A DNA stretch of 64,000 nucleotides from the NCBI RefSeq assembly GCF_900155685.1, contig NZ_LT732548.1, positions 195,898 to 259,897 on the forward strand, given 5' to 3'. Made by a program: the position numbers and the translations under genes. Origin of the DNA: Paenibacillus bouchesdurhonensis (lineage in GTDB: Bacteria; Bacillota; Bacilli; Paenibacillales; Paenibacillaceae). Under the pieces are notes generated by a model. That model did no database searches. It was not told the origin of the DNA and saw only the letters and a list, made by a program, of their open reading frames with translations. Every line of letters begins with the position of its first letter. Position 1 is the stretch's first letter. Of the stretch, positions 1 to 64,000 are shown one piece after another.

Positions 1-1
1 T

Positions 2-460
2 GCGGAGAAGATTACAGTGAATAAGTTGTCTGCGATTAGCGCAAATCTAGGAATCATAACAGCTGGACTTATGCAAGCGGTAGAGATATTTGGGTCTTAT
101 ATTGCTACTAGGCGGGATGGTTACCCACGATGTGAAATGAGTGCGACAGGTAATGTTTTTGCGGCACGTACCAATGTAAGTAACTATATAGCAATTGATC
201 CTAACTATGCCGGAGTTCCGTCCTTGGATTTTTATATAAATGGTTCTAGGCGACTTCAATTAAATCTTATGTCTGGAGGCCCAGAAATATCAAGTATCGG
301 GAGCTTAAATATTAATACCTCAGGCGGCAATATATACTTAGTTCCAACAGGAAGAGTCTGGGTTGAAAGCTGGGATAAATTATACAGCGATGAATGGGGG
401 CGAACACTTAAAGAAGATTTAGTAGAAATATTTGATAGGCTAGAAGCCTTAGGAGGTTAA
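2..460 (+). CDS. phage tail/baseplate protein, C-terminal part (5' end outside window)
   Basis: The frame is open from the first complete codon of the window, so the GTG at 17 is probably internal and this is the last ~150 residues of a longer protein. The opening residues (KLSAISANLGIITAG) resemble the linker seen near the C-terminus of siphophage tail-associated and minor structural proteins. A beta-rich, Gly/Asn/Ser-rich stretch follows, ending in a short acidic helix. It sits upstream of other virion genes and a lysis cassette, which fits a receptor-binding or baseplate role. The family assignment rests on this resemblance and on context; no catalytic motif is visible. Confidence 0.6.
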   Translation, partial: AEKITVNKLSAISANLGIITAGLMQAVEIFGSYIATRRDGYPRCEMSATGNVFAARTNVSNYIAIDPNYAGVPSLDFYINGSRRLQLNLMSGGPEISSIGSLNINTSGGNIYLVPTGRVWVESWDKLYSDEWGRTLKEDLVEIFDRLEALGG

Positions 461-516
461 CATTACTCCCTAGCTGTGGTATATTGGTGAAAAATGGAGA
501 ACGAGGGGATATAGTG

Positions 517-1041
517 ATGAAAAAGTATTTTGCTGCATTCCTTGCTGGCGCTTTGTTCACCTTATCAGCCACAGCTTTTGCGGACGGTGTTATAAATTTA
601 GTAGGACAAAAGGTGCAAGCTGTTAATGAGGTTTCAATTAAAAATGGTGAAACAGTTGGGGCTGGAATAATTGTTGACGGTAAAACCTACGCACCAGTTC
701 GTTCAATCGGAGAAGCCGCAGGCTTTACAGTTGAACTCGAAGGTAAGGATGTTATTCTGGTAAAACCTGAACAAGTTTCGCCGGAGTATGAGGTGAAGTC
801 CGAGGTGAAAAGAACCTATACAATAGAACAATTGGACGGAGCTATTGAATCGACAAAAGAAGCTATCAAGAGGGAAGAACAAAGAATTAAGGTTTACGGG
901 GAGATGTTGAATGACCCTCAATACGAAAAAGACAAAGAATCTAATCAAATAATTGTAGAAACTTCCAAAGAGCAGGTAGGTAAACTGAAAGGTCATTTAA
1001 ATAACTTCGAGAAGTACAAGGCGGAGTTGGAGAATAAGTAA
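517..1041 (+). CDS. exported protein with copper-amine-oxidase-like stalk domain, prophage cargo
   Basis: The ATG at 517 follows a GAGGGG ribosome binding site with about 8 nt spacing; an upstream TTG (484) in the same frame has no such site. The protein starts with a clear signal peptide (MKKYFAAFLAG, hydrophobic core, ATAFA cleavage-like site). Residues ~25-90 form a stalk-type repeat with the characteristic 'DGKTYAPVRSIGEAAGF' pattern. The last ~80 residues are charged and helical and probably coiled coil. Such stalk domains are common on Paenibacillus surface proteins. Its place between tail and virion genes suggests a lysogenic-conversion (moron) gene that changes the host surface; that role is inference. 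Confidence 0.65.
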   Translation: MKKYFAAFLAGALFTLSATAFADGVINLVGQKVQAVNEVSIKNGETVGAGIIVDGKTYAPVRSIGEAAGFTVELEGKDVILVKPEQVSPEYEVKSEVKRTYTIEQLDGAIESTKEAIKREEQRIKVYGEMLNDPQYEKDKESNQIIVETSKEQVGKLKGHLNNFEKYKAELENK

Positions 1042-1054
1042 AGGGGCGTTTGGC

Positions 1055-1639
1055 TTGAAGTATCTTAGCAGGATACCAAACACACTAATTTTACTTGCTT
1101 GCATTGTAGCTTTTGGGCTATTTGTTTATCCTGGTTTGTACAAATATGATAAATTGAATCAGAAATTTCCTGTGAAAATAAATCGTATTACTGGACAAAC
1201 GCAAGTGTTGTACCCAAATGGCTGGAGTAATATGGATGGTTATGATTCAGCCGCTATTAAAATGGAAGAGTATAAAAAAGAAATAACGGATCAAATTGCT
1301 ACACAAAACGAAATGATTAAGAATGACGTTCTCTTATCAATCAGAGAGGAAATCGATTTGATGAAAGATTCGATTTCTCTTGAAAATGATTATATTAATT
1401 TTGATGCTATAAGGAATAGAAACAAAATTAATCAGAACGCTGCGAACCCTGCAGGCAGCGATCAACTTTTCGGTAAAGGAGATAGTTTTGAGACTGTCGA
1501 GAAAATAATGGGTACTCCTGATAGCATCATAGGCGGAAGTTCTTTTGAAATATGGAGTTATGGTTCATCTAATGTATACTTCAGAGATGGAGAAGTAAGT
1601 GGATGGAGCAATGATGGTAAAAATCTGAAAATAAAATGA
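1055..1639 (+). CDS. membrane-anchored protein with BamE/SmpA-like C-terminal domain
   Basis: The TTG start at 1055 follows an AAGGGG site and lies 13 nt after the previous stop, so the two genes are probably co-transcribed. Residues ~9-27 are a single hydrophobic segment (uncleaved anchor or signal), followed by a charged helical stretch. The last ~55 residues (GDSFETVEKIMGTPD, then a WSYG/VYF beta pattern) look like the small SmpA/OmlA (BamE-like) fold, which also occurs in Firmicute lipoproteins. No lipobox cysteine is present. Together with the preceding stalk-domain protein it forms a two-gene exported module inside the phage late region. Function is unknown. Confidence 0.55.
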   Translation: MKYLSRIPNTLILLACIVAFGLFVYPGLYKYDKLNQKFPVKINRITGQTQVLYPNGWSNMDGYDSAAIKMEEYKKEITDQIATQNEMIKNDVLLSIREEIDLMKDSISLENDYINFDAIRNRNKINQNAANPAGSDQLFGKGDSFETVEKIMGTPDSIIGGSSFEIWSYGSSNVYFRDGEVSGWSNDGKNLKIK

Positions 1640-1696
1640 GCTGGTAATGAGTCCTCACATCGAGGGCTCTTTTTTATGCCCAAGAGGAGGTGTCAC

Positions 1697-3184
1697 ATGG
1701 CTAACTTAGGATACGGCGGTATTAACTACGGAACCGCAGACAAGGCAGGGAAGCAAGGTATTATTCAGAATCAGCAGAATGTTGCTAACAGCCCAGCGTA
1801 CAAACAAAGCGAAATTGACCGTACCTTGGCGGTGATTGAAAGTAGGAAGGCGCAAGGGCTGGATACATCGGCTCAGCAGAAATACTTGAATGTAAACCTG
1901 GGGTATCAAGCCCCTATGGTGCAAGCTGCTTCGAATGTCACCAGCTCACCACAGGCCACCTATACGCCGCCTTCGAGCCCAACACAGGATACGCTCAATA
2001 GGATGAATGATTTTATTAATAGGCAAGCTGAGTTTCAGTTTACGGCACCTGACCCCTTTACCTATGACCAAAACAGCGATCCGGCTTACCAGTCGCAGCT
2101 GGCCGAGGCAAAACGGAATGTCGAGAGTCAACAGAGAGACACAAACGCGATGCTTCGTGCCAGCGGACAGGGTATGTCGTCATGGAGTGAATCGGTGGCA
2201 AATCAGATCGGTACGAACGCCATGGAGAGTATCGCGAATAACTTGGTACCGGCACTAATGCAGCAGGCTTACCAACGATACAATGACGATGCTAATCGAA
2301 GCCTACAAGTCCAGCAAATGAATTACGGAGTAGGTCAAGACGCTTTAGGCAATCTGACGAACCTTTACGGCTTGCAGGATAACGAGTATTTCCAGAAGCC
2401 GCTGGCAGAGGCGCAGATAACAGGGAACTACCTCCCAACTGAAGCCAGACAGGCTATAGATCAGATTCTGAATCTTAAGCAGCAATGGGGTGCATCAAGC
2501 AACGCGCAAGATCGGGCAGAGTTTGCTAGGCAGGCAGAGACGTTACGTAATCAGCTAGACCGCATGGGTATTGATTCAAGCCTATACGGTGCTAACGTGA
2601 GCTATGCAGATGCTGCAAGGGCTAACCCGGGTGTTAGGACATTAGCCGGACAGCAGATCGACATGCAGCGACAAGGCCAGCAGTTCGATCAGCAGTTCGC
2701 ACAGGATCAATTTGCATATCAGAAAATCCGCGATCAGATCAGGGACGAGCAGTGGAAAATGCAGTTTGATCAGGACGTTAATCAGTTCGGCTTGCAGCAT
2801 GCTCTTAGCAGGCAGGTACAACTGGGCGGCTTAAGCATTGACCAGGCGCGGCTTGCTCTTGCAGCGGATGACAACGCCCGTCAATGGGCGGCACTGGATT
2901 GGGATATGATGAATCCGACCACGTCTTCGAGAGGAGGCTTAACAGCTAATCAGGTGCTGCAAAGCATGCAAAGCCTATACACCGAGCCGGTTTACCAAGA
3001 TAACGAAGGTATTCAAGAGAAAGTAGGTAATCGAATCACTCAAGACCCTACTAAAAGAGAGCAAATGTTTCTGAACGTGGTTGACGCGGGGTTGTCGGAT
3101 GCGGAGACGCAGCAGATACTTTCTTCACTCGGCATGACCAAAACTGAGGTTCAGAACTACACGAAGAAATACTCGGGAAACTGA
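1697..3184 (+). CDS. Gln-rich phage virion protein, zero-frame product of a probable frameshift gene
   Basis: The start is set at the ATG at 1697, 7 nt after a full AGGAGGTG site; an upstream ATG (1676) in the same frame lacks one. The product has 495 residues, strongly enriched in Gln, Ala and Asn, with long stretches predicted to be alpha-helical, no signal peptide and no membrane segment. Size, composition and position before a giant phage protein and the lysis genes suggest an internal virion or DNA-ejection protein, but no family is recognised with certainty. Its last codons (TCG GGA AAC TGA) form a slippery heptamer abutting the stop, so a fraction of product probably continues into the lysozyme-like domain. 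Confidence 0.7.
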   Translation: MANLGYGGINYGTADKAGKQGIIQNQQNVANSPAYKQSEIDRTLAVIESRKAQGLDTSAQQKYLNVNLGYQAPMVQAASNVTSSPQATYTPPSSPTQDTLNRMNDFINRQAEFQFTAPDPFTYDQNSDPAYQSQLAEAKRNVESQQRDTNAMLRASGQGMSSWSESVANQIGTNAMESIANNLVPALMQQAYQRYNDDANRSLQVQQMNYGVGQDALGNLTNLYGLQDNEYFQKPLAEAQITGNYLPTEARQAIDQILNLKQQWGASSNAQDRAEFARQAETLRNQLDRMGIDSSLYGANVSYADAARANPGVRTLAGQQIDMQRQGQQFDQQFAQDQFAYQKIRDQIRDEQWKMQFDQDVNQFGLQHALSRQVQLGGLSIDQARLALAADDNARQWAALDWDMMNPTTSSRGGLTANQVLQSMQSLYTEPVYQDNEGIQEKVGNRITQDPTKREQMFLNVVDAGLSDAETQQILSSLGMTKTEVQNYTKKYSGN

Positions 3185-3206
3185 CTAGCCCCGGGAAGAC
3201 CGGGGC
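3175..3206 (+). promoter_or_regulatory. candidate -1 programmed ribosomal frameshift signal
   Basis: In the zero frame the gene ends G GGA AAC TGA, so GGGAAAC at 3175-3181 is an X-XXY-YYZ slippery heptamer immediately before the stop. After a 6-nt spacer (3182-3187) comes a perfect hairpin: GCCCCGG (3188-3194), loop GAAGA, CCGGGGC (3200-3206). No U-tract follows, which argues against a terminator. A -1 slip continues with CTG ACT AGC and stays open to 3564. Heptamer, spacer and stem all fall in the range known for bacterial and phage -1 sites. Efficiency cannot be judged from sequence. Confidence 0.75.
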
Positions 3207-3564
3207 ATATAAAAATTACTACAAAGCGGCCAAAGATGCTAAAGCTAATCCGGCAGCCTTTAAGGTAGCGAGTACGGCAGTCGGTAAGGCTATCAAGGAT
3301 CTTGATTTGCCAGCAGAATGGATCACGCCGACCCTGGAGCTCGTAGCTCGGGAATCTTCCTTTAACCACAAAGCGAAGAACCCCAAGTCTACGGCTGCAG
3401 GGCTTTTCCAGTTCCTAGACGCCACGCGTAAAAACTATGGCGGGAATAAGGTCAACTGGGACGATCCCTATCAACAGGCGGTTGCCGGCTTAAAGTATAT
3501 CGAGGATCGATACGGTACGCCGGAGAAAGCATTGGCGTTTTGGGATAAAAACAAATGGTATTAA
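3181..3564 (+). CDS. lysozyme-like (SLT transglycosylase-type) domain, read by -1 frameshift from the preceding gene
   Basis: The -1 frame opens at 3148, inside the end of the preceding gene, and runs to TAA at 3564. Read through the slip at 3181 it adds 127 residues to give a fusion of about 622 residues. The second half contains ELVARESSFNHKA followed by AAGLFQFLDATRKNYG, the Glu-Ser and GLxQF pattern of soluble-lytic-transglycosylase/lysozyme-like folds, with the Glu as likely catalytic acid. A TTG at 3307 with a weak AAGGA is the only independent start and would remove about 40 plausible residues. Known precedent: phage ejection proteins such as T7 gp16 carry a transglycosylase domain for local peptidoglycan opening. 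Confidence 0.7.
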   Translation: MTSPGKTGAYKNYYKAAKDAKANPAAFKVASTAVGKAIKDLDLPAEWITPTLELVARESSFNHKAKNPKSTAAGLFQFLDATRKNYGGNKVNWDDPYQQAVAGLKYIEDRYGTPEKALAFWDKNKWY

Positions 3565-3576
3565 AGGGGTGAGGGG

Positions 3577-6500
3577 ATGTCCAGTTTCGACGACGTTAGA
3601 GATAGAATTAAGCGAGGGCAAGGAGCTAAGGAGCGGGTCTTACAACGCTTATCCATGCCTGAAGCATCTACTTCAATTGAGAGGGAGACTAGCACTTTCG
3701 ATGCCATTCGCAATCGCCCGATCGATACAAAACCGACAAGCGGTACGCCGATGGCTGAGCTTCAGTCGAAGTACGGAGCTTTTACGCCAATGAATCTAGT
3801 TAATGCAGCTATGTATGATGCTGCGATGAAAAACCAACAGGCTGCTAAGGCTCAGTCGGGAGCGAAGCCTTTAACTGAGTACGAAAAGAACAAGGAGTAT
3901 TACGACACTCTAAGCCCTTATAACCCAGCTAAATACTTTGCTAGTGCGATGAACTGGATAACTCGGGGCAATCCCGTGGGGAACTTTGCTTCTCGGATTG
4001 GCCACCAGGCGGACTCTGTCATGTCTGGTGGAAATCCCGCTACGATCCAGCCGCAAACTGGAAGCAGAGCGGCGGACATTACGGCTGATATCGCTGGCTC
4101 AGTGGCAAGTGTGTTTACCCCGACAGGTGCTCCGGTTAACATGGGGCCAATCGCGGGTACCTATGCGGCTACGGATAAGGTGTTGTTGTCCCCATTAGGA
4201 ATGAAGGCCGAACAAGCTGCGGCAAACCAACTTAGTAAGCTGATCAAGCCTCAGACAGCCCAAGCGCTGACAAGGGAAGGTTTGCGAGAAGGGGTGGCCG
4301 GGGCAATGCAAGGCGCGGCCTTTGGCGCCATGACGGGCAAGGATGACGCAGGGATACTCGCAGAGGCGGCGCTTGGCGGTGGAATTGGCGGGGCGCTAGG
4401 TATGGGCTTTAGAGCAGCAGGAATGGGTCTATCCAAACTGTTCAAGAAGAACGGAATACCTGACAGCGAAATTGCCGAGATCCTTGCTCTTCCGGAAGGA
4501 AGGCGGGATTCTCGTTTGGCGGCCGCTGCTGAACGGTCTACGCTTCCGGCAGGCACAGAGCCGGTAATTAATCCTTACACCTTTGATCTTCCGGAGGCTA
4601 CCCCTGCGACCAGGGCGGCAGCGGCGAACGCTAGCGAAGGCAGGCTTGGGTTAGGTGAGATCGATAACGCAATTAATGATCTGAATATGAAGTATGAGCA
4701 GCGCGTAATCGATGAGTATAAGTATCTGAAGGAGTCCCGCGATAGTCGTCGAGGAGTGCAGCAAGGTAGCCTGCAGAGGGACGTAACGGGGGATGTTGTC
4801 GGTCGAGCAGGTCGAATCTCGGAAAACCCGCTTTGGTATCAGGAATTTTATAGGTCGAATGGAAGGGTTCCTTCAAATAAAGATTTGTACCAACTAGCGC
4901 GAGAGCGAGTGGACAATGGCTTTATGGATGAGGTCGGTGCCGTGCCATCATGGAAAGCGGAAAATGGATTCGATGAGCAGCTTGCGGGGCTTGTAAGTGC
5001 TCGTGAGACATTACAAAACAGCTTGCGGGAAATTGACCCAGCTCTCCACGTCACCGATCAGCCAATTATTTCAAAGGAATTAAGGGACACACGGATTGAG
5101 CCTAACAGTGAGAGAAGGCCGACAACTGCGCCTTATCAGCCTGAACAACCGGGGACGGCGAAGATGGATCCACGTCGTCAGGAAATAAACGACAGGTTAG
5201 CGCGTGGGGAGAGTCTAACTCCTGAGGACATTGACTATATTCTTGCGAGTGAACCAAGGCCGAATCCCGTCAAAATTGAACCGCAAGTTGAATCTCCGAA
5301 ATTTCCGGAGGTTGATCCTAATGCAGAGCCCATATTAAACCCAAGCCAGTTTGAGGAACATTCAGGGGTAGGAATCTCGCCTTTTTCTAAGACGAACCCA
5401 TATGACTCGCTCCGGACGGATACCCGTTCGCAGCTGGTTAGTCGGCAGAAACGAGAGTTTAAGGGCTTGACTGCAAACGCGGACAAACTCTATACGGCGC
5501 TAATTGATGACCTTCATCCGCTTAACCAACAGGATAAAATACTTGAAAACGTGATGGGGGAAAAGCTTCCCTCTAACCAGCGTATACATGACACTGGTCT
5601 TGCTTCACGCGGCGCCGATGTGGTGGCTAAACGGATCATTACAGAGGGTCTTGTAGATGCTAAGGGGCAAGTGGTGGGTAAATCGCTGAAGAGTATTCTT
5701 GCTCCGCTAAAACCTTTGATGAAACGGAACAAACATATCTATGTAGATTTTGAGGACTACTTGCTAAACAAGCACGCCATCACTCGTTTTGAGCGAGGCG
5801 AGAAGGTATTCAGGGATGAACTTAAATGGACGCCGGATTACGGGGCGCAGAAGGTTTCGGAGTATGAACGGATGTTCCCGGAGTTCAAGGAAATGTCCGA
5901 AGGGTTGTATGAGTTTCAAGGCCAAGTGGCTCAGAAATGGCTTGTTGATACCGGGATGATCCCACAGGATATGCTGGATGCTTGGATTGAGAAAAACCCT
6001 TTCTATGTACCGAATAAACGCTATTTTAGCGAGTTGGAGAAGACGGGAAAGGGGTTCGGAGGAAAGAAGCGCGGATATGGGAATCAATCCAATCCTGTTA
6101 AAGCTTATCAAAAGGGTGGGTCTCAGCGACTGATCATAAGCCCGATCGAGGCCATGATCGAGAACGTGGATGCTTTCGTGAAATCGGCGAAGCGGAATAA
6201 GGTCATGCAGCAGTACGTAAAAAACATTGAGCGTGCTCCGGATGAATTTGAACCATGGGCAGAGATTGTTAAGCAGCCGGAGAGGGCGGAGGACATTGCG
6301 AAAATCGTTCTGGATGAAGGTGGTCTTGAAGAATTGCTGTTTCGCTTCTCTGCTGATTTTGACGCGGCGATGCAACGGACGCAGCTGGACAAAGATAACA
6401 TTGTCCGCGCGCTCGTGGATGGCAACCCTGTTCATGTTCAGATTAAGGACAAACAACTGCTGAGCGCGCTCACAGCTCTAGGGCCTGAGCAAACAGGTAA

Positions 6501-7998
6501 AATACTTCAAGGCATAGGTAAGTTGACCAACACCATGAAGCTTTTGACGACGGGAAGTAACCCGGTTTTCTCCTTGACGCGTAACTTGTTTCGAGACATC
6601 CCGCAGGCTTATATAGCCAGCAAAACGAGAGATAACCCGTTTATATTCATGGCCGAGTTGGCCAGCGCTGCAATCGACATCGGTATGAAGCGGGGGGCTT
6701 ATAAGGACTTCTTAAATATTGGCGGAGGTCACGCTTCGGCCATTGCCGCAGATCGAAATCTCTTACAGCAGAGTAAAAATGCAGTACTCCCTGCCTCCGG
6801 AGGAACCAGGCTGCACCGGGGGCTGCGTGATGGGTATGAGAACTTGCTAAATGCTGTTGAAGCAGCTCCTCGATTGTCAGAATTTAAACGAGTACGAGCT
6901 CTAGGCGGAGATCTTCAGGCAGCTCTTATGGCAGCCCAGGATTTAACCGTAAACTTCAAGCGACGGGGCGCTCTGTCTGGTGAGGCAGACAAGATATTCC
7001 CTTATTTCAATGCGGCGATACAGGGTATCGATAAAACAGTCCGAACTTACCGGGATGATCCCGCTAAAGCTCTAGTAAAATCGATTTTGGCCATCACGAT
7101 TCCTACGCTAGCTTTATACGCAATTAACCGTGATGACCCCAACTATCAAAAGCTGAGTAACCGAACGAAGGACGCATTTATGCTAATCCCCCGGGGGGAC
7201 GGCAAGTTTATCAAGATTTCCAAGCCGCAAGAGCAAGGTACGATATTCAGCGATATTCCGGAGCGGCTGTTACGGATGTTCGCCGAGCAGGATCCGGCAG
7301 CCTTCCGTGATTTCGCGGATCGGATTCGGACTACTTTAATCCCGCCTGGGGTGTCTGGATTAACTAGCGATAAAGGCCCTTTGGCTGGCGTATTCGGTGA
7401 TACAATTCTCGGCCCCGGGGTTGATGTATTGGCAAATGAGTCCTGGTCAGGCGCCCCGATAGTCCCTGGCCATCTGCAAAAACTCTCTCCAGGTCTTCAA
7501 GCGGATGCCAATACAACCTGGCCAGCTCGTAAGATTGGGGAAATGGTTCACGGCACGCCCCTAGAATCAAGCTTTACTAGCCCTAAAAATCTAGATTATT
7601 TGGCGAAACAGTATACGGGGTGGATCGGTCAGTTCGGACAGCCTCTACTTTCGTCCGGAGGGGATGCCGGATATGCCTTGTCTCAGTTGATGACGGCCGA
7701 CCCCGTATTCAGTAATGACTTGTCGACTGAGTTTTACCACTATAAAGAAAAGGTCGACCAAGCGTATAACGACCGAGAACTTAAGCAACTGCCTGAATGG
7801 TACAATGATCCGCTTCGGAAACGTCTGAATAAGATTAGCCAGAACATGTCCAGCGTCCGCAAGCAAATGAGGGACGTGCAAAACGATCAATCGTTAAGTA
7901 ACAAGGATAAACGGGAACGGCTGCGAGCGCTCCAGGAGCGTATAAACGAAATGGCCGAAGCAGGCAACTCGTTAGCTCGTGAGATTGTCCCATATTAA
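3577..7998 (+). CDS. large LPD38-type phage protein, probable ejected/internal virion protein
   Basis: The 1473-residue product starts at ATG 3577 after AAAGGGG/GAGGGG, only 12 nt after the lysozyme-like domain. A Gly/Ala-rich, possibly membrane-active segment lies near residues 200-290. Residues ~330-650 look extended and proline-rich. The region ~960-1250 (SNPVFSLTRNLFRDIPQAY, NFKRRGALSG, IFPYFNAAIQG) matches what I know as LPD38, a large-polyvalent-protein-associated domain. The C-terminus is charged coiled coil. Large polyvalent proteins are known to enter the host with phage or plasmid DNA. With the transglycosylase-like partner upstream, this is probably the main ejection protein. No metallopeptidase, ADP-ribosyltransferase or nuclease motif was noticed. 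Confidence 0.65.
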   Translation: MSSFDDVRDRIKRGQGAKERVLQRLSMPEASTSIERETSTFDAIRNRPIDTKPTSGTPMAELQSKYGAFTPMNLVNAAMYDAAMKNQQAAKAQSGAKPLTEYEKNKEYYDTLSPYNPAKYFASAMNWITRGNPVGNFASRIGHQADSVMSGGNPATIQPQTGSRAADITADIAGSVASVFTPTGAPVNMGPIAGTYAATDKVLLSPLGMKAEQAAANQLSKLIKPQTAQALTREGLREGVAGAMQGAAFGAMTGKDDAGILAEAALGGGIGGALGMGFRAAGMGLSKLFKKNGIPDSEIAEILALPEGRRDSRLAAAAERSTLPAGTEPVINPYTFDLPEATPATRAAAANASEGRLGLGEIDNAINDLNMKYEQRVIDEYKYLKESRDSRRGVQQGSLQRDVTGDVVGRAGRISENPLWYQEFYRSNGRVPSNKDLYQLARERVDNGFMDEVGAVPSWKAENGFDEQLAGLVSARETLQNSLREIDPALHVTDQPIISKELRDTRIEPNSERRPTTAPYQPEQPGTAKMDPRRQEINDRLARGESLTPEDIDYILASEPRPNPVKIEPQVESPKFPEVDPNAEPILNPSQFEEHSGVGISPFSKTNPYDSLRTDTRSQLVSRQKREFKGLTANADKLYTALIDDLHPLNQQDKILENVMGEKLPSNQRIHDTGLASRGADVVAKRIITEGLVDAKGQVVGKSLKSILAPLKPLMKRNKHIYVDFEDYLLNKHAITRFERGEKVFRDELKWTPDYGAQKVSEYERMFPEFKEMSEGLYEFQGQVAQKWLVDTGMIPQDMLDAWIEKNPFYVPNKRYFSELEKTGKGFGGKKRGYGNQSNPVKAYQKGGSQRLIISPIEAMIENVDAFVKSAKRNKVMQQYVKNIERAPDEFEPWAEIVKQPERAEDIAKIVLDEGGLEELLFRFSADFDAAMQRTQLDKDNIVRALVDGNPVHVQIKDKQLLSALTALGPEQTGKILQGIGKLTNTMKLLTTGSNPVFSLTRNLFRDIPQAYIASKTRDNPFIFMAELASAAIDIGMKRGAYKDFLNIGGGHASAIAADRNLLQQSKNAVLPASGGTRLHRGLRDGYENLLNAVEAAPRLSEFKRVRALGGDLQAALMAAQDLTVNFKRRGALSGEADKIFPYFNAAIQGIDKTVRTYRDDPAKALVKSILAITIPTLALYAINRDDPNYQKLSNRTKDAFMLIPRGDGKFIKISKPQEQGTIFSDIPERLLRMFAEQDPAAFRDFADRIRTTLIPPGVSGLTSDKGPLAGVFGDTILGPGVDVLANESWSGAPIVPGHLQKLSPGLQADANTTWPARKIGEMVHGTPLESSFTSPKNLDYLAKQYTGWIGQFGQPLLSSGGDAGYALSQLMTADPVFSNDLSTEFYHYKEKVDQAYNDRELKQLPEWYNDPLRKRLNKISQNMSSVRKQMRDVQNDQSLSNKDKRERLRALQERINEMAEAGNSLAREIVPY

Positions 7999-8005
7999 TG
8001 GTTCT

Positions 8006-8025
8006 GCCCTCGGGATCCCGGGGGC
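8006..8025 (+). terminator. hairpin between virion and lysis genes
   Basis: GCCCT, the palindrome CGGGATCCCG, then GGGGC make a near-perfect inverted repeat with one T-G wobble, followed by a short AT-rich run (TATTTATATT). It could attenuate late transcription just before the holin. The U-tract is weak, so termination strength is uncertain. Confidence 0.4.
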
Positions 8026-8050
8026 TATTTATATTGAAAGGGTGATTGTG

Positions 8051-8512
8051 TTGGTGAATCAAATCAAGGTGTTTGGTAGTACTGTACTGGCTGCTGCAGC
8101 TGGTGCTTCGGGTAAAGAGGCTGCTACTGGTGGAGTCTTTGCTGCTGTCGGTTTAATCGCTACATTGCTAGGCGGCTGGGATAAGCCGCTGCAGCTCCTC
8201 GTCGTACTTATGGCAGCTGATTATATTACGGGCATTTTGGGGGCAATCAAGACCAAAACGCTTAATAGCGAAGTAATGTTTTGGGGTGGTATCCGTAAGA
8301 TTACGGTGCTTTTTGTTGTGGGACTCGCCGTGCTAATTGACGGTTGGGTTGGAGGAGATGCATCTGTATTTCGTATCTTGGCCGTTTACTTTTATGCTGG
8401 TCGAGAGGGTCTTTCCGTAGTGGAAAATCTAGGCATCCTGGGCGTGTACCTGCCCCCGAAGGTTAAAGACTTCTTGGAGCAGCTGAACGAAAAGGGAGGG
8501 GCGACTAAATGA
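8051..8512 (+). CDS. phage holin, toxin-secretion/phage-lysis family (Holin_4 type)
   Basis: The frame is open from 7979, but the ribosome binding site GAAAGGG (8036-8042) points to the GTG/TTG/GTG cluster at 8048-8056; TTG 8051 is used here. The ~153-residue product has three to four hydrophobic segments, the motif MAADYITGILGA, and the conserved tail pattern YAGREGLSVVENLGILGVYLP typical of this holin family. It would form lesions in the cytoplasmic membrane that release or trigger the endolysin. The last four bases (ATGA) overlap the start of the amidase, a usual coupled holin-lysin pair. Confidence 0.85.
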   Translation: MVNQIKVFGSTVLAAAAGASGKEAATGGVFAAVGLIATLLGGWDKPLQLLVVLMAADYITGILGAIKTKTLNSEVMFWGGIRKITVLFVVGLAVLIDGWVGGDASVFRILAVYFYAGREGLSVVENLGILGVYLPPKVKDFLEQLNEKGGATK

Positions 8513-9216
8513 AGAATGTATGGATTGACGCAGGTCACGGCGGTAAGGATCCAGGGGCTGTTGCAAATGGATTGAAGGAGAAGGACATCGCTCTTACGGT
8601 GGCCGTGGGCGTTAAGGAGCGTCTGGAAGTTGAATATGAAGGTGTCTGGGTTCTATTGTCCCGAAGAACGGATGTCTTTTTAGAGCTTAAGGAACGCACA
8701 GACTTAGCAAACAAAGCGAGAGCCGACCTCATGGTTAGCATCCACTGTAACGCAGGTGGCGGTGCTGGCGGCTTCGAGACGTTCCGATATACGAACGCTT
8801 CAAGCAAGAGCACGGCATTTCAAAACGTGTTGCACGCTGAGATTATGGCCGCGCTGAAGCCTCATGGCGTTATCGATCGGGGCAAGAAGTCTAAGAACCT
8901 TCATATGGTACGAGAGAGCAAAATGCCGGCAGTGCTAACCGAAAACCTATTTATCGATGTGGCAGCTGATGCGGCCAAGCTCAAACGTGTCGATGTGATT
9001 GAGGCGATTATCCAGGGGCATGTGTCGGGAATTGCTAAATACCTGGGATTAAAACGAAGGGAGGGGGCAACCATGGCGGACAAGAAGGCGCCTGAGTGGA
9101 AAGAGAAGGGCAGAGAGTGGCTGATCAAGAACGCAGGGATTAGCGAAGATTGGAAGGCGACCGATCCGGTGGATGTCGGGACACTAGGAACGATCTTGAG
9201 CAGGCTGTTTAAATAG
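8509..9216 (+). CDS. N-acetylmuramoyl-L-alanine amidase (Amidase_3), phage endolysin
   Basis: Cleaves the bond between N-acetylmuramic acid and L-alanine in peptidoglycan. The 235-residue product carries the zinc site: His10 in DAGHGG, Glu24 in GLKEKD, His79 in SIHCNA, and a catalytic Glu near residue 144 in LTENLF. The amidase domain ends near residue 180. A charged linker and a ~40-residue tail (EWKEKGREWLIKNAGI) follow, perhaps a small wall-targeting or assembly motif. There is no signal peptide, as expected for a holin-dependent lysin. Translation is coupled to the holin by the ATGA overlap, and this is the last phage gene before a gene-poor junction. Confidence 0.92.
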   Translation: MKNVWIDAGHGGKDPGAVANGLKEKDIALTVAVGVKERLEVEYEGVWVLLSRRTDVFLELKERTDLANKARADLMVSIHCNAGGGAGGFETFRYTNASSKSTAFQNVLHAEIMAALKPHGVIDRGKKSKNLHMVRESKMPAVLTENLFIDVAADAAKLKRVDVIEAIIQGHVSGIAKYLGLKRREGATMADKKAPEWKEKGREWLIKNAGISEDWKATDPVDVGTLGTILSRLFK

Positions 9217-9328
9217 AGTGGAGCTCCGCTGGCACTTAGCTGGCGGTGTTGATTAATTGGGGACAGATTGGGGACAAAAGCTACTTTCGTCGACTCTGAG
9301 ACACTCACTTTCACTCGGACATAATGGA

Positions 9329-9354
9329 GAAACCCTTGATTTTTCAAGGGTTTC
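9329..9354. repeat. perfect 11-bp inverted repeat with TTTT loop
   Basis: GAAACCCTTGA (9329-9339), TTTT, TCAAGGGTTTC (9344-9354). There is no following U-tract on either strand, so it may be a bidirectional hairpin or part of an attachment-site region rather than a standard terminator. Confidence 0.55.
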
Positions 9355-9448
9355 CGGGTCTGTGCTAGGTTGTAAAATTGTATTTAATCGAATCATGCGC
9401 CTGGTGTTGGTGGAGCAGATTTATCGTGCAGTGAAGATCAATCGGGGA

Positions 9449-9465
9449 GAGCCGTATCATAAGTA
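9449..9465 (+). repeat. 17-bp direct repeat, copy 1
   Basis: GAGCCGTATCATAAGTA recurs exactly at 16241-16257. In both places one frame reads RGEPYHK and then stops, which suggests two copies of the 3' end of one gene. The pair brackets a 6.8-kb block; duplicated gene ends are typical of site-specific integration. Confidence 0.55.
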
Positions 9466-9477
9466 ACGGGGAAGAAT

Positions 9478-9501
9478 AGGGAGTGCGCGGACACTCCCTT
9501 T
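9478..9501 (+). terminator. hairpin terminator after the repeat
   Basis: AGGGAGTG, loop CGCGGA, CACTCCCT followed by TTTG. The 8-bp perfect stem has a short U-tract. Confidence 0.5.
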
Positions 9502-9622
9502 GAGCTGCATTGTCTGTTATCAAATGTCTGCTTCACATTAATCCAATAAGGCGAATCACACAGTATGTCTATACCCAACGGCAGCAGCCTAATATGTAAA
9601 ATATAGAAACCACATAGACCAC

Positions 9623-10093
9623 TTAATTTGTCGTCTTATTGACAAAATCAATCTCATTTCTGATCCCTTTGTGGGCGTCATTCCACAGGCCCTTTGTCAG
9701 GCTAATGCGCAGGAGGCATGTATTAGGGTCTTCGTCGTTATTTGCTTCGTTATACCACTCGGCAAATATGGTACGCAGCTTTGTCATCATCTCCGCGTTT
9801 TTTTCGTCACACACCCAGCCCAGGTTTTCACCGATACCATCGGCCGTAAAGTTTTCGACGATGATACAAACGGCGACTTCGGGATTTTGGGCGATCTGCT
9901 GCATCTTGCCTGAGGTCGCGTAGGTGACGATGTAGAACGCGCCGTCCTCATAATAAGCGTCCACAATGCGGGCGGCGGGGCGGCTTTTGCCATCGGCCCC
10001 CGGTTCCAGCGCGATAGTGGACAGAGAGATCAGGCAGTCCTTGTTACCCACTTGTTCTTCCAGCAGTTTCATGGCTTCGTCGTACTTGCTCAT
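9623..10093 (-). CDS. pyridoxamine 5'-phosphate oxidase-like FMN-binding split-barrel protein
   Basis: The start is the ATG at 10093, 7 nt after a perfect AGGAGG (CCTCCT at 10101-10106 on +); an upstream ATG (10117) lies before that site and is not used here. The 156-residue product has the split-barrel pattern: a helix, STIALEP, RPAARIVDAYYEDGAFYIVTYATSGKMQQIAQNPEVAV, then further strands. Relatives bind FMN or similar flavins and reduce small substrates or carry a nitroimidazole-reductase-like activity. The exact substrate is unknown. It is a single-gene unit transcribed towards the phage end. Confidence 0.8.
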   Translation of the reverse strand: MSKYDEAMKLLEEQVGNKDCLISLSTIALEPGADGKSRPAARIVDAYYEDGAFYIVTYATSGKMQQIAQNPEVAVCIIVENFTADGIGENLGWVCDEKNAEMMTKLRTIFAEWYNEANNDEDPNTCLLRISLTKGLWNDAHKGIRNEIDFVNKTTN

Positions 10094-10117
10094 TTTATTA
10101 CCTCCTAAAAGTGTCAT

Positions 10118-10489
10118 AAGGCATATATTATTAAGTTATCATTGTAAAATCTTATTGCATGTGAAGAATAATACGATGAAATATTAAATCGCTATCCTAA
10201 GAATGGACAAATATGATGATCCTGATTTGAGCCTCCCAATGTTTGATAGAGAGGCTTTTTTTTTACCTCACGAATCTTTGAAGGAAACTTAAAAACATCA
10301 TTTAAGAGCCCTGAGGTAATTCATTAGGATATCTACAAGAGTTAACTCGACAAAACCCTTTACGCTATCATAATATTTTGATCCAAGGCGAATAGAGATT
10401 CCAGGATTTGAGAGCGAGAGTAGCGAAAACATAGTATAATACTAGGAAAAAAGAATGAATAGTAGGCCCCGGGAGGGATAACGGGAAGT
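10118..10489. other. intergenic region with a strong terminator and a weak promoter for the AAA+ operon
   Basis: The terminator at 10230-10264 ends no recognisable + strand gene, so something upstream has probably been lost. A TATAAT at 10435-10440 lies 50 bp before the AAA+ gene; the nearest -35-like TTGAGA (10408-10413) is 21 nt away, longer than usual, so the promoter may need an activator. A 29-codon frame (10203-10292) overlaps the terminator and is not called. Confidence 0.4.
10230..10264 (+). terminator. intrinsic terminator
   Basis: AGCCTC (10230-10235) pairs with GAGGCT (10251-10256) and is followed by an uninterrupted nine-T run. Confidence 0.7.
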
Positions 10490-13400
10490 ATGAAAATCAA
10501 CCGAAAAGGTATGGTGAAAACACTCAATGGTGTTGTGAAAGTGCTCAAATTTATTTTTCCTGAGTATCAGCTTGTTGAGTTGGTTCGGGAAAAAGGATTT
10601 ATTGCACCAAAAGAAAACGAACCAGCTCCAAAGAGGCAAGAGCAGCAGCCGGTGCAACAATATAATACAGGATCGCGAGCCAGAAGTGCAGATCCGAGCA
10701 ACTCCGCGCGGACTTTTATGGGACAGAGCACTGTTTCGTCGACTTTCCGTCCTGTTCAATCTCAAGCTTATACGTCGCAGGGGGTGGGCCAAAGTGATGC
10801 GCAGAGCGCTTTTTCACCCAATCAATTGGATCAACTATTCCGAGAAGTGGAGAAGAACCTTAATAGTCAAGTAATCGGACAGCCGTTCTTCATAAAAGAT
10901 TTGGTTGCGGGATATAAACAGGGATATATGAATGGACGTCAGATTAATAAGCCAAGAAATGTGATTTTGCTGGCTGGAGCTCCCGGAACGGGCAAGAAAA
11001 CAGCCTTGGAATGCCTAGTTCGAGAGATGCATGCATATCGGCTAACCTCTAGGCCCCATTTTTCAGAAATTGATTTGCAGCGATATGAGGCCGATGAAAT
11101 ATCCGGTAATTTTATTATTGATATGGTGGAGGCTTTCCAATACTCTGAGGGAACGGTGTTATTTAAGGGAATAAAAGGGGCTGAGCAGGCTATTATTGGC
11201 TTGGTCGCTAAGCTTGCCGCGGAAGGCAGCTTCCGAACCAAAGAAGGGTTGCGCATAATCGCCGACGATTTTTTCATCATTTTCTATATCGATGAACCTG
11301 CAGAGAGAGGAAGTGAATTTGGCCAGGTTCCGTCCGGGTTGGCAAATCATCTCCCGATCTCTATCTTGCAAAGCATTCTTGCTGCGGCTATCTCTTCACC
11401 GTTAGAGTGGGAGACGATGCGACAAATTGCAGAGGCCTTACTTGGGAAAGCAGTAGACGATCTGTCAAGGGATATGCAGTTAAGTATCGTTGTTCATCCT
11501 TCCACGTATGAGGCGTTAGCCGATATCGCCGCAACAAACAAAACATTTGGCGAGGCAGTGCAGCACTGGATCGATAAGGAGCTTACTGTCGTATTGTCCG
11601 GCCTACGGGCCCGTAATGAGATTCGTAGCAATGAGCGTGTGCGTATTCGTTTTAAGAACGATTCTTTTCTTGTGGAGTCGAACTCGCTTGAGATTCCGAT
11701 CAAAGCACTATCTTTCGTTGGTCAGGAATCAATTGACGATGTCCTGGAAGAGTTAAATGCGTTAACAGGCCTCGAACCCGTGAAAAAGTTTGTCCATGAG
11801 CTCATGGAGATGGTTCAGGTGAACAAGCTGAGAGCTAGGGCAGGCGAAGGCTCTGTGCCGATGTCGCTTCATATGGTGTTTACCGGGAATCCCGGAACCG
11901 GCAAGACGACGGTCGCCCGCTTAATCGGCCGTATTCTGAAGGCGCTCGGATTGCTGCCGCAAGGTCAATTGATCGAAGTAGCGAGGCAGGATCTTGTAGG
12001 ACAATATGTGGGCTCTACCGCTCCGAAGACGATGGCAAAAGTCAATGAGGCCTTGGGAGGCGTATTGTTCATCGACGAGGCCTATACACACGCTCGTCAT
12101 GATAACGATACGTTCGGCACTGAAGCAATCGACACGATCGTCAAGGCGATGGAGGATCATCGAGATGATTTGGTTGTTGTGCTGGCAGGGTATACCCAGG
12201 AGATGGAGACCTTTTTGCGATCGAATCCAGGTTTGCGTTCAAGATTTCCATTCATCGTGGAGTTCCCGGACTACAAGGCGGAAGATATGCTGGAAATTAT
12301 GATTCAAATAGTAGACAAGAATGGTTTCCGCATAGATTCGGATGCCTATGAGGGTTTGATCGAGCTGTTCGATCAACGGCAAATCCCTGGCCGCAATGAC
12401 AGCGGTAACGGCCGACTTGTTCGCAATCTGTTCGAGGAGGCTGTCCGCAAGCAAGCTGCTCGGCTTAGAGGGCTGATGTCAGAGGCAACTGCAGATACAG
12501 ACTTGCAATTATTGACAGGGGCAGACTTCGGAATCGGTGAGAAGGAAGCATTTAACATCGAGAATCAGCTTGCTGGAATGGTCGGGTTGGAGAAGGTGAA
12601 ACTATTCGTCCGAACTTTGGAAAAACAGCTTATTGTTGATCGAAGGCGGAAGGAAGCCGGGATTCATGTCGATACCGGGCAGACTCTCAATATGATTTTT
12701 TCGGGCAACCCCGGTACGGGCAAGACGACGATGGCGCGCCTGTTGGCAGAGATGCTCCGATCCATGGGTTATTTGAAAAAAGGACATCTGGTTGAAGTGG
12801 GGCGATCCGATCTGGTAGCGGAGTACGCCGGTCAGACAGCCAAAAAGACCAAGCTGGTTGTCGAATCTGCTCTTGGCGGCGTGCTCTTCATCGATGAGGC
12901 CTATGCGCTTGCGCAGGATGGTGTGCAGGGCGGGGGCTTCGGGAAGGAAGCCATCGATTCGCTGGTTCGTCTTATCGAGCTCCATAAAGACAATTTGGTT
13001 GTCATTTTGGCGGGATACACAGAAGATATGCAGCGGTTTGTTCAGGTCAATCCGGGGCTGTCCTCGCGCTTCCCGCTACAGATTGAATTCCCTGACTACA
13101 CGGCCGAGGAAATGCAGCAAATCGCCTTGATCATGGCGAAGGCGCGAGGGTTTACCTTGGCTTCGAATGTGCCAGGTTTGCTCGAATCCTATTTTAATGA
13201 GAAGCAAATTCCGGGTAGAAAGGACGTAGGCAACGGTCGGCTTGTCCGCAATACGTTGGAGGAGGCGATACGCAAGCAAGCGGAGCGATTGGCCGATCAT
13301 CCTGATATTGCGGTGGATCAGTTAAATGAGCTGAATGTGGAGGATTTTGGGCTGTCGGCACATGTAGACCTTGTGGCCCAGCGGGCGAATGCGCTTGGAG

Positions 13401-14188
13401 CGCTCGATGCTGTTGTTGGTCTGTCCTCTGTTAAGGAATTTGTGAGAAGCCTATCGGCACAAATTGAGGTGGCTAAGCGCCGTCAGGAGATGGGGCTGCC
13501 CAAGGCTTCCGCTCAAGCTCTCCATATGGTGTTTAAAGGAAACCCGGGTACCGGAAAAACGACGATTGCCCGTATTTTGGCCCAACGATTTAAAGAACTG
13601 GGCGTGATCAAGACCGACACGCTGGTAGAAACTGATCGATCCGGCCTAGTTGCCGGTTATGTAGGGCAAACTGCGCTCAAGACGAAAGAGGTTATCGAAC
13701 GCGCTCTTGGTGGGATCTTGTTTGTGGATGAGGCTTATGCCTTGGCGGAAGGGGATCAATTCGGGCAGGAAGCGATCGATACGCTTGTCAAAGCGATGGA
13801 TGATTACCGAGACAGGCTCATCGTTATATTGGCCGGCTACGACGAAGATATGGAGCGCTTCTTGAACCGCAATGCGGGGCTCCGCTCGAGATTTCCCAAT
13901 ATCATTACATTCCCCGATTATACAGCCGAGGAAATGCTGCAAATCGCGCATTTGCAAGTGAAATCGCAAGGATATGTGATTGGCCGGGAGGCTGAAGGCA
14001 CGCTGCTCTCCATTTTAGAGACCTATGAAGGAGATATGACCGCAGGTAATGGACGGCTCGTGCGAAATTTGGTCGAGAAAGCGATTCGAGCCCATGCCTT
14101 ACGTATGAGCAAGGAAGCCAATGCTACAGCCGAGGAATTATCTACTTTGACACCTGGAGATTTCCAAGAACAGATGGGGGTGATGTGA
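10490..14188 (+). CDS. four-module AAA+ ATPase with three tandem CbbX/SpoVK-type domains
   Basis: A 1232-residue soluble protein. After an N-terminal helical part and a ~60-residue Gln/Ser-rich linker comes a divergent ClpB-like AAA module (Walker A GAPGTGKKT, residues ~163-171). Three CbbX/SpoVK-type modules follow, with Walker A GNPGTGKTT near residues 465, 739 and 1017 and Walker B FIDEAY or FVDEAY about 58 residues later. Each also has the GYTxxM or GYDEDM and NPGL or NAGL/RSRF sensor-like patterns and a GNGRLVRN sensor-2 block. Family members (CbbX, SpoVK, the AAA part of EccA) are hexameric remodelling ATPases; three such modules in one chain is unusual. The next gene overlaps its stop (TGATG), so it probably works with the two membrane proteins downstream. 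The client is unknown. ATG 10511 is an alternative start. Confidence 0.8.
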   Translation: MKINRKGMVKTLNGVVKVLKFIFPEYQLVELVREKGFIAPKENEPAPKRQEQQPVQQYNTGSRARSADPSNSARTFMGQSTVSSTFRPVQSQAYTSQGVGQSDAQSAFSPNQLDQLFREVEKNLNSQVIGQPFFIKDLVAGYKQGYMNGRQINKPRNVILLAGAPGTGKKTALECLVREMHAYRLTSRPHFSEIDLQRYEADEISGNFIIDMVEAFQYSEGTVLFKGIKGAEQAIIGLVAKLAAEGSFRTKEGLRIIADDFFIIFYIDEPAERGSEFGQVPSGLANHLPISILQSILAAAISSPLEWETMRQIAEALLGKAVDDLSRDMQLSIVVHPSTYEALADIAATNKTFGEAVQHWIDKELTVVLSGLRARNEIRSNERVRIRFKNDSFLVESNSLEIPIKALSFVGQESIDDVLEELNALTGLEPVKKFVHELMEMVQVNKLRARAGEGSVPMSLHMVFTGNPGTGKTTVARLIGRILKALGLLPQGQLIEVARQDLVGQYVGSTAPKTMAKVNEALGGVLFIDEAYTHARHDNDTFGTEAIDTIVKAMEDHRDDLVVVLAGYTQEMETFLRSNPGLRSRFPFIVEFPDYKAEDMLEIMIQIVDKNGFRIDSDAYEGLIELFDQRQIPGRNDSGNGRLVRNLFEEAVRKQAARLRGLMSEATADTDLQLLTGADFGIGEKEAFNIENQLAGMVGLEKVKLFVRTLEKQLIVDRRRKEAGIHVDTGQTLNMIFSGNPGTGKTTMARLLAEMLRSMGYLKKGHLVEVGRSDLVAEYAGQTAKKTKLVVESALGGVLFIDEAYALAQDGVQGGGFGKEAIDSLVRLIELHKDNLVVILAGYTEDMQRFVQVNPGLSSRFPLQIEFPDYTAEEMQQIALIMAKARGFTLASNVPGLLESYFNEKQIPGRKDVGNGRLVRNTLEEAIRKQAERLADHPDIAVDQLNELNVEDFGLSAHVDLVAQRANALGALDAVVGLSSVKEFVRSLSAQIEVAKRRQEMGLPKASAQALHMVFKGNPGTGKTTIARILAQRFKELGVIKTDTLVETDRSGLVAGYVGQTALKTKEVIERALGGILFVDEAYALAEGDQFGQEAIDTLVKAMDDYRDRLIVILAGYDEDMERFLNRNAGLRSRFPNIITFPDYTAEEMLQIAHLQVKSQGYVIGREAEGTLLSILETYEGDMTAGNGRLVRNLVEKAIRAHALRMSKEANATAEELSTLTPGDFQEQMGVM

Positions 14189-14643
14189 TGAAAGTCCTAA
14201 AGTCGTTGCTAAAATGGTTGCTCGCCATTATTTTATATCATCCATTAATGCTAGGGGTCATTATCACTATGCTTTTCATGCCTTACATACTATACATTGA
14301 TATAAAGAGTATTTTGAATGACGAGATTCCGATTCAAAACGGTAGCATGATCTTAGTAAGCTTTTTCGGCTTTTTTATTTATTTGGCTACGAGGAGCCGA
14401 TTTTTAGGTATACCCTATCGCAAAATAACGATATTGCTTCCTTTATTGCACATGCTCATCTATACCAGTTTCGCTCTATCGGTAGGAGTCACGATTCTAA
14501 ACAAATGGGCTGACGAAGGACTTTATTCCAAAGGATGGGCCATTACGCTTCTGCTGCTTGCGATTGTAGCCATCCGATTGTGCATGTCGTTGCTGTACTG
14601 GAAGTACCCGATTGTTCAGCGGACAAATCGATATATGGAATAG
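14188..14643 (+). CDS. small four-helix integral membrane protein
   Basis: The ATG at 14188 overlaps the stop of the AAA+ gene (TGATG), indicating translational coupling. The ~151-residue product is very hydrophobic with four predicted membrane segments (about residues 10-35, 50-68, 82-103 and 113-135), short loops and a basic C-terminal tail. No family is recognised. Its place between a cytoplasmic AAA+ remodeller and an exported anchored protein suggests it links the two across the membrane; this is inference from gene order. Confidence 0.75.
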   Translation: MKVLKSLLKWLLAIILYHPLMLGVIITMLFMPYILYIDIKSILNDEIPIQNGSMILVSFFGFFIYLATRSRFLGIPYRKITILLPLLHMLIYTSFALSVGVTILNKWADEGLYSKGWAITLLLLAIVAIRLCMSLLYWKYPIVQRTNRYME

Positions 14644-14657
14644 TGGGGGGAAGGAAC

Positions 14658-15287
14658 TTGGCAAATTATCGGAAAAACAAACAAAGGTCGAAATCACACG
14701 CTACAAACCAATATGAGTTTCGACAAACGGAAAACGATGATGTTCCATTGGAACATTTAGAGTCATCCTTCAACCGCAAGTCATCTTCTACCCAAAAAGT
14801 AAGGAATAAGCATCGATTTTGGATCGGGATTACGGTGCTGATCACGTTCGGGATGGGCATATATATTCAGGGTTCAACCAGCACTATAAGAGATGTTCAG
14901 TCGGATGGGATCGGTAAAGGGATGAAGGCTGGTATCCAGCTAGCTGCGGCAGATGATTCGGCGGGACTCGAAGCCAGGGACTTCGAGATTGAGATGAAGA
15001 AAAATACGACGACAAGCCGTATGCTGATCTGGGATTTCGCGGCGGAAGACGGCGATGTCGTTGCGGTGAAGGTGGATGGCAATATCCTTCAAGCGAACAT
15101 ATTTATTATGCATAACCCGGTGGCAGTTGATATTCCAATTCCAAGTGTAGTTGAAATTATAGGTGTCAAGGATGGCGGAGGCGGGATTACATATGGGGTT
15201 AAGTTCCCTGGGGCTGTTCATAACAGCGCTTATTTCAATGCGGCGCCGGTAGGCTCCTCTAACGTCTATACGATAACCGGACAGTAA
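14658..15287 (+). CDS. single-pass anchored protein with an exported beta-rich domain
   Basis: The TTG at 14658 lies after GGGGGGAAGGAA and gives MANYRKNKQ; the frame is open further upstream but only inside the previous gene. About 50 hydrophilic, basic residues are followed by a membrane segment (FWIGITVLITFGMGIYIQG, residues ~53-71), then a ~135-residue extracytoplasmic domain rich in strands (MLIWDFAAEDGDVVAVKVDG). This is a type II topology. I do not recognise the outer domain. It is the last gene of the operon, ending 43 bp before a terminator, and may be the exported or sensing component served by the AAA+ protein. Confidence 0.7.
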   Translation: MANYRKNKQRSKSHATNQYEFRQTENDDVPLEHLESSFNRKSSSTQKVRNKHRFWIGITVLITFGMGIYIQGSTSTIRDVQSDGIGKGMKAGIQLAAADDSAGLEARDFEIEMKKNTTTSRMLIWDFAAEDGDVVAVKVDGNILQANIFIMHNPVAVDIPIPSVVEIIGVKDGGGGITYGVKFPGAVHNSAYFNAAPVGSSNVYTITGQ

Positions 15288-15330
15288 GACGAACGATTTG
15301 ATCGACAAGTAAACAGTTATGCCGGACTTC

Positions 15331-15367
15331 AACCATTGCTGACTTTCACGTCATCAATGGTTTTTTT
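15331..15367 (+). terminator. terminator of the AAA+ operon
   Basis: AACCATTG (15331-15338) pairs with CAATGGTT (15355-15362) and runs into seven T. It separates the three-gene operon from the uracil-DNA glycosylase. Confidence 0.75.
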
Positions 15368-15424
15368 GTGTGTGGGCATAATAGACCCAATATGTGTGGA
15401 AGAGAGGAGCTGTATGGCAAGGAG

Positions 15425-16036
15425 ATGGATCATTCTTTTGTAGTCTTACCTGAAGAACAAGCACCCGAAGGTATAGAGCATTGTGAACTGTGCGAACTAT
15501 CCAAGCAGCGGAATCGTGTCATCTGGGGTGAAGGAGATCTGAAAGCCTCGCTTATGATGATTCTGGATAATCCCGGAGCCCGGGAGGATCGGCAAGGAAA
15601 TTCGTTTCTATGCGGCACTCGAGAAACGCTCCAATTCGGCATGAGGGAGGCGGGGATAGATGTAAATGAGGTTTATGTCACTTATTTGCTAAAACGCCGA
15701 CCGATGCGTGCCTATAATAAGCCTGAGGCTAGAGCCGCATGTCTTCCTCATTTAGAGATGCAGATTTTTCAGAAGCAGCCGCTTGTACTATTTGGATTTG
15801 GGAATGTCGTGGCGGAAGCCTTATTCCCTGATAAGGAGAGTGTCAGTGTTAAGGAATTACGAGGCAGCTGGCATGAGTTCCAGGATACGCCTATCAGCTT
15901 TACCTATCACCCGCTGGCAGTAAGAAGACGACCCAATCTACTAAGGTTCTTCGTAGAGGATTTAAAGGCTTTGAAGGAGAAGTGGAAGGAGATTCAACAC
16001 GTCAGAAAAATTAGTACATCAATTAAACTTGAGTGA
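15425..16036 (+). CDS. uracil-DNA glycosylase, family 4-like, with incomplete Fe-S cysteine set
   Basis: Removes uracil from DNA to start base-excision repair. Visible motifs are HCELCEL near the N-terminus, WGEGDLKASLMMILDNPGARED (the place of the family GE.PG..ED motif), VYVTYLLKRRP and the C-terminal TYHPLAVRRRP. Family 4 enzymes hold a [4Fe-4S] cluster with four cysteines, two of them in a VKCRPP-like and an AAC-like motif. Here the first of those reads LKRRPM, so one ligand is missing, while CxxC and AACLPH remain; an extra Cys lies in FLCGT. The start is uncertain: ATG 15425 is used, ATG 15392 and 15368 are in frame. It may lack the cluster or use the extra Cys. Confidence 0.75.
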   Translation: MDHSFVVLPEEQAPEGIEHCELCELSKQRNRVIWGEGDLKASLMMILDNPGAREDRQGNSFLCGTRETLQFGMREAGIDVNEVYVTYLLKRRPMRAYNKPEARAACLPHLEMQIFQKQPLVLFGFGNVVAEALFPDKESVSVKELRGSWHEFQDTPISFTYHPLAVRRRPNLLRFFVEDLKALKEKWKEIQHVRKISTSIKLE

Positions 16037-16091
16037 AAGACCGTGGTTTCCATTTAACGTTTGATTATACACAAGTCGATGGAGACCCATT

Positions 16092-16154
16092 ATGAAGCAA
16101 GTATTGAAAGAGATCACGCCATTTGCGAAAAAGAAAGGGTCAAAAATAAAATAA
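16092..16154 (+). CDS. possible 20-residue basic peptide
   Basis: ATG at 16092 lies 7 nt after GGAG and encodes a Lys-rich peptide (MKQVLKEITPFAKKKGSKIK) ending at TAA, immediately followed by a hairpin. The ribosome binding site and the terminator-like hairpin support expression; the length and lack of known relatives do not. It may be the remnant of a larger gene. Confidence 0.25.
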   Translation: MKQVLKEITPFAKKKGSKIK

Positions 16155-16190
16155 GAAACAGGCCTTAGGGTCTCCTTAGGTCTGCTTCTT
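16153..16190 (+). terminator. imperfect long hairpin
   Basis: A 17-nt arm (16153-16169) and a 17-nt arm (16174-16190) pair with two mismatches and a G-U, followed by CTTTAAG. It probably ends the glycosylase transcript. Confidence 0.4.
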
Positions 16191-16240
16191 CTTTAAGCAT
16201 AATAAGTACATTCATGAATAGCTGCTATAGACAGCGCGGT

Positions 16241-16257
16241 GAGCCGTATCATAAGTA
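16241..16257 (+). repeat. 17-bp direct repeat, copy 2
   Basis: Exact copy of 9449-9465 in the same orientation; the frame again reads RGEPYHK and then stops. Only these 17 bp match closely. Confidence 0.55.
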
Positions 16258-16318
16258 GGGCGAATTTTGTCTAATTAGATCCTCCGCTCCATCACAATCG
16301 GCAACGCGATATTTATAC

Positions 16319-17104
16319 TTAGACAGTAGCGCCGCCGTCAACTGCAAATGTCTGCGCCGTGATATTGTTGGCTAGATCACTGCATAAGAACAAGGCCATG
16401 TTTGCAATATCTTCTGGCTCTTGTGGGCGCCTTAGTGGAATCGTATCGGTAAAAGCTGCAAAAGCTTTAGCTTTTTCCTCCTCATTTCCTTCACCCGCCA
16501 TTTCGTTAAGCTGTTTCTCCCACATATCGGTTCTGATGATACCAGGACAAATTGCATTGATGTTAATATTTGCGCTCGCAGCTTCTCTAGCTAATGCGGC
16601 AGTAAAAGCTATTACACCAGCCTTTGCACCTGCATAAACACTCGAGTATGGGGATGCCATTTTTACCGCAATGGAAGAAAGATTTACAATTCGTCCGGAA
16701 TTTCGAGGCATCATGTAAGCTAGAGCAGCCTTACAACCATGAATTGTGCCTTTTAGGTTAATGTCAATTAGACGGTCTATTTCATCGACAGAAAACTCAT
16801 CGATCGGTTTCATCATACCAATACCTGCGTTGTTGATCATAAAATCAAGTCCGCCTAAATTTTCTGTTGCTGCTTCAATAAGTTTACTGAATGATTCTGC
16901 ATCACGAGTGTCAATCTGGAATGTAATGGCATTACGGCCTAAGCTTTTAATCTCCTCAGCAGTTTCCAAAGCGCTGCTTATATTAATATCGGCGACAACC
17001 ACGTCTGCTCCGGCTTGTGCAAATCTAAGAGCAATCGCTTTTCCAAGACCGCTTGCTGAACCTGTTACAATAGCTACTTTACCATTCATGTTTATGCTAA
17101 TCAT
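16319..17104 (-). CDS. short-chain dehydrogenase/reductase (classical SDR)
   Basis: NAD(P)-dependent oxidoreductase of 261 residues. The start ATG at 17104 follows AAAGGTGG at 9 nt; the frame extends 20 residues further upstream without a better site. Motifs: TGSASGLG for cofactor binding, NNAGIG, catalytic Ser in NLSSIA, YAGAKAG (Tyr/Lys pair) and PGIIRTDMW. An Asp at the end of the second strand (VVADIN) suggests preference for NAD. The substrate is unknown. It is transcribed divergently from a LuxR-type regulator with an 18-bp palindrome between them, so the regulator probably controls it. Confidence 0.88.
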   Translation of the reverse strand: MISINMNGKVAIVTGSASGLGKAIALRFAQAGADVVVADINISSALETAEEIKSLGRNAITFQIDTRDAESFSKLIEAATENLGGLDFMINNAGIGMMKPIDEFSVDEIDRLIDINLKGTIHGCKAALAYMMPRNSGRIVNLSSIAVKMASPYSSVYAGAKAGVIAFTAALAREAASANININAICPGIIRTDMWEKQLNEMAGEGNEEEKAKAFAAFTDTIPLRRPQEPEDIANMALFLCSDLANNITAQTFAVDGGATV

Positions 17105-17162
17105 AGAGAAACGCCACCTTTCTTTTGTTGCCTCCATGATATAATAAGAAGTAAGACTAAAC

Positions 17163-17180
17163 ATCGGTAATATTACCGAT
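17163..17180. promoter_or_regulatory. 18-bp perfect palindrome, candidate operator of the SDR/LuxR pair
   Basis: ATCGGTAAT followed by ATTACCGAT is fully symmetric. It lies 59 bp before the SDR start and 78 bp before the divergent LuxR-type gene. On the minus strand a TATTAT (about 17140) lies just downstream of it, so the palindrome would overlap the -35 zone of the SDR promoter. Confidence 0.55.
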
Positions 17181-17257
17181 ATATCTGTATACGGAAATCA
17201 AATCGTTGATGGAAATTAACAGCCCCAGACTGACAGCGGAGGAGATGGCGATATACG

Positions 17258-18064
17258 ATGAAACATCTTACAGTAGAGGACTATCAAATGATACTTGATT
17301 TGTGCTTAATGATAGATTGTTATAATCAGCCGTATCGTCAGAGAACACTGAATGTCCTGTCCGAAGGGCTAGGCCCGGGGTTTCATCACCTTACCTTTCT
17401 TACAATCGATAATTCAGATAAATTAGGAAACCCCGTTGGTATTAATAAAGTACAGCATACGTGTGACAGTTACATCAATATTTACCATCGCCATGACATG
17501 TTTAGCCATTTGTGTAATCCTAAGAAGCCAATTGTCGGGGTTATGTCGGTTGAGGATATTATGAGCTTTCGAGAATATGAGCGAACTTCTTATTACAATG
17601 ATTTCCTCCGTAAAGAGAACCTTTATTACCAATTGGCCGTTCCACTTTACTTTAATAATAGGCTCATTGGCGGTCTTGGGTGCTTTAGAGAGAAACAAGA
17701 GGAAAACTTTACGCCCCGTGACAAGGAGGTCATGGATCTTCTTTCTCGCCATTTGGCACTCAGTTATCACAATTCAATAAAGACTCAAAGATTAATGTCT
17801 ACTGAAAGGATTTTAGCCAAAGGAAATCACGAGAATGACATTATTTCACAGCTGACTTCGACCGAGAGAGAAATTGTCCGTCTGGTCGCAAAGGGGATGA
17901 CTAACCGAGATATTGCTAAATACAAACATATCAGTTTTCATACCGTTAAATCTCATTTGGAGCATATTTATAACAAACTAGATGTGAGCAGCCGAACAGA
18001 AATGCTCCACCGAATTTACGGAAAGAGAGTAGGACTTAGAGACATTGCAGAGAATTTTGGATAG
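17258..18064 (+). CDS. LuxR-family transcriptional regulator with GAF-like sensor part
   Basis: A 268-residue protein. The last ~65 residues (LTSTEREIVRLVAKGMTNRDIAKYKHISFHTVKSHLEHIYNKL) are a textbook LuxR/FixJ helix-turn-helix. The first ~190 residues contain a GAF/autoinducer-type pattern (FLRKENLYYQLAVPLYFNNRLIGGLGCFR). There is no response-regulator receiver Asp, so it probably senses a small molecule directly. It starts at ATG 17258, 13 nt after GGAGGAG, a rather long spacing. Divergent orientation to the SDR gene implies control of that gene and probably of itself. Confidence 0.85.
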   Translation: MKHLTVEDYQMILDLCLMIDCYNQPYRQRTLNVLSEGLGPGFHHLTFLTIDNSDKLGNPVGINKVQHTCDSYINIYHRHDMFSHLCNPKKPIVGVMSVEDIMSFREYERTSYYNDFLRKENLYYQLAVPLYFNNRLIGGLGCFREKQEENFTPRDKEVMDLLSRHLALSYHNSIKTQRLMSTERILAKGNHENDIISQLTSTEREIVRLVAKGMTNRDIAKYKHISFHTVKSHLEHIYNKLDVSSRTEMLHRIYGKRVGLRDIAENFG

Positions 18065-18099
18065 AGAGAAATTCCTCCGCTCGAAACCACGTAACTAAA

Positions 18100-18237
18100 G
18101 ATGAGCTTGATCCGGGGGAGCGAATGCGATTTCGCAGTCTGCTAACGGACTTGTCTGGCGAATGGATTATCATTTTTTCAACACATATCATCTCGGATAT
18201 TGAAGCGACCGCCCGATTATATCCAAAGGTCGCTTAA
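18100..18237 (+). pseudogene. fragment of an ABC transporter ATP-binding gene
   Basis: The frame reads DELDPGERMRFRSLL, then GEWIIIFSTHIISDIEATA: the D-loop and the H-loop (STH) of an ABC ATPase, with no Walker A or signature upstream. It ends abruptly in an unrelated tail before TAA at 18237. The rest of 18065-18501 shows only further decayed sequence (a stop-interrupted stretch around 18310-18390) and a terminator, so this is the residue of a deleted ABC operon. Confidence 0.7.
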
Positions 18238-18405
18238 ATTGTTGAGTTACTCGACGCATGTAGCGTCCGATGTGACGCCGCAATCGTTTGTCAATTTATA
18301 ATACGCGGGGGGAATACAATTGTCATTGGAGGTGCAAACGCTTGAAGAAGCCATGTAGTTGGTGAAGGCACATCTTCCTGCGAAGGCTAGATGATAGACT
18401 TGCCG

Positions 18406-18433
18406 AAAGATAGCCTGTAGGGCTATCTTTTTT
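18406..18433 (+). terminator. intrinsic terminator of the lost ABC unit
   Basis: AAAGATAGCC, loop TGTAG, GGCTATCTTTTTT. Strong stem and U-tract although no intact gene precedes it. Confidence 0.75.
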
Positions 18434-18501
18434 GCTATAAAAGGGAATGGTTTACAAATGTCGAATGTAGTCAATATGATAATTCGAGGAGTGAACCCAT
18501 T

Positions 18502-20058
18502 TTGCGTAATCCGATCAAACTTCAACTAATCACTGTACTTGCTTTCTTGCTAAGCTTCGTTTCTATTCCATCCGCATTTGCAGAGACCTCACTTATCTCA
18601 GACAAAAATTTGGAACAAGCGATTCGAGTCGAGCTAAAGAAACCGACTGGCCCCATTACCAAAGAAAATCTACAGACCATAACGTCGCTCTATCCCAAAG
18701 ATCCTGAGCAGAAAATTATCAGTTTAAGTGGACTTGAGCATGCTGTTAATTTAGAGAGCTTAATGCTCCCAAGGCTTGGAATTACCAATATTGAGCCACT
18801 TAAAAATCTACATAAAGTCACCTTCCTAGCTCTAAATGACAATCAAATCACGCAAATTGAGCCACTACAAGAGTTGTCCCAACTGAAGCAGCTTGTTATC
18901 GATTCGAACTACATCGAGAAGCTTGATGCACTAGCGGGATTAACCAATTTAACAGACTTGTTAATCGGCCATAATCAGATTAAGGATCTGTCGCCGATTC
19001 AATCCTTAGTCAAATTGAATTGGTTGATCATAAACGATAACCAAATCCAGTCTCTTGAACCGCTAAGAGATCACCCGGAACTAGAATATTTATACTTTGA
19101 GAATAATCAGATCCAAGATATTAGCGTCTTAACAACTCTTCCGAAGCTCAAGGAGGTTTCACTGAGCAATAACCCTCTGGATGCAAGTGCAGAGAAAATT
19201 CTGACCGAACTCGCTGCCAAAGGCGTCAAAGTGCTTGGAAAAGAACATGAACAACCGACACCACCTTCAGATCCTAACGAAATCATGGTGCTGTTGAATG
19301 GGGAGATCATTAAATTCCAAGTCCCACCCATCCAGCAAAATGGATCTGTACTTGTTCCGTTCCGCACTATTTTCGAAGCTATGGGACTGAAGGTTGACTG
19401 GGATGGAGATACGCAAACGATTACGGGAAGTAAACCAGGTACGCTTATCAAGCTTAAAGTGGGTTCAACTACTGCTGAGATCAATGGCAAGCAGAAAAAA
19501 CTATCCGTAGCCCCTTCTATTAGCAAGGGCAGCACCTACGTTCCATTACGTTTTATCGGCGAAGCAGTGGATGGAAAGGTGAACTGGCTGGCTAAGATTC
19601 AAACAGTCACAATTTATACGAAGCAGCCATCTGCGACCAAAGACAAAAAGATCCAAGTCACAGCCTATGGCGACTGGAGTGACGTAACATCTTCTATTGA
19701 GAATGCAGGAGATCATCAGCTTATTTTAATCTCACCCGAGAAGAGCACGATAGTTATTCAGCATTATAGCAAGAGCGATTTGGATATGAACTTCGAACAA
19801 TATGTTAGCTTCACCAAAAAAGATATAACGGACAGAAATGCGGTGGAAATTACTGAGGAGTCCGTGAAGGTGGGGAAAATCGATGCGAAGCAGCTGACAT
19901 ATAGCTTAGGCATCATTAATGAAATGCTAGAACTTCGAATGATTCTATGCGAGCAAAATAATGAAATCTATACCCTATTGCTAGCTTCTCCATCGCAGGT
20001 CAGCAAACAAGCCAACGCCGATTTCAACGAAATAATAAAAAGTATAAAATTAAACTAG
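18502..20058 (+). CDS. secreted leucine-rich-repeat protein with stalk domain
   Basis: The TTG at 18502 follows GAGGAG at 10 nt. Signal peptide (~residues 1-28, ending SAFA). Residues ~60-240 hold about eight 22-residue internalin-type LRRs (LxxLxLxxNQIxxIxPL). A PPSDP linker follows, then a copper-amine-oxidase-like stalk domain (~275-375; VLVPFRTIFEAMGLKVDW and TYVPLRFIGEAVDGKVNW). The C-terminal ~125 residues resemble a PsbP/DcrB-like fold. There is no sortase motif or SLH domain, so the stalk domain probably anchors or spaces it. Likely surface interaction protein; the ligand is unknown. Confidence 0.85.
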   Translation: MRNPIKLQLITVLAFLLSFVSIPSAFAETSLISDKNLEQAIRVELKKPTGPITKENLQTITSLYPKDPEQKIISLSGLEHAVNLESLMLPRLGITNIEPLKNLHKVTFLALNDNQITQIEPLQELSQLKQLVIDSNYIEKLDALAGLTNLTDLLIGHNQIKDLSPIQSLVKLNWLIINDNQIQSLEPLRDHPELEYLYFENNQIQDISVLTTLPKLKEVSLSNNPLDASAEKILTELAAKGVKVLGKEHEQPTPPSDPNEIMVLLNGEIIKFQVPPIQQNGSVLVPFRTIFEAMGLKVDWDGDTQTITGSKPGTLIKLKVGSTTAEINGKQKKLSVAPSISKGSTYVPLRFIGEAVDGKVNWLAKIQTVTIYTKQPSATKDKKIQVTAYGDWSDVTSSIENAGDHQLILISPEKSTIVIQHYSKSDLDMNFEQYVSFTKKDITDRNAVEITEESVKVGKIDAKQLTYSLGIINEMLELRMILCEQNNEIYTLLLASPSQVSKQANADFNEIIKSIKLN

Positions 20059-20239
20059 CATATCCCCTGTGATCACGTCTCTGTTTGAATTGTACTTTTT
20101 TACGATATGCGAATGATAATGGGAAGTGTTTTGACAGTTTTTTCAGTTAGGTATCAAGCGAAGATCTGACTTTTTCGTGCAGGAAATGCACGGTACTCTA
20201 TTTTTATCTGCGGTAGTATTTATCTCGAAGGGAGGGACG

Positions 20240-20635
20240 ATGGATTGGTTGGAGAGGATGAATAGCGCTATGGATTATAACAGACAATATTTCATATGAT
20301 GACATAGCGCAGATCGCCTATTGCTCTACATATCATTTTCAATGAATGTTTCCGTTCATTACCGGAATCTCGTTATCCGAGTACATCCGAAGTCGACGAT
20401 TGACATTGGCGGCTTTTGAACTGCAGACAACCGATGTAAAGGTTATCGATGTAGCCATGAGATATGGATATCAATTACTGGAAGCATTCGCGCGGGCGTT
20501 CAAGAATCTCCATGGGATCATACCGATATCTGCGCGCGATAAAGGCATTTCCTTAAAAGCCTATCCTCGAATGTCCTTTCATATCTCAATAACAGGGGAT
20601 GTCGAGATGAATTACCGGATTGAACAAAGCGAAAA
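20240..20635 (+). pseudogene. AraC-family regulator, broken by a frameshift and a nonsense codon
   Basis: ATG 20240 after GGGAGGG encodes MDWLERMNSAMDY. The frame is then lost near 20275; the continuation (YDDIAQIA, STYHFQ) is in another frame, is cut by TGA at 20343-20345, and resumes with [26 protein letters not shown] and VAMRYGY. This is the two-helix-turn-helix AraC domain that normally precedes a GyrI-like effector domain, which is missing after MNYRIEQ. Two independent disruptions plus truncation make it non-functional. Confidence 0.8.
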
Positions 20636-20637
20636 AG

Positions 20638-20666
20638 TAAGGGCCATCCCAAAAGGATGGCCCTTA
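20638..20666. repeat. 12-bp hairpin, copy 1 of a repeated element
   Basis: TAAGGGCCATCC, loop CAAAA, GGATGGCCCTTA. The same hairpin with loop ACAAA occurs at 32074-32100, with similar bases upstream (GAACAAAGCGAA versus GAAGAAAGCGAA). No U-tract follows. Confidence 0.6.
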
Positions 20667-20814
20667 AACTATTTTGATTTTGCAACGAATAGTCTAATTC
20701 CACAATGGACTTAGCGGCTAGTCCAGAAGGATAATTTTATTATAGACTTGTTGGACTGTGGGTACTACACTAGGGAAGGCGACAAAGAATAGACCTAGTA
20801 GGAGTTTGTTAAAC

Positions 20815-22206
20815 GTGACATTAACTGATCGTGTTCCATCCTGGAAGAAACTTAGTCTTTTTGCCGTGACTTGGCCCATTCTCATCGATTCCGTGCTGCG
20901 AATGATGCTGGGTACGGTGGACGTGTTTATGCTAAGCCGCATCTCCGATAAGGTGACTGGGGCAGTTGGCTTAGCCAACGAAATTATTTACTTCTGTATT
21001 CTAATGTTCGGCTTTGTCGGCATCGGCACCAGCGTTGCGGTTGCCCAGTATATCGGTGCCGGACGGGAGAAAGAGGCAGGCCGCATCTCGGCGAATGCCA
21101 TTACGTTAAACCTGATTTTCGGGGTGCTCGTTAGTCTGGCCCTTTTTCTGTATGGGGAGCCCATTCTGCGGTTGATGAAGTTAAATCCCGAGCAAATCGA
21201 AATTGCAAGTCATTATTTAAAGATCATTGGCGGCTTCATCTGGATTGAGGCGCTCTCGTACGCGGTTTCTTCGGTCATCCGTTCGAGCGGACACACCAAA
21301 AGTGTGATGTATGTAACCCTAGGTGTCAATCTCGTTCACGTTACAGGAAATTATTTGCTTATTTTCGGGAACCTAGGCTTTCCGGAGTGGGGCGTGACGG
21401 GAGCGGCCATATCCACGGTCGTTAGCCGCTTTCTCGGCATCATTGTTCTTTTTATCATTCTGTACCGCCGGAGTCCTGCACCGATTCGCGCAAAAGATTA
21501 CGTGGTCTGGAACGGCACTTACGTAAAACAGATTTTGCACGTCGGATTGCCCGCTGCAGGCGAGCATCTCGCTTGGCAGTCGCAGTACCTCATGATCATT
21601 AGTTTCGTCAATATGATCGGTGTTTCCGCATTAAACACGCATGTTTACGTCATGAATATCTCGAACTATTTTATGGCAATAGCCTTGGCGATTGGAGCTG
21701 GTACGGAAATCATTGTCGGGCAAATGGTCGGTGCGGGGGAAATGAAGGCAGCTTACAAAAGACTTATGAAAAGCGTGAGAATCAGCTTTGTGCTAACTTT
21801 AGCTATCGTGGGTGTGGCATCGATATTCCGGCATGAGCTTGTCGGCTTGTTCACGAAAGATCCCGGGATCATTGCCGCCGGGGCGGGGATTTTTCTGCTT
21901 TCCCTTATTCTCGAACCTGGCCGGACGTTCAATATGGTCATCATCAATTCGCTGCGGGCTGCCGGGGATGCGCGCTTTCCCGTATTGATGGGCGTGCTCT
22001 CGATGTGGGGTGTCTCTGTTCCGCTCGCTTATCTGCTTGGCGTTCATTTCGGGGTTGGGCTGCTTGGCGTATGGATCGCTTTCACGGTAGATGAATGGCT
22101 GCGCGGTATGATCATGCTGCTTCGCTGGAGAAGCCGGATCTGGGAGAAGAAGGCACTCGTCAAACCGGTTTCCGCCTCGGAAAATGGCATGGGGGTACAG
22201 GCTTAA
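20815..22206 (+). CDS. MATE-family multidrug efflux transporter
   Basis: Na+- or H+-coupled exporter, 463 residues, about 12 membrane segments. The start GTG 20815 is placed after TAGGAG (20799-20804); the frame extends upstream to 20758 without a better site. The N-terminal half shows the family pattern (TWPILIDSVLRMMLGTVDVFMLSRI, GLANEI), and the second half repeats it (ISNYFMAIALAIGAGTEIIVGQMVGAG). The AraC remnant just upstream may once have regulated it. Substrate not predictable. Confidence 0.9.
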   Translation: MTLTDRVPSWKKLSLFAVTWPILIDSVLRMMLGTVDVFMLSRISDKVTGAVGLANEIIYFCILMFGFVGIGTSVAVAQYIGAGREKEAGRISANAITLNLIFGVLVSLALFLYGEPILRLMKLNPEQIEIASHYLKIIGGFIWIEALSYAVSSVIRSSGHTKSVMYVTLGVNLVHVTGNYLLIFGNLGFPEWGVTGAAISTVVSRFLGIIVLFIILYRRSPAPIRAKDYVVWNGTYVKQILHVGLPAAGEHLAWQSQYLMIISFVNMIGVSALNTHVYVMNISNYFMAIALAIGAGTEIIVGQMVGAGEMKAAYKRLMKSVRISFVLTLAIVGVASIFRHELVGLFTKDPGIIAAGAGIFLLSLILEPGRTFNMVIINSLRAAGDARFPVLMGVLSMWGVSVPLAYLLGVHFGVGLLGVWIAFTVDEWLRGMIMLLRWRSRIWEKKALVKPVSASENGMGVQA

Positions 22207-22433
22207 ACAGGTATATTTTATCAGAATATTTTCGCAAGAAGCTGCTTCTCAAGGGAAGTGGCTTCATTGTATTTCTACCTTGGTAATGCGGCAAGTCTCT
22301 GAAGAGAGGGCGACTCCGGGGAACTCATAGCATTAACGGCAAAGAGGGCTTGTACGCATCTTGCATTCGCACAAGCAGGCAGCCCGCCCCTGACGTACAA
22401 TAAACCATAACCAGTGAGCGAGGTGAACTTTCC

Positions 22434-22979
22434 ATGGAACAATCCAAAGAGGTGCTCGGACGGGTCAAACGGTTGCAGGGTCGGCCAGTATGCATCACCC
22501 TAAACAGCGGTAAGACCTACGTTGGCTACATTACCGACGTCAACAGCAGTGGCTTGACGCTGGCCAGCGCCGGAGCTCAGCCGCGCACCTCATCAGGGAA
22601 GCAAGGCTCCCGGCCTAAGCAGCGCAGAGCCGGCTCCCATGCCTCAGGCAGTCGTTCCGGCAGACGGCGAAGCGGCGCGCGCAAGCCATCCCTGCGTTAC
22701 CGATCACGCAAGCCGGACGCGCAGGTATCGGCCTTTCTGCCGATGTTAGGCTCGCTGTTCGGGGGGATGATCGGCACCAGCGGACTTGGCGGCACTACTG
22801 CGGGAGCGCTAGGCGGTGCGTTGGGGAGCGGCATACGGCTGTTCAGCATGATCCAGCGATTTGTCCCAGTCGTGAGGTTGGGATACGGCATGATCAAGTC
22901 CATACGCCCGTTTCTCGGTGCCGTTCAGGGCTTGATGACGCCGTCCGAAGCTGCTGCGGCAGAAGGCAAATCACTGTAA
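22434..22979 (+). CDS. LSm-like N-terminal domain fused to an Arg-rich linker and a Gly-rich hydrophobic tail
   Basis: ATG 22434 follows GAGGTGA. Residues ~1-45 (VLGRVKRLQGRPVCITLNSGKTYVG, then YITDVNSSGLTLA) have the strand pattern of an Sm/LSm-type barrel. Residues ~48-98 are extremely basic and Ser/Gly-rich (SGSRSGRRRSGARK), fit for nucleic acid or polyanion binding. Residues ~105-160 are Gly/Leu-rich and hydrophobic and may insert in a membrane. No named family is recognised. The combination suggests an RNA- or wall-polymer-binding protein tethered to the membrane. It stands alone with no operon partner. Confidence 0.6.
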   Translation: MEQSKEVLGRVKRLQGRPVCITLNSGKTYVGYITDVNSSGLTLASAGAQPRTSSGKQGSRPKQRRAGSHASGSRSGRRRSGARKPSLRYRSRKPDAQVSAFLPMLGSLFGGMIGTSGLGGTTAGALGGALGSGIRLFSMIQRFVPVVRLGYGMIKSIRPFLGAVQGLMTPSEAAAAEGKSL

Positions 22980-23072
22980 ACAAAAGAGGAACAGCCACTT
23001 GGACGACCCAAGGGGATCATTCTTGATACTCAAAAATAGTGGTTAAGTGAGAACTCCCGTTAGAAGTTTTGC

Positions 23073-23102
23073 TTGATTCGGACTTTGAGTTTATTCTACA
23101 AT
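23073..23102 (+). promoter_or_regulatory. promoter of RNA element, copy A
   Basis: TTGATT (23073-23078), 18-nt spacer, TACAAT (23097-23102). The equivalent positions in copy B are TTGATG and TATAAT with 17 nt, so the promoter is conserved between copies. Confidence 0.6.
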
Positions 23103-23313
23103 CCAAAATATGGGGACTAAGGAAAGGGGACTCGTTAGCCAATGTGGACCTTCCTTGTAATGGTTTGATTGAATCTGATCGCGTGATCCGGTAATGGAAT
23201 GGTGTGCGTCAATCCCCCGGTACATCACACCGATCCTCAACCATTTCAAGGAATGCGGGCAGCCATTCGATATACCTGTTGCGCGGATACTTGATGTATC
23301 CGCATTTTTATTT
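23103..23313 (+). ncRNA. structured RNA element, copy A (own promoter and terminator)
   Basis: About 210 nt, clearly similar to 30961-31163. A long-range stem pairs TTCCTTGTAATGGTT (23151-23165) with AACCATTTCAAGGAA (23239-23253) with one mismatch. A second hairpin pairs CGGGCAGC with GTTGCGCG. A terminator follows (GCGGATAC, loop, GTATCCGC, then ATTTTTATTT at 23283-23313). Similarity to copy B continues past the terminator to a vestigial ribosome binding site near 23380, but here no gene follows for about 300 bp, so this copy is an orphan leader or a free-standing small RNA. No known riboswitch or T-box consensus was recognised. Confidence 0.6.
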
Positions 23314-23687
23314 AGCGGCAGGAACTAATCCATCTCCAAACAAAGGACGGGTCTCTCGCTTCCTGTTTACGGGGGATATGTATAAATTGATCGGGTTCAG
23401 ATTCTATTTTATATTTTGCTGGATTTAAAATGTACTTTCACTGTTAATAGACAGCTAATTAGAGTTCGTCAACTTCTTCAGCCAGTCCATTCAGATCCTC
23501 CTTTCACGGTTGCTATTATATTAGCTTTATCAGCGGATTAGCGAGACTTTCCTTTATAGCCCAAATCTCCTTCCTTAGACGGAGGCCATTTCCATCTGGA
23601 GCCAGTTAAAAAAAACGATACACAAAAATAGAATGGAGGTATCAATGGAATCACCTTTTTATTTCGTTCGGGAGAGGATGTTATGAG
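23314..23687. other. gene-poor stretch after RNA element copy A
   Basis: No gene on +. Residual similarity to the SDR leader of copy B extends to about 23390, then breaks off. On the minus strand there is a minute frame with a perfect ribosome binding site (23455-23490). The ABC transporter promoter must lie in the last 150 bp, but no convincing -35/-10 pair was found. Confidence 0.4.
23455..23490 (-). CDS. possible 11-residue peptide behind a perfect ribosome binding site
   Basis: On the minus strand AAAGGAGG (23497-23504 on +) lies 6 nt before an ATG encoding MDWLKKLTNSN and stop. A TATAAT-like box lies a further ~15 nt upstream. An amphipathic, slightly basic peptide. It could be a leader peptide, a tiny toxin, or the truncated start of a lost gene. 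Confidence 0.25.
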   Translation of the reverse strand: MDWLKKLTNSN

Positions 23688-24677
23688 GTGGAGAAGATTA
23701 TAGAAGTACGGGGTATTAGCAAGGTGTATGGACGAAGAAAAACGAAAGAGAAGATCCATGCAGTTCGGGATGTTTCTTTCACTGTGAACCGTGGAGAGGT
23801 TGTTGGTTTATTAGGGCCCAATGGGGCCGGGAAGACATCAACGATAAAGATGCTCTGTGGTTTGTTGGAATCGGATGCGGGTTCCATCTCCATTCATGGT
23901 CTGGATATTAGCAAGAAGAGACTTAAAGCTCTAGAGCATATTAGTGCTGTATTGGAGGGGAACCGAAATTTATATTGGCGCCTTACCGTCCGGGAAAACC
24001 TGGAGTATTTTGCGGGCAACCGCGGTTACTCTCGGAAGCAGGTTGCTGATCAAGCCGACAAATTATTAGAGCAATTCAACCTGAAGGAAAAGGAGAATGA
24101 GCTGGTCAATGGATTATCTCGGGGGATGCAACAAAAGCTGGCCATCGCAGTAGCACTATTAGCTAATACGGATGTCATCTTGCTGGATGAGCCAACGCTT
24201 GGTCTGGATGTTGAGGTTAGTTATGAATTGCGTGAAATTTTAAAGACGATCGTGAAGGAAGAAAAACGTACAATTATTATTAGCTCACACGATATGCCCG
24301 TCGTTCAGGAGCTGTGTGATCGGGCCATTATCATTAATAAAGGTGAAGTTGTCATCGACGACAGGGTGGAGAATTTACTTAAGCTGTTTGAAACAAGGGC
24401 ATATTCGGTGAAGTTGGGTGAGCAATTAAGCTTGGAGCAGGAGAATAAGCTGCGTGGCCGATTCCCTTTAAGTATATATAAAGCAAGCTCCCATGAGAGT
24501 ATCGTGGAAGTTAATTTAGAGCATAGCCAGGACATCTACGAGTTGTTCGACCTTCTAAAAGAGGAAGGAACCATTGTGGAGAGTATTGATCGTATAAACA
24601 TCGACTTTGAGCAAGTGTTTATTCAAATTGTTAAGGGAGGGAAGAAGCATGAAATGGCTACACTTATTGAGTGCTAA
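23688..24677 (+). CDS. ABC-2 type transporter, ATP-binding subunit
   Basis: A 329-residue ATPase powering export with the permease encoded next. Walker A GPNGAGKTS (residues ~44-52), Q-loop region VLEGNRNLYWRLT, signature LSRGMQQK, Walker B VILLDEP and H-loop SSHD are all intact. A ~110-residue C-terminal extension typical of NatA/CcmA-like exporters follows. The start is GTG 23688 after GGAGAGG; an ATG just upstream is in another frame and hits a stop at once. The permease start lies inside its 3' end, indicating coupling. Substrate unknown; a peptide, antibiotic or lipid is possible. Confidence 0.9.
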   Translation: MEKIIEVRGISKVYGRRKTKEKIHAVRDVSFTVNRGEVVGLLGPNGAGKTSTIKMLCGLLESDAGSISIHGLDISKKRLKALEHISAVLEGNRNLYWRLTVRENLEYFAGNRGYSRKQVADQADKLLEQFNLKEKENELVNGLSRGMQQKLAIAVALLANTDVILLDEPTLGLDVEVSYELREILKTIVKEEKRTIIISSHDMPVVQELCDRAIIINKGEVVIDDRVENLLKLFETRAYSVKLGEQLSLEQENKLRGRFPLSIYKASSHESIVEVNLEHSQDIYELFDLLKEEGTIVESIDRINIDFEQVFIQIVKGGKKHEMATLIEC

Positions 24678-25422
24678 CTTTCGTAAGGAATATATCGAAC
24701 TGAAACGTTATCTGCCGAACACCATTGCGTTAGTATTCACTTTTTATATTATTTTCTTGGCTGCATTCTTCGGAATTATGTTCATTGGTGATCCAGCAAG
24801 CTTTGATATGAATGTCCAGTATTCGATTGTAAGTGTAGCCTTCTGGAGCTTAACGATGATGACGATGAATTTCATTGGTTATTCGGTAATCACAGAGGCA
24901 ACGCGCGGAACGTTGGAACAAATATATATGTCTCCTATGGGGGTATGGAAAATCATGCTTACACGCATCATTGGGCAATTTGGCTTACAGTCGGTTGTTA
25001 TGGTCATCTTGCTCTTGGCTGCGATGCTTACCTCGGGGCAGTGGTTGAACCTTAATCCTATAACGTCGATCCCGATCATAGTAATTACAATGATAAGTAT
25101 GGTGGGTGTTAGCTTTATGATTGCTGGCCTAGCGATTATCGTGAAACAAATTCAAGCTTTTCTGCAGATTTTCCAATTTGTATTGATGGGACTTGTATTT
25201 GTTCCGTTAACGGTAGCTCCCTTTCTAGTATTTGCCCCATTCGTCAAAGGGGTGAATATGGTAAGAACGGTAATGATTGAGGATCTGACACTGACACAAC
25301 TGCCTTTGGCAGACTATGCGGTCTTAACCTTAAACTCGCTGGTATATCTATTTGTAGGGCTCTTTGTATTTCATCTCTGCGAAAAAATAGCCATGAAGAA
25401 AGGTCTTCTAGGGCAATACTAA
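24649..25422 (+). CDS. ABC-2 type transporter, permease subunit
   Basis: The start ATG 24649 follows GGGAGGGAAG and overlaps the ATPase gene by 29 nt. The 257-residue product has six membrane segments and the ABC-2 pattern around ITEATRGTLEQIYMSPMGVWKIML, an intracellular coupling loop. It partners the preceding ATPase. No other export gene follows in the operon. Confidence 0.88.
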   Translation: MKWLHLLSANFRKEYIELKRYLPNTIALVFTFYIIFLAAFFGIMFIGDPASFDMNVQYSIVSVAFWSLTMMTMNFIGYSVITEATRGTLEQIYMSPMGVWKIMLTRIIGQFGLQSVVMVILLLAAMLTSGQWLNLNPITSIPIIVITMISMVGVSFMIAGLAIIVKQIQAFLQIFQFVLMGLVFVPLTVAPFLVFAPFVKGVNMVRTVMIEDLTLTQLPLADYAVLTLNSLVYLFVGLFVFHLCEKIAMKKGLLGQY

Positions 25423-25864
25423 TATTCGACTTAGTTTTCTCGCTGCTCAAAAGTAACTTGCCGTTACAGACAGCGCGAAGAACCACTTCACAAATACGTT
25501 AAGTAACTTTCCAATGTGCTGCCGGAAACGTATCGATCAAACAGAAACTAGAGAAAACAACTTCGGTCATTGCTGGAGGTGCAAGAGATGAGGATGGAGG
25601 CAGGCTAAAGCCAGCCTCTGTCCATAAAATCAAAACGGCCGTCAAAAGGATGTTTAAATCTTTGAATCTCCTTGCGATTTATAAAGGTTTTTATCATTTT
25701 ATAGGCAAACCGGAATTGTTTAAGCTAAAAAAGCGAGGCTGTTGGAGTTTTCTGATGTTTTTCCACTTGTAACCGTTATATTTCTCAATAGAAACTGGCA
25801 AAAAAGTATCCTAACATTATAATTGGTATATATATCCTATAGTGGCGTTGATCAGGAGGATGGC
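25423..25864. other. intergenic region between the first ABC operon and the LytTR gene
   Basis: 442 bp without a gene. An inverted repeat around 25592-25622 (GGAGGC-A-GGCT, AGCC-A-GCCTC) may end the ABC operon, though no U-tract follows. The AT-rich 200 bp before the LytTR gene should hold its promoter; no clear -35/-10 pair was assigned. Confidence 0.35.
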
Positions 25865-26800
25865 ATGCAATTTCAACCAATATATTATGATGGGAAACTA
25901 ATTCTACCGAAGATCGAATTAAATATGACATCTGAACAATCGATTGGTATTATAACGGACTTAAAGCGTAAGCAGCTTTTAATGAATCAATTAGGGGACC
26001 ATTCCCAGTACTTTTTATTTCGAGCTGGACAAAGCGAATATATGCGTTTAACAGTAGAAGAGCTGATCATTTTTCTAATCAAAGTAACAGAGAGGAGAGA
26101 GCGGGTCGCTCTTTTAATAGATTATTTTGCTCTAAAAGAAGAACGGAAGGTAAAAATCAAGGATCTAAGCCCATCGAAAAGGATGTATGTGACATTGCTG
26201 CGTGTCTTTTTCGCGCATCAGCCTACACTTGTGCTGGAGGAACCCTATTTTTACTTGGAAGAAGAAGATCGTCGGCATTTTAAACGGATTTTAGATGACC
26301 TTTCGAAAGAAAGGCAAGTTTTAATTTTAACTTCGAATTTAGAGGATGCCCTTATTTCCTGTGATGCCATTTATCGATTGAACGAGCTCGGATTATATCC
26401 ATTGGATATTCGGGACTCGGAAGAGGAGAAGCAGGAAGTGCAGGAACAAGATCAGGCCAATATCACTTTGCAGAAGATTTCTACGAAAAGAAATGACAAA
26501 GTGATTTTAATTGATCCGCCTGAAGTTGATTACATAGAGAGCCTAGATGGTTCGATCCTTGTTCATGTGGGTGGAGAAAATTATGTCTGTGCTTTGACGC
26601 TAGCCGAGCTAGAGCAGAGATTGTCGAACTTCGGATTTTTTAGGTGTCATCGATCTTACATCGTTAACTTGCAAAAAATAAGAGAAATTATTACATGGAC
26701 GAAGAATAGCTACAGCTTGCGATTAAATACTGGTAAAGATGCCGTGGTTCCATTATCTCGTTCAAAATTGCATGAATTAAAAGCACTTCTTAACATTTAA
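25865..26800 (+). CDS. LytTR-domain regulator with a degenerate ABC-ATPase-like N-terminal domain
   Basis: The start ATG 25865 lies 5 nt after AGGAGG; the frame is open to 25823 but lacks a site there. Residues ~1-190 follow an ABC ATPase backbone without a P-loop: LSPSKRMYVTLLRVFFAHQP in place of the signature, TLVLEEPYFYLEEEDRR in place of Walker B and D-loop, and LILTSNLEDAL where the H-loop His would be. Residues ~210-311 are a LytTR DNA-binding domain (FFRCHRSYIVNLQKI). It therefore cannot hydrolyse ATP in the usual way and may instead bind the transporter or nucleotide as a sensor. It sits directly before a second ABC transporter, its likely target. Confidence 0.8.
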   Translation: MQFQPIYYDGKLILPKIELNMTSEQSIGIITDLKRKQLLMNQLGDHSQYFLFRAGQSEYMRLTVEELIIFLIKVTERRERVALLIDYFALKEERKVKIKDLSPSKRMYVTLLRVFFAHQPTLVLEEPYFYLEEEDRRHFKRILDDLSKERQVLILTSNLEDALISCDAIYRLNELGLYPLDIRDSEEEKQEVQEQDQANITLQKISTKRNDKVILIDPPEVDYIESLDGSILVHVGGENYVCALTLAELEQRLSNFGFFRCHRSYIVNLQKIREIITWTKNSYSLRLNTGKDAVVPLSRSKLHELKALLNI

Positions 26801-26813
26801 GATGTTTGCGAAG

Positions 26814-26875
26814 AACATAGCTTCGTAAGCATATGCCAGTCTGAGTAGCAAACATAACTTTGTGAGCATATGCCA
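26814..26875. repeat. two 25-bp direct repeats upstream of the second ABC operon
   Basis: Bases 26814-26838 and 26851-26875 match at 22 of 25 positions with a 37-bp period, and both end GCATATGCCA. LytTR proteins are known to bind pairs of direct repeats; these lie between the LytTR gene and the transporter it probably controls. Confidence 0.5.
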
Positions 26876-27012
26876 TTTCCGGGGTAATATCGAACCAATC
26901 AAGAATTCCATGGTACCATTCAGGCGTTAACAGCTACATTTCAGCGGTTTTTGATGGCTGGAAACAGGCAATCATTATATGCTTAAGGCATCAACTCCAG
27001 GGAAGTGGTGTC

Positions 27013-27858
27013 ATGGATGTTATCCAAGTAGAACATATTCGAAAGAAATTTGGAAATAAGGATGCGCTATCAGATGTGTCCTTTTCCATTTCAAAAGGGG
27101 AGATTTTTGGTTTCCTAGGACCGAGTGGTTCGGGAAAAACGACATTAATAAAGATTTTAACGGCGCAATTAAATCCGACAAGCGGACAGGCAAGTGTATT
27201 TAACCAGCCAGCGGAAATGATGCATCAGTCTGCCCAGAAGATGCGCTTTGGCATTTTGACGGATAACAGCGGTCTATATGAGAGATTATCGATTGAGGAA
27301 AATCTGGAGCTGTATCGTAAGCTATATGATCTTCCTAAATCGTCGATTGATAAGGTGCTGCAGTTTGTTAACTTAAGCGAAGAGCGCAAACAGAAAGTCA
27401 ATCGCTTATCGAAAGGAATGCGTCAGCGTGTCATTTTGGCATGTGCGATTATCCATGAGCCAGAATTATTATTTTTAGATGAACCTACCTCGGCTTTAGA
27501 TCCCGTAAACTCAGCCCATATTTATAAAGGCTTACGCAACTTAAATGAGAGAGGGACAACGATTTTTTTAACTACGCATGATATGGCTGAGGCAGAATTG
27601 ATATGTAACCGTATAGCGATTTTGTATCAAGGACAAATCCAAACCATCGGCTCACCCAAGGAACTAAAAAAACAGCATCGAGAAAACGTAGTTTGTGTGG
27701 ACTTAATCAATGGGGAAGCCTACGAGCTCCCGATCGATGAGGAAACGGCTGATCAAATCGCCGATTGGATGAAACTAGGGTTAATTGATCGATTAGAGAC
27801 AAAAGAGCCAAGTCTAGGTGAAATCTTTATTAAAATGACAGGAAGTGAGTTACTATGA
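27013..27858 (+). CDS. ABC-2 type transporter, ATP-binding subunit (second system)
   Basis: 281 residues. Walker A GPSGSGKTT, signature LSKGMRQR, Walker B LLFLDEP with SALDP, and H-loop TTHD are intact. Close in pattern to NatA-type Na+ or drug exporters. ATG 27013 follows GGGAAGTGGTG. It ends with ATGAG overlapping the permease start by 4 nt. Regulated in all likelihood by the LytTR protein encoded immediately upstream. Confidence 0.9.
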   Translation: MDVIQVEHIRKKFGNKDALSDVSFSISKGEIFGFLGPSGSGKTTLIKILTAQLNPTSGQASVFNQPAEMMHQSAQKMRFGILTDNSGLYERLSIEENLELYRKLYDLPKSSIDKVLQFVNLSEERKQKVNRLSKGMRQRVILACAIIHEPELLFLDEPTSALDPVNSAHIYKGLRNLNERGTTIFLTTHDMAEAELICNRIAILYQGQIQTIGSPKELKKQHRENVVCVDLINGEAYELPIDEETADQIADWMKLGLIDRLETKEPSLGEIFIKMTGSELL

Positions 27859-28568
27859 GTATCTCATTAAAACGTGCCGGGGCGATATTTGTGAAGGATT
27901 ACAAAGAGTTTTCACGCAATTATGCGGTCTCTATTATGCTGATTTTTCCAATACTCTTCGCACTTCTTTTTCGAGGTGCAGACCAGTTATTGCCTGGAGC
28001 TATCGGCTTGGTTTTTAATACTTCATTTGTGATGCTAACGTGTTTTGCACAAGCCTGCTTGATTGCGGAGGAAAAGGAGCGCAACACATTACGATCATTA
28101 ATGATGACTCCGGCCACAACCATGGACGTTTTAATCGGTAAAAGTTCGTTAGTTTTTGTCATGTCTGCTGTTGTTCTGGCTATTTCTACATATATATTAG
28201 GCTATGAGCCAGCAAGTATAGGGGCGTTTGTGGCAGCAACCATTGTTTCGATTTTTTTATATACAGCAGTCGGGACGATATGTGGTTTATTTTCCAAGAC
28301 CTTGCTTGACGCATCATTTTCTATCATTCCTGCTGCGGTCGTATTCATTGGGGCACCATATGGAGGAATGTTATTAGCGGATGATTTTCCGATTTTCAAA
28401 GTGCTGGGTTACACACCAAGCATTCAACTTGTGCATTTGCTAGGTGTAAGCAGTACAGGCTCTACGATGGGAGATTTATTAAAACCCCTCCTCATTATTT
28501 TAGCATGGACGAGTGTATTAACGTTTATATCTGTTGTTTTGTATCAACGACGGTTAAAGGATGAGTAG
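27855..28568 (+). CDS. ABC-2 type transporter, permease subunit (second system)
   Basis: 237 residues with six hydrophobic segments and the ABC-2 coupling motif EEKERNTLRSLMMTPATTMDVLIGK. Translationally coupled to the ATPase (ATGA overlap). Its stop lies 20 bp before the SecA-like gene, which has its own AGGAGGG site, so all three may share one transcript. Confidence 0.88.
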   Translation: MSISLKRAGAIFVKDYKEFSRNYAVSIMLIFPILFALLFRGADQLLPGAIGLVFNTSFVMLTCFAQACLIAEEKERNTLRSLMMTPATTMDVLIGKSSLVFVMSAVVLAISTYILGYEPASIGAFVAATIVSIFLYTAVGTICGLFSKTLLDASFSIIPAAVVFIGAPYGGMLLADDFPIFKVLGYTPSIQLVHLLGVSSTGSTMGDLLKPLLIILAWTSVLTFISVVLYQRRLKDE

Positions 28569-28588
28569 GAAGGAGGGATCCAATTCCG

Positions 28589-30865
28589 ATGAATTTAGCT
28601 GTCAGGTTGATGCAAGAATTCAAAGACCGCGATAACCGACATAGGTTGAAAGGCTACCGGGACAAAGCGGAGCTCATCCGAAAACGGAATTTGGAAGCAG
28701 GGGATGAAAAGCAGCTGCAAGCGGAATCTCTCCGGCTGAAAAAGGAAGCAAAATCGGGTACGCCTTTGGACGAGCTGCTTGTCGATGCTTATGCGCTAGT
28801 TTGCGAGGCAGCGAAGAGGACGCTTGGATTACAGCCTTACGATGTACAGATCATGGCTGCCATTGCCCTGCACGAGGGGTTTTTGATCGAGCAGCATACC
28901 GGTGAAGGAAAGACGCTCTCTGCGGTTATGCCTGCTTATCTAAATGCGCTAACTGGCAAAGGCGTTCATGTGCTGACTTTTAACGATTACTTGGCAAATC
29001 GGGATGCGGAATGGATGAGCCCCATCTATCGTTTCCTCGGGTTAACGGTAAAATCGGTGCAAGCGGGCATGAGCTTGTCCGAGAAACGGGAAGCGTACGC
29101 GGCGGATATAACTTATGTTACGGCCAAAGAGGCGGGATTTGATTATTTGCGCGACACGATCGCGCTGAGCTTAGCCGATACCGTGCATCGTTCTTTCCAC
29201 TATGTCATCGTCGACGAAGCGGACTCGCTGCTTCTTGATGAAGCGCGGGTGCCGCTAGTCATCGCTGGCGAGCCAGGATCTTCCGGTGACGACGGCATTC
29301 GTTTCGCAGAAGTGGCTCGGCAGCTCGAGCAAGATGAGCATTACGACTTGGACGAGTTCGAGCGGAACGTTTATTTAATTGAAGCAGGCGCTACGAAAGC
29401 GGAGGCGCTGCTGGGATGCGGCAATTTGTACGATAGCCATAATAGTCATTTGTTATCGTCATTAAATTGCGCGCTGCATGTAGAATCATTATTTAAAAAA
29501 GACGTCGATTACATCATCCGGGACGGTAAAATCGAGCTGATCGAAGAATATACCGGCCGCGTGGCGGAGAACAGGTATTTGCCGGACGGGCTGCAAGCCG
29601 CGCTTGCGGCCAAAGAAGGGCTGCAGTGGACAGCCGGCGGGAAAATTCTAGGGACGATTACTCTTCAGCATTTCATCAGCCTGTATCCGAGGATTTGCGG
29701 GATGACGGCTACCGCCAAGGCTTCTGCAATGGATTTCGAAGATATTTATCGGCTTCAGGTTGTGCCAATCCCGCCGAACCGGCCAAACATACGAATCGAC
29801 TATCCGCACCGGATTTATACCCATAAAGAAGCCAAATTTAAGGCGCTTATCCAAGAAATTTTGTCCGTCCATAGGGGAGGACGTCCTATTCTGATTGGTA
29901 CGTCAAGCGTGGAGGAGTCTGACAGGCTGGCGGAGGCGCTGGCAGCTGCTGGTGTACCTTGCCATGTTTTGAATGCGAAAAACGACGCAGAAGAAGCCGA
30001 AGTCGTGGCCAAAGCGGGAGAAATCGGCGCCGTGACGGTGTCTACGAATATGGCGGGACGCGGCGTCGACATTCGGCTCGGCGGCGGCAACCCCACGCAA
30101 GCAGCAGATGTCGCCAAGCTGGGCGGGTTGTACGTCATTGGTACCCATGTGAATGAAAGCGTGCGGATCGACGACCAACTGCGCGGGCGTTCGGGTCGCC
30201 AAGGCGACCCTGGAGCTTCCATATTCTTCGTAAGCCTGGAGGATGAGTTGCTGCTGCGGTTCGGTACTCATAAAACGGTTCGCGCTCCCAGGCAGGATGA
30301 GGCACTCGAAAAGCCGGGGCTCCGCAGCAAAATCACGAGTATTCAACATATTGTTATGGGCCAAAACTTCGATATCCACCAGGAGCTGAACTGTTATTCG
30401 GATATGGTAGAGGATCAGAGGCGTATCCTTTACAAGGAGCGGCTCGGAATTTTGAAAGGCGAGCAGCCGATGAGCCCTTCGGAGCAGCGGGTACGGCTTT
30501 TTTATATCGATAAGTTCTGGGCTGACCATCTGGCCTACGTTTCTTACCTTCGCGAAGGCATTCACTTGGAGAGCCTTGCCAGCCGTAATCCCATCGATGA
30601 ATTTCATGTGCAAATTACTGAAGCATACGAGCAGTTAATGGACAACATAAATAGAGAATCCGCGGATATGCTGGCAAGGCTCAGGGGCTCAAATGATCCA
30701 GCGGAGTGGGAGAAGTTCGGGCTGAAGAGCCCTACTTCCACTCGGACTTATATCATCAACGATCAATACATCCAGAACAACCGTAGCTCATGGACCTGGG
30801 CGACCGTATTGGCTTATTACCTTCACAAGTCTTTGAGGCCGATGTTCGGGTGGTCTAAATTTTGA
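28589..30865 (+). CDS. secA2: SecA2-like accessory preprotein translocase ATPase
   Basis: 758 residues with the full SecA motor: Walker A TGEGKTLSA (residues ~104-112), Walker B IVDEADSLLLDEAR (~207-220), a central preprotein-binding insertion, motif TSSVEESDRLAEALAAAG, NMAGRGVDI and GRSGRQGDPGAS (~533-544). It is shorter than housekeeping SecA (about 840 residues) and lacks the C-terminal CxCxSGKKYK zinc motif. These are SecA2-type features; SecA2 exports a subset of proteins in other Gram-positives. No secY2 or asp genes are nearby. Its position after an ABC exporter with a LytTR regulator is unusual. Confidence 0.85.
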   Translation: MNLAVRLMQEFKDRDNRHRLKGYRDKAELIRKRNLEAGDEKQLQAESLRLKKEAKSGTPLDELLVDAYALVCEAAKRTLGLQPYDVQIMAAIALHEGFLIEQHTGEGKTLSAVMPAYLNALTGKGVHVLTFNDYLANRDAEWMSPIYRFLGLTVKSVQAGMSLSEKREAYAADITYVTAKEAGFDYLRDTIALSLADTVHRSFHYVIVDEADSLLLDEARVPLVIAGEPGSSGDDGIRFAEVARQLEQDEHYDLDEFERNVYLIEAGATKAEALLGCGNLYDSHNSHLLSSLNCALHVESLFKKDVDYIIRDGKIELIEEYTGRVAENRYLPDGLQAALAAKEGLQWTAGGKILGTITLQHFISLYPRICGMTATAKASAMDFEDIYRLQVVPIPPNRPNIRIDYPHRIYTHKEAKFKALIQEILSVHRGGRPILIGTSSVEESDRLAEALAAAGVPCHVLNAKNDAEEAEVVAKAGEIGAVTVSTNMAGRGVDIRLGGGNPTQAADVAKLGGLYVIGTHVNESVRIDDQLRGRSGRQGDPGASIFFVSLEDELLLRFGTHKTVRAPRQDEALEKPGLRSKITSIQHIVMGQNFDIHQELNCYSDMVEDQRRILYKERLGILKGEQPMSPSEQRVRLFYIDKFWADHLAYVSYLREGIHLESLASRNPIDEFHVQITEAYEQLMDNINRESADMLARLRGSNDPAEWEKFGLKSPTSTRTYIINDQYIQNNRSSWTWATVLAYYLHKSLRPMFGWSKF

Positions 30866-30931
30866 TCGGGTCGAGGACGAGTTCTAAACTTCAATTGAAT
30901 AGGCTGAACGGGCAGTGTTGTACATTAATCC

Positions 30932-30960
30932 TTGATGTGACTTTATGTTTATTCTATAAT
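30932..30960 (+). promoter_or_regulatory. promoter of RNA element, copy B
   Basis: TTGATG (30932-30937), 17-nt spacer, TATAAT (30955-30960), a good sigma-A promoter. It drives the leader element and, past the terminator, the SDR gene. Confidence 0.65.
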
Positions 30961-31163
30961 CCAAGATATGGAGATGGGGGAAAGGGGACTCGCAGGCTAA
31001 TGTGGACATCCTTGTAATGGTTTGATTGAATCCGATCGCGTGAATCTGGTAATGGAAAGGATCATTACTCCGGTTCATCATGCCGATCTTCAACCATTTC
31101 AAGGAACGCGAGCAACCGTTCGAACTACCTGTTGCGCGGATACTTGAGGTATCCGCTTTTTTG
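30961..31163 (+). ncRNA. structured RNA element, copy B, leader of the SDR gene
   Basis: Similar to 23103-23313 over its whole length. The long-range stem is kept (TCCTTGTAATGGTT at 31009-31022 with AACCATTTCAAGGAA at 31092-31106). The second hairpin (CGAGCAAC with GTTGCGCG) differs from copy A by A-to-G at positions that still pair as wobble or leave the same mismatch. The terminator is GCGGATAC, TTGAG, GTATCCGC, TTTTTT (31136-31163). The SDR start is 68 bp further on, so the arrangement is that of an attenuator or riboswitch. No known class was recognised. Confidence 0.6.
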
Positions 31164-31230
31164 TTTAGCGGCGGGATGAATCCATCTCCAAGGGCGCTCT
31201 CGTCTCCTCTTAACGGGAGGTATATCGAAA

Positions 31231-32028
31231 ATGACCAAATTGCACAATAAAATTGCCATCGTCACGGGGGCGAGTCGTCCAGGCGGAATTGGGGCTGCGA
31301 TTTGCCGGGCATTGGCTAACGATGGCGTGAGCCTGTTCTTTACACATTTGTATGATTACGAGAAGGAATTTTATCCGAAGGATGCCGATGAGAATTGGCC
31401 CGATTCATTCGTAGGTGAACTGCGACAATTGGGCGTTCAAGCTGCTCATATGAAATTGGATCTCGCCGTACCGGGTTCCGCGTCCTATTTGTTGGAGGAG
31501 GTTCGGAAAAGGGTAGGTCTTCCCACGATCCTCGTCAATAATGCGACGTATAGTGTTGATGCTGATTTTCGCCAATTAAGCGAGTCTATTATCGACGCTC
31601 ACTGTGCTGTAAACATGAGGGGGACCTTCATGTTATCTGCCGAATTTGCACGCATGCTCGAGGCCGAGAACAACGCTCGTTCCTCTAGTTGTGTACTCGG
31701 AGGACGAATCATTAACCTCACTTCCGGCCAAGGGAAGGGCCCTATGCCTGGCAATCTTGCCTATGCAGCGACAAAAGGGGCCATCTCCGTGTTTACCGAA
31801 TCCCTGGCCGCAGAGCTGGCACCGCTTCACATTACGGTCAACGCGGTCGATCCCGGTCCTACCGACACCGGCTGGATGTCCGATGAGGTGAAGAATGCAG
31901 TGCTGTCGCAATCTCCGATGAGCCGGATTGGTCTTCCGGAAGATGCGGCTCGACTTATCGCTTTTCTGGCAAGCGACGATTCCCAATGGATTACCGGCCA
32001 AATCATACATTCCAGAGGCGGCTTCTAA
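31231..32028 (+). CDS. short-chain dehydrogenase/reductase, FabG-like
   Basis: 265 residues, ATG 31231 after GGGAGGT. Cofactor motif TGASRPGGIG (with an extra Pro-Gly, as in some 3-oxoacyl reductase relatives), NNATYS in place of NNAG, Ser in NLTSGQG, YAATKGA (Tyr/Lys), DPGPTDTGW, and a C-terminal ITGQIIHSRGGF. Related to proteins annotated as 3-ketoacyl-ACP reductases, many of which act on other alcohols or act in resistance. Its expression is probably set by the leader RNA upstream. Confidence 0.85.
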   Translation: MTKLHNKIAIVTGASRPGGIGAAICRALANDGVSLFFTHLYDYEKEFYPKDADENWPDSFVGELRQLGVQAAHMKLDLAVPGSASYLLEEVRKRVGLPTILVNNATYSVDADFRQLSESIIDAHCAVNMRGTFMLSAEFARMLEAENNARSSSCVLGGRIINLTSGQGKGPMPGNLAYAATKGAISVFTESLAAELAPLHITVNAVDPGPTDTGWMSDEVKNAVLSQSPMSRIGLPEDAARLIAFLASDDSQWITGQIIHSRGGF

Positions 32029-32073
32029 GGGAATGTTAACGGTTACCCATAGTTGAAGAAAGCGAACTACTGA

Positions 32074-32100
32074 AAGGGCCATCCACAAAGGATGGCCCTT
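32074..32100. repeat. hairpin, copy 2 of a repeated element
   Basis: AAGGGCCATCC, loop ACAAA, GGATGGCCCTT; the stem is identical to 20638-20666. It follows the SDR gene by 45 bp and may stabilise or end the transcript, though no U-tract follows. Confidence 0.6.
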
Positions 32101-32161
32101 AAACCGCCACGGATGGTTCTAAAACTTGGTTGCAATATCTGTTCATATTCGACCATGGGGT

Positions 32162-32863
32162 TTATCCCACCCCAAGTTCATGCAGCTCCAGCGGCAGGAA
32201 AGCATACTCTCCGTTACGAATGATCTCACCTTTGCTTATGGAGATTGGCTTGTGGAATAGGGGGCCATCGATGACGGCGGTATGGAACTCGCCCCCTTCT
32301 CCGCAGGGGTCGATCCTGCGAGCTTCGAGCTCCTTCACATAGTCCAGAGTCAACACGCGCCCTAGATCCTCTTCTTTCATGCCTAACGATACATTCACTG
32401 TAACGACAACTGTAACGAATCCAAGCTGAATGAATTCTTCAACAACGTCTCGATGATTCATTTCCCATAGAGGCATGCCAAGCTTTAATCCAGCATTCTT
32501 TGTCACCTTGTCGTGCCAGCACCCGTGTTCAGGCATATCCAGATCACCGGTTACTAACGCCTCTGCCCCTTGATTTTTAGCGTTTGTAAGCAAACGGATG
32601 AAATTCTCCTCGTAATCTGCCCAGCTTGAGGTTGCGGTATATAGGGGTAAACCTATGGACTCCGCTTGAGCCTGCAAGAGCGCTGGAGGCAAGCCATGGG
32701 ATCGGGAGCGGTACCCGTCTTCTTCTAACATCACGATAAGTCCAATGGCCTCTCCAGCCTTCATCGCTTTGTACAAGGCTAGGGTGCTGTCCTTTCCTCC
32801 GCTAAAGGAAGCTATAAATTTATGTCCACAAGCGCCTGTTTTCCAATTTGATACTTCGGTCAT
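32162..32863 (-). CDS. PP-loop ATPase, diphthine-ammonia ligase (Dph6)-like
   Basis: 233 residues. The start ATG 32863 follows AGGAGA (32871-32876 on +); 20 more residues in frame upstream lack a site. The PP-loop SGGKDST (residues ~21-27) binds ATP, and GYRSRSHGLP, GDLDMPEHGCWHDKV and GEGGEFHTAV are typical of the ATP-binding diphthine-ammonia ligase/MJ0570 family. Bacteria do not make diphthamide, so the true reaction must differ, perhaps an amidation of a small molecule or cofactor. Single gene, convergent with the SDR. Confidence 0.8.
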   Translation of the reverse strand: MTEVSNWKTGACGHKFIASFSGGKDSTLALYKAMKAGEAIGLIVMLEEDGYRSRSHGLPPALLQAQAESIGLPLYTATSSWADYEENFIRLLTNAKNQGAEALVTGDLDMPEHGCWHDKVTKNAGLKLGMPLWEMNHRDVVEEFIQLGFVTVVVTVNVSLGMKEEDLGRVLTLDYVKELEARRIDPCGEGGEFHTAVIDGPLFHKPISISKGEIIRNGEYAFLPLELHELGVG

Positions 32864-33055
32864 TCCTAGTTCTCCTTTATGTAGGTATGAATTTATTCTT
32901 TCAGGTTTGATAGAGGAAAGCAAAACTTGTTTAATTTACAAGCCTTTTTCTTAAATTAGTATATACCTTTTAACAACTAATCTAATGTATACTTTGCTGT
33001 AATTAAATGCAGAGAGCTTAACTGGATAAAAAACAGCAGCAGAAAGGAAGTTACT

Positions 33056-35989
33056 ATGGTATTCACGATTTCTCAAGAAATACTAAGAAATGCAACCGCT
33101 TCAAACGGCAGCACACCCATGTCAGAGGCATTGTTTTACCGGGAAGAGGAAGCTTTCAGCGGCGTGAATAAGATAGCCCAAAGGGTGATGGTTGATGTGG
33201 AGCTGGTGTTTGGTTATGCACCGCAAGCCGCCACAGACAGAAATCAGCTTGGGAAGAATGCTATTCTGTATGGAACCGTGGGCCACAGCCCCATGCTGCT
33301 CGATCTGGAAGAGAAACAACTGATTAATTTGTCAGAAATCCGGGGAAAGAGGGAAGTGTTTTTATTTCAGGTCATTGATCGTCCCTTTGAAGGCGTTGAA
33401 AAAGCCTTGGTCATTGCAGGCAGCGACAAACGCGGTACGATCTATGGTCTTTTTCATCTATCGGAGCGGCTTGGGGTTTCTCCGTTGGTGGACTGGGCAA
33501 ATGTAAAGCCGCAGCGCAAAGCATCCTTTTCTTTACTTGAGGATTTAAAGTATATCTCTAAGGAACCCTCTGTTCGTTTTCGCGGCTTTTTTATCAATGA
33601 TGAATGGCCGGCGTTTGGCAATTGGACGATGAAAAATTTCAGCGGGTTTAATGCAGAAATGTATGAGCATGTGTTTGAACTACTGCTGAGATTAAAAGGG
33701 AATTATCTCTGGCCGGCGATGTGGTCAGCCCGTTTCTATGATGATGGCCCTGGCCTGGCTAATGCGGAATTGGCGGATGAATACGGCGTTGTCATGGGAG
33801 CTTCTCATCATGAGCCTTGCTTGCGTTATGGAGAGGAGTATAAATATGTCCGCGGAAAGGATTCGATTTATGGAGACGCCTGGAATTTCATCACGAACCG
33901 TGAAGGGATTACGAAGTTCTGGGAAGACGGCCTGAAGCGGAGCGGCAAATATGAGAGCGTGATTACGGTCGGGATGCGGGGCGAAGCGGATACGGCCATC
34001 ATGGGTAATGAAGCTACGCTGGCGGATAATATCCAGCTGCTGCGAGAGGTATTGCAGACCCAGAACCAGTTGATTCAGGAACAGGTTCATTCCAACCTAT
34101 CCGAAGTACCAAGAATGCTGGCTTTATATAAAGAAGTTGAGCCGTTCTTTTACGGAGATGAAACAACTCCGGGATTGATCAACTCCGAGGAGCTTGCGGA
34201 CGTCATTCTGATGCTCTGCGACGATAATCACGGCAATCTCCGAACCCTGCCAACGGAAGAAATGCGCAGCCATAAAGGCGGCTATGGGATGTATTATCAT
34301 TTTGATTACCATGGCGGGCCGATTTCATATGAATGGATCAACAGCTCCTACCTCCCGAAAATCTGGGAACAGATGACAATGGCTTATGACTTCGGGGTTC
34401 GTGATCTTTGGATCGTCAATGTGGGGGATATCAGCACGCAAGAATTTCCGCTGTCGTATTTCCTGGACTTGGCCTATGACTTTGAGCAATGGGGAACGCA
34501 GGCCATCAACAAGACGGATCTATATACGAAGCAATGGATTCACAAGCAGTTTGCCGGCGTGTTCCATGAGGATGAGATGGAGAAGATCTTTGAGCTGATG
34601 ACAGGTTATACCCGGATTGCCCATCAGCGCAGACCTGAACATATGAATTCAAATGTGTATCACCCGGTAAATTACAAGGAAACGGATGATATGCTGCATC
34701 GAATCGATCACCTGTTAGAGCTGGCGAATGAGCTGGTTGAGACGGTGGATGAAGCGAATTTGCCGGCTTATTTTGCGCTAGTCTACTATCCAGCAGTCGG
34801 GAACCTCAATTTGCAGAAAATGTGGCTGCTCACCGGTAAAAATCATTACAAAGCCAAGCTTGGGGAAATGGAAGCCAACAAGCTTGCGGAGCAGATTCGA
34901 GAGTGCATGAAGAAAGATAGAGAGCTTGTGGAGCAGTTCCATGCGATAGATCATGGCAGGTGGTACGGCATGGGGCTCTCTGAGCATATTGGCTTTACGC
35001 AATGGAATGAAGATGAAGCCCAGAATCCGATTCTCATGCATGTTTTGCCCGCGAATAAACCTAGATTATTGGTAAATGTAAATGGAACAACTCAGCGGAG
35101 TGAAGGAAGCGCTTGGCATATCAATAAATTAGTTATGAATGATTTTTTACAGCCGGATGTGGGGGAAGCTTCATTTACGATTTCCAGCATCAGCGATCAA
35201 CCTGCGGAGTATAAGATTACATGTAATCATTCATGGTTGGCGTGTTCTAGCACAGGCGGGAGCCTGGACGGAAAAAAGAAAACCACGGAAGTCATTCAGG
35301 TAAAAATAAACCGCAGCGCAATGAATGGTGAGACCGAAGGCCATATTGTTATTGAAATGCCGGTAGGTACTTGTACAATAATGGTAAACGCGTCTAGCCC
35401 TGATTTTAATGAGCTGCCTAACATGACCTTTGTGGAAACGAACGGGTATATTTCCATAGAAGCCGAACATTATGCTCTAAACAAGGAAGCCGCCAAGGCG
35501 AATGGGAATGTTAGCAGGTTTGAGGTAATTCACGGATATGGCAAGACCTTATCCGCGGTGAAGGCTTTTCCAACAACAGAATATTTTGCGGCCGGTGAAG
35601 ACGCTCCCTATCTGGAATATCATTTCTGGGTACAAGAAGGCGGAGAGTATGAAGTGGAGCTCTATATGCAGCCGTCTAATCCAGTGACAAATGAAGGGAC
35701 GTTATTGTGCGCGATCCAGGTCAATGAGGAAGAGATCAGCGTAGTCAATACACTTCCTGAGGGGTATCGGGTAGATGACGGGAATTGGGCCAAGGGCGTA
35801 CTTGATCACATTCGCAGGCACAGCACGGGAATCCATTGCCGGGAAGGGCGGAATACATTAAGGATTTTTGCTGTAAGTCCAGGGTTTGTATTGGAAAAGC
35901 TGGTCATTTATCCAGAAGGGAAGAAACCTGCAGACAGCTATCTGGGGCCTGCGGAAACCTATTATGTAGGTAAAAAAGGCAAGCCGTAG
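33056..35989 (+). CDS. glycoside hydrolase family 115 (xylan alpha-1,2-glucuronidase type)
   Basis: 977 residues, no signal peptide, hence cytoplasmic. The region ~160-240 has the family signature (FRGFFINDEWPAFGNWT, then LLLRLKGNYLWPAMW). A large catalytic domain with conserved HHEPCLR and RGEADTAIMG follows. Residues ~620-780 and ~800-970 are beta-rich modules, the last one carbohydrate-binding-like (SIEAEHYA). GH115 enzymes cleave methyl-glucuronic acid side chains from xylan. An intracellular form implies uptake of aldouronic acids first. Isolated from other xylan genes in this window. ATG 33056 follows GAAAGGAAG. Confidence 0.9.
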   Translation: MVFTISQEILRNATASNGSTPMSEALFYREEEAFSGVNKIAQRVMVDVELVFGYAPQAATDRNQLGKNAILYGTVGHSPMLLDLEEKQLINLSEIRGKREVFLFQVIDRPFEGVEKALVIAGSDKRGTIYGLFHLSERLGVSPLVDWANVKPQRKASFSLLEDLKYISKEPSVRFRGFFINDEWPAFGNWTMKNFSGFNAEMYEHVFELLLRLKGNYLWPAMWSARFYDDGPGLANAELADEYGVVMGASHHEPCLRYGEEYKYVRGKDSIYGDAWNFITNREGITKFWEDGLKRSGKYESVITVGMRGEADTAIMGNEATLADNIQLLREVLQTQNQLIQEQVHSNLSEVPRMLALYKEVEPFFYGDETTPGLINSEELADVILMLCDDNHGNLRTLPTEEMRSHKGGYGMYYHFDYHGGPISYEWINSSYLPKIWEQMTMAYDFGVRDLWIVNVGDISTQEFPLSYFLDLAYDFEQWGTQAINKTDLYTKQWIHKQFAGVFHEDEMEKIFELMTGYTRIAHQRRPEHMNSNVYHPVNYKETDDMLHRIDHLLELANELVETVDEANLPAYFALVYYPAVGNLNLQKMWLLTGKNHYKAKLGEMEANKLAEQIRECMKKDRELVEQFHAIDHGRWYGMGLSEHIGFTQWNEDEAQNPILMHVLPANKPRLLVNVNGTTQRSEGSAWHINKLVMNDFLQPDVGEASFTISSISDQPAEYKITCNHSWLACSSTGGSLDGKKKTTEVIQVKINRSAMNGETEGHIVIEMPVGTCTIMVNASSPDFNELPNMTFVETNGYISIEAEHYALNKEAAKANGNVSRFEVIHGYGKTLSAVKAFPTTEYFAAGEDAPYLEYHFWVQEGGEYEVELYMQPSNPVTNEGTLLCAIQVNEEEISVVNTLPEGYRVDDGNWAKGVLDHIRRHSTGIHCREGRNTLRIFAVSPGFVLEKLVIYPEGKKPADSYLGPAETYYVGKKGKP

Positions 35990-36112
35990 TTCATCCTGAC
36001 TACCTATATTATTCCCCCTGCCAAAAAATAAAACAAAACTTAAAGGATTGTCTTCGGTGTATCACCGATTACAGTTCTTTATAGCAGCGTAATAAAAATT
36101 ATTTAACACATC

Positions 36113-36155
36113 GAGGGCAGTAGACCATGATAGGTTTCTACAAGCCCTCATTTTT
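36113..36155 (+). terminator. terminator between GH115 and the MoxR operon
   Basis: GAGGGC (36113-36118) pairs with GCCCTC (36144-36149), GTAGA with TCTAC inside, then ATTTTTCT. The 280-bp gap otherwise holds an AT-rich stretch before the MoxR gene that should contain its promoter. Confidence 0.6.
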
Positions 36156-36269
36156 CTGTATATAAGCACACATGTTGGTACTTGGCATCATAAATAGAGG
36201 ACATAGTGGGCTTTTTGTTATAATAATAGAAAGAAAAATATACATAACTCTAGTTATTAAGGCGGTGGA

Positions 36270-37241
36270 ATGATGAACCTGCAGGAAGCAGTATCGATAT
36301 CGAAGCAAATTCATGCCAATATCAGCCAAGTGATCGTAGGGAAGGAAGAAGTGATTGAACTGTTGCTGGCTTCCTTGTTCGGCAACGGACATGTGCTGCT
36401 GGAGGATGTGCCTGGGACGGGAAAGACGCTCATGGCCAAGGCTCTGGCTCGTTCACTGGACGGACAGTTTAAGAGAATCCAATTTACCCCCGATTTATTA
36501 CCCTCTGATCTGAGCGGAATCAATTTCTATAACCAGAAGACGAGTGAGTTCGAGTTCAGACCAGGCCCAGTGTTCACTCAAGTATTGCTGGCCGATGAGA
36601 TTAACCGGGCTACACCGCGAACCCAGTCCAGTCTATTGGAATGCATGGAGGAACGGCAGGTAACGATAGACGGCGTGACCCATGAACTGGCCAGACCGTT
36701 CTTCGTTATGGCTACTCAGAATCCGATCGATAACCAGGGAACGTTCCCGCTTCCCGAAGCTCAGCTTGACCGCTTCCTGATGCGTATTGAGGTCGGTTAT
36801 CCTTCGTTTGAGGAGGGCGTAGACATCCTGCAGCGGTTCCAGGTGCAAAGTCCGTTGCAGGAGTTAGGCCCCGTAGCTGCTGGTGCGGAAGTTGCTGCTG
36901 CGCAGCGGTTTGTGGCCGGAATCAACGTGTCCAGGGATTTGCTGGGGTACATGGTTCGTCTTACCGAGGCGACTCGTAGACATCCTGATGTGAGGCTGGG
37001 CGCTAGCCCAAGGGCGAGCAATGCTTTGCTACGTGCCTCGCAGGGAATCGCTCTGCTTCAAGGCCGCGATTATGTCACGCCGGATGATATCAAGCGGGTT
37101 GCCGAGCCGGTGCTGGCCCATCGTTTGTTGGTGCGCCGCGGACTCCGCCTTGATGATCAGCAAGGAGATGCTGTAGTGCGTCAAGTGCTTAGTGAAGTGG
37201 AGGTTCCTGCGGAGGATATACTGACAGGAAGAGGGAAGTAG
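36270..37241 (+). CDS. MoxR-family AAA+ ATPase
   Basis: 323 residues. Walker A EDVPGTGKT (~45-53), Walker B LLADEINRATPRTQ (~107-120), sensor ATQNPIDNQGTFPLPEAQLDRF, and a C-terminal lid with SPRASNALLRASQG. MoxR ATPases act as chaperones for the maturation of complexes, usually together with DUF58 and von Willebrand-type proteins. The DUF58 gene follows after 8 bp, then a DUF4129 membrane protein, the standard three-gene unit. Two adjacent ATG codons (36270, 36273) can serve as start. Confidence 0.92.
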   Translation: MMNLQEAVSISKQIHANISQVIVGKEEVIELLLASLFGNGHVLLEDVPGTGKTLMAKALARSLDGQFKRIQFTPDLLPSDLSGINFYNQKTSEFEFRPGPVFTQVLLADEINRATPRTQSSLLECMEERQVTIDGVTHELARPFFVMATQNPIDNQGTFPLPEAQLDRFLMRIEVGYPSFEEGVDILQRFQVQSPLQELGPVAAGAEVAAAQRFVAGINVSRDLLGYMVRLTEATRRHPDVRLGASPRASNALLRASQGIALLQGRDYVTPDDIKRVAEPVLAHRLLVRRGLRLDDQQGDAVVRQVLSEVEVPAEDILTGRGK

Positions 37242-37249
37242 GTGGAGAC

Positions 37250-38341
37250 ATGCAATTAACCTGGTTGATTGTTAGCGCTTGCATTCTGATCGTAGTGCTG
37301 TCGCTCGTGTATCAGCGAGGGGCGTTGAGAGGGCTTACTTATACCCGTTACTTCACAAAGGATGCGGTATTCGAGGGGGATACGGTTGAAATGGTGGAGG
37401 TTATCTCCAATGCGAAATGGCTGCCGCTCCCCTGGCTGCGATTGGAGTCGAGCATCCAAACTGGGCTCCGGTTCGGTGACCAGGCTAACCTGGATATTTA
37501 CTCCGGTGATATTTATCAGAACCATATTAGTCTGTTTTATCTCCGCCCTTACCGCCGGATCAAGAGACATCATCAGGTGATATGCGCGGGGCGCGGCCTC
37601 TTCCGCCTCGATTCGGCTACGCTGACGACAGGCGATCCGCTAGGGCTAAGCTCCAAGGCACAGAAATTTCCGCTTCATCTGGAGCTGCTGGTCTATCCAC
37701 AAATCTTGGCTTTGCAGGAACTGCCCCTGCCGAATCATAGCTGGATTGGGGAACTGGCAGTGCAGCGCTGGATTGTGGAGGATCCGTTCTTGACCTCGGG
37801 GATCCGCGAATACCGTCCTGGAGATGCCATGGGATCGATCAACTGGAAGGCCACCGCTCGCACGGGAACATTGCAGGTTCATAAGCGGGACTATACGGCC
37901 GATCATCGGTTAATCATCTGTCTCAATCTAGAGGATAGCGATACAATGTGGCGCAATATTAATGATCCGGAGCGGATTGAGCTAGGGATCAGGTATGCGG
38001 CTACCGTGGCTGATCAGGCGCTGCGCAGCGGGATTGAGACGGGCTTCATCTGCAATGGTCATCTAATCGATGGACCAAGACAATCTGTCCGCATCGATCC
38101 CTCCGCTGCTGCGGGCCAGTTTGAGCTCTTGCTGACGACATTGGCCAGACTGGTTCTCGACCGAACGGTCTCCATGCCGACCTTGCTCGAAGAGGTGCTA
38201 AGTGAGGAGCCCGTAGATACGGATTATTTACTGATTACCTGCCATCAGGGCGAGAAGCTGAGCAAGGCAGCCGATCAGCTGTTGTGGCGGGGAAACGGAA
38301 TGGAATGGATGATTATTCCCGAAATCGAACCTATGTTTTAA
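37250..38341 (+). CDS. DUF58 domain-containing membrane protein
   Basis: 363 residues with one membrane segment at the N-terminus (residues ~3-20), a beta-rich region with LPLPWLRLE, then the DUF58 core EYRPGDAMGSINWKATARTG (~185-206) and a vWA-like fold to the end. Partner of the MoxR ATPase upstream. These pairs are thought to assemble or regulate surface and stress functions; the client here is unknown. Confidence 0.88.
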   Translation: MQLTWLIVSACILIVVLSLVYQRGALRGLTYTRYFTKDAVFEGDTVEMVEVISNAKWLPLPWLRLESSIQTGLRFGDQANLDIYSGDIYQNHISLFYLRPYRRIKRHHQVICAGRGLFRLDSATLTTGDPLGLSSKAQKFPLHLELLVYPQILALQELPLPNHSWIGELAVQRWIVEDPFLTSGIREYRPGDAMGSINWKATARTGTLQVHKRDYTADHRLIICLNLEDSDTMWRNINDPERIELGIRYAATVADQALRSGIETGFICNGHLIDGPRQSVRIDPSAAAGQFELLLTTLARLVLDRTVSMPTLLEEVLSEEPVDTDYLLITCHQGEKLSKAADQLLWRGNGMEWMIIPEIEPMF

Positions 38342-38422
38342 TTAAGCTGCAATGCTTTTGTAGAGCACTCACTAAAAGCCATAGGAATATGGTGGAAATG
38401 ACGGCGATGGAGGGCATTTCTA

Positions 38423-39763
38423 ATGGAAAATGGGGGTAACACGTACATAATAAGAACATTGAAACTATGCTTGTCCTGCCTTGGCGAGATAGTGGTGCTG
38501 ATGCCGCTCTATCTTGCTGCAGTTATCCTGCTGAGCCCGCGGTTTTTGCCCTTAGGCTGGATGGTGATCCTGCCGTTTATTTCTTCTCTCGGTGCAGCTA
38601 TTTACAGTTATGTACCGGTTTTGTGGAAAAAGCTTGGGATCGCAGTCCTGATTGGTGCTGCGTGTGCCGCTATTTTTATAGGAACTGGAGCAGGGGGACT
38701 GTCCTCCATGATCGGCCTCGGCGCGGCGATGTTTGCGCTGCAAGGGATGACGGCTGCCTCACGGGTAGGGGAAGCCAGGCTGTACTGGTTTGGGACTGCG
38801 CTATATTTTGTCGCTGGAATCGCTTATTCAAGAATTGCTCTGCTGCGTGGAGAGCTTGGTCTGATTACTTGGCTGGGTGCGGCCTGCCTGGGGATTGCGC
38901 TGCTCGTGACAAATTTTAAATACTTGCGTTATACAACGTTGGCTAATGAATCAGCGTCTCCGCTGCCAAGGGGCTTGCGCCGGCATAATACCTTTTTTAT
39001 CATCATCATTTTTGGACTCATTGTTCTGTTTGCAGCGGGGGCTGGGCGTTGGATCGGTCATATGCTGCTGGAAATCATCAGATATATCGTCGCCTGGATT
39101 ACGCAATCATCCGGAGAACCGGAGGCGCCGCGGCCGGCAGAAGTCCAGGAGCCACCGATGATGTTTATTCCGGGGGAAGCGCAAAAGCCGGGTCTGTTAT
39201 CGCAGATTCTGGATATTCTCTTCTATTTGATCGGCGGCGCAGTGGTTGCGGCCGTAGTCGTATTTGTACTTTATTGGTTGTATAAAAATACAGGGGGCGT
39301 CTGGAAACGGAGTATCGACCGCTTGCTGGCCCTGCTGCGCCGACAGGATCGGGCTGGCGAAAGCGCAGGCTATCGCGATGAGGAGAGCTCGATCTTCTCT
39401 TGGGAGGAAAAGCGGCAGAAATGGGGTCAATGGAGGGATGCGCTGGCCTGGTTCGGCAAGCGCCAGGAGCGATACGAGGATATGCACAGCAATCCAGAGA
39501 GAGTACGCTTTTTGTATCGGCATTTTCTCTTAGCCAGGCTCAATGAAGGCTATGAATGGAAGCCTGGGCTTACTCCGTTGGAAATGACTCGGGATATGCT
39601 GCTCCATGATGATAAGAAGAAGGATCAGAGAAGGAAGCCTGGGCAGGCCGGCCACAAGGCCGCTATAGCGCCGCTAATCAAGCTTTATTACCGGGTTAGA
39701 TACGGTGGACAGGAGCCTGATGATGAAGAGGTAGCTAACATAAGACGGATGTTGAATTTATGA
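38423..39763 (+). CDS. polytopic membrane protein with C-terminal DUF4129-like domain
   Basis: 446 residues. Five to six membrane segments lie in residues ~15-165, one near 190-215 and one near 270-290, followed by a ~150-residue cytoplasmic part ending FLYRHFLLARLNEGYEWKPGLTPLEMTRDML, a DUF4129 signature. In related operons a similar protein is fused to, or followed by, a transglutaminase; none follows here. Third gene of the MoxR-DUF58 unit, 82 bp after DUF58. Confidence 0.8.
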   Translation: MENGGNTYIIRTLKLCLSCLGEIVVLMPLYLAAVILLSPRFLPLGWMVILPFISSLGAAIYSYVPVLWKKLGIAVLIGAACAAIFIGTGAGGLSSMIGLGAAMFALQGMTAASRVGEARLYWFGTALYFVAGIAYSRIALLRGELGLITWLGAACLGIALLVTNFKYLRYTTLANESASPLPRGLRRHNTFFIIIIFGLIVLFAAGAGRWIGHMLLEIIRYIVAWITQSSGEPEAPRPAEVQEPPMMFIPGEAQKPGLLSQILDILFYLIGGAVVAAVVVFVLYWLYKNTGGVWKRSIDRLLALLRRQDRAGESAGYRDEESSIFSWEEKRQKWGQWRDALAWFGKRQERYEDMHSNPERVRFLYRHFLLARLNEGYEWKPGLTPLEMTRDMLLHDDKKKDQRRKPGQAGHKAAIAPLIKLYYRVRYGGQEPDDEEVANIRRMLNL

Positions 39764-39864
39764 TTGAATAACCGGTTACTTTTTGGAGTTGCGGGAAAGT
39801 CAGAAATAAAAGAGGTGTCTGCTGCACTGTACTATTTGTAAAAGCGAATAATCGAGGTGTGGAA

Positions 39865-39933
39865 ATGGATGGCTCTATTTTTCACGAATTAACGATAAAG
39901 GTCAGTGTGCACAAAAGAAGTGGATCAGAATGA
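39865..39933 (+). CDS. possible 22-residue peptide
   Basis: ATG 39865 lies 5 nt after GAGGTG and encodes MDGSIFHELTIKVSVHKRSG plus two residues, then TGA. The site quality is good but length and unknown relatives leave it doubtful. It precedes the spore protein gene by about 50 bp and could be a leader peptide. Confidence 0.22.
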   Translation: MDGSIFHELTIKVSVHKRSGSE

Positions 39934-39986
39934 TTGTTGCGGCTTCCGGGCATGTTAGGGAAAAAGCATAAGGGGTGTTCATCGAA

Positions 39987-40271
39987 ATGGCAAGGAGAAG
40001 AAGGAGATATGTCGTGCCAGGAGCAGAAGAAGGCATGCAGGCTTTTAAAGCAGACGTGATGAGGCGCGAAGGATATACTGTGGATCCCAATCGGCCAGAC
40101 GATGTCAAATATGAAGTAGCCGAGGAGCTAGGGGTTCCTTTACAGCCTGGGGGGAATGGCGATTTGAAGACGGAGTCGGTCGGTCAGGTAGGCGGTAAAA
40201 TTGGCGGCTCCATGGTCAGGGAAATGGTTCGGCTTGCGGAGCAGCAGCTGGCGAAGAAGAATCTAAACTGA
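39987..40271 (+). CDS. alpha/beta-type small acid-soluble spore protein
   Basis: 94 residues from ATG 39987, 9 nt after AGGGGTG. An Arg-rich N-terminus (MARRRRRYVVPGAEEG) is followed by the GPR protease-like site KYEVAEELGV, then VGQVGGKIGGSMVREMVRLAEQQL, which is the SASP signature. The protein coats DNA in dormant spores and protects it from UV and heat, and is degraded by GPR on germination. It should be made in the forespore under sigma-G; no clear sigma-G box was found. It is longer at the N-terminus than the usual 60-75 residues. Confidence 0.9.
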   Translation: MARRRRRYVVPGAEEGMQAFKADVMRREGYTVDPNRPDDVKYEVAEELGVPLQPGGNGDLKTESVGQVGGKIGGSMVREMVRLAEQQLAKKNLN

Positions 40272-40641
40272 ACTGTATCGCAAATCGTGGCAGTAAAAAG
40301 TTTAACCAACAAACTAATAAAAACTGACCGTTGCAAAACTTAAGTCTGCATGGTCAGTTTTTTTCGTTACAGCCTTTTTAAGAACTATATTCATGATTAA
40401 CATGATATCGCCCTCTGCAATAAGCTTCCCTTTTGAAGTGCAAAAATATAGTCTACATAACGCGCGGACAAGTTGATATCATGCTCCGCCAACTACTTCT
40501 CCATTCGCCCGTTTGTTCCGCAAATCCCCTTCTAAAGACTATAACTTGCAGGAACAAGCCTACCGAGTGTTGAATATATCCCAGATCGCGTATTGAATAT
40601 CAGGCGTATTCAGGGCGCCTTAGCCGCAGGAGGAGTACGAC
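40272..40641. other. intergenic region between SASP and hprK-like gene
   Basis: Contains the SASP terminator (40320-40364) and then about 250 bp of no recognisable coding content before the AGGAGG of the HPr-kinase gene. Confidence 0.5.
40320..40364 (+). terminator. terminator of the SASP gene
   Basis: AAAACTGACC (40320-40329) pairs with GGTCAGTTTT (40352-40361), continuing as T; 22-nt loop. Confidence 0.7.
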
Positions 40642-41559
40642 ATGAAGACGATCACTGTTCAAAAATTGAAGGATACATTTCAATTGGAGGTTCTTGCGGG
40701 AGCGAGCCGCATGGATCGCGAAGTTACCCGTCCACGAACGCACAGGCCTGGGCTGGAGTTTGTAGGGTACTTTGATTTTTTTCCTATGAACCGAGTTCAG
40801 GTGCTCGGCCGCAAGGAAATTACCTATTTATTGACGCTTAGCGTAGAGGAGCGCAAGCTACATATCGGAAATATCGTTAAATATCATCCGCCATGCTTTA
40901 TTGTGACGTCAGGGCAGCAGGAGATCCCCTATTTGATCCTATTCTGTGAGCAGGAGGGCATTCCGCTGCTGCGGACGGCGGAGACAACGACGGAATTTAT
41001 CGCCAAGCTGGACAGCTATCTTATCAAGGCGCTTGCGCCGGAAATATCGATCCACGGAGTGTGTGTAAATGTATCAGGCATAGGTATCTTGCTCCGAGGC
41101 AAATCAGGGATTGGCAAAAGCGAAACAGCCCATACGCTCATCCGCAGAGGCCACCGATTCGTAGCCGACGACATTGTGGTGCTTAAGAAGCTTGGTCCAG
41201 CGACACTACTCGGGACACATAATGAGACCACGCGTGAGTTTCTCGCGCTGCGTAGTGTTGGCCTGATTAATGTTGTCCGCCAGTACGGACGCAGGGCTTT
41301 TCAGGACGAGACGCGAATTGTACTCGATATTGAATTAGCTCCATGGCAGGAGAATTCTTTGAATAATGAGCTGGAGGTGGAGTCCCAGTTCACGGAGTAT
41401 CTAGGCGTTAAGATACCACATATCGAAGTCCAGCTTCAGCCGGGACGTGACGTCGCCGGTCTGATTGAGGCGGCGGCGAACAATTGGTACCTTAAGCAGC
41501 TCGGCTACAGTGCTGTTGATGAGTTCATGAAACGGATCGAGAACGAAATGCAGTCGTAG
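40642..41559 (+). CDS. hprK: HPr(Ser) kinase/phosphorylase paralogue with altered active-site motifs
   Basis: 305 residues, ATG 40642 after AGGAGGAG. Canonical HprK phosphorylates HPr at Ser46 for carbon catabolite repression. Here the P-loop reads RGKSGIGKS (residues ~151-159) where the family has GDSGIGKS. The C-terminal signature LEIRGLGIINV is replaced by LALRSVGLINV, losing the Glu and a Gly. HGVCVNVSG and HRFVADDIVVL are kept. There is no lgt gene downstream as at the usual hprK locus, so this is probably a second copy with changed activity or a sensory role. Single-gene unit. Confidence 0.78.
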   Translation: MKTITVQKLKDTFQLEVLAGASRMDREVTRPRTHRPGLEFVGYFDFFPMNRVQVLGRKEITYLLTLSVEERKLHIGNIVKYHPPCFIVTSGQQEIPYLILFCEQEGIPLLRTAETTTEFIAKLDSYLIKALAPEISIHGVCVNVSGIGILLRGKSGIGKSETAHTLIRRGHRFVADDIVVLKKLGPATLLGTHNETTREFLALRSVGLINVVRQYGRRAFQDETRIVLDIELAPWQENSLNNELEVESQFTEYLGVKIPHIEVQLQPGRDVAGLIEAAANNWYLKQLGYSAVDEFMKRIENEMQS

Positions 41560-41628
41560 CATAGCATAGTGCGGTGTGAAATTTAGCGCTGGTGGATGAA
41601 TCCTTCTCATCTGTGGTAGAGTGCTTGA

Positions 41629-41979
41629 ATGCATATTTTTAGAACTACTTACAATACTATGCCAAGGATGACTAATCTTATTGGCAAAGGAATGATGTAT
41701 AAATTGGCTAAGCACTCAGGCGAAAGTTGGAAAAAGGATCATCCAAGCACTCTGCTGGGCTATTCGGTTCAAAAGGCAGATCGTGCAGTAAAGCAAGCGA
41801 TGTCGCATCCGGAGGATACTACAGTCGAGCATGCATCTAATTCAATTTCTCATGCAGAAAACGCACTCCTGAATGCAGAGCAACACAATGAGCATATGGA
41901 TATCGTTGAGCAAAACAGGGAGCAGTTAGAGCAGGTGAAGGGGCAGTTGCAGGAAGTTCAAGAGAGTGTGGACGATTAG
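41629..41979 (+). CDS. small hydrophilic protein with helical C-terminal half
   Basis: 116 residues from ATG 41629; ATG 41659 and 41668 are alternative starts, and none has a strong ribosome binding site. No signal peptide or membrane segment. Residues ~50-116 are Gln/Glu/His-rich helix, likely coiled coil (HNEHMDIVEQNREQLEQVKG). I do not recognise the family. A hairpin terminator follows 24 bp after the stop, which supports it being expressed. Confidence 0.55.
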   Translation: MHIFRTTYNTMPRMTNLIGKGMMYKLAKHSGESWKKDHPSTLLGYSVQKADRAVKQAMSHPEDTTVEHASNSISHAENALLNAEQHNEHMDIVEQNREQLEQVKGQLQEVQESVDD

Positions 41980-42002
41980 TTATATGAGCTGTGGCAACAG
42001 TT

Positions 42003-42028
42003 GAAGGGGCTGAAGCTTCGGCCCTTTT
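42003..42028 (+). terminator. intrinsic terminator
   Basis: AAGGGGCTGAAG pairs with CTTCGGCCCTTTT (two wobbles), running into TTTTCT. Confidence 0.6.
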
Positions 42029-42338
42029 CTCTAGAAAAGGCTTGTATGTAGCTCATCTCACATAAGCTACGTGTACTACGCTGCTGCACATTAGATGGAT
42101 TGCATGTATCTAATTAGGCTCGAAACGAATGTTTCAGAGAATAGATGGATTTGATGCGCCTAAAATCAAGAATCGTGCCATGATCAGCCATACCCCTTCT
42201 TTTAAAATCATGAAATCCATTTAAATCTACAATTCCTTCTATACCGTAAAGACTAACGACCACAAATCCATTTATAATAAGTGAATTATTGAAATGGGTG
42301 TGGGGCAGTCCAGGCGTGTATTTAAATTGGGTGAAGAT

Positions 42339-42367
42339 GCCATAACTCCTCTACGAGGAGTTGTGGC
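42339..42367. promoter_or_regulatory. 12-bp hairpin upstream of sfsA
   Basis: GCCATAACTCCT, loop CTACG, AGGAGTTGTGGC with one wobble. No U-tract. The second arm holds an AGGAG that would be hidden in the stem, but no start follows it closely. May be a protein-binding site or an mRNA-stabilising structure. Confidence 0.35.
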
Positions 42368-42445
42368 TATTGGCATATCTGGTAGACTATAAATAAATCG
42401 CTCTGACGTGCGGAGATGATATGCTTAGAAGTAGAAGGTGAACCT

Positions 42446-43135
42446 ATGAAATATGGCAAGGTTGTCCATGGCCGATTGGTCAGGCGTGTAAATCGATTCA
42501 TTGCCGAGGTTATTATTGATGGGCTTAAGGAACAGGTACATATCAAAAATACCGGCCGCTTAAAGGAGCTGCTTCAACCGGAGGCGGAAGTCTTGCTGGA
42601 ACGGAGTGATAATCCGAATCGCAGGACAAGGTATTCACTGATCGCCGCCGCTAAACATGGTGCTTGGGTTAATATTGATTCTCAAGCTCCGAATACAGTT
42701 GCCTTTGAGGCGTTTAAAGAGGGGAGGATCAAGGAATTTGGCGGATTGCCTTCGATAAGAAGGGAAGTTGCTTATAAGAATTCCCGATTTGATCTTTATG
42801 TTGAACAAGATGGTAGGAAGGGATTTGTAGAAGTTAAAGGCGTAACCCTTGAGAGCAATGGAATAGCGTTGTTTCCAGATGCGCCGACCTCCAGGGGAAC
42901 GAAACATGTATTGGAATTGATCCAAGCTATACATGAAGGCTACTCTGGTACAATCCTGTTCGTTGTACAAATGAAAGGCTGCCACGCCTTTATGCCCAAC
43001 CGTGAAATGGATCCTGCCTTTGCGAATGCTTTATTGGAGGCGTCGCGTCATGGGGTGCAGATTCTGGCCTATGACTCGATTGTTAAAGAAGATGAGCTGA
43101 TCCTGGATCAGGTGCTTCCAGTTTATTTATATTAG
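42446..43135 (+). CDS. sfsA: SfsA, DNA/RNA nuclease family (sugar fermentation stimulation protein)
   Basis: 229 residues from ATG 42446 after GAAGGTGA; ten more residues upstream are open but lack a site. An OB-like N-terminal part (LVRRVNRFIAEVIIDG, HIKNTGRLKELL) is followed by a PD-(D/E)xK-type nuclease core (RFDLYVEQDGRKGFVEVKGVTL) and FPDAPTSRGTKHVLELI. Known homologues bind DNA and may cleave nucleic acid. Physiological role unsettled. Confidence 0.9.
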   Translation: MKYGKVVHGRLVRRVNRFIAEVIIDGLKEQVHIKNTGRLKELLQPEAEVLLERSDNPNRRTRYSLIAAAKHGAWVNIDSQAPNTVAFEAFKEGRIKEFGGLPSIRREVAYKNSRFDLYVEQDGRKGFVEVKGVTLESNGIALFPDAPTSRGTKHVLELIQAIHEGYSGTILFVVQMKGCHAFMPNREMDPAFANALLEASRHGVQILAYDSIVKEDELILDQVLPVYLY

Positions 43136-43155
43136 AAGTTTGGAATATTAGCGAA

Positions 43156-43184
43156 TTGACATTGTTTTTCGAAGTAACTATAAT
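43156..43184 (+). promoter_or_regulatory. consensus sigma-A promoter of the Rrf2 gene
   Basis: TTGACA (43156-43161), 17-nt spacer, TATAAT (43179-43184): a perfect match to consensus. It lies inside the upstream extension of the reading frame, so the true start must be the ATG at 43207. Confidence 0.85.
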
Positions 43185-43193
43185 GGTTACAAC
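43171..43193. promoter_or_regulatory. candidate Rrf2 operator 1 (autoregulation)
   Basis: GAAGTAAC-N7-GTTACAAC, overlapping the -10 box. Bases 43176-43193 read in reverse match 43674-43691 at 17 of 18 positions. Confidence 0.6.
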
Positions 43194-43206
43194 GGTGGTG
43201 ATACAA

Positions 43207-43623
43207 ATGAAGCAAATTAGTACGCGCTTTTCAATTGCAGTGCATGCCCTGTCCTTAATTGCCATGAGCCCGAATGACTGTACTGGAGATTTCATTGCGG
43301 GGAGCGTTAATACGAATCCCGTGATTATCCGAAGAATTATTGGGATGTTAAAAAAGGAGGGGTTAGTAGACGTCCGCCCAGGGGTAGGCGGCGCTTCTTT
43401 GCTTAAAAGTCCCGACCAAATTACACTCCTTGATGTTTACCGTGCTGTGAACGCGACGGAGAAGGATCAATTGTTCCGCATTCATGATGAGCCCAATATC
43501 AAGTGCCCGGTTGGACGGAATATTGAACATGTCCTGCAGACGGAGCTGAGAGACGCCCAATCCGTCATGGAGCAAAGGCTGGCTCAGACTACTTTGGATG
43601 ATCTAATTATTAAATTTCAATAG
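43207..43623 (+). CDS. Rrf2-family transcriptional regulator (YwnA-like)
   Basis: 138 residues from ATG 43207, after GGTGGTGAT. The winged-helix core is RFSIAVHALSLIA, VNTNPVIIRRIIGMLKKEGLVDVRPGVGG. One Cys near residue 28 (NDCTG) and one in the C-terminal part (IKCPVG) could serve as redox sensor; the three-Cys Fe-S set of IscR is absent. It resembles B. subtilis YwnA, which also sits beside an NAD(P)-binding protein gene. Matching dyads at its own promoter and before the NmrA-like gene point to repression of both. Confidence 0.85.
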   Translation: MKQISTRFSIAVHALSLIAMSPNDCTGDFIAGSVNTNPVIIRRIIGMLKKEGLVDVRPGVGGASLLKSPDQITLLDVYRAVNATEKDQLFRIHDEPNIKCPVGRNIEHVLQTELRDAQSVMEQRLAQTTLDDLIIKFQ

Positions 43624-43673
43624 ACCACAAATCATCTTTGAATAACGTCGATAGACGTTTTTCTTATACACCA

Positions 43674-43696
43674 GTTGTAACCACTATAGTTATAAC
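43674..43696. promoter_or_regulatory. candidate Rrf2 operator 2 (NmrA-like gene)
   Basis: GTTGTAAC-N7-GTTATAAC, a near-perfect dyad, 34 bp before the ATG at 43730. It overlaps a possible TATAGT -10 box (43685-43690) with TTCTTA 18 nt upstream. Confidence 0.6.
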
Positions 43697-43729
43697 TAGT
43701 CAAATTACAACTAAAACGGAGGAATCAAA

Positions 43730-44590
43730 ATGAAAATTTTAGTGACAGGCGCAACAGGCAAACTGGGATCAAAAGTGGTAAATACACTCCTGCAAACCGT
43801 ATCGGCAGATCAACTGGCGGTTAGTGTTCGCAATCCGGAGAAAGCAACAGAGTTAAAAAGACTCGGCATCGAAGTTCGACAGGGGGATTTTGATCATCCA
43901 GATACATTGGATGCTGCATTCTCCGGAATTGACCGCTTGTTGATCATTTCTGCAGACGGGGACAACGAAACAAGAATTCGTCAACACGGAAATGCGGTGG
44001 ATGCCGCAAAGCGTGCCGGAGTAAAGTTCATTGCTTATACTAGCGTAGCAAACGCAAGGGAGAGCAAGAATTTCCTAGCTCCGACTCACAAAGCAACAGA
44101 AGAAATGATTTTGGCAACAGGCATTCCTTACTCCTTCTTGCGCAATAACTGGTATCTGGAAAATGAATTGTCGACCATCCAAGGCGTATTGGCAGGAGCA
44201 CCATGGGTAATATCGGCAGGCTCCGGAAAAGTAGGCTGGGCAGTTCAGCAGGACTATGCGGACGCAGCAGCGGCAGTTCTTACAGGAAAAGGGCATGAGC
44301 ATACGACCTATGAGTTGTCTGGTAAACTGCTTACGCAGGAGGAATTCGCATCCATGCTTGGAACCGTCCTCGGCAAGCAAGTTCCCGTGCAGCAGGTGGA
44401 CGATACGGCTTACGGCAACATCATGAAGGAAGCGGGTGTGCCGGACTTCGTCATCCCGATGCTCGTTGAGATTCAAAAGGGCATTCGGGAAGGCACATTG
44501 GAGGTCGAAAGCAATGATTTTGAAAAGCTGCTCGGTCGTCCGCTTACTTCGATTCATGAAGCGCTGAATGAACTGGTTAAGGATAACTGA
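43730..44590 (+). CDS. NmrA-like NAD(P)-binding oxidoreductase (QOR2/YtfG type)
   Basis: 286 residues, ATG after CGGAGGA. GATGKLGSKV at the N-terminus is the dinucleotide-binding motif; SVRNPEKA gives an Arg typical for NADPH; SFLRNNWYLEN lies in the substrate region. Relatives such as E. coli YtfG are NADPH:quinone oxidoreductases. Control by the adjacent Rrf2 protein suggests induction by quinones or other electrophiles. Confidence 0.87.
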   Translation: MKILVTGATGKLGSKVVNTLLQTVSADQLAVSVRNPEKATELKRLGIEVRQGDFDHPDTLDAAFSGIDRLLIISADGDNETRIRQHGNAVDAAKRAGVKFIAYTSVANARESKNFLAPTHKATEEMILATGIPYSFLRNNWYLENELSTIQGVLAGAPWVISAGSGKVGWAVQQDYADAAAAVLTGKGHEHTTYELSGKLLTQEEFASMLGTVLGKQVPVQQVDDTAYGNIMKEAGVPDFVIPMLVEIQKGIREGTLEVESNDFEKLLGRPLTSIHEALNELVKDN

Positions 44591-44616
44591 TTATACATGA
44601 TAAAATAAAGAATTTT

Positions 44617-44659
44617 AAAAGACGACCCTTCTGAGTCTGAAATAGAAAGGTCGTCTTTT
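44617..44659 (+). terminator. terminator of the NmrA-like gene
   Basis: AAAAGACGACC (44617-44627) pairs with GGTCGTCTTTT (44649-44659), symmetrical and therefore able to work in both directions. Confidence 0.75.
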
Positions 44660-44893
44660 AGTTGCAGCTGTCATATTTTGCGACAAGGCATCAATCTTTA
44701 ATTCTAATTAGCTAAAATTTATCATATTATAGTAAATAAATATTTAAAACTATCAATAATATTGTTACACTAGGATCAGATAATAATCGATCCAGAAAAG
44801 GTGTGTGACTAGGTTCCGCCTGGCTTGCTGTGACGCCTATGCAGGAGCGCCTACATCCTTTCTGCAAATTTTAGCATATAAGGGACGGTAAGA
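44660..44893. other. upstream region of mqo
   Basis: AT-rich for 120 bp, then a GC-richer stretch (44800-44870) that can fold: GCAG and CTGC pair around GAGCGCCTACATCCTTT. It may be a leader. No known riboswitch was recognised. Confidence 0.3.
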
Positions 44894-46399
44894 ATGAGTA
44901 ACAGACAAAATACAAATGTTATCTTAATTGGTGCCGGAATTATGAGTGCAACTTTGGGAACGCTGCTGAAGGAATTAGTACCGGATTGGGAAATTACAGT
45001 GTTTGAGAAGCTTGCAAGTGCAGGAGAGGAAAGCTCTAACGAATGGAATAATGCAGGTACGGGGCATGCCGCGCTGTGCGAGCTTAACTACACCACCGAG
45101 AAATCGGACGGATCGGTAGATATTAGCAAAGCGATCAAAATTAATGAGCAATTTCAGGCTTCCATGCAGTTTTGGTCTTATTTAGTGAACAGCAGTCTGA
45201 TTCGCAATCCGCGGGATTTTATCGCACCATTGCCTCATATGAGCTTTGTGCAGGGAGAGCAGAATGTAATGTTTTTGAAGAAGCGTTTTAAAGCGCTATC
45301 AAGAAACCCTCTGTTTCAGGAAATGGAGTTTTCGGAGAACCGGGAGAAGTTGATGGAATGGATTCCGCTGATGATGAAAAACCGCCTACCCAATGAGCCT
45401 ATAGCGGCAACGAGAATGGAATGTGGAACGGATGTCAACTTTGGCGCTTTGACGCGATTATTGTTTGATCACTTAAAGAATAATGATGTCGATATAAAAT
45501 ATAAACATAGCGTAGAACAACTTAAACGCACCAGCGATGGCTTGTGGGAACTGAAAGTACGGAAGGTCGATAGCGGCACCGTCTTACGTCAAACTGCTAA
45601 ATTCGTTTTTATCGGCGGCGGGGGAGGGAGTCTCCATTTACTGCAAAAATCCGGTATTCCGGAAGGAAAGCATATCGGAGGATTCCCGGTCAGCGGAATA
45701 TTTATGGCGTGCAATAATCCAGACGTCGTTGCGCAGCATCATGCCAAAGTATACGGAAAGGCTAAGGTGGGTGCACCGCCGATGTCGGTTCCACATCTGG
45801 ATACAAGATATATCGACAACAAAAAGTCGTTGTTGTTTGGGCCGTTTGCCGGCTTCTCGCCAAAGTTTCTGAAATCCGGTTCCATGTTCGATTTAATCAC
45901 CTCCGTAAAACCGGATAATCTCGTTACGATGTTATCGGCTGGCGCGAAGAATGTTCCATTGACCAAATACTTGATCCAGCAAGTAATGTTATCGAAGGAA
46001 AAACGGATGGAAGAGCTGCGGGAATTTATCCCGAACGCCAACATCGAGGATTGGGATCTGGTAGTGGCCGGCCAACGTGTGCAGGTGATTAAAGACACGG
46101 ATGCCGGCAAAGGCACGCTTCAATTCGGTACGGAAGTCATTTGTTCTGCCGACGGCTCGATCGCCGCATTGCTCGGCGCTTCTCCGGGGGCATCCACCGC
46201 AGTGTCTGTCATGCTTGAGGTCATTACCAAATGCTTCCCCCAGCATATCGAAGCATGGGAACCGAAAATCAAGGAAATGATACCCTCGTACGGCGTGTCC
46301 TTATTAGAACACCCAGCTCTTATCCGAGAGCTGCATGAATCAACATCGAGGGCGCTTGCTCTTGGTGGTGAAGGCCTTTCGGTTGAGCTGCATGCATAG
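44894..46399 (+). CDS. mqo: malate:quinone oxidoreductase
   Basis: FAD-dependent, membrane-associated oxidation of malate to oxaloacetate with electrons to the quinone pool (TCA cycle). 501 residues, typical length. Motifs: [17 protein letters not shown] for [68 protein letters not shown] and [15 protein letters not shown] near the end. ATG 44894 follows AGGGACGG. Single-gene unit ended by a shared hairpin. Confidence 0.95.
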
Positions 46400-46500
46400 C
46401 TCTATTCTAGGAAAAGGTAAGATCATTGATGCAGAGAAGGGCATCATAGAATATACGATTATGTGGTCAGCGTTATAATTATGATGCGGTGTAACTGAAA

Positions 46501-46538
46501 AGAGAGACGACCAGCGGTTTTCGCACGGTTGTCTCTCT
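46501..46538. terminator. bidirectional terminator between mqo and the CofE-like gene
   Basis: AGAGAGACGACC (46501-46512) pairs with GGTTGTCTCTCT (46527-46538) with one wobble; convergent genes on both sides. Confidence 0.6.
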
Positions 46539-46577
46539 GTTTGAGTTAGGGATTATTTCTTAGCCAATGCTAGCCCA

Positions 46578-47768
46578 TTACTTTGTAAAGTTATCAAAAT
46601 AGCCTTGGATATAGACGATCGGCGTACCTTTATCCCCGCTTCCCGAGGTCAGGTCGGAGAGGGAGCCGATGAGATCCGTAAGCTTTCTAGGCGTAGTGCC
46701 TTGGGCTTCCATCGAGCCGACAAGGTCATCATTTTTATTGCTAATGTATTCCGAGATGGCCTGCTTAAGCTCGTCGCCGCTTAAATCAGCAAAGTTGTTA
46801 TCCGCGAGATATTTCAGCTTGATTTCATTTGGTGTTCCATCAAGCCCTGAAGTGTAAGCTGGAGATACAACTGGATCAGCCAGCTCCCATATTTTCCCCA
46901 CAGGATCTTTGAAGGCACCATCACCATAAATCATGACTTCCACGTTTTTACCGGTCTTCTCTTTAAAAATCTGCTGGATCTTATCGACAGTCGGCTGGCA
47001 GTTGCGTGGAAAGAGCTTAATTTCATCCTCCGTAGACTTATTAGACCCCAACAGGCCGTACTCTTCATTAAATCCGCTGTTATCAATGGATTCTGCTAGA
47101 ATATCGCCCAGACTATATATTTTCTCCCCGCCATTTGCTTTGAGAATTCTAGCTGTTCTTAAACGGGAATGGATGTCGCAAGTCAATACATTTTTGGTAT
47201 GGTCTAGAATGGTCTTCGGGTTGTTGGAGAAAATAACCTCGCATTCCGCACCTTGTTCTTCCACTAATGATTTATAGTAATCAATATAGTCTATGCCTGT
47301 AAACGTATGCTTATTGTAGCCAAAGAGCTCGCGGAATTGCGCTTCTGTCAGAACATCGGTCCAGGGATTGACGCCTTTTTCGTCAAGCATGTCGAGATCG
47401 ACTAAGTGATTTCCCACCTCATCGGATGGATAGCTCAGCATGAGCACGATCTTCTTAACCCCTTTGGCAATGCCACGGAGACAGACAGCAAAGCGATTTC
47501 GGCTTAAAATAGGAAAAATAACGCCGACCGTTTCGTCGCCGAATTTGGACTGAACATCTTTGGCAATATGGTCGATCGTCGCGTAATTGCCTTGTGCGCG
47601 GGCGACGATGGATTCTGTGATCGAAACAATATCTTTATCTTGGATTGGGAAGCCCTCAACTTGAGCGGCTTGCAGCACGCTATCTACAACGATATTCTCT
47701 ATATTATCCCCTCGCTTGATGATTGGGCAACGGAGACCTCTAACTACTGTTCCAACTACTCTTTCCAA
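46578..47768 (-). CDS. coenzyme F420-0:L-glutamate ligase (CofE)-like protein
   Basis: 396 residues from the TTG at 47768, placed 9 nt after AAGGAG (47778-47783 on +); an ATG at 47834 in the same frame lies before that site. The N-terminus LERVVGTVVRGLRCPIIKRGD and VSITESIVARAQGNYATIDHIA match the CofE fold; the C-terminal ~200 residues extend it (MIYGDGAFKDPVGKIWELADP). Firmicutes of this kind do not make F420 as far as is known, so this long form is likely a gamma-glutamyl ligase for another substrate. Divergent from a LysR regulator. Confidence 0.8.
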   Translation of the reverse strand: MERVVGTVVRGLRCPIIKRGDNIENIVVDSVLQAAQVEGFPIQDKDIVSITESIVARAQGNYATIDHIAKDVQSKFGDETVGVIFPILSRNRFAVCLRGIAKGVKKIVLMLSYPSDEVGNHLVDLDMLDEKGVNPWTDVLTEAQFRELFGYNKHTFTGIDYIDYYKSLVEEQGAECEVIFSNNPKTILDHTKNVLTCDIHSRLRTARILKANGGEKIYSLGDILAESIDNSGFNEEYGLLGSNKSTEDEIKLFPRNCQPTVDKIQQIFKEKTGKNVEVMIYGDGAFKDPVGKIWELADPVVSPAYTSGLDGTPNEIKLKYLADNNFADLSGDELKQAISEYISNKNDDLVGSMEAQGTTPRKLTDLIGSLSDLTSGSGDKGTPIVYIQGYFDNFTK

Positions 47769-47860
47769 AACATTCAGCTCCTTAGGATGATAAAGTTTAT
47801 CTACATTATCTAACCACCTACTTGTAATATACATCAGTGAAGTGGTATAAGTTAAATTAA

Positions 47861-47873
47861 TATATCGAATATA
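47861..47873. promoter_or_regulatory. LysR-type T-N11-A box
   Basis: TATATCGAATATA is a 5-3-5 inverted repeat of the T-N11-A form, midway between the divergent CofE-like and LysR genes. Two GGTATAAG direct repeats flank it. Confidence 0.45.
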
Positions 47874-47892
47874 GGGTATAAGGTGTGGTTAT

Positions 47893-48783
47893 ATGATAAG
47901 CAAATTAGACTTATACAAAGTTTTCAATAAGGTCGCGAAGAGCGCAAGCTTTTCCAAAGCAGCTAAAGAGCTGTATATGACCCAACCGGCGGTTAGTCAG
48001 GCAATCATGCAGCTAGAAAAGGATTTAAATACACGACTCTTTAATCGGACGCCTAAAGGGGCATCTTTGACTGATGAAGGGAGTCTGCTTTTTGAATACG
48101 TAAATTCAGCCATGAATCTGCTGCAGACGGGGGAGGAAAAGATACTAGAATTCCAAAACTTAACGGCCGGCGAATTGAAAATTGGTGTAGGGGATACGAT
48201 TTCCAGGTATTTCCTGCTCCCTTATTTGGAGGCCTTCCATAATAAATACCCTAATATTAAATTTAATATTGTAAATGGGACGACTTTAGAACTTTGTTCG
48301 ATTTTAAAATCAGGCGAGGTAGACATTTCTATATGCAACCTGCCCATTGACGATTCCTCATTGGAAGTGAGACCCTGCTTTGATATCCAGGATACGTTTG
48401 TTTATGGAGAGAGGTTTGCGGAAATCCTGTCTCAGCCGATCAGTCTTCAGGAATTAGTGAAGCTACCGCTGATATTTCTGGAAACGAAATCAAATTCCCG
48501 AATTTATGTCGAGGACTATATGATCTCGAAGGGGATCAAGATTGCGCCAGAGTTTGAATTGGGATCACATGACTTATTATTGCAGTTTGCCAAGATTAAC
48601 TTAGGAGTCGCGTGTGTGACACGGGAGTTCTCCCAAGAATATCTATCGAAGGGGTTACTATATGAAGCTCAACTGTTAGAGGATATTCCCGGGAGGAGTA
48701 TAGGCGTATGCAATATAAAAAGCGTGTCCCTATCGCCGGCGGCCACAAAATTCGTCGAGCTATTGGAAAATAAGCAAGCATAA
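47893..48783 (+). CDS. LysR-family transcriptional regulator
   Basis: 296 residues. N-terminal winged helix (FNKVAKSASFSKAAKELYMTQPAVSQAIMQLEKDL) with a normal linker helix, then a type 2 periplasmic-binding-like effector domain (TAGELKIGVGDTISRYFLLPYLEAF). Divergently transcribed from the CofE-like ligase, the usual arrangement of a LysR activator and its target; the T-N11-A box between them supports this. Effector unknown. Confidence 0.92.
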   Translation: MISKLDLYKVFNKVAKSASFSKAAKELYMTQPAVSQAIMQLEKDLNTRLFNRTPKGASLTDEGSLLFEYVNSAMNLLQTGEEKILEFQNLTAGELKIGVGDTISRYFLLPYLEAFHNKYPNIKFNIVNGTTLELCSILKSGEVDISICNLPIDDSSLEVRPCFDIQDTFVYGERFAEILSQPISLQELVKLPLIFLETKSNSRIYVEDYMISKGIKIAPEFELGSHDLLLQFAKINLGVACVTREFSQEYLSKGLLYEAQLLEDIPGRSIGVCNIKSVSLSPAATKFVELLENKQA

Positions 48784-48785
48784 AT

Positions 48786-48815
48786 AGCTATCTATTCCAT
48801 TGAGAATAGATAGCT
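48786..48815 (+). terminator. terminator of the LysR gene
   Basis: AGCTATCTATTC, loop CATTGA, GAATAGATAGCT, then TTAACTT. A 12-bp perfect stem with a weak U-tract; may also serve the convergent phzF-like gene. Confidence 0.6.
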
Positions 48816-48992
48816 TTAACTTCATTAAGGGGCTGGAGAGCTTCGTCTTCGCCATCTTCGCCATTATAGCGTGCCCTTTGGCGTGCGCTGCACGAACTTC
48901 TTGAAATTAGGAACGTCGGGGACTCGCTTGTGGTGAGTGAGAAGCTTTTTATCGCTGATGATCCACGTATGGCTGGATGAGTTTTTGCGGCA

Positions 48993-49865
48993 CTACAGCC
49001 ATTCGCCCTTGGCGACGAGGAATACCTGCCCACCCACGTTGATATCGTAAGCGCCGCCACGCATTGCTGCATCGATGTGCAGGAGGGAAGGGCGGCCAAC
49101 AGCGTATCCTTGCTCCACGCGAAGCCGAATCTCGCTACTCCCCAGGAATTCGTGCTTTAACAGGTAGCCTGCCAGATTTCCGTTGGCGCTGCCGGTAGCG
49201 GGGTCTTCATAGTATCCCGTATCATTGACGAATACCCGTACATGCAAATCATTCTGCTCATAAAGTGTTTCAGCCGTAAACACAAGGAGATTCGCATTTG
49301 CCACATCATTCAGGAACGCCTTATATTTTCTAGGGTCAATGGCACAGGCTTGAGCAGCCTCCAGGCTTCTTAAAGGGACAATGACGGATGGTAGGCCTGT
49401 GGAGGAGACATGAATCGGGAACCGCGTATCAATCTCTTTAATATTAATTTGAAGCAAATCAGCAATTATCGCGGGTTCAAGCGCATCCCCAAAAGCAGGC
49501 TGCTTCTGCTTCATCCATAGCTCATGATCCGAATCTTCATCGATGGTTACATGAATCTGTCCCACTCCGAGATTCAGTTTAATATGTCTGCTTCGGTGTG
49601 GATCAAGCCGGTGATGAATGACAAATGCTGTTCCTAGGGAAGGATGCCCCGCAAAAGGAATTTCCATGTCCGGGGTAAAAATGCGAACAGGATAGCCGCT
49701 GTCTTCCTGTTTGTCCGACATAATAAAAGCCGTCTCGGAAAAGTTGATTTCCCTGGCAATCTGTTGCATCTCCGTCGTTGTCAGTTCCTGCCTCGGCAGA
49801 AGGACAGCAAGTTGATTGCCTTGATATTTTTGTTCCGCAAATACATCGACAATATAGAAATCCAC
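48993..49865 (-). CDS. PhzF-family isomerase
   Basis: 290 residues from GTG 49865, 9 nt after AAGGAG (49875-49880 on +); the ATG at 49874 touches that site and is less likely. Family pattern: MDFYIVDVFAEQKYQGNQLAV at the start, FSETAFI with the likely catalytic Glu at ~46, PFAGHPSLGTAF, and DPATGSANGNLAGYLL in the second half. PhzF proteins isomerise or epimerise small amino- or diene-acids; away from phenazine genes the substrate is unknown. The CdsA-like gene upstream ends 41 bp before this start, so they may be co-transcribed. Confidence 0.88.
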   Translation of the reverse strand: MDFYIVDVFAEQKYQGNQLAVLLPRQELTTTEMQQIAREINFSETAFIMSDKQEDSGYPVRIFTPDMEIPFAGHPSLGTAFVIHHRLDPHRSRHIKLNLGVGQIHVTIDEDSDHELWMKQKQPAFGDALEPAIIADLLQINIKEIDTRFPIHVSSTGLPSVIVPLRSLEAAQACAIDPRKYKAFLNDVANANLLVFTAETLYEQNDLHVRVFVNDTGYYEDPATGSANGNLAGYLLKHEFLGSSEIRLRVEQGYAVGRPSLLHIDAAMRGGAYDINVGGQVFLVAKGEWL

Positions 49866-49905
49866 AGTAAGCATCTCCTTGGATAAATGTGTTTGGGGTA
49901 TATGA

Positions 49906-50823
49906 CTACATGAAATCAAAGAAATAACGGATAACATGGAAAAATACCGGCGAGGTATAGGCAAGACTATCCACCCGGCTGAGATAGCTTATCTTGAGTT
50001 CATCCAACTTATTGTCATCGCCGATTAACAAATCCCGCTTCAGCACGGAAACTGTCAAGCTGCCGAAGAAGCCGCTCAAGCTGATCAGCATGCCCGAGAA
50101 CACCCCGAACATAGAACCAAGCGGCGTCAGATAGGGGTGAATCAGAAACGCTGTCCCGGTCGTAACCAGAAATGCGAAGGCGAACCCCTCCCAGGTCAGA
50201 TGGGGGTTGGCTGTAGGAACCACCTTGCGTTTGCCGAAATAGATCGACGCCAGATGGTGTGCCACATCATTCAGCTGTGTTAACACGACTAGAAACAATA
50301 CCAATCCGGCGCCGTATTCCGGCGTGGCAAATTGGAAGTAAGCGAGGTGGCTCAGCCCGAACACCATTAGCATAAGCCCCCACTGAGTAGAGCTGACGCT
50401 GCGCAGGAAGCCGACCGTTCCTTTGTTGATTAATCGCGGCAGCGGCAGAAATAGGAATACATAGATCGGGATAAAGATAATGAACATTCCGTACCACTCG
50501 ATGTAGATCCAGTAAAATTGCACCGGAATGGATAAATAAGCCCACAGATATAGCCTGCGGTCGGCTTTCCTGGAGCGGATCATGGAGAAGTACTCCTTCA
50601 AAGCGAAGAAGGTGAGCACCATGAGGGAGAGAAGCGACACGACCGGGTTGAACAGGGTAGCCAAACAGAAGATGACGAACATGCCCCACCAAGTTTTGAT
50701 TTTGGTGCCAATGGCCGCGTAGTCTTTGTTTGGCTGTATTTTTCTTAACACATAGTAAATGACGTGAATGGCCGATAGCGCTATAAAAATAACAGTTAAA
50801 GTGATTAGCGAGCTGTAATTCAT
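49906..50823 (-). CDS. phosphatidate cytidylyltransferase (CdsA)-like integral membrane protein
   Basis: About 305 residues, eight to nine membrane segments. The C-terminal signature region SLSGFFGSLTVSVLKRDLLIGD, then SRVDSLAYTSPVFFH, fits the CDS family, which makes CDP-diacylglycerol from phosphatidate and CTP. The usual KD..PGHGG..DR.DS stretch is altered to GDDNKLDELKISYLSRVDS, so this is a divergent paralogue rather than the housekeeping CdsA. ATG 50823 is preferred over the TTG at 50838. Confidence 0.8.
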   Translation of the reverse strand: MNYSSLITLTVIFIALSAIHVIYYVLRKIQPNKDYAAIGTKIKTWWGMFVIFCLATLFNPVVSLLSLMVLTFFALKEYFSMIRSRKADRRLYLWAYLSIPVQFYWIYIEWYGMFIIFIPIYVFLFLPLPRLINKGTVGFLRSVSSTQWGLMLMVFGLSHLAYFQFATPEYGAGLVLFLVVLTQLNDVAHHLASIYFGKRKVVPTANPHLTWEGFAFAFLVTTGTAFLIHPYLTPLGSMFGVFSGMLISLSGFFGSLTVSVLKRDLLIGDDNKLDELKISYLSRVDSLAYTSPVFFHVIRYFFDFM

Positions 50824-50923
50824 TGCCAATACCACCAACCTATCATGAGGTAGGATCTCCCACGGGGGCGATCATATGTTATTATGAAGGAACAATTCAA
50901 TTTTGATAAGGGGAATATCGTAA

Positions 50924-51469
50924 ATGGCAGCTGATCGATCGGTTTTTATTTTGCTTACGAATACCGGGACGCTTTTTACGAAGATCATAAAAGGTTATAC
51001 GAGAGCGCCATACAATCACGCTTCGATATCCTTCAACCGGGAGCTGTCGGAGATGTACAGCTTCGGAAGGAAGAATCCCAACAACCCGCTGAACGGGGGG
51101 TTCGTGAAGGAGGATATTAAGACAGGGACTTTCAGCAAATACCCGAATACGACCTGTGTCATTTATGAGCTTAAGGTATCGGAACGCGAAGTGGAGAAGA
51201 TGAAGCGGGTACTGCATATCTTTATTCGCAGCCGCAATAAATATCTATATAACATTCTGGGCGTAGTTGGTATCGCTCTGAAGGAACCTGTGGAATTTAG
51301 CAACTCCTACTTTTGTTCGCAATTCGTTGCGGAAATACTGGACAGGTCAGGCATCAAGCTGTGGAACAAGCTGCCGGCTCTCGTGACGCCGGATGATTTT
51401 CGGCAGAGCGACCGACTTCATTTAATCTATGAAGGAAAATTAAGCGAGTATGGGCCGGAGCGGTTGTAA
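50924..51469 (+). CDS. papain-like (permuted NlpC/P60, YiiX-type) protein
   Basis: 181 residues, ATG after AAGGGG. NHASISFN holds the likely catalytic His, SNSYFCSQFVAEIL the likely Cys; the His-before-Cys order is that of the permuted papain fold (YiiX/YebB/LRAT-like). No signal peptide. Relatives are thought to cleave amide or thioester links in lipids or peptidoglycan. The gene is divergent from the CdsA-like gene, which hints at lipid work, but that is only context. Confidence 0.7.
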   Translation: MAADRSVFILLTNTGTLFTKIIKGYTRAPYNHASISFNRELSEMYSFGRKNPNNPLNGGFVKEDIKTGTFSKYPNTTCVIYELKVSEREVEKMKRVLHIFIRSRNKYLYNILGVVGIALKEPVEFSNSYFCSQFVAEILDRSGIKLWNKLPALVTPDDFRQSDRLHLIYEGKLSEYGPERL

Positions 51470-51521
51470 ATTGAACAGTGTGCCTTGCTCCAATTGCGGC
51501 AATAAGCATATTTAATGGGTG

Positions 51522-51551
51522 AAACCGTACTTGAACTGGGGTACGGTTTTT
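51522..51551 (+). terminator. intrinsic terminator
   Basis: AAACCGTAC (51522-51530) pairs with GTACGGTTT (51541-51549), followed by T. Ends the papain-like gene. Confidence 0.75.
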
Positions 51552-51725
51552 GGCTATTTCTAAAGCGAGGAAATTGGAATGGAGGAAATAAGTTTTCCTG
51601 GAAAGTGTGCTGTTTATGCGTGCAAGGTTTGTCGAATCAGGGTAAACTGTAAATCTAGATGTTAAATGAAGAAGAGTGAATTCGTAAAGAGATGAGTTAG
51701 ATGGATCACTGGAAGGAGTCAGGAA

Positions 51726-53093
51726 ATGTCTCAGGAGAGGACACAAGCAAACGAACACGGGCAAGGGACGCTTCAAAAAAAACTGCTGCCTCGTCATATT
51801 ACATTTATGGCCATGGGCGGTGTTATTGGTACAGGAATATTTAAAGGAAGCTATGAAACGATCAGTATAGCCGGGCCGGGTATTGTTATTTCCTACATCT
51901 TGGCGGGCTTGCTGCTGTTAATTGTAATGGCGGCCCTTGCTGAGATGGCGATGGTGTATCCGAATCGCAATATGAAGGATTTTATTCGGGAGGCGTTCGG
52001 GGAACGTCTGTCTTTTATAATCGGTTGGCTATATTGTTTTATGTGGCTCACGGTGTGCGTGATTGAGGTGCTTGCCGCAGGAAGCTTCTTGCAATACTGG
52101 CTTCCAGATGCGCCGCTGTGGCTGTTGACCTTGGGGTGTGCGGTACTCGTGCTGGGGATAAACATGCTGAGTGTTAGCGGCTTTGGAGAAGCGGAGTTCT
52201 GGCTGGCGGGCATCAAGATCGCCATGATTATTGTTTTTATTGTACTGGGCTTCTTGATCCTGTCCGGCGTATGGTCTGTGGAAGGAACCGGCGGATTGCA
52301 TAATTTGGTGGATTACGGCGGCTTCCTGCCGAACGGCTGGACGGCAATCATTGCCGCGTTGCTGGTGGTAATGTTTTCTTACGGCGGGTCGGAGCTGATC
52401 GGGCTTACCTTGACGGAGACGAAGGATGTGGACAAGGTATTGCCAAAGGTTGTGAAGAGCTTTATTTTGCGGGTCATTCTGTTCTATACGCTTCCGATCC
52501 TGATCATTTGCAGCTTGATTCCCTGGAATCAGTTGAACAGCGAGAGCAGTCCCTTTGTTCAGGTGCTTGCCAGCACGGGGATGCAGGGATCGGCACACGT
52601 GATGAACTTTATTCTCGTTACCGCAGTATTGTCTGCGGCGAACTCAGGGATTTATGGGGCAACGCGCATGCTGCATTCGATGGCCACCAGCGGTGAAGCA
52701 CCGCCTTACCTGGCCCGTACGACGAAACGGGGAGTGCCGTTGAACAGCTTGAAGCTGTGTGCGGCTGTATTGATCGGGGGTGCAATACTAGCCTACCTCT
52801 TTCAAGATGGGTTATTCCGCTTTCTTATGGCGGTGCCGGGATTTGTTGTACTGCTAGTCTGGATTAGCATCTGTCTATCCCAGCTCAAGCTGCGCCGCAG
52901 CTACCCGGTACAACCTAGCTTCCGCGTGTGGGGGTTTCCTTATATCACCATTCTGGCGACGGTAAGCCTGTCGGTCATTGCCGTACTGTTCCTTTTTGAT
53001 CGCCAAAATGTACTGAGCATCGGGGCTTGTCTAGCATTTCTGTTATTCCTGTATCTTTGGTCATTGGCCAAATTCAAGAAAAATCGGCGGTAG
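51726..53093 (+). CDS. amino acid permease, APC superfamily
   Basis: 455 residues, 12 membrane segments. The start of helix 1 carries GGVIGTGIFKGS, the substrate-binding loop of the amino acid transporter family; FSYGGSELIGLTLTETKD is the helix 6 signature. Proton-coupled uptake of an amino acid; substrate not predictable from sequence. ATG 51726 follows GGAG. Monocistronic, with a terminator at 53161. Confidence 0.9.
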   Translation: MSQERTQANEHGQGTLQKKLLPRHITFMAMGGVIGTGIFKGSYETISIAGPGIVISYILAGLLLLIVMAALAEMAMVYPNRNMKDFIREAFGERLSFIIGWLYCFMWLTVCVIEVLAAGSFLQYWLPDAPLWLLTLGCAVLVLGINMLSVSGFGEAEFWLAGIKIAMIIVFIVLGFLILSGVWSVEGTGGLHNLVDYGGFLPNGWTAIIAALLVVMFSYGGSELIGLTLTETKDVDKVLPKVVKSFILRVILFYTLPILIICSLIPWNQLNSESSPFVQVLASTGMQGSAHVMNFILVTAVLSAANSGIYGATRMLHSMATSGEAPPYLARTTKRGVPLNSLKLCAAVLIGGAILAYLFQDGLFRFLMAVPGFVVLLVWISICLSQLKLRRSYPVQPSFRVWGFPYITILATVSLSVIAVLFLFDRQNVLSIGACLAFLLFLYLWSLAKFKKNRR

Positions 53094-53160
53094 TTGCAGA
53101 AATATGATCCAATATTAGGCTCGATTGTTTCCGCGGGGAAGATATAGAAGGCAAATTGAT

Positions 53161-53198
53161 GACCGTTCTTCGATAAACAGGAGAGCGGTCTTTCTTTT
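53161..53198 (+). terminator. terminator of the permease gene
   Basis: GACCGTTCT (53161-53169) pairs with AGAGCGGTC (53182-53190) with one wobble, then TTTCTTTT. Confidence 0.65.
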
Positions 53199-53279
53199 GC
53201 CGCAAAAAGCAATTGACCAAAATTTAAAAAGGAAATATCATGAGTGCTAAATCGGAAATAAGGAGGAGGACATTTACGC

Positions 53280-54902
53280 ATGAACATGGAGAAGCAGGGC
53301 AGTATAGCCGTTAATCAGCTCGGTTACCGGAGTAAGGATGCGAAGATTGCGATGATCGCAGGGGAGGGAGGCCGCTTCCGGCTGGTGGATCATGTCAGCG
53401 GTGAAGAGGTTTGGCAGGGTCAGACGCTATCTGCGTCCGAAGATGCAGCTAGTGGTATTACGGTGAGCCGGGGCGATTTTTCCGTTTGGGAACAGCCGGG
53501 GACGTATCGGATTGAGGCCGAAGACGGGCAAAGCTCTTATCCGTTTGTAATTGCTAATGCAGTTTATGGGGAAGCACACCAGTCACTGTTGAAAGCGTTT
53601 TATTATTTTCGCTGCGGGATGGAGCTGGAGGAGAAATATGCCGGCCCATGGAAGCATGCGGCATGTCACCTCACGCCTGCCATTGTCCATGGCGAGGAGC
53701 CGCGGAGAATCGACGCTAAGGGAGGGTGGCATGATGCCGGGGATTACGGCAAATATGTAGTGCCTGGTGCCAAGGCGGTGGCAGACTTGCTGTTGGCCTA
53801 TGAATGTTATCCGGAAGCCTTCGCCGAGTCCTTGCCATTGCCGGAAAGCGATGGGGTTATGCCGGATGTGCTTCATGAGTGTCGTTATGAGCTGGAATGG
53901 ATGCTTCGCATGCAGGATGGCGAGACGGGAGGCGCATTCCACAAACTGACGACATTGCAATTCCCCGGCCCTGACGTGATGCCGGAGGAGGATACGGCAG
54001 AGCTGCACATCACGCCTATTTCAGCGGCCGCAACGGGATGCTTCTCTGGCGTTATGGCTATGGCGGCGCGAGTTTACGCTGTCTATGATGCATCCTTTGC
54101 CGAAGCATGTCTACAGGCAGCGGAGCGGGCTTGGGCATGGCTGGAGCTTCATCCTGATTACCCGGGATTTCGTAATCCGCCGGAAATCTCCACCGGGGAG
54201 TACGGTGATGAGCAGGATAGGGATGAGCGCTACTGGGCAGCCGCCGAATTGTACCGCACTACTGGCGCGACCCGCTATCACGAGGCGTTCCAGCAATTCG
54301 CAGGACAGGATAACTTTGATAAATATGAGCTGGGTTGGGCTGACATGGGCGGATATGGGACGATCTCTTACTTGATGTCCGAACAAGAGCAGGATTCTGA
54401 GCTGGCAGCACGGTTACAAGCCGGCCTGCAGCAGCGAGCGGCCGAGCTTACAGCGGTTAGCAGCCGAGACGGATTCGGCATATCGCTGAAGCCGGAGCAA
54501 TATATTTGGGGCAGCAATATGCTGGTGATGAATCATGCGATGCTGCTGCTGATCGCTGGCCGATTGTCGGGCTCCGCAGCATATGAGCGCCATGCGCTTG
54601 AACACGTACATTATTTATTTGGGGCCAATGTGATGGGCATGAGCTATGTCACCGGTCTTGGCACCCGGCCGATTCTGCATCCGCATCATCGTCCATCAGA
54701 AGGGGACGGAGTTGAGGCACCTGTTCCAGGTCTAGTTTCAGGCGGCCCGAATTATGGCAAGCAGGATGAGTATGCGCGCGAGCATCTAGCGGGTAAAGCG
54801 CCTGCCGCTTCCTTTGCCGATGTCATGGAGAGTTACGCTACGAATGAAGTTACGATTTATTGGAACTCTCCTGCGGTGTTCGTGCTGTCTCATTTCGTAT
54901 GA
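53280..54902 (+). CDS. glycoside hydrolase family 9, cytoplasmic
   Basis: 540 residues: an Ig-like CelD_N domain (NQLGYRSKDAKIAMI) followed by the GH9 (alpha/alpha)6 barrel. KGGWHDAGDYGKYVVPG (residues ~148-164) holds the nucleophile/base Asp pair, PHHRPSEGDG the conserved His/Arg, and SYATNEVTIYWNSP (~516-529) the acid Glu. No signal peptide, so it probably acts on imported cello- or gluco-oligosaccharides. ATG 53280 after GGAGGAGGA. First gene of a four-gene run (VOC, SDR, ThuA). Confidence 0.92.
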   Translation: MNMEKQGSIAVNQLGYRSKDAKIAMIAGEGGRFRLVDHVSGEEVWQGQTLSASEDAASGITVSRGDFSVWEQPGTYRIEAEDGQSSYPFVIANAVYGEAHQSLLKAFYYFRCGMELEEKYAGPWKHAACHLTPAIVHGEEPRRIDAKGGWHDAGDYGKYVVPGAKAVADLLLAYECYPEAFAESLPLPESDGVMPDVLHECRYELEWMLRMQDGETGGAFHKLTTLQFPGPDVMPEEDTAELHITPISAAATGCFSGVMAMAARVYAVYDASFAEACLQAAERAWAWLELHPDYPGFRNPPEISTGEYGDEQDRDERYWAAAELYRTTGATRYHEAFQQFAGQDNFDKYELGWADMGGYGTISYLMSEQEQDSELAARLQAGLQQRAAELTAVSSRDGFGISLKPEQYIWGSNMLVMNHAMLLLIAGRLSGSAAYERHALEHVHYLFGANVMGMSYVTGLGTRPILHPHHRPSEGDGVEAPVPGLVSGGPNYGKQDEYAREHLAGKAPAASFADVMESYATNEVTIYWNSPAVFVLSHFV

Positions 54903-54976
54903 TATTCTTTAAGTCCTGCCGTCCGTAAATGGGACGGTGTTACATACAAATAAATATGAGAAGGAGATTCGACCTT

Positions 54977-55435
54977 ATGGAAAAAAGTTTATTAGGAACT
55001 AACGTCATTACGCAGATCGGAATCATTGTACGCGACATTGAGAAAGTATCCCAAAGCTATGCGGATTTCTTCGGGATCGAGAAGCCGCAATGGTTCTGGA
55101 CGGATGGCGTTGAGGTCGCACAAACGGAGCTTCGGGGAGAGTCCTCAGCGGCACGCGCTAAGCTGGCTTTTTTCGATTGCGGATCGCTGCAGCTGGAGCT
55201 GATCGAGCCTGATGAGCATCCTTCAACCTGGAGGGAGTTTCTGGATGAGCATGGCGAAGGGGTGCATCATATCGCTTTTGTCATTAAGGGGATGAAAGAG
55301 AAAATTGCAGTGCTGGAGGCGAAGCAAATGCCTTTGATTCAGAAAGGCGAATATACGGGTGGCCGCTACGCCTACATGGACACATTTAAAGAATTGAAGG
55401 TTATGGTGGAGCTGCTGGAGAACGATCATGAATAG
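54977..55435 (+). CDS. VOC (glyoxalase/epimerase-type) protein
   Basis: 152 residues from ATG 54977 after GAAGGAG; 16 upstream residues in frame lack a site. Paired beta-alpha-beta-beta-beta modules: VITQIGIIVRDIEKVSQSYADFFGI and GVHHIAFVIKGMKEKIAVLE, resembling methylmalonyl-CoA epimerase-type members. Metal ligands plausible at His and Glu of these modules. Second gene after GH9; with SDR and ThuA neighbours it may epimerise or isomerise a keto-sugar. Confidence 0.82.
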   Translation: MEKSLLGTNVITQIGIIVRDIEKVSQSYADFFGIEKPQWFWTDGVEVAQTELRGESSAARAKLAFFDCGSLQLELIEPDEHPSTWREFLDEHGEGVHHIAFVIKGMKEKIAVLEAKQMPLIQKGEYTGGRYAYMDTFKELKVMVELLENDHE

Positions 55436-55467
55436 GATTAAATGCTGAAAAAGGTGGAGAATGAAAC

Positions 55468-56169
55468 ATGAATATTTTGATAACAGGCGCGGGCAAGGGG
55501 CTGGGCTTAGCTACGGTAAGCGAGGCGCTCAGGCACGGGCATCATGTCATCGCAGGCGTGCGCAGCCTGGAACAGGGGAACAAGCAGCTTCAGGAGATAC
55601 AGCAAAAGTATCCTCAGCAGCTGGATATCGTTCATTTGGATATCAATGATGAAAGTGGCATTATCCGTGCAAAAAATGCAGTGGAGCAGCAGCTCGGAAC
55701 CGTGGATGTCTTAATCAATAATGCGGGAATTCTGGTTGGTCGCGATTGGAAGCTGGAAGAGCTGGATATGGCTGAGGTAGAGCGCTCAATGATGACCAAT
55801 TTATATGGGCCGATGAAAGTGGTCAAGCATTTCCTGCCGCTTCTGCGCAAGAGCGCAGCGCCTTGCATCATTAATATTAGCTCGGAGGCGGGGTGTTTTA
55901 CAGGAGCTTACGGCGGAGATTACCCGTACGCGCTGTCCAAGAGTGCGCTGTCCTTCTTCTCGGCACAGCTGCGCAAGGAGCTTACGCCTCAGGGCTTCGT
56001 CGTTTACAATGTTCATCCAGGCTGGATAAGAACACCGATGGGGGGAGAACAGGCGCCGGGAGATCCTAAAGATACGGCACTTGGCTTAATTCACCTCGCC
56101 GAGCGTAAAGTCGTTCCTGAACAGGAAAGCTGGATGATTACTTATAAAGGCGAGCCTATGCCTTACTAG
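55468..56169 (+). CDS. short-chain dehydrogenase/reductase
   Basis: 233 residues, ATG after AAGGTGGAG. TGAGKGLGLAT, NNAG at LINNAGILV, Ser in NISSEAG, YALSKSA (Tyr/Lys), HPGWIRTPMGG. Starts 32 bp after the VOC gene. Likely NADP(H)-dependent oxidation or reduction of a sugar-derived carbonyl in the GH9 operon. Confidence 0.88.
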   Translation: MNILITGAGKGLGLATVSEALRHGHHVIAGVRSLEQGNKQLQEIQQKYPQQLDIVHLDINDESGIIRAKNAVEQQLGTVDVLINNAGILVGRDWKLEELDMAEVERSMMTNLYGPMKVVKHFLPLLRKSAAPCIINISSEAGCFTGAYGGDYPYALSKSALSFFSAQLRKELTPQGFVVYNVHPGWIRTPMGGEQAPGDPKDTALGLIHLAERKVVPEQESWMITYKGEPMPY

Positions 56170-56192
56170 CAGCGAATGGGAGAGGATTAAGA

Positions 56193-56849
56193 ATGAAGCG
56201 TATACTCGTAATTTTGGGCGATTATTATCATGATGCAGAACTCGCTAGGCAATCTTTTCAGGCAGTGGCGGAGCCTTATGTTAAGGCAGGAAAGCTCCAA
56301 CTGACCTATGCTGGCGTGGAGCAGTGCGAACAGGAGCTTCTCAAAGCACCGGATTTAGTCGTCTTGTTTGCAGGCAACTACATTGATCCTCGGGCTGAGC
56401 AGGTTCGATACTGGATGACGGAACAAATCGCCGAACGGATCGAGAAGTATGTAGCCGATGGGGGGGCCTGGCTGGCCTGGCATTCGGGATTGGCCTCTTA
56501 TCCGGAAGAGGGGGATTATATAAGGATGCTTCGGGGATGCTTTCTGATGCATCCGGATCCTAGCCAAGTAACTTATACGCCCCTTCCAGGCACGGATCTA
56601 GGAGCATTGGGTGAAGCCTTCAGCTTCATGGACGAGCATTACTTTGTTGCCTGTAAGGAGGATGAGACGAACGTGTTCTTGCGTTCCTCATCCGTGGATG
56701 GTGAAGCTGTGGCCGGATGGCATCATAGCTACGGGGCTGGTCGCGTTGGATGCATGACGCCGGCACATTCGTCCGAGGGACTGTTGAAGCCGCAGTTTAT
56801 TGAAGTGATGAGAAGCTTGGTTGCCTGGTGTGCTAAGCTTGAATCATAA
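56193..56849 (+). CDS. ThuA-domain protein
   Basis: 218 residues. The ThuA/glutamine-amidotransferase-like fold is seen in ILVILGDYYHDAELARQSF, DLVVLFAGNY, GGAWLAWHSGLASY (HSG in place of a catalytic triad) and GAGRVGCMTPAHSSEG. ThuA proteins take part in 3-keto-sugar and trehalose/disaccharide use in other bacteria. Last gene of the GH9-VOC-SDR-ThuA run; an imperfect hairpin (about 56959-57001) lies between it and the convergent deacetylase. Confidence 0.85.
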   Translation: MKRILVILGDYYHDAELARQSFQAVAEPYVKAGKLQLTYAGVEQCEQELLKAPDLVVLFAGNYIDPRAEQVRYWMTEQIAERIEKYVADGGAWLAWHSGLASYPEEGDYIRMLRGCFLMHPDPSQVTYTPLPGTDLGALGEAFSFMDEHYFVACKEDETNVFLRSSSVDGEAVAGWHHSYGAGRVGCMTPAHSSEGLLKPQFIEVMRSLVAWCAKLES

Positions 56850-57026
56850 ACCGCTCAAGAGCTCAGCCAGGAGGGCATTGTCATTAAATCAATAGGATAT
56901 ATTTAACTCGAGTCATTCCTATTAGCCATCCGAAGCTGGCTGATCTCCATCCGATCGAGGCCCTTCCTGCTGTGACTTAAGCGCTTGGAGCGGGAGGGCT
57001 ACACGTTGGTAAGGGTTAGCGACCTC

Positions 57027-58367
57027 TTACTGTAGATTCACGATCTCCAGGTTCTGTTCCTTCAAAAACTGAATGATCTGCGGTAGGGCATCGATCGTCG
57101 CTTGTGACTCATGGAGCAGGATAATCGATCCGCTAACGCCTGCTTTGGCAACGGAATTATAGATTTTTTTGGCGTCCCGGCTTTCCCAATCCTTAGTATC
57201 TATATCCCAAAGCACCATTTTATGATGAAGTCCGCGGATTATATTCACCACGGAGTCATCCTTAGCGCCATAGGGAGGCCGGAAGAGAATTACTGGTTCC
57301 CTGATGAGCTCTTCAATGAGCTCGTTGGGCTGTGTGATCTCGTATTTCTGTTTGTCATCAGACAGCTTGGTAAGTTCAAGATGATTCATGCCATGACTGC
57401 CAATTGCGTACCCGTTGGACTTCACGTATTGAATGGACTCCGGGTACTTCTTCACATTTTTCCCCACAAAAAAGAATGTCCCCCCCACCTGATGCTCCTT
57501 CAAGATGTCGGCGATCTCCTTGGTGTATTTAGAGGGGCCATCGTCGAAGGTAAGAGCAGCCTTGCCTTTTGGGAGGCTATAGGTAATTAATTCATCTAGT
57601 TCGATCGACGGCAAATCTAGCTGATTAGGCTCACCAGGTTCACCAGGTTTAATGTTCTCCACATTTTCAGCATCCGTAGCATTCTTATTAAGTACGTTAG
57701 GCTTATATAAAGAGAGGCTTGGTTCATTGTTGGAGCCAGCATAAACATGTGAGCTGACGGCTACCGCCCTATGCCCGGTTACATATCCATCGATATTTCG
57801 GTTGATCTCGCTTTTGCTAATCCTCACGTCAGTATTATCGCCGCCAGCAGCCTTATAGATCAAAGCAGGTACGGAAGAGCCGAGAAGTATCGTGAAGATG
57901 AGGCTCAGCACACCGACTGCCGACCAAGTCCATTTACGATTGAGCTTACCGGCATGTGTTGTATGCTTTGCTGAGGGTATATGCGGCACCAAGGCTTTGG
58001 GCATGGGGGTGTGAGCTTGGATTTGGCTATTCGCCTCATTGTGCTTCAAGGAATTTAATCCGCTTACATACGCCTCCGAACAGGAGAAAGATAATCTCTC
58101 GCTTTGATCGCGATAAGTTCTTGTTAGGTAGCTTGCGTGTTGACTTTGTGCCGAGTTCCATGAGCTGTGGAAGGATAGCCTGTACTTATAAATTCCTTCG
58201 GGTTCAATGAGGGCCTGCAGGTTCGCTGCCGTCCCGTCATCAATACTCCATAGCAGCTCTGCTGCTCGCTCTGATGAGATCAGCCTGATTCGCAAATACG
58301 ATTGGATTGAATCTCTATGCACGGAATGAAGCTCCAACAGCTTCATTTGATAGACTTGCACGGACAT
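57027..58367 (-). CDS. membrane-anchored polysaccharide deacetylase (NodB homology)
   Basis: 446 residues, type II topology: a ~148-residue cytoplasmic N-terminus, one membrane segment (WSAVGVLSLIFTILLGSSV, ~147-168), a linker, then the NodB domain (~265-445). Motifs: TFDDGPSKYT (catalytic Asp pair), SHGMNHLELT (metal His pair), RPPYGAKDD, WDIDTKDWES and ILLHES. Substrate is probably peptidoglycan or another wall N-acetyl-hexosamine polymer. The N-terminal ~100 residues contain a Trp-rich beta pattern, perhaps a partner-binding domain. Second gene of a two-gene operon. Confidence 0.88.
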   Translation of the reverse strand: MSVQVYQMKLLELHSVHRDSIQSYLRIRLISSERAAELLWSIDDGTAANLQALIEPEGIYKYRLSFHSSWNSAQSQHASYLTRTYRDQSERLSFSCSEAYVSGLNSLKHNEANSQIQAHTPMPKALVPHIPSAKHTTHAGKLNRKWTWSAVGVLSLIFTILLGSSVPALIYKAAGGDNTDVRISKSEINRNIDGYVTGHRAVAVSSHVYAGSNNEPSLSLYKPNVLNKNATDAENVENIKPGEPGEPNQLDLPSIELDELITYSLPKGKAALTFDDGPSKYTKEIADILKEHQVGGTFFFVGKNVKKYPESIQYVKSNGYAIGSHGMNHLELTKLSDDKQKYEITQPNELIEELIREPVILFRPPYGAKDDSVVNIIRGLHHKMVLWDIDTKDWESRDAKKIYNSVAKAGVSGSIILLHESQATIDALPQIIQFLKEQNLEIVNLQ

Positions 58368-58410
58368 AGTTGTCTCCTTTCTCTAGTTGCGACTAGAGAG
58401 CAGGTAGTGA

Positions 58411-59154
58411 TTATTCGGAAATAGTAGCTTTTGAGGAGAAGGAGGAAGACATCCGTTCGGTAAAGTCGTTGACCGTTTGCATCAATTCCGTTTTTTCTGT
58501 CAGAACTTTTGCGCATTGAGCCTCCAGCTTCTGATTCTCTGCTTCTAGTTCTCTAATTTTCTCTTCCAGTTCTCTAATGCTAAGCATATTTTGATATTGA
58601 ATATCCGCTGACTCTTCTTTAAGCAGGTTATATTTGTTGATTTCCTTCTCCAACTGAGTGGAAACCTTTTCAAAATCTTGATTTGCTGTGCTCTGATATT
58701 CTTTATAGTCTTCAAGGAGCTGGTCATAGCCCATTTGCTTGTTGGTAAGACTAGTTTCCAGAGCGTGGATTTCTTTGTTTTTATCCTGAATGAGCTGATC
58801 CTTCTTCGCAAGGTCATACTTTAAGCGGCTGATCGTTTCATTGGCCGCCACTAGCTGTTGCTCGTAGTCTTCATTTTTGTAAAAAATCAATTGCCGTTCA
58901 TTGAGCATATTCTCTAGAGAAACTACTAAATCCAGCGATACTTTATCGAGGTTCTCTTTAGATAGTATGTATTTCTTGCTGGAGCTTTCCGATGCGCAGG
59001 ATGCTTCAACGGGTACTTCCTGGTTGCTAGCGGAACGATTAACTAGATCTAGTGGTTCTTCATCCCCTTCTTTCATAGTTGCAACTGGCTCATTCTGCTG
59101 AGATAGAACGCCTTTCAACCAACCACGTGACTTGTTCTTGGTATCCCTAGCCAT
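58411..59154 (-). CDS. coiled-coil protein, operon partner of the deacetylase
   Basis: 247 residues, soluble. About 65 residues of charged, Ser-rich leader are followed by an almost continuous coiled coil (~75-235) with heptad patterns such as LEEKIRELEAENQKLEAQ. No catalytic motif. It ends 43 bp before the deacetylase start and shares its promoter. The cytoplasmic head of the deacetylase is an obvious candidate partner; together they may position wall modification. Function is inferred only. Confidence 0.7.
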   Translation of the reverse strand: MARDTKNKSRGWLKGVLSQQNEPVATMKEGDEEPLDLVNRSASNQEVPVEASCASESSSKKYILSKENLDKVSLDLVVSLENMLNERQLIFYKNEDYEQQLVAANETISRLKYDLAKKDQLIQDKNKEIHALETSLTNKQMGYDQLLEDYKEYQSTANQDFEKVSTQLEKEINKYNLLKEESADIQYQNMLSIRELEEKIRELEAENQKLEAQCAKVLTEKTELMQTVNDFTERMSSSFSSKATISE

Positions 59155-59273
59155 AGTCTCGTCTCCTAATAATGATATAGTTTTGTATTCATACCGGAAA
59201 ATGTGAAAAACATTACTAAAGTAACTATTATGTATTCATTAAGTTGTGTTTAAAACGAAGTTTATCTAATGAC

Positions 59274-59301
59274 ATTGTATAATTATGTAGAATATTGTCA
59301 A
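59274..59301 (-). promoter_or_regulatory. promoter of the coiled-coil/deacetylase operon
   Basis: On the minus strand TTGACA (59296-59301), 16-nt spacer, TACAAT (59274-59279). The leader would be about 110 nt. The remaining 350-bp divergent region is AT-rich with a cre-like site near the GH20 gene. Confidence 0.6.
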
Positions 59302-59450
59302 TATAATACCAATGACCCACTACTAATTTCCTAGTTTATTTTAGTAGGTTATTCGTGGATTAATAGCGCTGGTAATATTGCTTTATCTAAGAGTGAAAAT
59401 GATTAGAGAAATTTCCCCCTTTTGGCTATATTTTTTCTAGTATAGTAGGT

Positions 59451-59466
59451 AGTAAAGCGCTTTATA
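59451..59466. promoter_or_regulatory. cre-like palindrome upstream of the GH20 gene
   Basis: AGTAAAGCGCTTTATA has the symmetric AAAGCGCTTT core of a CcpA catabolite-responsive element, with imperfect outer bases. It lies 44 bp before the ATG, just after a TATAGT box, a position suited to repression. Confidence 0.5.
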
Positions 59467-59509
59467 TCCTGAATAGCGTGGAAAAAGCCTGTATATTAGG
59501 AGGGAAAAA

Positions 59510-61420
59510 ATGAAGCTGCGTTTTGAAGGAGACCTAGCGTCTCTGCGGCCTGGAATTCAGGCATTGTCGAGAGAGATTGCCTTTACAGAAGAGGTGACGG
59601 GGCTTCCCGTTCAGGTGGAATCCTCTGCCGGAGATCTTGAAGTTGAATTGAATGAAGGCGGAGCGTTCATACGCTTCAGTAAGAAGCACCAATTCTTTCG
59701 AGGTTTAGGATTGCTTGTACAGCATGGCCGCAACGGCAGGCCATTTGCAATTCGAGAATCCCAGCAGTTCGACACGATTGGGCCCATGTTTGATTTGTCC
59801 CGCAATGGTGTTCTTACGGTGGACAGCTTCAAGTTTTTGCTGCGCAAAATGGCCCTGATGGGCTTAAACACCGTGATGCTGTATCTTGAGGATACATATG
59901 AAATCAGCGGCGAGCCCTATTTCGGGTATATGCGGGGACGTTATACGCAGGACGAACTCCGGGAAATTGATGATTACGCGGATCAATTCGGAATTGAGGC
60001 ATTCCCTAGCATCCAGACTCTTGCGCATCTTGAGGAGTTTCTAAAGTGGGAGCCGGTCTCCTTTTATAAAGACACGAAGGGAGCGCTTCTTGTCGGAGAT
60101 GAGAAGACCGAGGGGCTGGTCGATCGTATGATTGAAGCAGCCAGTGCTCCGTTCCGCAGCCGGAAGATCCATATTGGCATGGATGAAGCGGAAGAGCTTG
60201 GACGGGGCAAATATCTTGATCGAAACGGGTATGTGGAGCGGTTTGAGATTATGACAGGCCATCTGGAGAAGGTCCTTGAGATGGTACGCCGCCGGGGATT
60301 GAAGCCTATGATGTGGAGCGATATGTTCATGAAGTTCGCTTCGAAGGACGGAGCCGAGCATTATGACACTGAGACTCAGATCCCTGAAGAAATGGCTCGC
60401 AAAATTCCAAAAGATGTGGATATGGTGTATTGGGACTACGCGCATATCGACAAAGAAGATTATGTGAAGCTGATCGCGAAGCACCGGCCGCTTGGCTGCA
60501 ATCTGGCATTTGCCGGGGGAGTTTGGGTATTCAATACCTTCGGCGTAAACTATGGGTTGTCCCTGAACGCTACGGATTCGGCGCTGCAGGTATGTAAGCA
60601 AGAGGGCATTCGCGAAGTCTATGCTACGATGTGGGGCGATGACGGAATGGAGGGGAATCCGTACGCAGCCCTGCTCGGTTTACAATTTTACGCAGAGCAC
60701 GCTTACACGGAAGGAGAGCTGGCATGGAGCCAGGTGTCGGAACGCGTGAAGTTCTGTACGGGGATCGAGGCTGATGCGTTTCTAAAGTTCAAGGATCTGG
60801 ATGAGACGCCTGGCTCTGAGCCCAATAATAGCAAACAAAGCAATCCGTCCAAATTCTTGCTCTACCAGGATGTACTGCTGGGTCTGTTTGATAAGCAGAT
60901 CGAGGGGCTGCCTATGGCGGAGCATTATGCGCAGCTTGAGCAGGACATTCGCCGAGTTCGGGTGAAGGACGCGGAGCTGGACTACTTGTTTGATGTGCCT
61001 GAGAAGCTGTCTGCCGTGTTGAAGCAGAAGAGTGAGATTGGGATTGAACTGAAGCGGGCCTATGACTCCGATGATCGCGGCGAGCTTCGGCGGATTGCAG
61101 AGGCGGTGCTGCCGTCTATTGCGGAAGCAGTCAAGGAGCTGAGATCCGCACATCGCTCACAATGGCTGCGGATGTTCAAGCCTTTCGGCTGGGAAGTGAT
61201 CGATATCCGTTATGGCGGAATCATGAACCGGCTGGATACAGCTGCCTTAAGGCTTCTCGATTACGTAGAAGGGCGAATCCCCGCAATTGAGGAGCTGGAA
61301 CAGGAGCGGCTTGTGTACAGCTCCGTCAACCGTTTCAATCAGAAGGGAGCCGGCTGGTGCAGCTACTACTACCGCATGGCTTCGCCAAACGTCTTTTTCC
61401 ATGTAATTAATCCATTTTAA
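59510..61420 (+). CDS. glycoside hydrolase family 20, beta-N-acetylhexosaminidase, cytoplasmic
   Basis: 636 residues, ATG after AGGAGGG. The catalytic barrel shows MFDLSRNGVLTVDSFKFLLR, NTVMLYLEDTYEI and the Asp-Glu pair in IHIGMDEAEELGRGKY (~219-234); YATMWGDDGMEGNP lies further on. The last ~200 residues are helical and end in WCSYYYRMASPNVFF. No signal peptide, so it acts on imported chitobiose- or wall-derived saccharides. A chitinase gene lies next to it on the other strand, which fits chitin use. The cre-like site suggests glucose repression. Confidence 0.88.
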   Translation: MKLRFEGDLASLRPGIQALSREIAFTEEVTGLPVQVESSAGDLEVELNEGGAFIRFSKKHQFFRGLGLLVQHGRNGRPFAIRESQQFDTIGPMFDLSRNGVLTVDSFKFLLRKMALMGLNTVMLYLEDTYEISGEPYFGYMRGRYTQDELREIDDYADQFGIEAFPSIQTLAHLEEFLKWEPVSFYKDTKGALLVGDEKTEGLVDRMIEAASAPFRSRKIHIGMDEAEELGRGKYLDRNGYVERFEIMTGHLEKVLEMVRRRGLKPMMWSDMFMKFASKDGAEHYDTETQIPEEMARKIPKDVDMVYWDYAHIDKEDYVKLIAKHRPLGCNLAFAGGVWVFNTFGVNYGLSLNATDSALQVCKQEGIREVYATMWGDDGMEGNPYAALLGLQFYAEHAYTEGELAWSQVSERVKFCTGIEADAFLKFKDLDETPGSEPNNSKQSNPSKFLLYQDVLLGLFDKQIEGLPMAEHYAQLEQDIRRVRVKDAELDYLFDVPEKLSAVLKQKSEIGIELKRAYDSDDRGELRRIAEAVLPSIAEAVKELRSAHRSQWLRMFKPFGWEVIDIRYGGIMNRLDTAALRLLDYVEGRIPAIEELEQERLVYSSVNRFNQKGAGWCSYYYRMASPNVFFHVINPF

Positions 61421-61490
61421 TTCCACCGGCCCACGGTCTGAATTTCTGAATGTTAAAAGAAGTATTTCATTTGTTTTGCCGTTAATAAGT

Positions 61491-61534
61491 AAAGCAGCAA
61501 GCCTCCCTCGTTGAGGGGACTTGCTGCTTTTTTT
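61491..61534. terminator. terminator between GH20 and chitinase genes
   Basis: AAAGCAGCAAG (61491-61501) pairs with CTTGCTGCTTT (61520-61530), inner TCCCTC with GAGGGG, then a T-run. Strong, and placed between convergent genes. Confidence 0.8.
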
Positions 61535-61570
61535 GTCCTATATGAAGATGATTTGTTACATCACTTCAAT

Positions 61571-64000
61571 TTATTTCGATAGTTCCAATGCGCGCAGCAT
61601 TCTCATTACGGTAGCAAGGTTTTGCTCGCGAGTCACATTCGCTTGAGGAGCCAGCTCGTCAGTCGACATTCCGTAAAGGACGTTTTGCTCCACCATAAAT
61701 GCCATAGCGGCTAGGGCATAGGAGGAAATAGCCTGCTGATCCTTAAATCTGTCCAGAGAAGCTTCTGCTGCAGCATTTTCCTTGCCTGCATAACTCATCG
61801 CATTGGCAAGCATTACTGCCAGCTCCTGACGAGTAACCATACCGTTTGGATCGAATGTGCTGTTGGTTCTGCCTTTAATCAGCCCTACTGCATAAGCTGC
61901 GGCAATATCATTCGCATACTTCGACTGCGGGTCTACATCCGTAAACACCGATTCGTTTGTTTCAGGAATAATTCCAAGGCCTCTTACAATCATCGATATA
62001 ATTTCGGCGCGAGTAGTTTCCTGCTTGCCTCCGAAATGATTAACATTCTCGCTTTCCGCGATCAATTTGGCTATAGCTTCAGCTACATCCTTTTTGGCCC
62101 ATGGCGAGACATCGAGAAGGTCTGGAAGGCTGGATTGAACGAGTGCATACATGCCGGTTCCTGTTTTCTTGATTTCCACAGTGACAGTACCGTCAGAATT
62201 AACCTGAACTATAGTTGGCACAGAGCGGACTTCATTTGTTTCTGGAATATAGACGACTCCGACCAGCGCATTTACGTCGATGCCATCTGCATCCAGTGTA
62301 ATAAATTCGCTTACCATGGATTTGCCGAAATGCTTAAGCTCTTTCGCTGTGTTATCCGCGTTCAGCTTTTCGATTCTAAGCACGGTAGGCTCTGCTAGTA
62401 CTTTCTTGCCTTGCAGCAGCTCCAGCATGGCAGCCGTTTGGGCTTCAGTTGGAGCAATGATGGAAATGCTAGCGCTTCCATCTCCGGATATTAGAGCTGC
62501 AGGAATTCGATGCTCCCTTCCGTCCACAAGCACCGACAGGCTGCTCTGCGGGTCTTTTTTGGCTAATGCGGCAATCACTTCTTCTGGAATTTCGAGCTCT
62601 ACTTGCTTAGCATTATCTCCAGCAGAGATTTGGAAGTTCGAGGAGCTTGAAGTGTTGATGGCTTCAACCGCTGTGCTGGCCGGCACGGTCACCACGGCTT
62701 TGTCTCCATCAAGAACTACTTTGACGTCGAGCTGCCCTTCAGGCTTAGGCTTTTGTGGGGCTGGTGCAGGTGATCCCGAACCGCTTCCACCAGAGCCGCT
62801 TGATCCTCCGGAACCTCCAGAGCCACCAGAGCCGCCGCCTGTTCCGGCACCGCTTGAAGTCTGCGCGCTCAGCACGTTAGAAGCTGCAGATACCTTTTCA
62901 ATTTGATCATCTGACTTTACTATAGCCAGCAAATGAATTTTGTAAGTAGTATTTGAGGCAAGAGAACTGATCGTGTATTTGTCGGCTGTTGTTGTTCCCA
63001 CCATCGCGTTATTCACATAAATCTCATACTCCGTCGCCCCGCTAACTGCTCCCCATTGAATTTGAATCGAATCGGTCGATGTGGAGGCCACTGACAGGTT
63101 ACTTGGAGCCGCTAGAGCGGAAGTATTCACATTGCCGTCGATTGGCAGGTCGTGCACCAGTTGAGTAGTCAATGTCCGGTTGCGGTCGCCACTGACATCC
63201 CAGCTCATAACGCCTGCGATATCCAGAGATTTGACGATCGATGCCGTGTACATCATTGTTGTTTTGTCGTTATAGGTAATGAAGCCTTTAGTCTCCTCGC
63301 TGTACAGATAAGGGACTTTGGCTGCTTCGTTCCAATAACGGACATAGCCGTCTTTGTTCAGGAAGTTTTCCTCAATATCTGTAAAATCCAGTATGCCAGC
63401 TTCCCATGTTCCCGGCATAATGCTCTCGCAGGTCTGATATTGTCCGCTAGCCGGGCAATCTGCCCATGCTTTGCCGTAATAAGGTACACCCACCATCAAT
63501 TTATGCTGCGGTACTCCGCCGTTTAAATGGCCTAGCAGACCGCCAAGCACATGATTTCTTGGGGCTGTGGTCGATGCTCTTGGATGCTCCCTGTCATAGA
63601 ATAAAGGCGAATTATGATGAGCGAGCGTCTCCCAGCTTCCGCTAAAATCGTAAGTCATAATGTTAATGAAATCGAGATACTGTACGGAGTTGGCAAGATC
63701 GGCATTTCTAACGAAATTGTCGCCCTGCCCGGAGGCAATCGTCAGTAAGTAGTACTTGTTATCCTCGGAGCCGGCTGCATCCAGCGCTTCGCGAACGGTC
63801 TTCATCAGAAGCGTGAAGTTTATCGGATCCTCCGGGCTTCTGGAGTTGTCGTCTTCTCCGCCCTCCACAGGATACTCCCAGTCCACGTCTAATCCGTCCA
63901 GCTTGTACTCACGGAGGAAATTGACCGCAGATTCCGCGAAGGAGCGACGGGTTTCCTCTGTTCTTGCCATATTAGAGAAATGGTTGGACCAGGACCAGCC
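61571..64000 (-). CDS. SLH-anchored GH18 chitinase with FN3 domain (5' end outside window)
   Basis: At least 809 residues; the frame is open to the window edge (GWSWSNHFSNMARTEE), so the ATG at 63970 is internal and signal peptide and first strands are missing. The catalytic motif LDGLDVDWEYP holds the Glu acid; MTYDFSGSW and GVPYYGKAW follow. Then come a FN3 domain (~280-370), a Gly/Ser linker, a Pro-rich hinge, a ~200-residue beta-rich module and three SLH repeats at the C-terminus (TTRAEIISMIVRGLGI, VTRQELAVMLANAM, VTREQNLATVMRML). The SLH repeats tether it to secondary wall polymer. Works upstream of the GH20 hexosaminidase. Confidence 0.93.
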   Translation of the reverse strand, partial: GWSWSNHFSNMARTEETRRSFAESAVNFLREYKLDGLDVDWEYPVEGGEDDNSRSPEDPINFTLLMKTVREALDAAGSEDNKYYLLTIASGQGDNFVRNADLANSVQYLDFINIMTYDFSGSWETLAHHNSPLFYDREHPRASTTAPRNHVLGGLLGHLNGGVPQHKLMVGVPYYGKAWADCPASGQYQTCESIMPGTWEAGILDFTDIEENFLNKDGYVRYWNEAAKVPYLYSEETKGFITYNDKTTMMYTASIVKSLDIAGVMSWDVSGDRNRTLTTQLVHDLPIDGNVNTSALAAPSNLSVASTSTDSIQIQWGAVSGATEYEIYVNNAMVGTTTADKYTISSLASNTTYKIHLLAIVKSDDQIEKVSAASNVLSAQTSSGAGTGGGSGGSGGSGGSSGSGGSGSGSPAPAPQKPKPEGQLDVKVVLDGDKAVVTVPASTAVEAINTSSSSNFQISAGDNAKQVELEIPEEVIAALAKKDPQSSLSVLVDGREHRIPAALISGDGSASISIIAPTEAQTAAMLELLQGKKVLAEPTVLRIEKLNADNTAKELKHFGKSMVSEFITLDADGIDVNALVGVVYIPETNEVRSVPTIVQVNSDGTVTVEIKKTGTGMYALVQSSLPDLLDVSPWAKKDVAEAIAKLIAESENVNHFGGKQETTRAEIISMIVRGLGIIPETNESVFTDVDPQSKYANDIAAAYAVGLIKGRTNSTFDPNGMVTRQELAVMLANAMSYAGKENAAAEASLDRFKDQQAISSYALAAMAFMVEQNVLYGMSTDELAPQANVTREQNLATVMRMLRALELSK

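Follow-up and report, generated by a model that had tools for sequence, protein, structure and literature searches.

A short signal at the end of a 495-codon prophage gene, termed here the carrier gene, is interpreted as a programmed −1 ribosomal frameshift site that would yield, beside the 495-residue protein, a 622-residue form ending in a peptidoglycan hydrolase. With the inferred steps included, this is the best explanation of the locus and is held with high confidence. That the frameshift itself is genuine is close to certain, with slippage in the host and its efficiency remaining inferences in the absence of expression or proteomic data. Five things are supported by the sequences themselves: the presence of the signal in a family of prophages of Paenibacillus-type bacteria, how well it is conserved, how the two frames relate, that the −1 frame is under selection, and that start codons are scarce. 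The site also acts as an exchange boundary, where three unrelated hydrolase families with differing stems are seen to swap just behind the stop codon.

The probable frameshift site

The window, i.e., the whole 64,000-nucleotide stretch of DNA analysed, corresponds to G000:C7:195898-259897 in a 5.8-Mb genome. The features of concern, in window positions, are the following.

1697..3184, + strand: carrier gene, zero frame, 495 amino acids and TGA (open reading frame, SD, family searches); predicted all-helical
3148..3564, + strand: −1 open frame encoding an SLT lytic transglycosylase (PF01464, E 2.3e-9; group median dN/dS 0.116)
3175..3181, + strand: slippery heptamer G GGA AAC (from sequence; zero frame TCG GGA AAC TGA)
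3182..3187, + strand: 6-nt spacer TGACTA, opening with the zero-frame stop TGA 3182-3184
3188..3206, + strand: stem-loop of 7 bp with a loop of 5 (sequence, RNA fold, alternative pairs in relatives)
3577..7998, + strand: next gene, encoding a 1,473-amino-acid LPD38 protein (PF18857, E 5.9e-39)
7979..8512, + strand: holin (PF05105)
8509..9216, + strand: N-acetylmuramoyl-L-alanine amidase, a separate lysis enzyme (PF01520)

The arms of the stem are GCCCCGG (3188-3194) and CCGGGGC (3200-3206), and the loop is GAAGA (3195-3199). Positions 3175-3230 fold at −17.3 kcal/mol (z −3.31), a value equalled or bettered by 1 of 200 dinucleotide shuffles. The first-pass annotation had described a G GGA AAC heptamer touching the TGA, a 6-nt spacer and a perfect 7-bp stem, and the window sequence bears out all three at the positions given for them. 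Its further claims of a −1 frame open from inside the upstream gene to 3564, of an SLT/lysozyme-like domain in that frame, and of a form of about 622 residues with the junction YSGN-LTSPGK hold as well. The frame runs from 3148 to TAA 3562-3564, its translation from 3157 matches Pfam SLT above the curated cut-off, and the junction is reproduced by translation from ATG 1697. A search for known RNA families at the site gave a single chance-level match, on the other strand, and stop-codon readthrough was rejected because the hydrolase sits outside the zero frame.

The ATG at 1697 has a GGAGG-type SD upstream. Predicted products are 495 amino acids and 55.1 kDa without a shift, and 622 amino acids and 69.2 kDa after slippage, the −1 frame contributing 127 codons past 3181. 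In the proposed mechanism, most ribosomes would halt at TGA 3182 and produce the 495-residue carrier. A fraction, positioned with tRNAs over GGA and AAC and the stem 6 nt ahead, would slip back one base to GGG AAA. These slipped ribosomes would read the 127 further codons, giving a 622-residue carrier with a C-terminal lytic transglycosylase. An A-site AAC slips less readily than AAG in E. coli.

Gene context and proposed role

Upstream of the carrier gene are terminase-like genes and genes for a P22-type portal (PF16510), a major head protein (phrog_371; PF10124) and two SU10-type adaptors (PF24175). This is the arrangement sought for podovirus ejection (internal virion) proteins, in which portal, head and adaptor genes form a late structural cluster that ends near lysis genes. 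The gene cluster is of podovirus type, no particle having been observed. Beyond the amidase gene, a 1,232-amino-acid open reading frame at window 10490-14188 (+) displays three GNPGTGKT motifs by eye.

The carrier itself has no convincing match in Pfam or PHROG (best E 0.05-0.08), and neither the window carrier nor its relative L038 matches any of 50,697 phage records. Its AlphaFold model is of low confidence (mean pLDDT 68, pTM 0.26), and a fold search with that model was uninformative, with no hit at E 0.001 or better.

It is inferred, from gene order and by analogy, that both carrier forms are packed into the particle as a podovirus ejection protein, that the enzyme would open the peptidoglycan at DNA entry, and that the slip rate would set its dose. 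A place in the virion with an ejection role is judged probable; it rests on gene order and on the hydrolase domains of the T7, PhiM1 and SU10 ejection proteins. The idea of dose is advanced because the slip site persists where in-frame fusion is evidently possible, and is an inference without a measured ratio.

A real frameshift whose products are not virion ejection proteins and serve another step, e.g., lysis, assembly or release, is unlikely, and is the alternative with the most to recommend it. There are no virion data, the fold of the carrier is unknown, and holin and amidase genes follow the LPD38 gene. Those same two genes, however, already provide for lysis as separate proteins. The carrier gene, moreover, comes after the genes of portal, head, adaptor and tail type and adjoins the giant LPD38 gene. 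As far as the available parts of the sources go, the hydrolase domains in T7, PhiM1 and SU10 belong to ejection proteins.

Frame relation and heptamer in relatives

Relatives of the carrier were collected by protein searches of viral contigs and of genomes (11 of 98 and 58 of 394 in two of the genome searches) and from regions fetched by place. The first set comprised 149 loci with an open reading frame of the family, which reduced to 93 distinct ends. A second set, seeded by the downstream LPD38 protein, comprised 52 loci, 49 of them with an open reading frame just upstream that belonged to the carrier family in 42 of the 49; it added 22 new ends, nine with a −1 hydrolase, for a total of 115. 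Near-duplicates, LPD38 loci without an upstream open reading frame (L184, L192, L205) and L170, with an upstream frame of 226 amino acids, were excluded before counting, and protein-search matches that were given no locus and not fetched are outside the count. Six positional counterparts not recognised as carrier family (L177, L201, L210-L213) are within the 115. The sequences are related, and the counts are not independent events.

Of the 115 distinct ends, counting carrier genes and positional counterparts together, 75 have a hydrolase that starts in the −1 frame and five have one fused in the same open reading frame (L009, L070, L074, L141, L179). No hydrolase was detected at the remaining 35, so the hydrolase is not essential to the carrier. 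None of the 115 ends has it only in the +1 or the zero downstream frame. All 75 BLAST matches lie within an unbroken −1 open reading frame, and the hydrolase is confined to that frame in 73; additional pieces occur in the +1 frame at L010 and in the zero frame at L049, a pattern as would be found in damaged copies. The −1 frame extends from 77 (L049) to 626 nt beyond the stop, with L050 cut by the end of its contig.

An X XXY YYZ heptamer abuts the stop codon at 63 of the 75 hydrolase-bearing ends and lies within 9 nt at 68, the five further heptamers being 3-9 nt before the stop. The abutting heptamers are GGGAAAC (39), GGGAAAG (15), AAAAAAC (4), GGGAAAA (2), CCCAAAC (2) and TTTAAAG (1). Seven ends have no canonical heptamer; these show G-runs (L150, L152, L159, L186), T-runs (L137, L160) or nothing recognisable (L207). 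At L175 the stop comes one codon later and the heptamer-to-stem distance is still 6 nt.

The background is low, with 91 heptamers at 40,165 in-frame positions of the same open reading frames. None of the 40 ends that lack a −1 hydrolase has an abutting heptamer, and one has a heptamer 9 nt away. Within loci L001-L162, an abutting heptamer is present at 55 of 90 distinct carrier-family ends vs 7 of 2,027 other ends of open reading frames of at least 100 amino acids. The codon before the heptamer tracks the heptamer whatever the residue, a result not corrected for relatedness. A codon-usage probability (log10 P −41) ignores relatedness and covers all 58 adjacent sites, and is not relied on. As judged from these comparisons, a chance origin of the site is untenable.

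The stem-loop in relatives

Folding of the first 50 nt past the stop averages −17.7 kcal/mol across the 66 first-set loci that have a hydrolase, compared with −9.0 and −8.5 in the flanks (a single window on each side, upstream and downstream; p about 1e-11 by paired Wilcoxon test). The best stem beats all control windows of its own locus (31 per locus, 21 for L050) in 44 of the 66, where about 2 would be expected. The other 22 include several fair stems equalled by some control, and those of L012, L132, L143, L161 and L073 are poor.

The stem sequence varies among relatives and its complementarity is kept. Alternative Watson-Crick pairs occur at five of six counted positions in 52 loci that had been preselected for at least 6 bp there; because of this preselection, the fair tests of the stem are the folding energies and control windows in the 66 loci. 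Pairing was counted by script because the MAFFT alignment misplaced 3′ arms of differing loop length. Measured from the heptamer at the 68 ends that have a canonical one, the best stem reaches a score of 15 or more in 57 cases, and a start 6 nt past the heptamer is the commonest spacing (34 of 68). The linker peptide encoded by the stem may be a partial cause of its conservation. An SD-like stimulator upstream of the heptamer, found at bacterial frameshift sites such as dnaX, though not always, is not above background here (5 of 75 ends vs a control mean of 1.6 and maximum of 7).

Coding selection and start codons

Median dN/dS in the −1 open reading frames is 0.116 in the SLT subgroup (10 of 66 pairs usable), 0.081 for the glucosaminidase (11 of 66) and 0.109 for the VgrG3-like group (2 of 15). 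Most pairs were unusable, largely from synonymous saturation. From the usable pairs, the −1 frames are inferred to be under purifying selection.

Two separate genes, with the hydrolase started on its own at TTG 3307 or by reinitiation after the carrier stop and the heptamer incidental, would be a very improbable arrangement. It draws on the window being one of the 6 ends in 75 whose hydrolase frame has, in its first 150 nt, a start codon preceded by an SD-like motif, owing to TTG 3307 with AGGA 5-12 nt upstream. Carriers have such a start in 66 of 74 cases and the following genes in 54 of 74. In all seven relatives compared, the codon aligned to TTG 3307 is something other than ATG, GTG or TTG; 20 of the 75 hydrolase frames have none of these codons in their first 150 nt, and 57 have no ATG there. 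Nor would separate genes preserve the −1 frame in 75 of 75 cases, or the heptamer and stem. The first-pass statement that the hydrolase lacks a good start is thus upheld in part: starts preceded by an SD are rare in relatives, but TTG 3307 has an AGGA upstream. Its reading of the site as a programmed −1 frameshift is strengthened by the conservation of heptamer, spacing and stem in homologues. The pattern it had named as a refutation, a hydrolase with its own start and ribosome binding site and no heptamer, was not found as a pattern, the hydrolase being only in another downstream frame at none of the 115 ends. Because an SD-preceded start is usually absent, such enzymes can escape annotation.

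Transcriptional slippage in place of ribosomal frameshifting is more doubtful still. L035 does have a run of nine A upstream of its site, but in the window no long stretch of A or T lies close to the site, and the parts conserved are a codon-phased heptamer and a spaced stem. A frame-broken gene, or a sequencing error that splits one fused gene, might be suggested by the in-frame fusions in five relatives, but can practically be dismissed given 75 distinct ends with the same arrangement at the same point and a −1 frame apparently under purifying selection.

Exchange of hydrolase cassettes

In the first set, the hydrolases behind the programmed frameshift site fall into three clusters unrelated by BLAST, with 39, 19 and 6 members, identified as SLT, glucosaminidase (PF01832) and VgrG3-like (PF21277). 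On a tree of the carrier, the five states require 38 changes; shuffled labels require a mean of 51.3, with 0 of 200 shuffles as low. The labels are thus more clustered on the carrier tree than shuffled ones. In-frame fusions represent five separate events for five loci. The tree holds 100 rows, with rows under 100 bits left out, and was made by a quick method with SH-aLRT support only; recombination inside the carrier could inflate the change counts. Subject to this, three hydrolase families are inferred to have replaced one another repeatedly behind the site.

A second related prophage is present in the same genome at G000:C7:3584832-3586319 (L002, L016, L035), with a carrier 95% identical to that of the window. 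DNA similarity between the two stops at window 3192, 8 bases past the stop codon, and resumes at 3721 in the next gene. The heptamer is identical, and the stem and the hydrolase differ from those of the window.

The in-frame fusion L070 aligns over nearly the whole predicted window fusion with 52% identity. It retains GGGAAAC and the stem, yet is open through the stop region. This locus is putatively a constitutive fusion; a sequencing error is not excluded.

It is hypothesized, with only slight preference over doubt, that the site represents a standing exchange socket. The carrier would keep the slip site, prophages would trade cassettes consisting of stem-loop and peptidoglycan hydrolase, and any incoming enzyme would be displayed on a fixed minority of subunits. 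The hypothesis is framed for the prophages of Paenibacillaceae and of one or more further families in the order. If it is true, the identity of the enzyme, which is fast-changing, perhaps with the host wall, is uncoupled from its dose, which is set by the ribosome. A testable sequence rule follows, namely that the slip site is a recombination boundary.

Other occurrences of the element

The pattern GGGAAACTGANNAGCCCC was found in 45 viral contigs, and in 32 of these it marks the present carrier with a −1 hydrolase. In 12 further contigs the pattern belongs to other genes, several of them near-identical, whose −1 extension is 212-317 nt long; the one occurrence left looks like chance. A second element pattern was found in five contigs, two with carriers and three others.

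Among the 12 is L247, where an open reading frame of 112 amino acids at 8338-8990 (minus strand) has the element and precedes a frame of 1,088 amino acids. Its extension resembles Phage_tail_T only weakly, scoring under the curated cut-off; the site is probably that of a tail assembly chaperone frameshift. Frames of 132-133 amino acids that end in GGGAAAC TGA NNAGCCCC are present in L217, L218, L221, L227, L229, L234, L239, L243 and L249, with a −1 extension of 230-248 nt of unknown family. Those tested (L218, L249) have no convincing PHROG or Pfam match. L219 738-1903 and L242 6218-7383 (minus strand) display a 318-amino-acid frame with the same element, a real-looking stem and an unknown short −1 extension.

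Gene 18 of the Bacillus phages Page and Pascal ends in TCG GGT TTT CTG GGG TAG (L031 about 6490-6512, L032 about 3450-3470), and its −1 frame leads on into a product that is annotated as 'lytic tail fiber protein' and has NlpC/P60 and SLT domains. A parallel −1 site, G GGT TTT, is possible in these isolated phages of Bacillus megaterium. The announcement of Page mentions no frameshift (PMC3990757). The case is only a lead because the 13 records fall into two identity bands and the gene 18 carrier is not recognisably related.

Comparison with known systems

In lambda G/GT, ribosomes slip by −1 at GGG AAA N shortly before the first frame ends. The site described here involves the same kind of slip, likewise close to the end of its first frame. 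The carrier, however, is a protein of 495 amino acids and not a small chaperone, and its extension is an enzyme; its next gene encodes an LPD38 protein and not a tape measure, and the cluster is of podovirus type.

C-terminal extensions of capsid or tail proteins by frameshift have been described for T3, T7 (10A/10B), Lactobacillus A2 and Listeria PSA/A118 (PMC5009743). In these phages also, to judge from the part of the review available, one gene gives a short and a longer form by frameshift, and the extra domain is a promiscuous one, shared between phages. Their extensions, Ig-like or of some other non-enzymatic kind, sit on capsid or tail proteins, whereas the extension described here is a peptidoglycan hydrolase and the family of its carrier is unknown. 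The word 'lysozyme' is absent from the examined part of that review.

The podophage Privateer has a major-capsid frameshift at GGGAAAG, with two capsid bands on gels and the minor form detected by mass spectrometry (PMC7881722). The slip is of the same class, in a podophage structural gene, and GGGAAAG is the second commonest heptamer among carriers; the Privateer product, as far as the available portion of the paper describes it, is a capsid extension without a hydrolase.

Hydrolase domains have been reported in the ejection proteins of T7 (gp16), PhiM1 and SU10 (gp20) (PMC8954989, PMC11440229, PMC9509320). The likeness, from the sections at hand, is that a podovirus cluster places a hydrolase close to a giant protein, probably to open the cell wall when the DNA enters. 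Those sections do not mention 'frameshift' for these ejection proteins, and no sequence match between them and the carrier was found, nor a fold match with the low-confidence model. One of the papers, in its available part, describes ejection proteins for phages that infect Gram-negative bacteria or mycobacteria and states that phi29-like phages lack them (PMC8954989).

A frameshift that adds a cell-wall hydrolase to a phage structural protein was not found among the matches listed in a literature search, which is weak evidence, with titles and the starts of abstracts searched and subscription literature mostly outside. Nor does a hydrolase appear as a frameshift-added part in the portions available of six sources (PMC5009743, PMC10885494, PMC8954989, PMC9509320, PMC7881722, PMC11440229). 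Frameshift extensions of capsid, tail and chaperone proteins are thus known, and the peptidoglycan hydrolase as the added part would, on that search, be new. If the proposal is correct, programmed frameshifting is used to meter a cell-wall enzyme on a phage structural protein. This suggests that phages of thick-walled bacteria possess a group of wall-hydrolase domains metered in this way, and it bears on how such podoviruses pass the wall.
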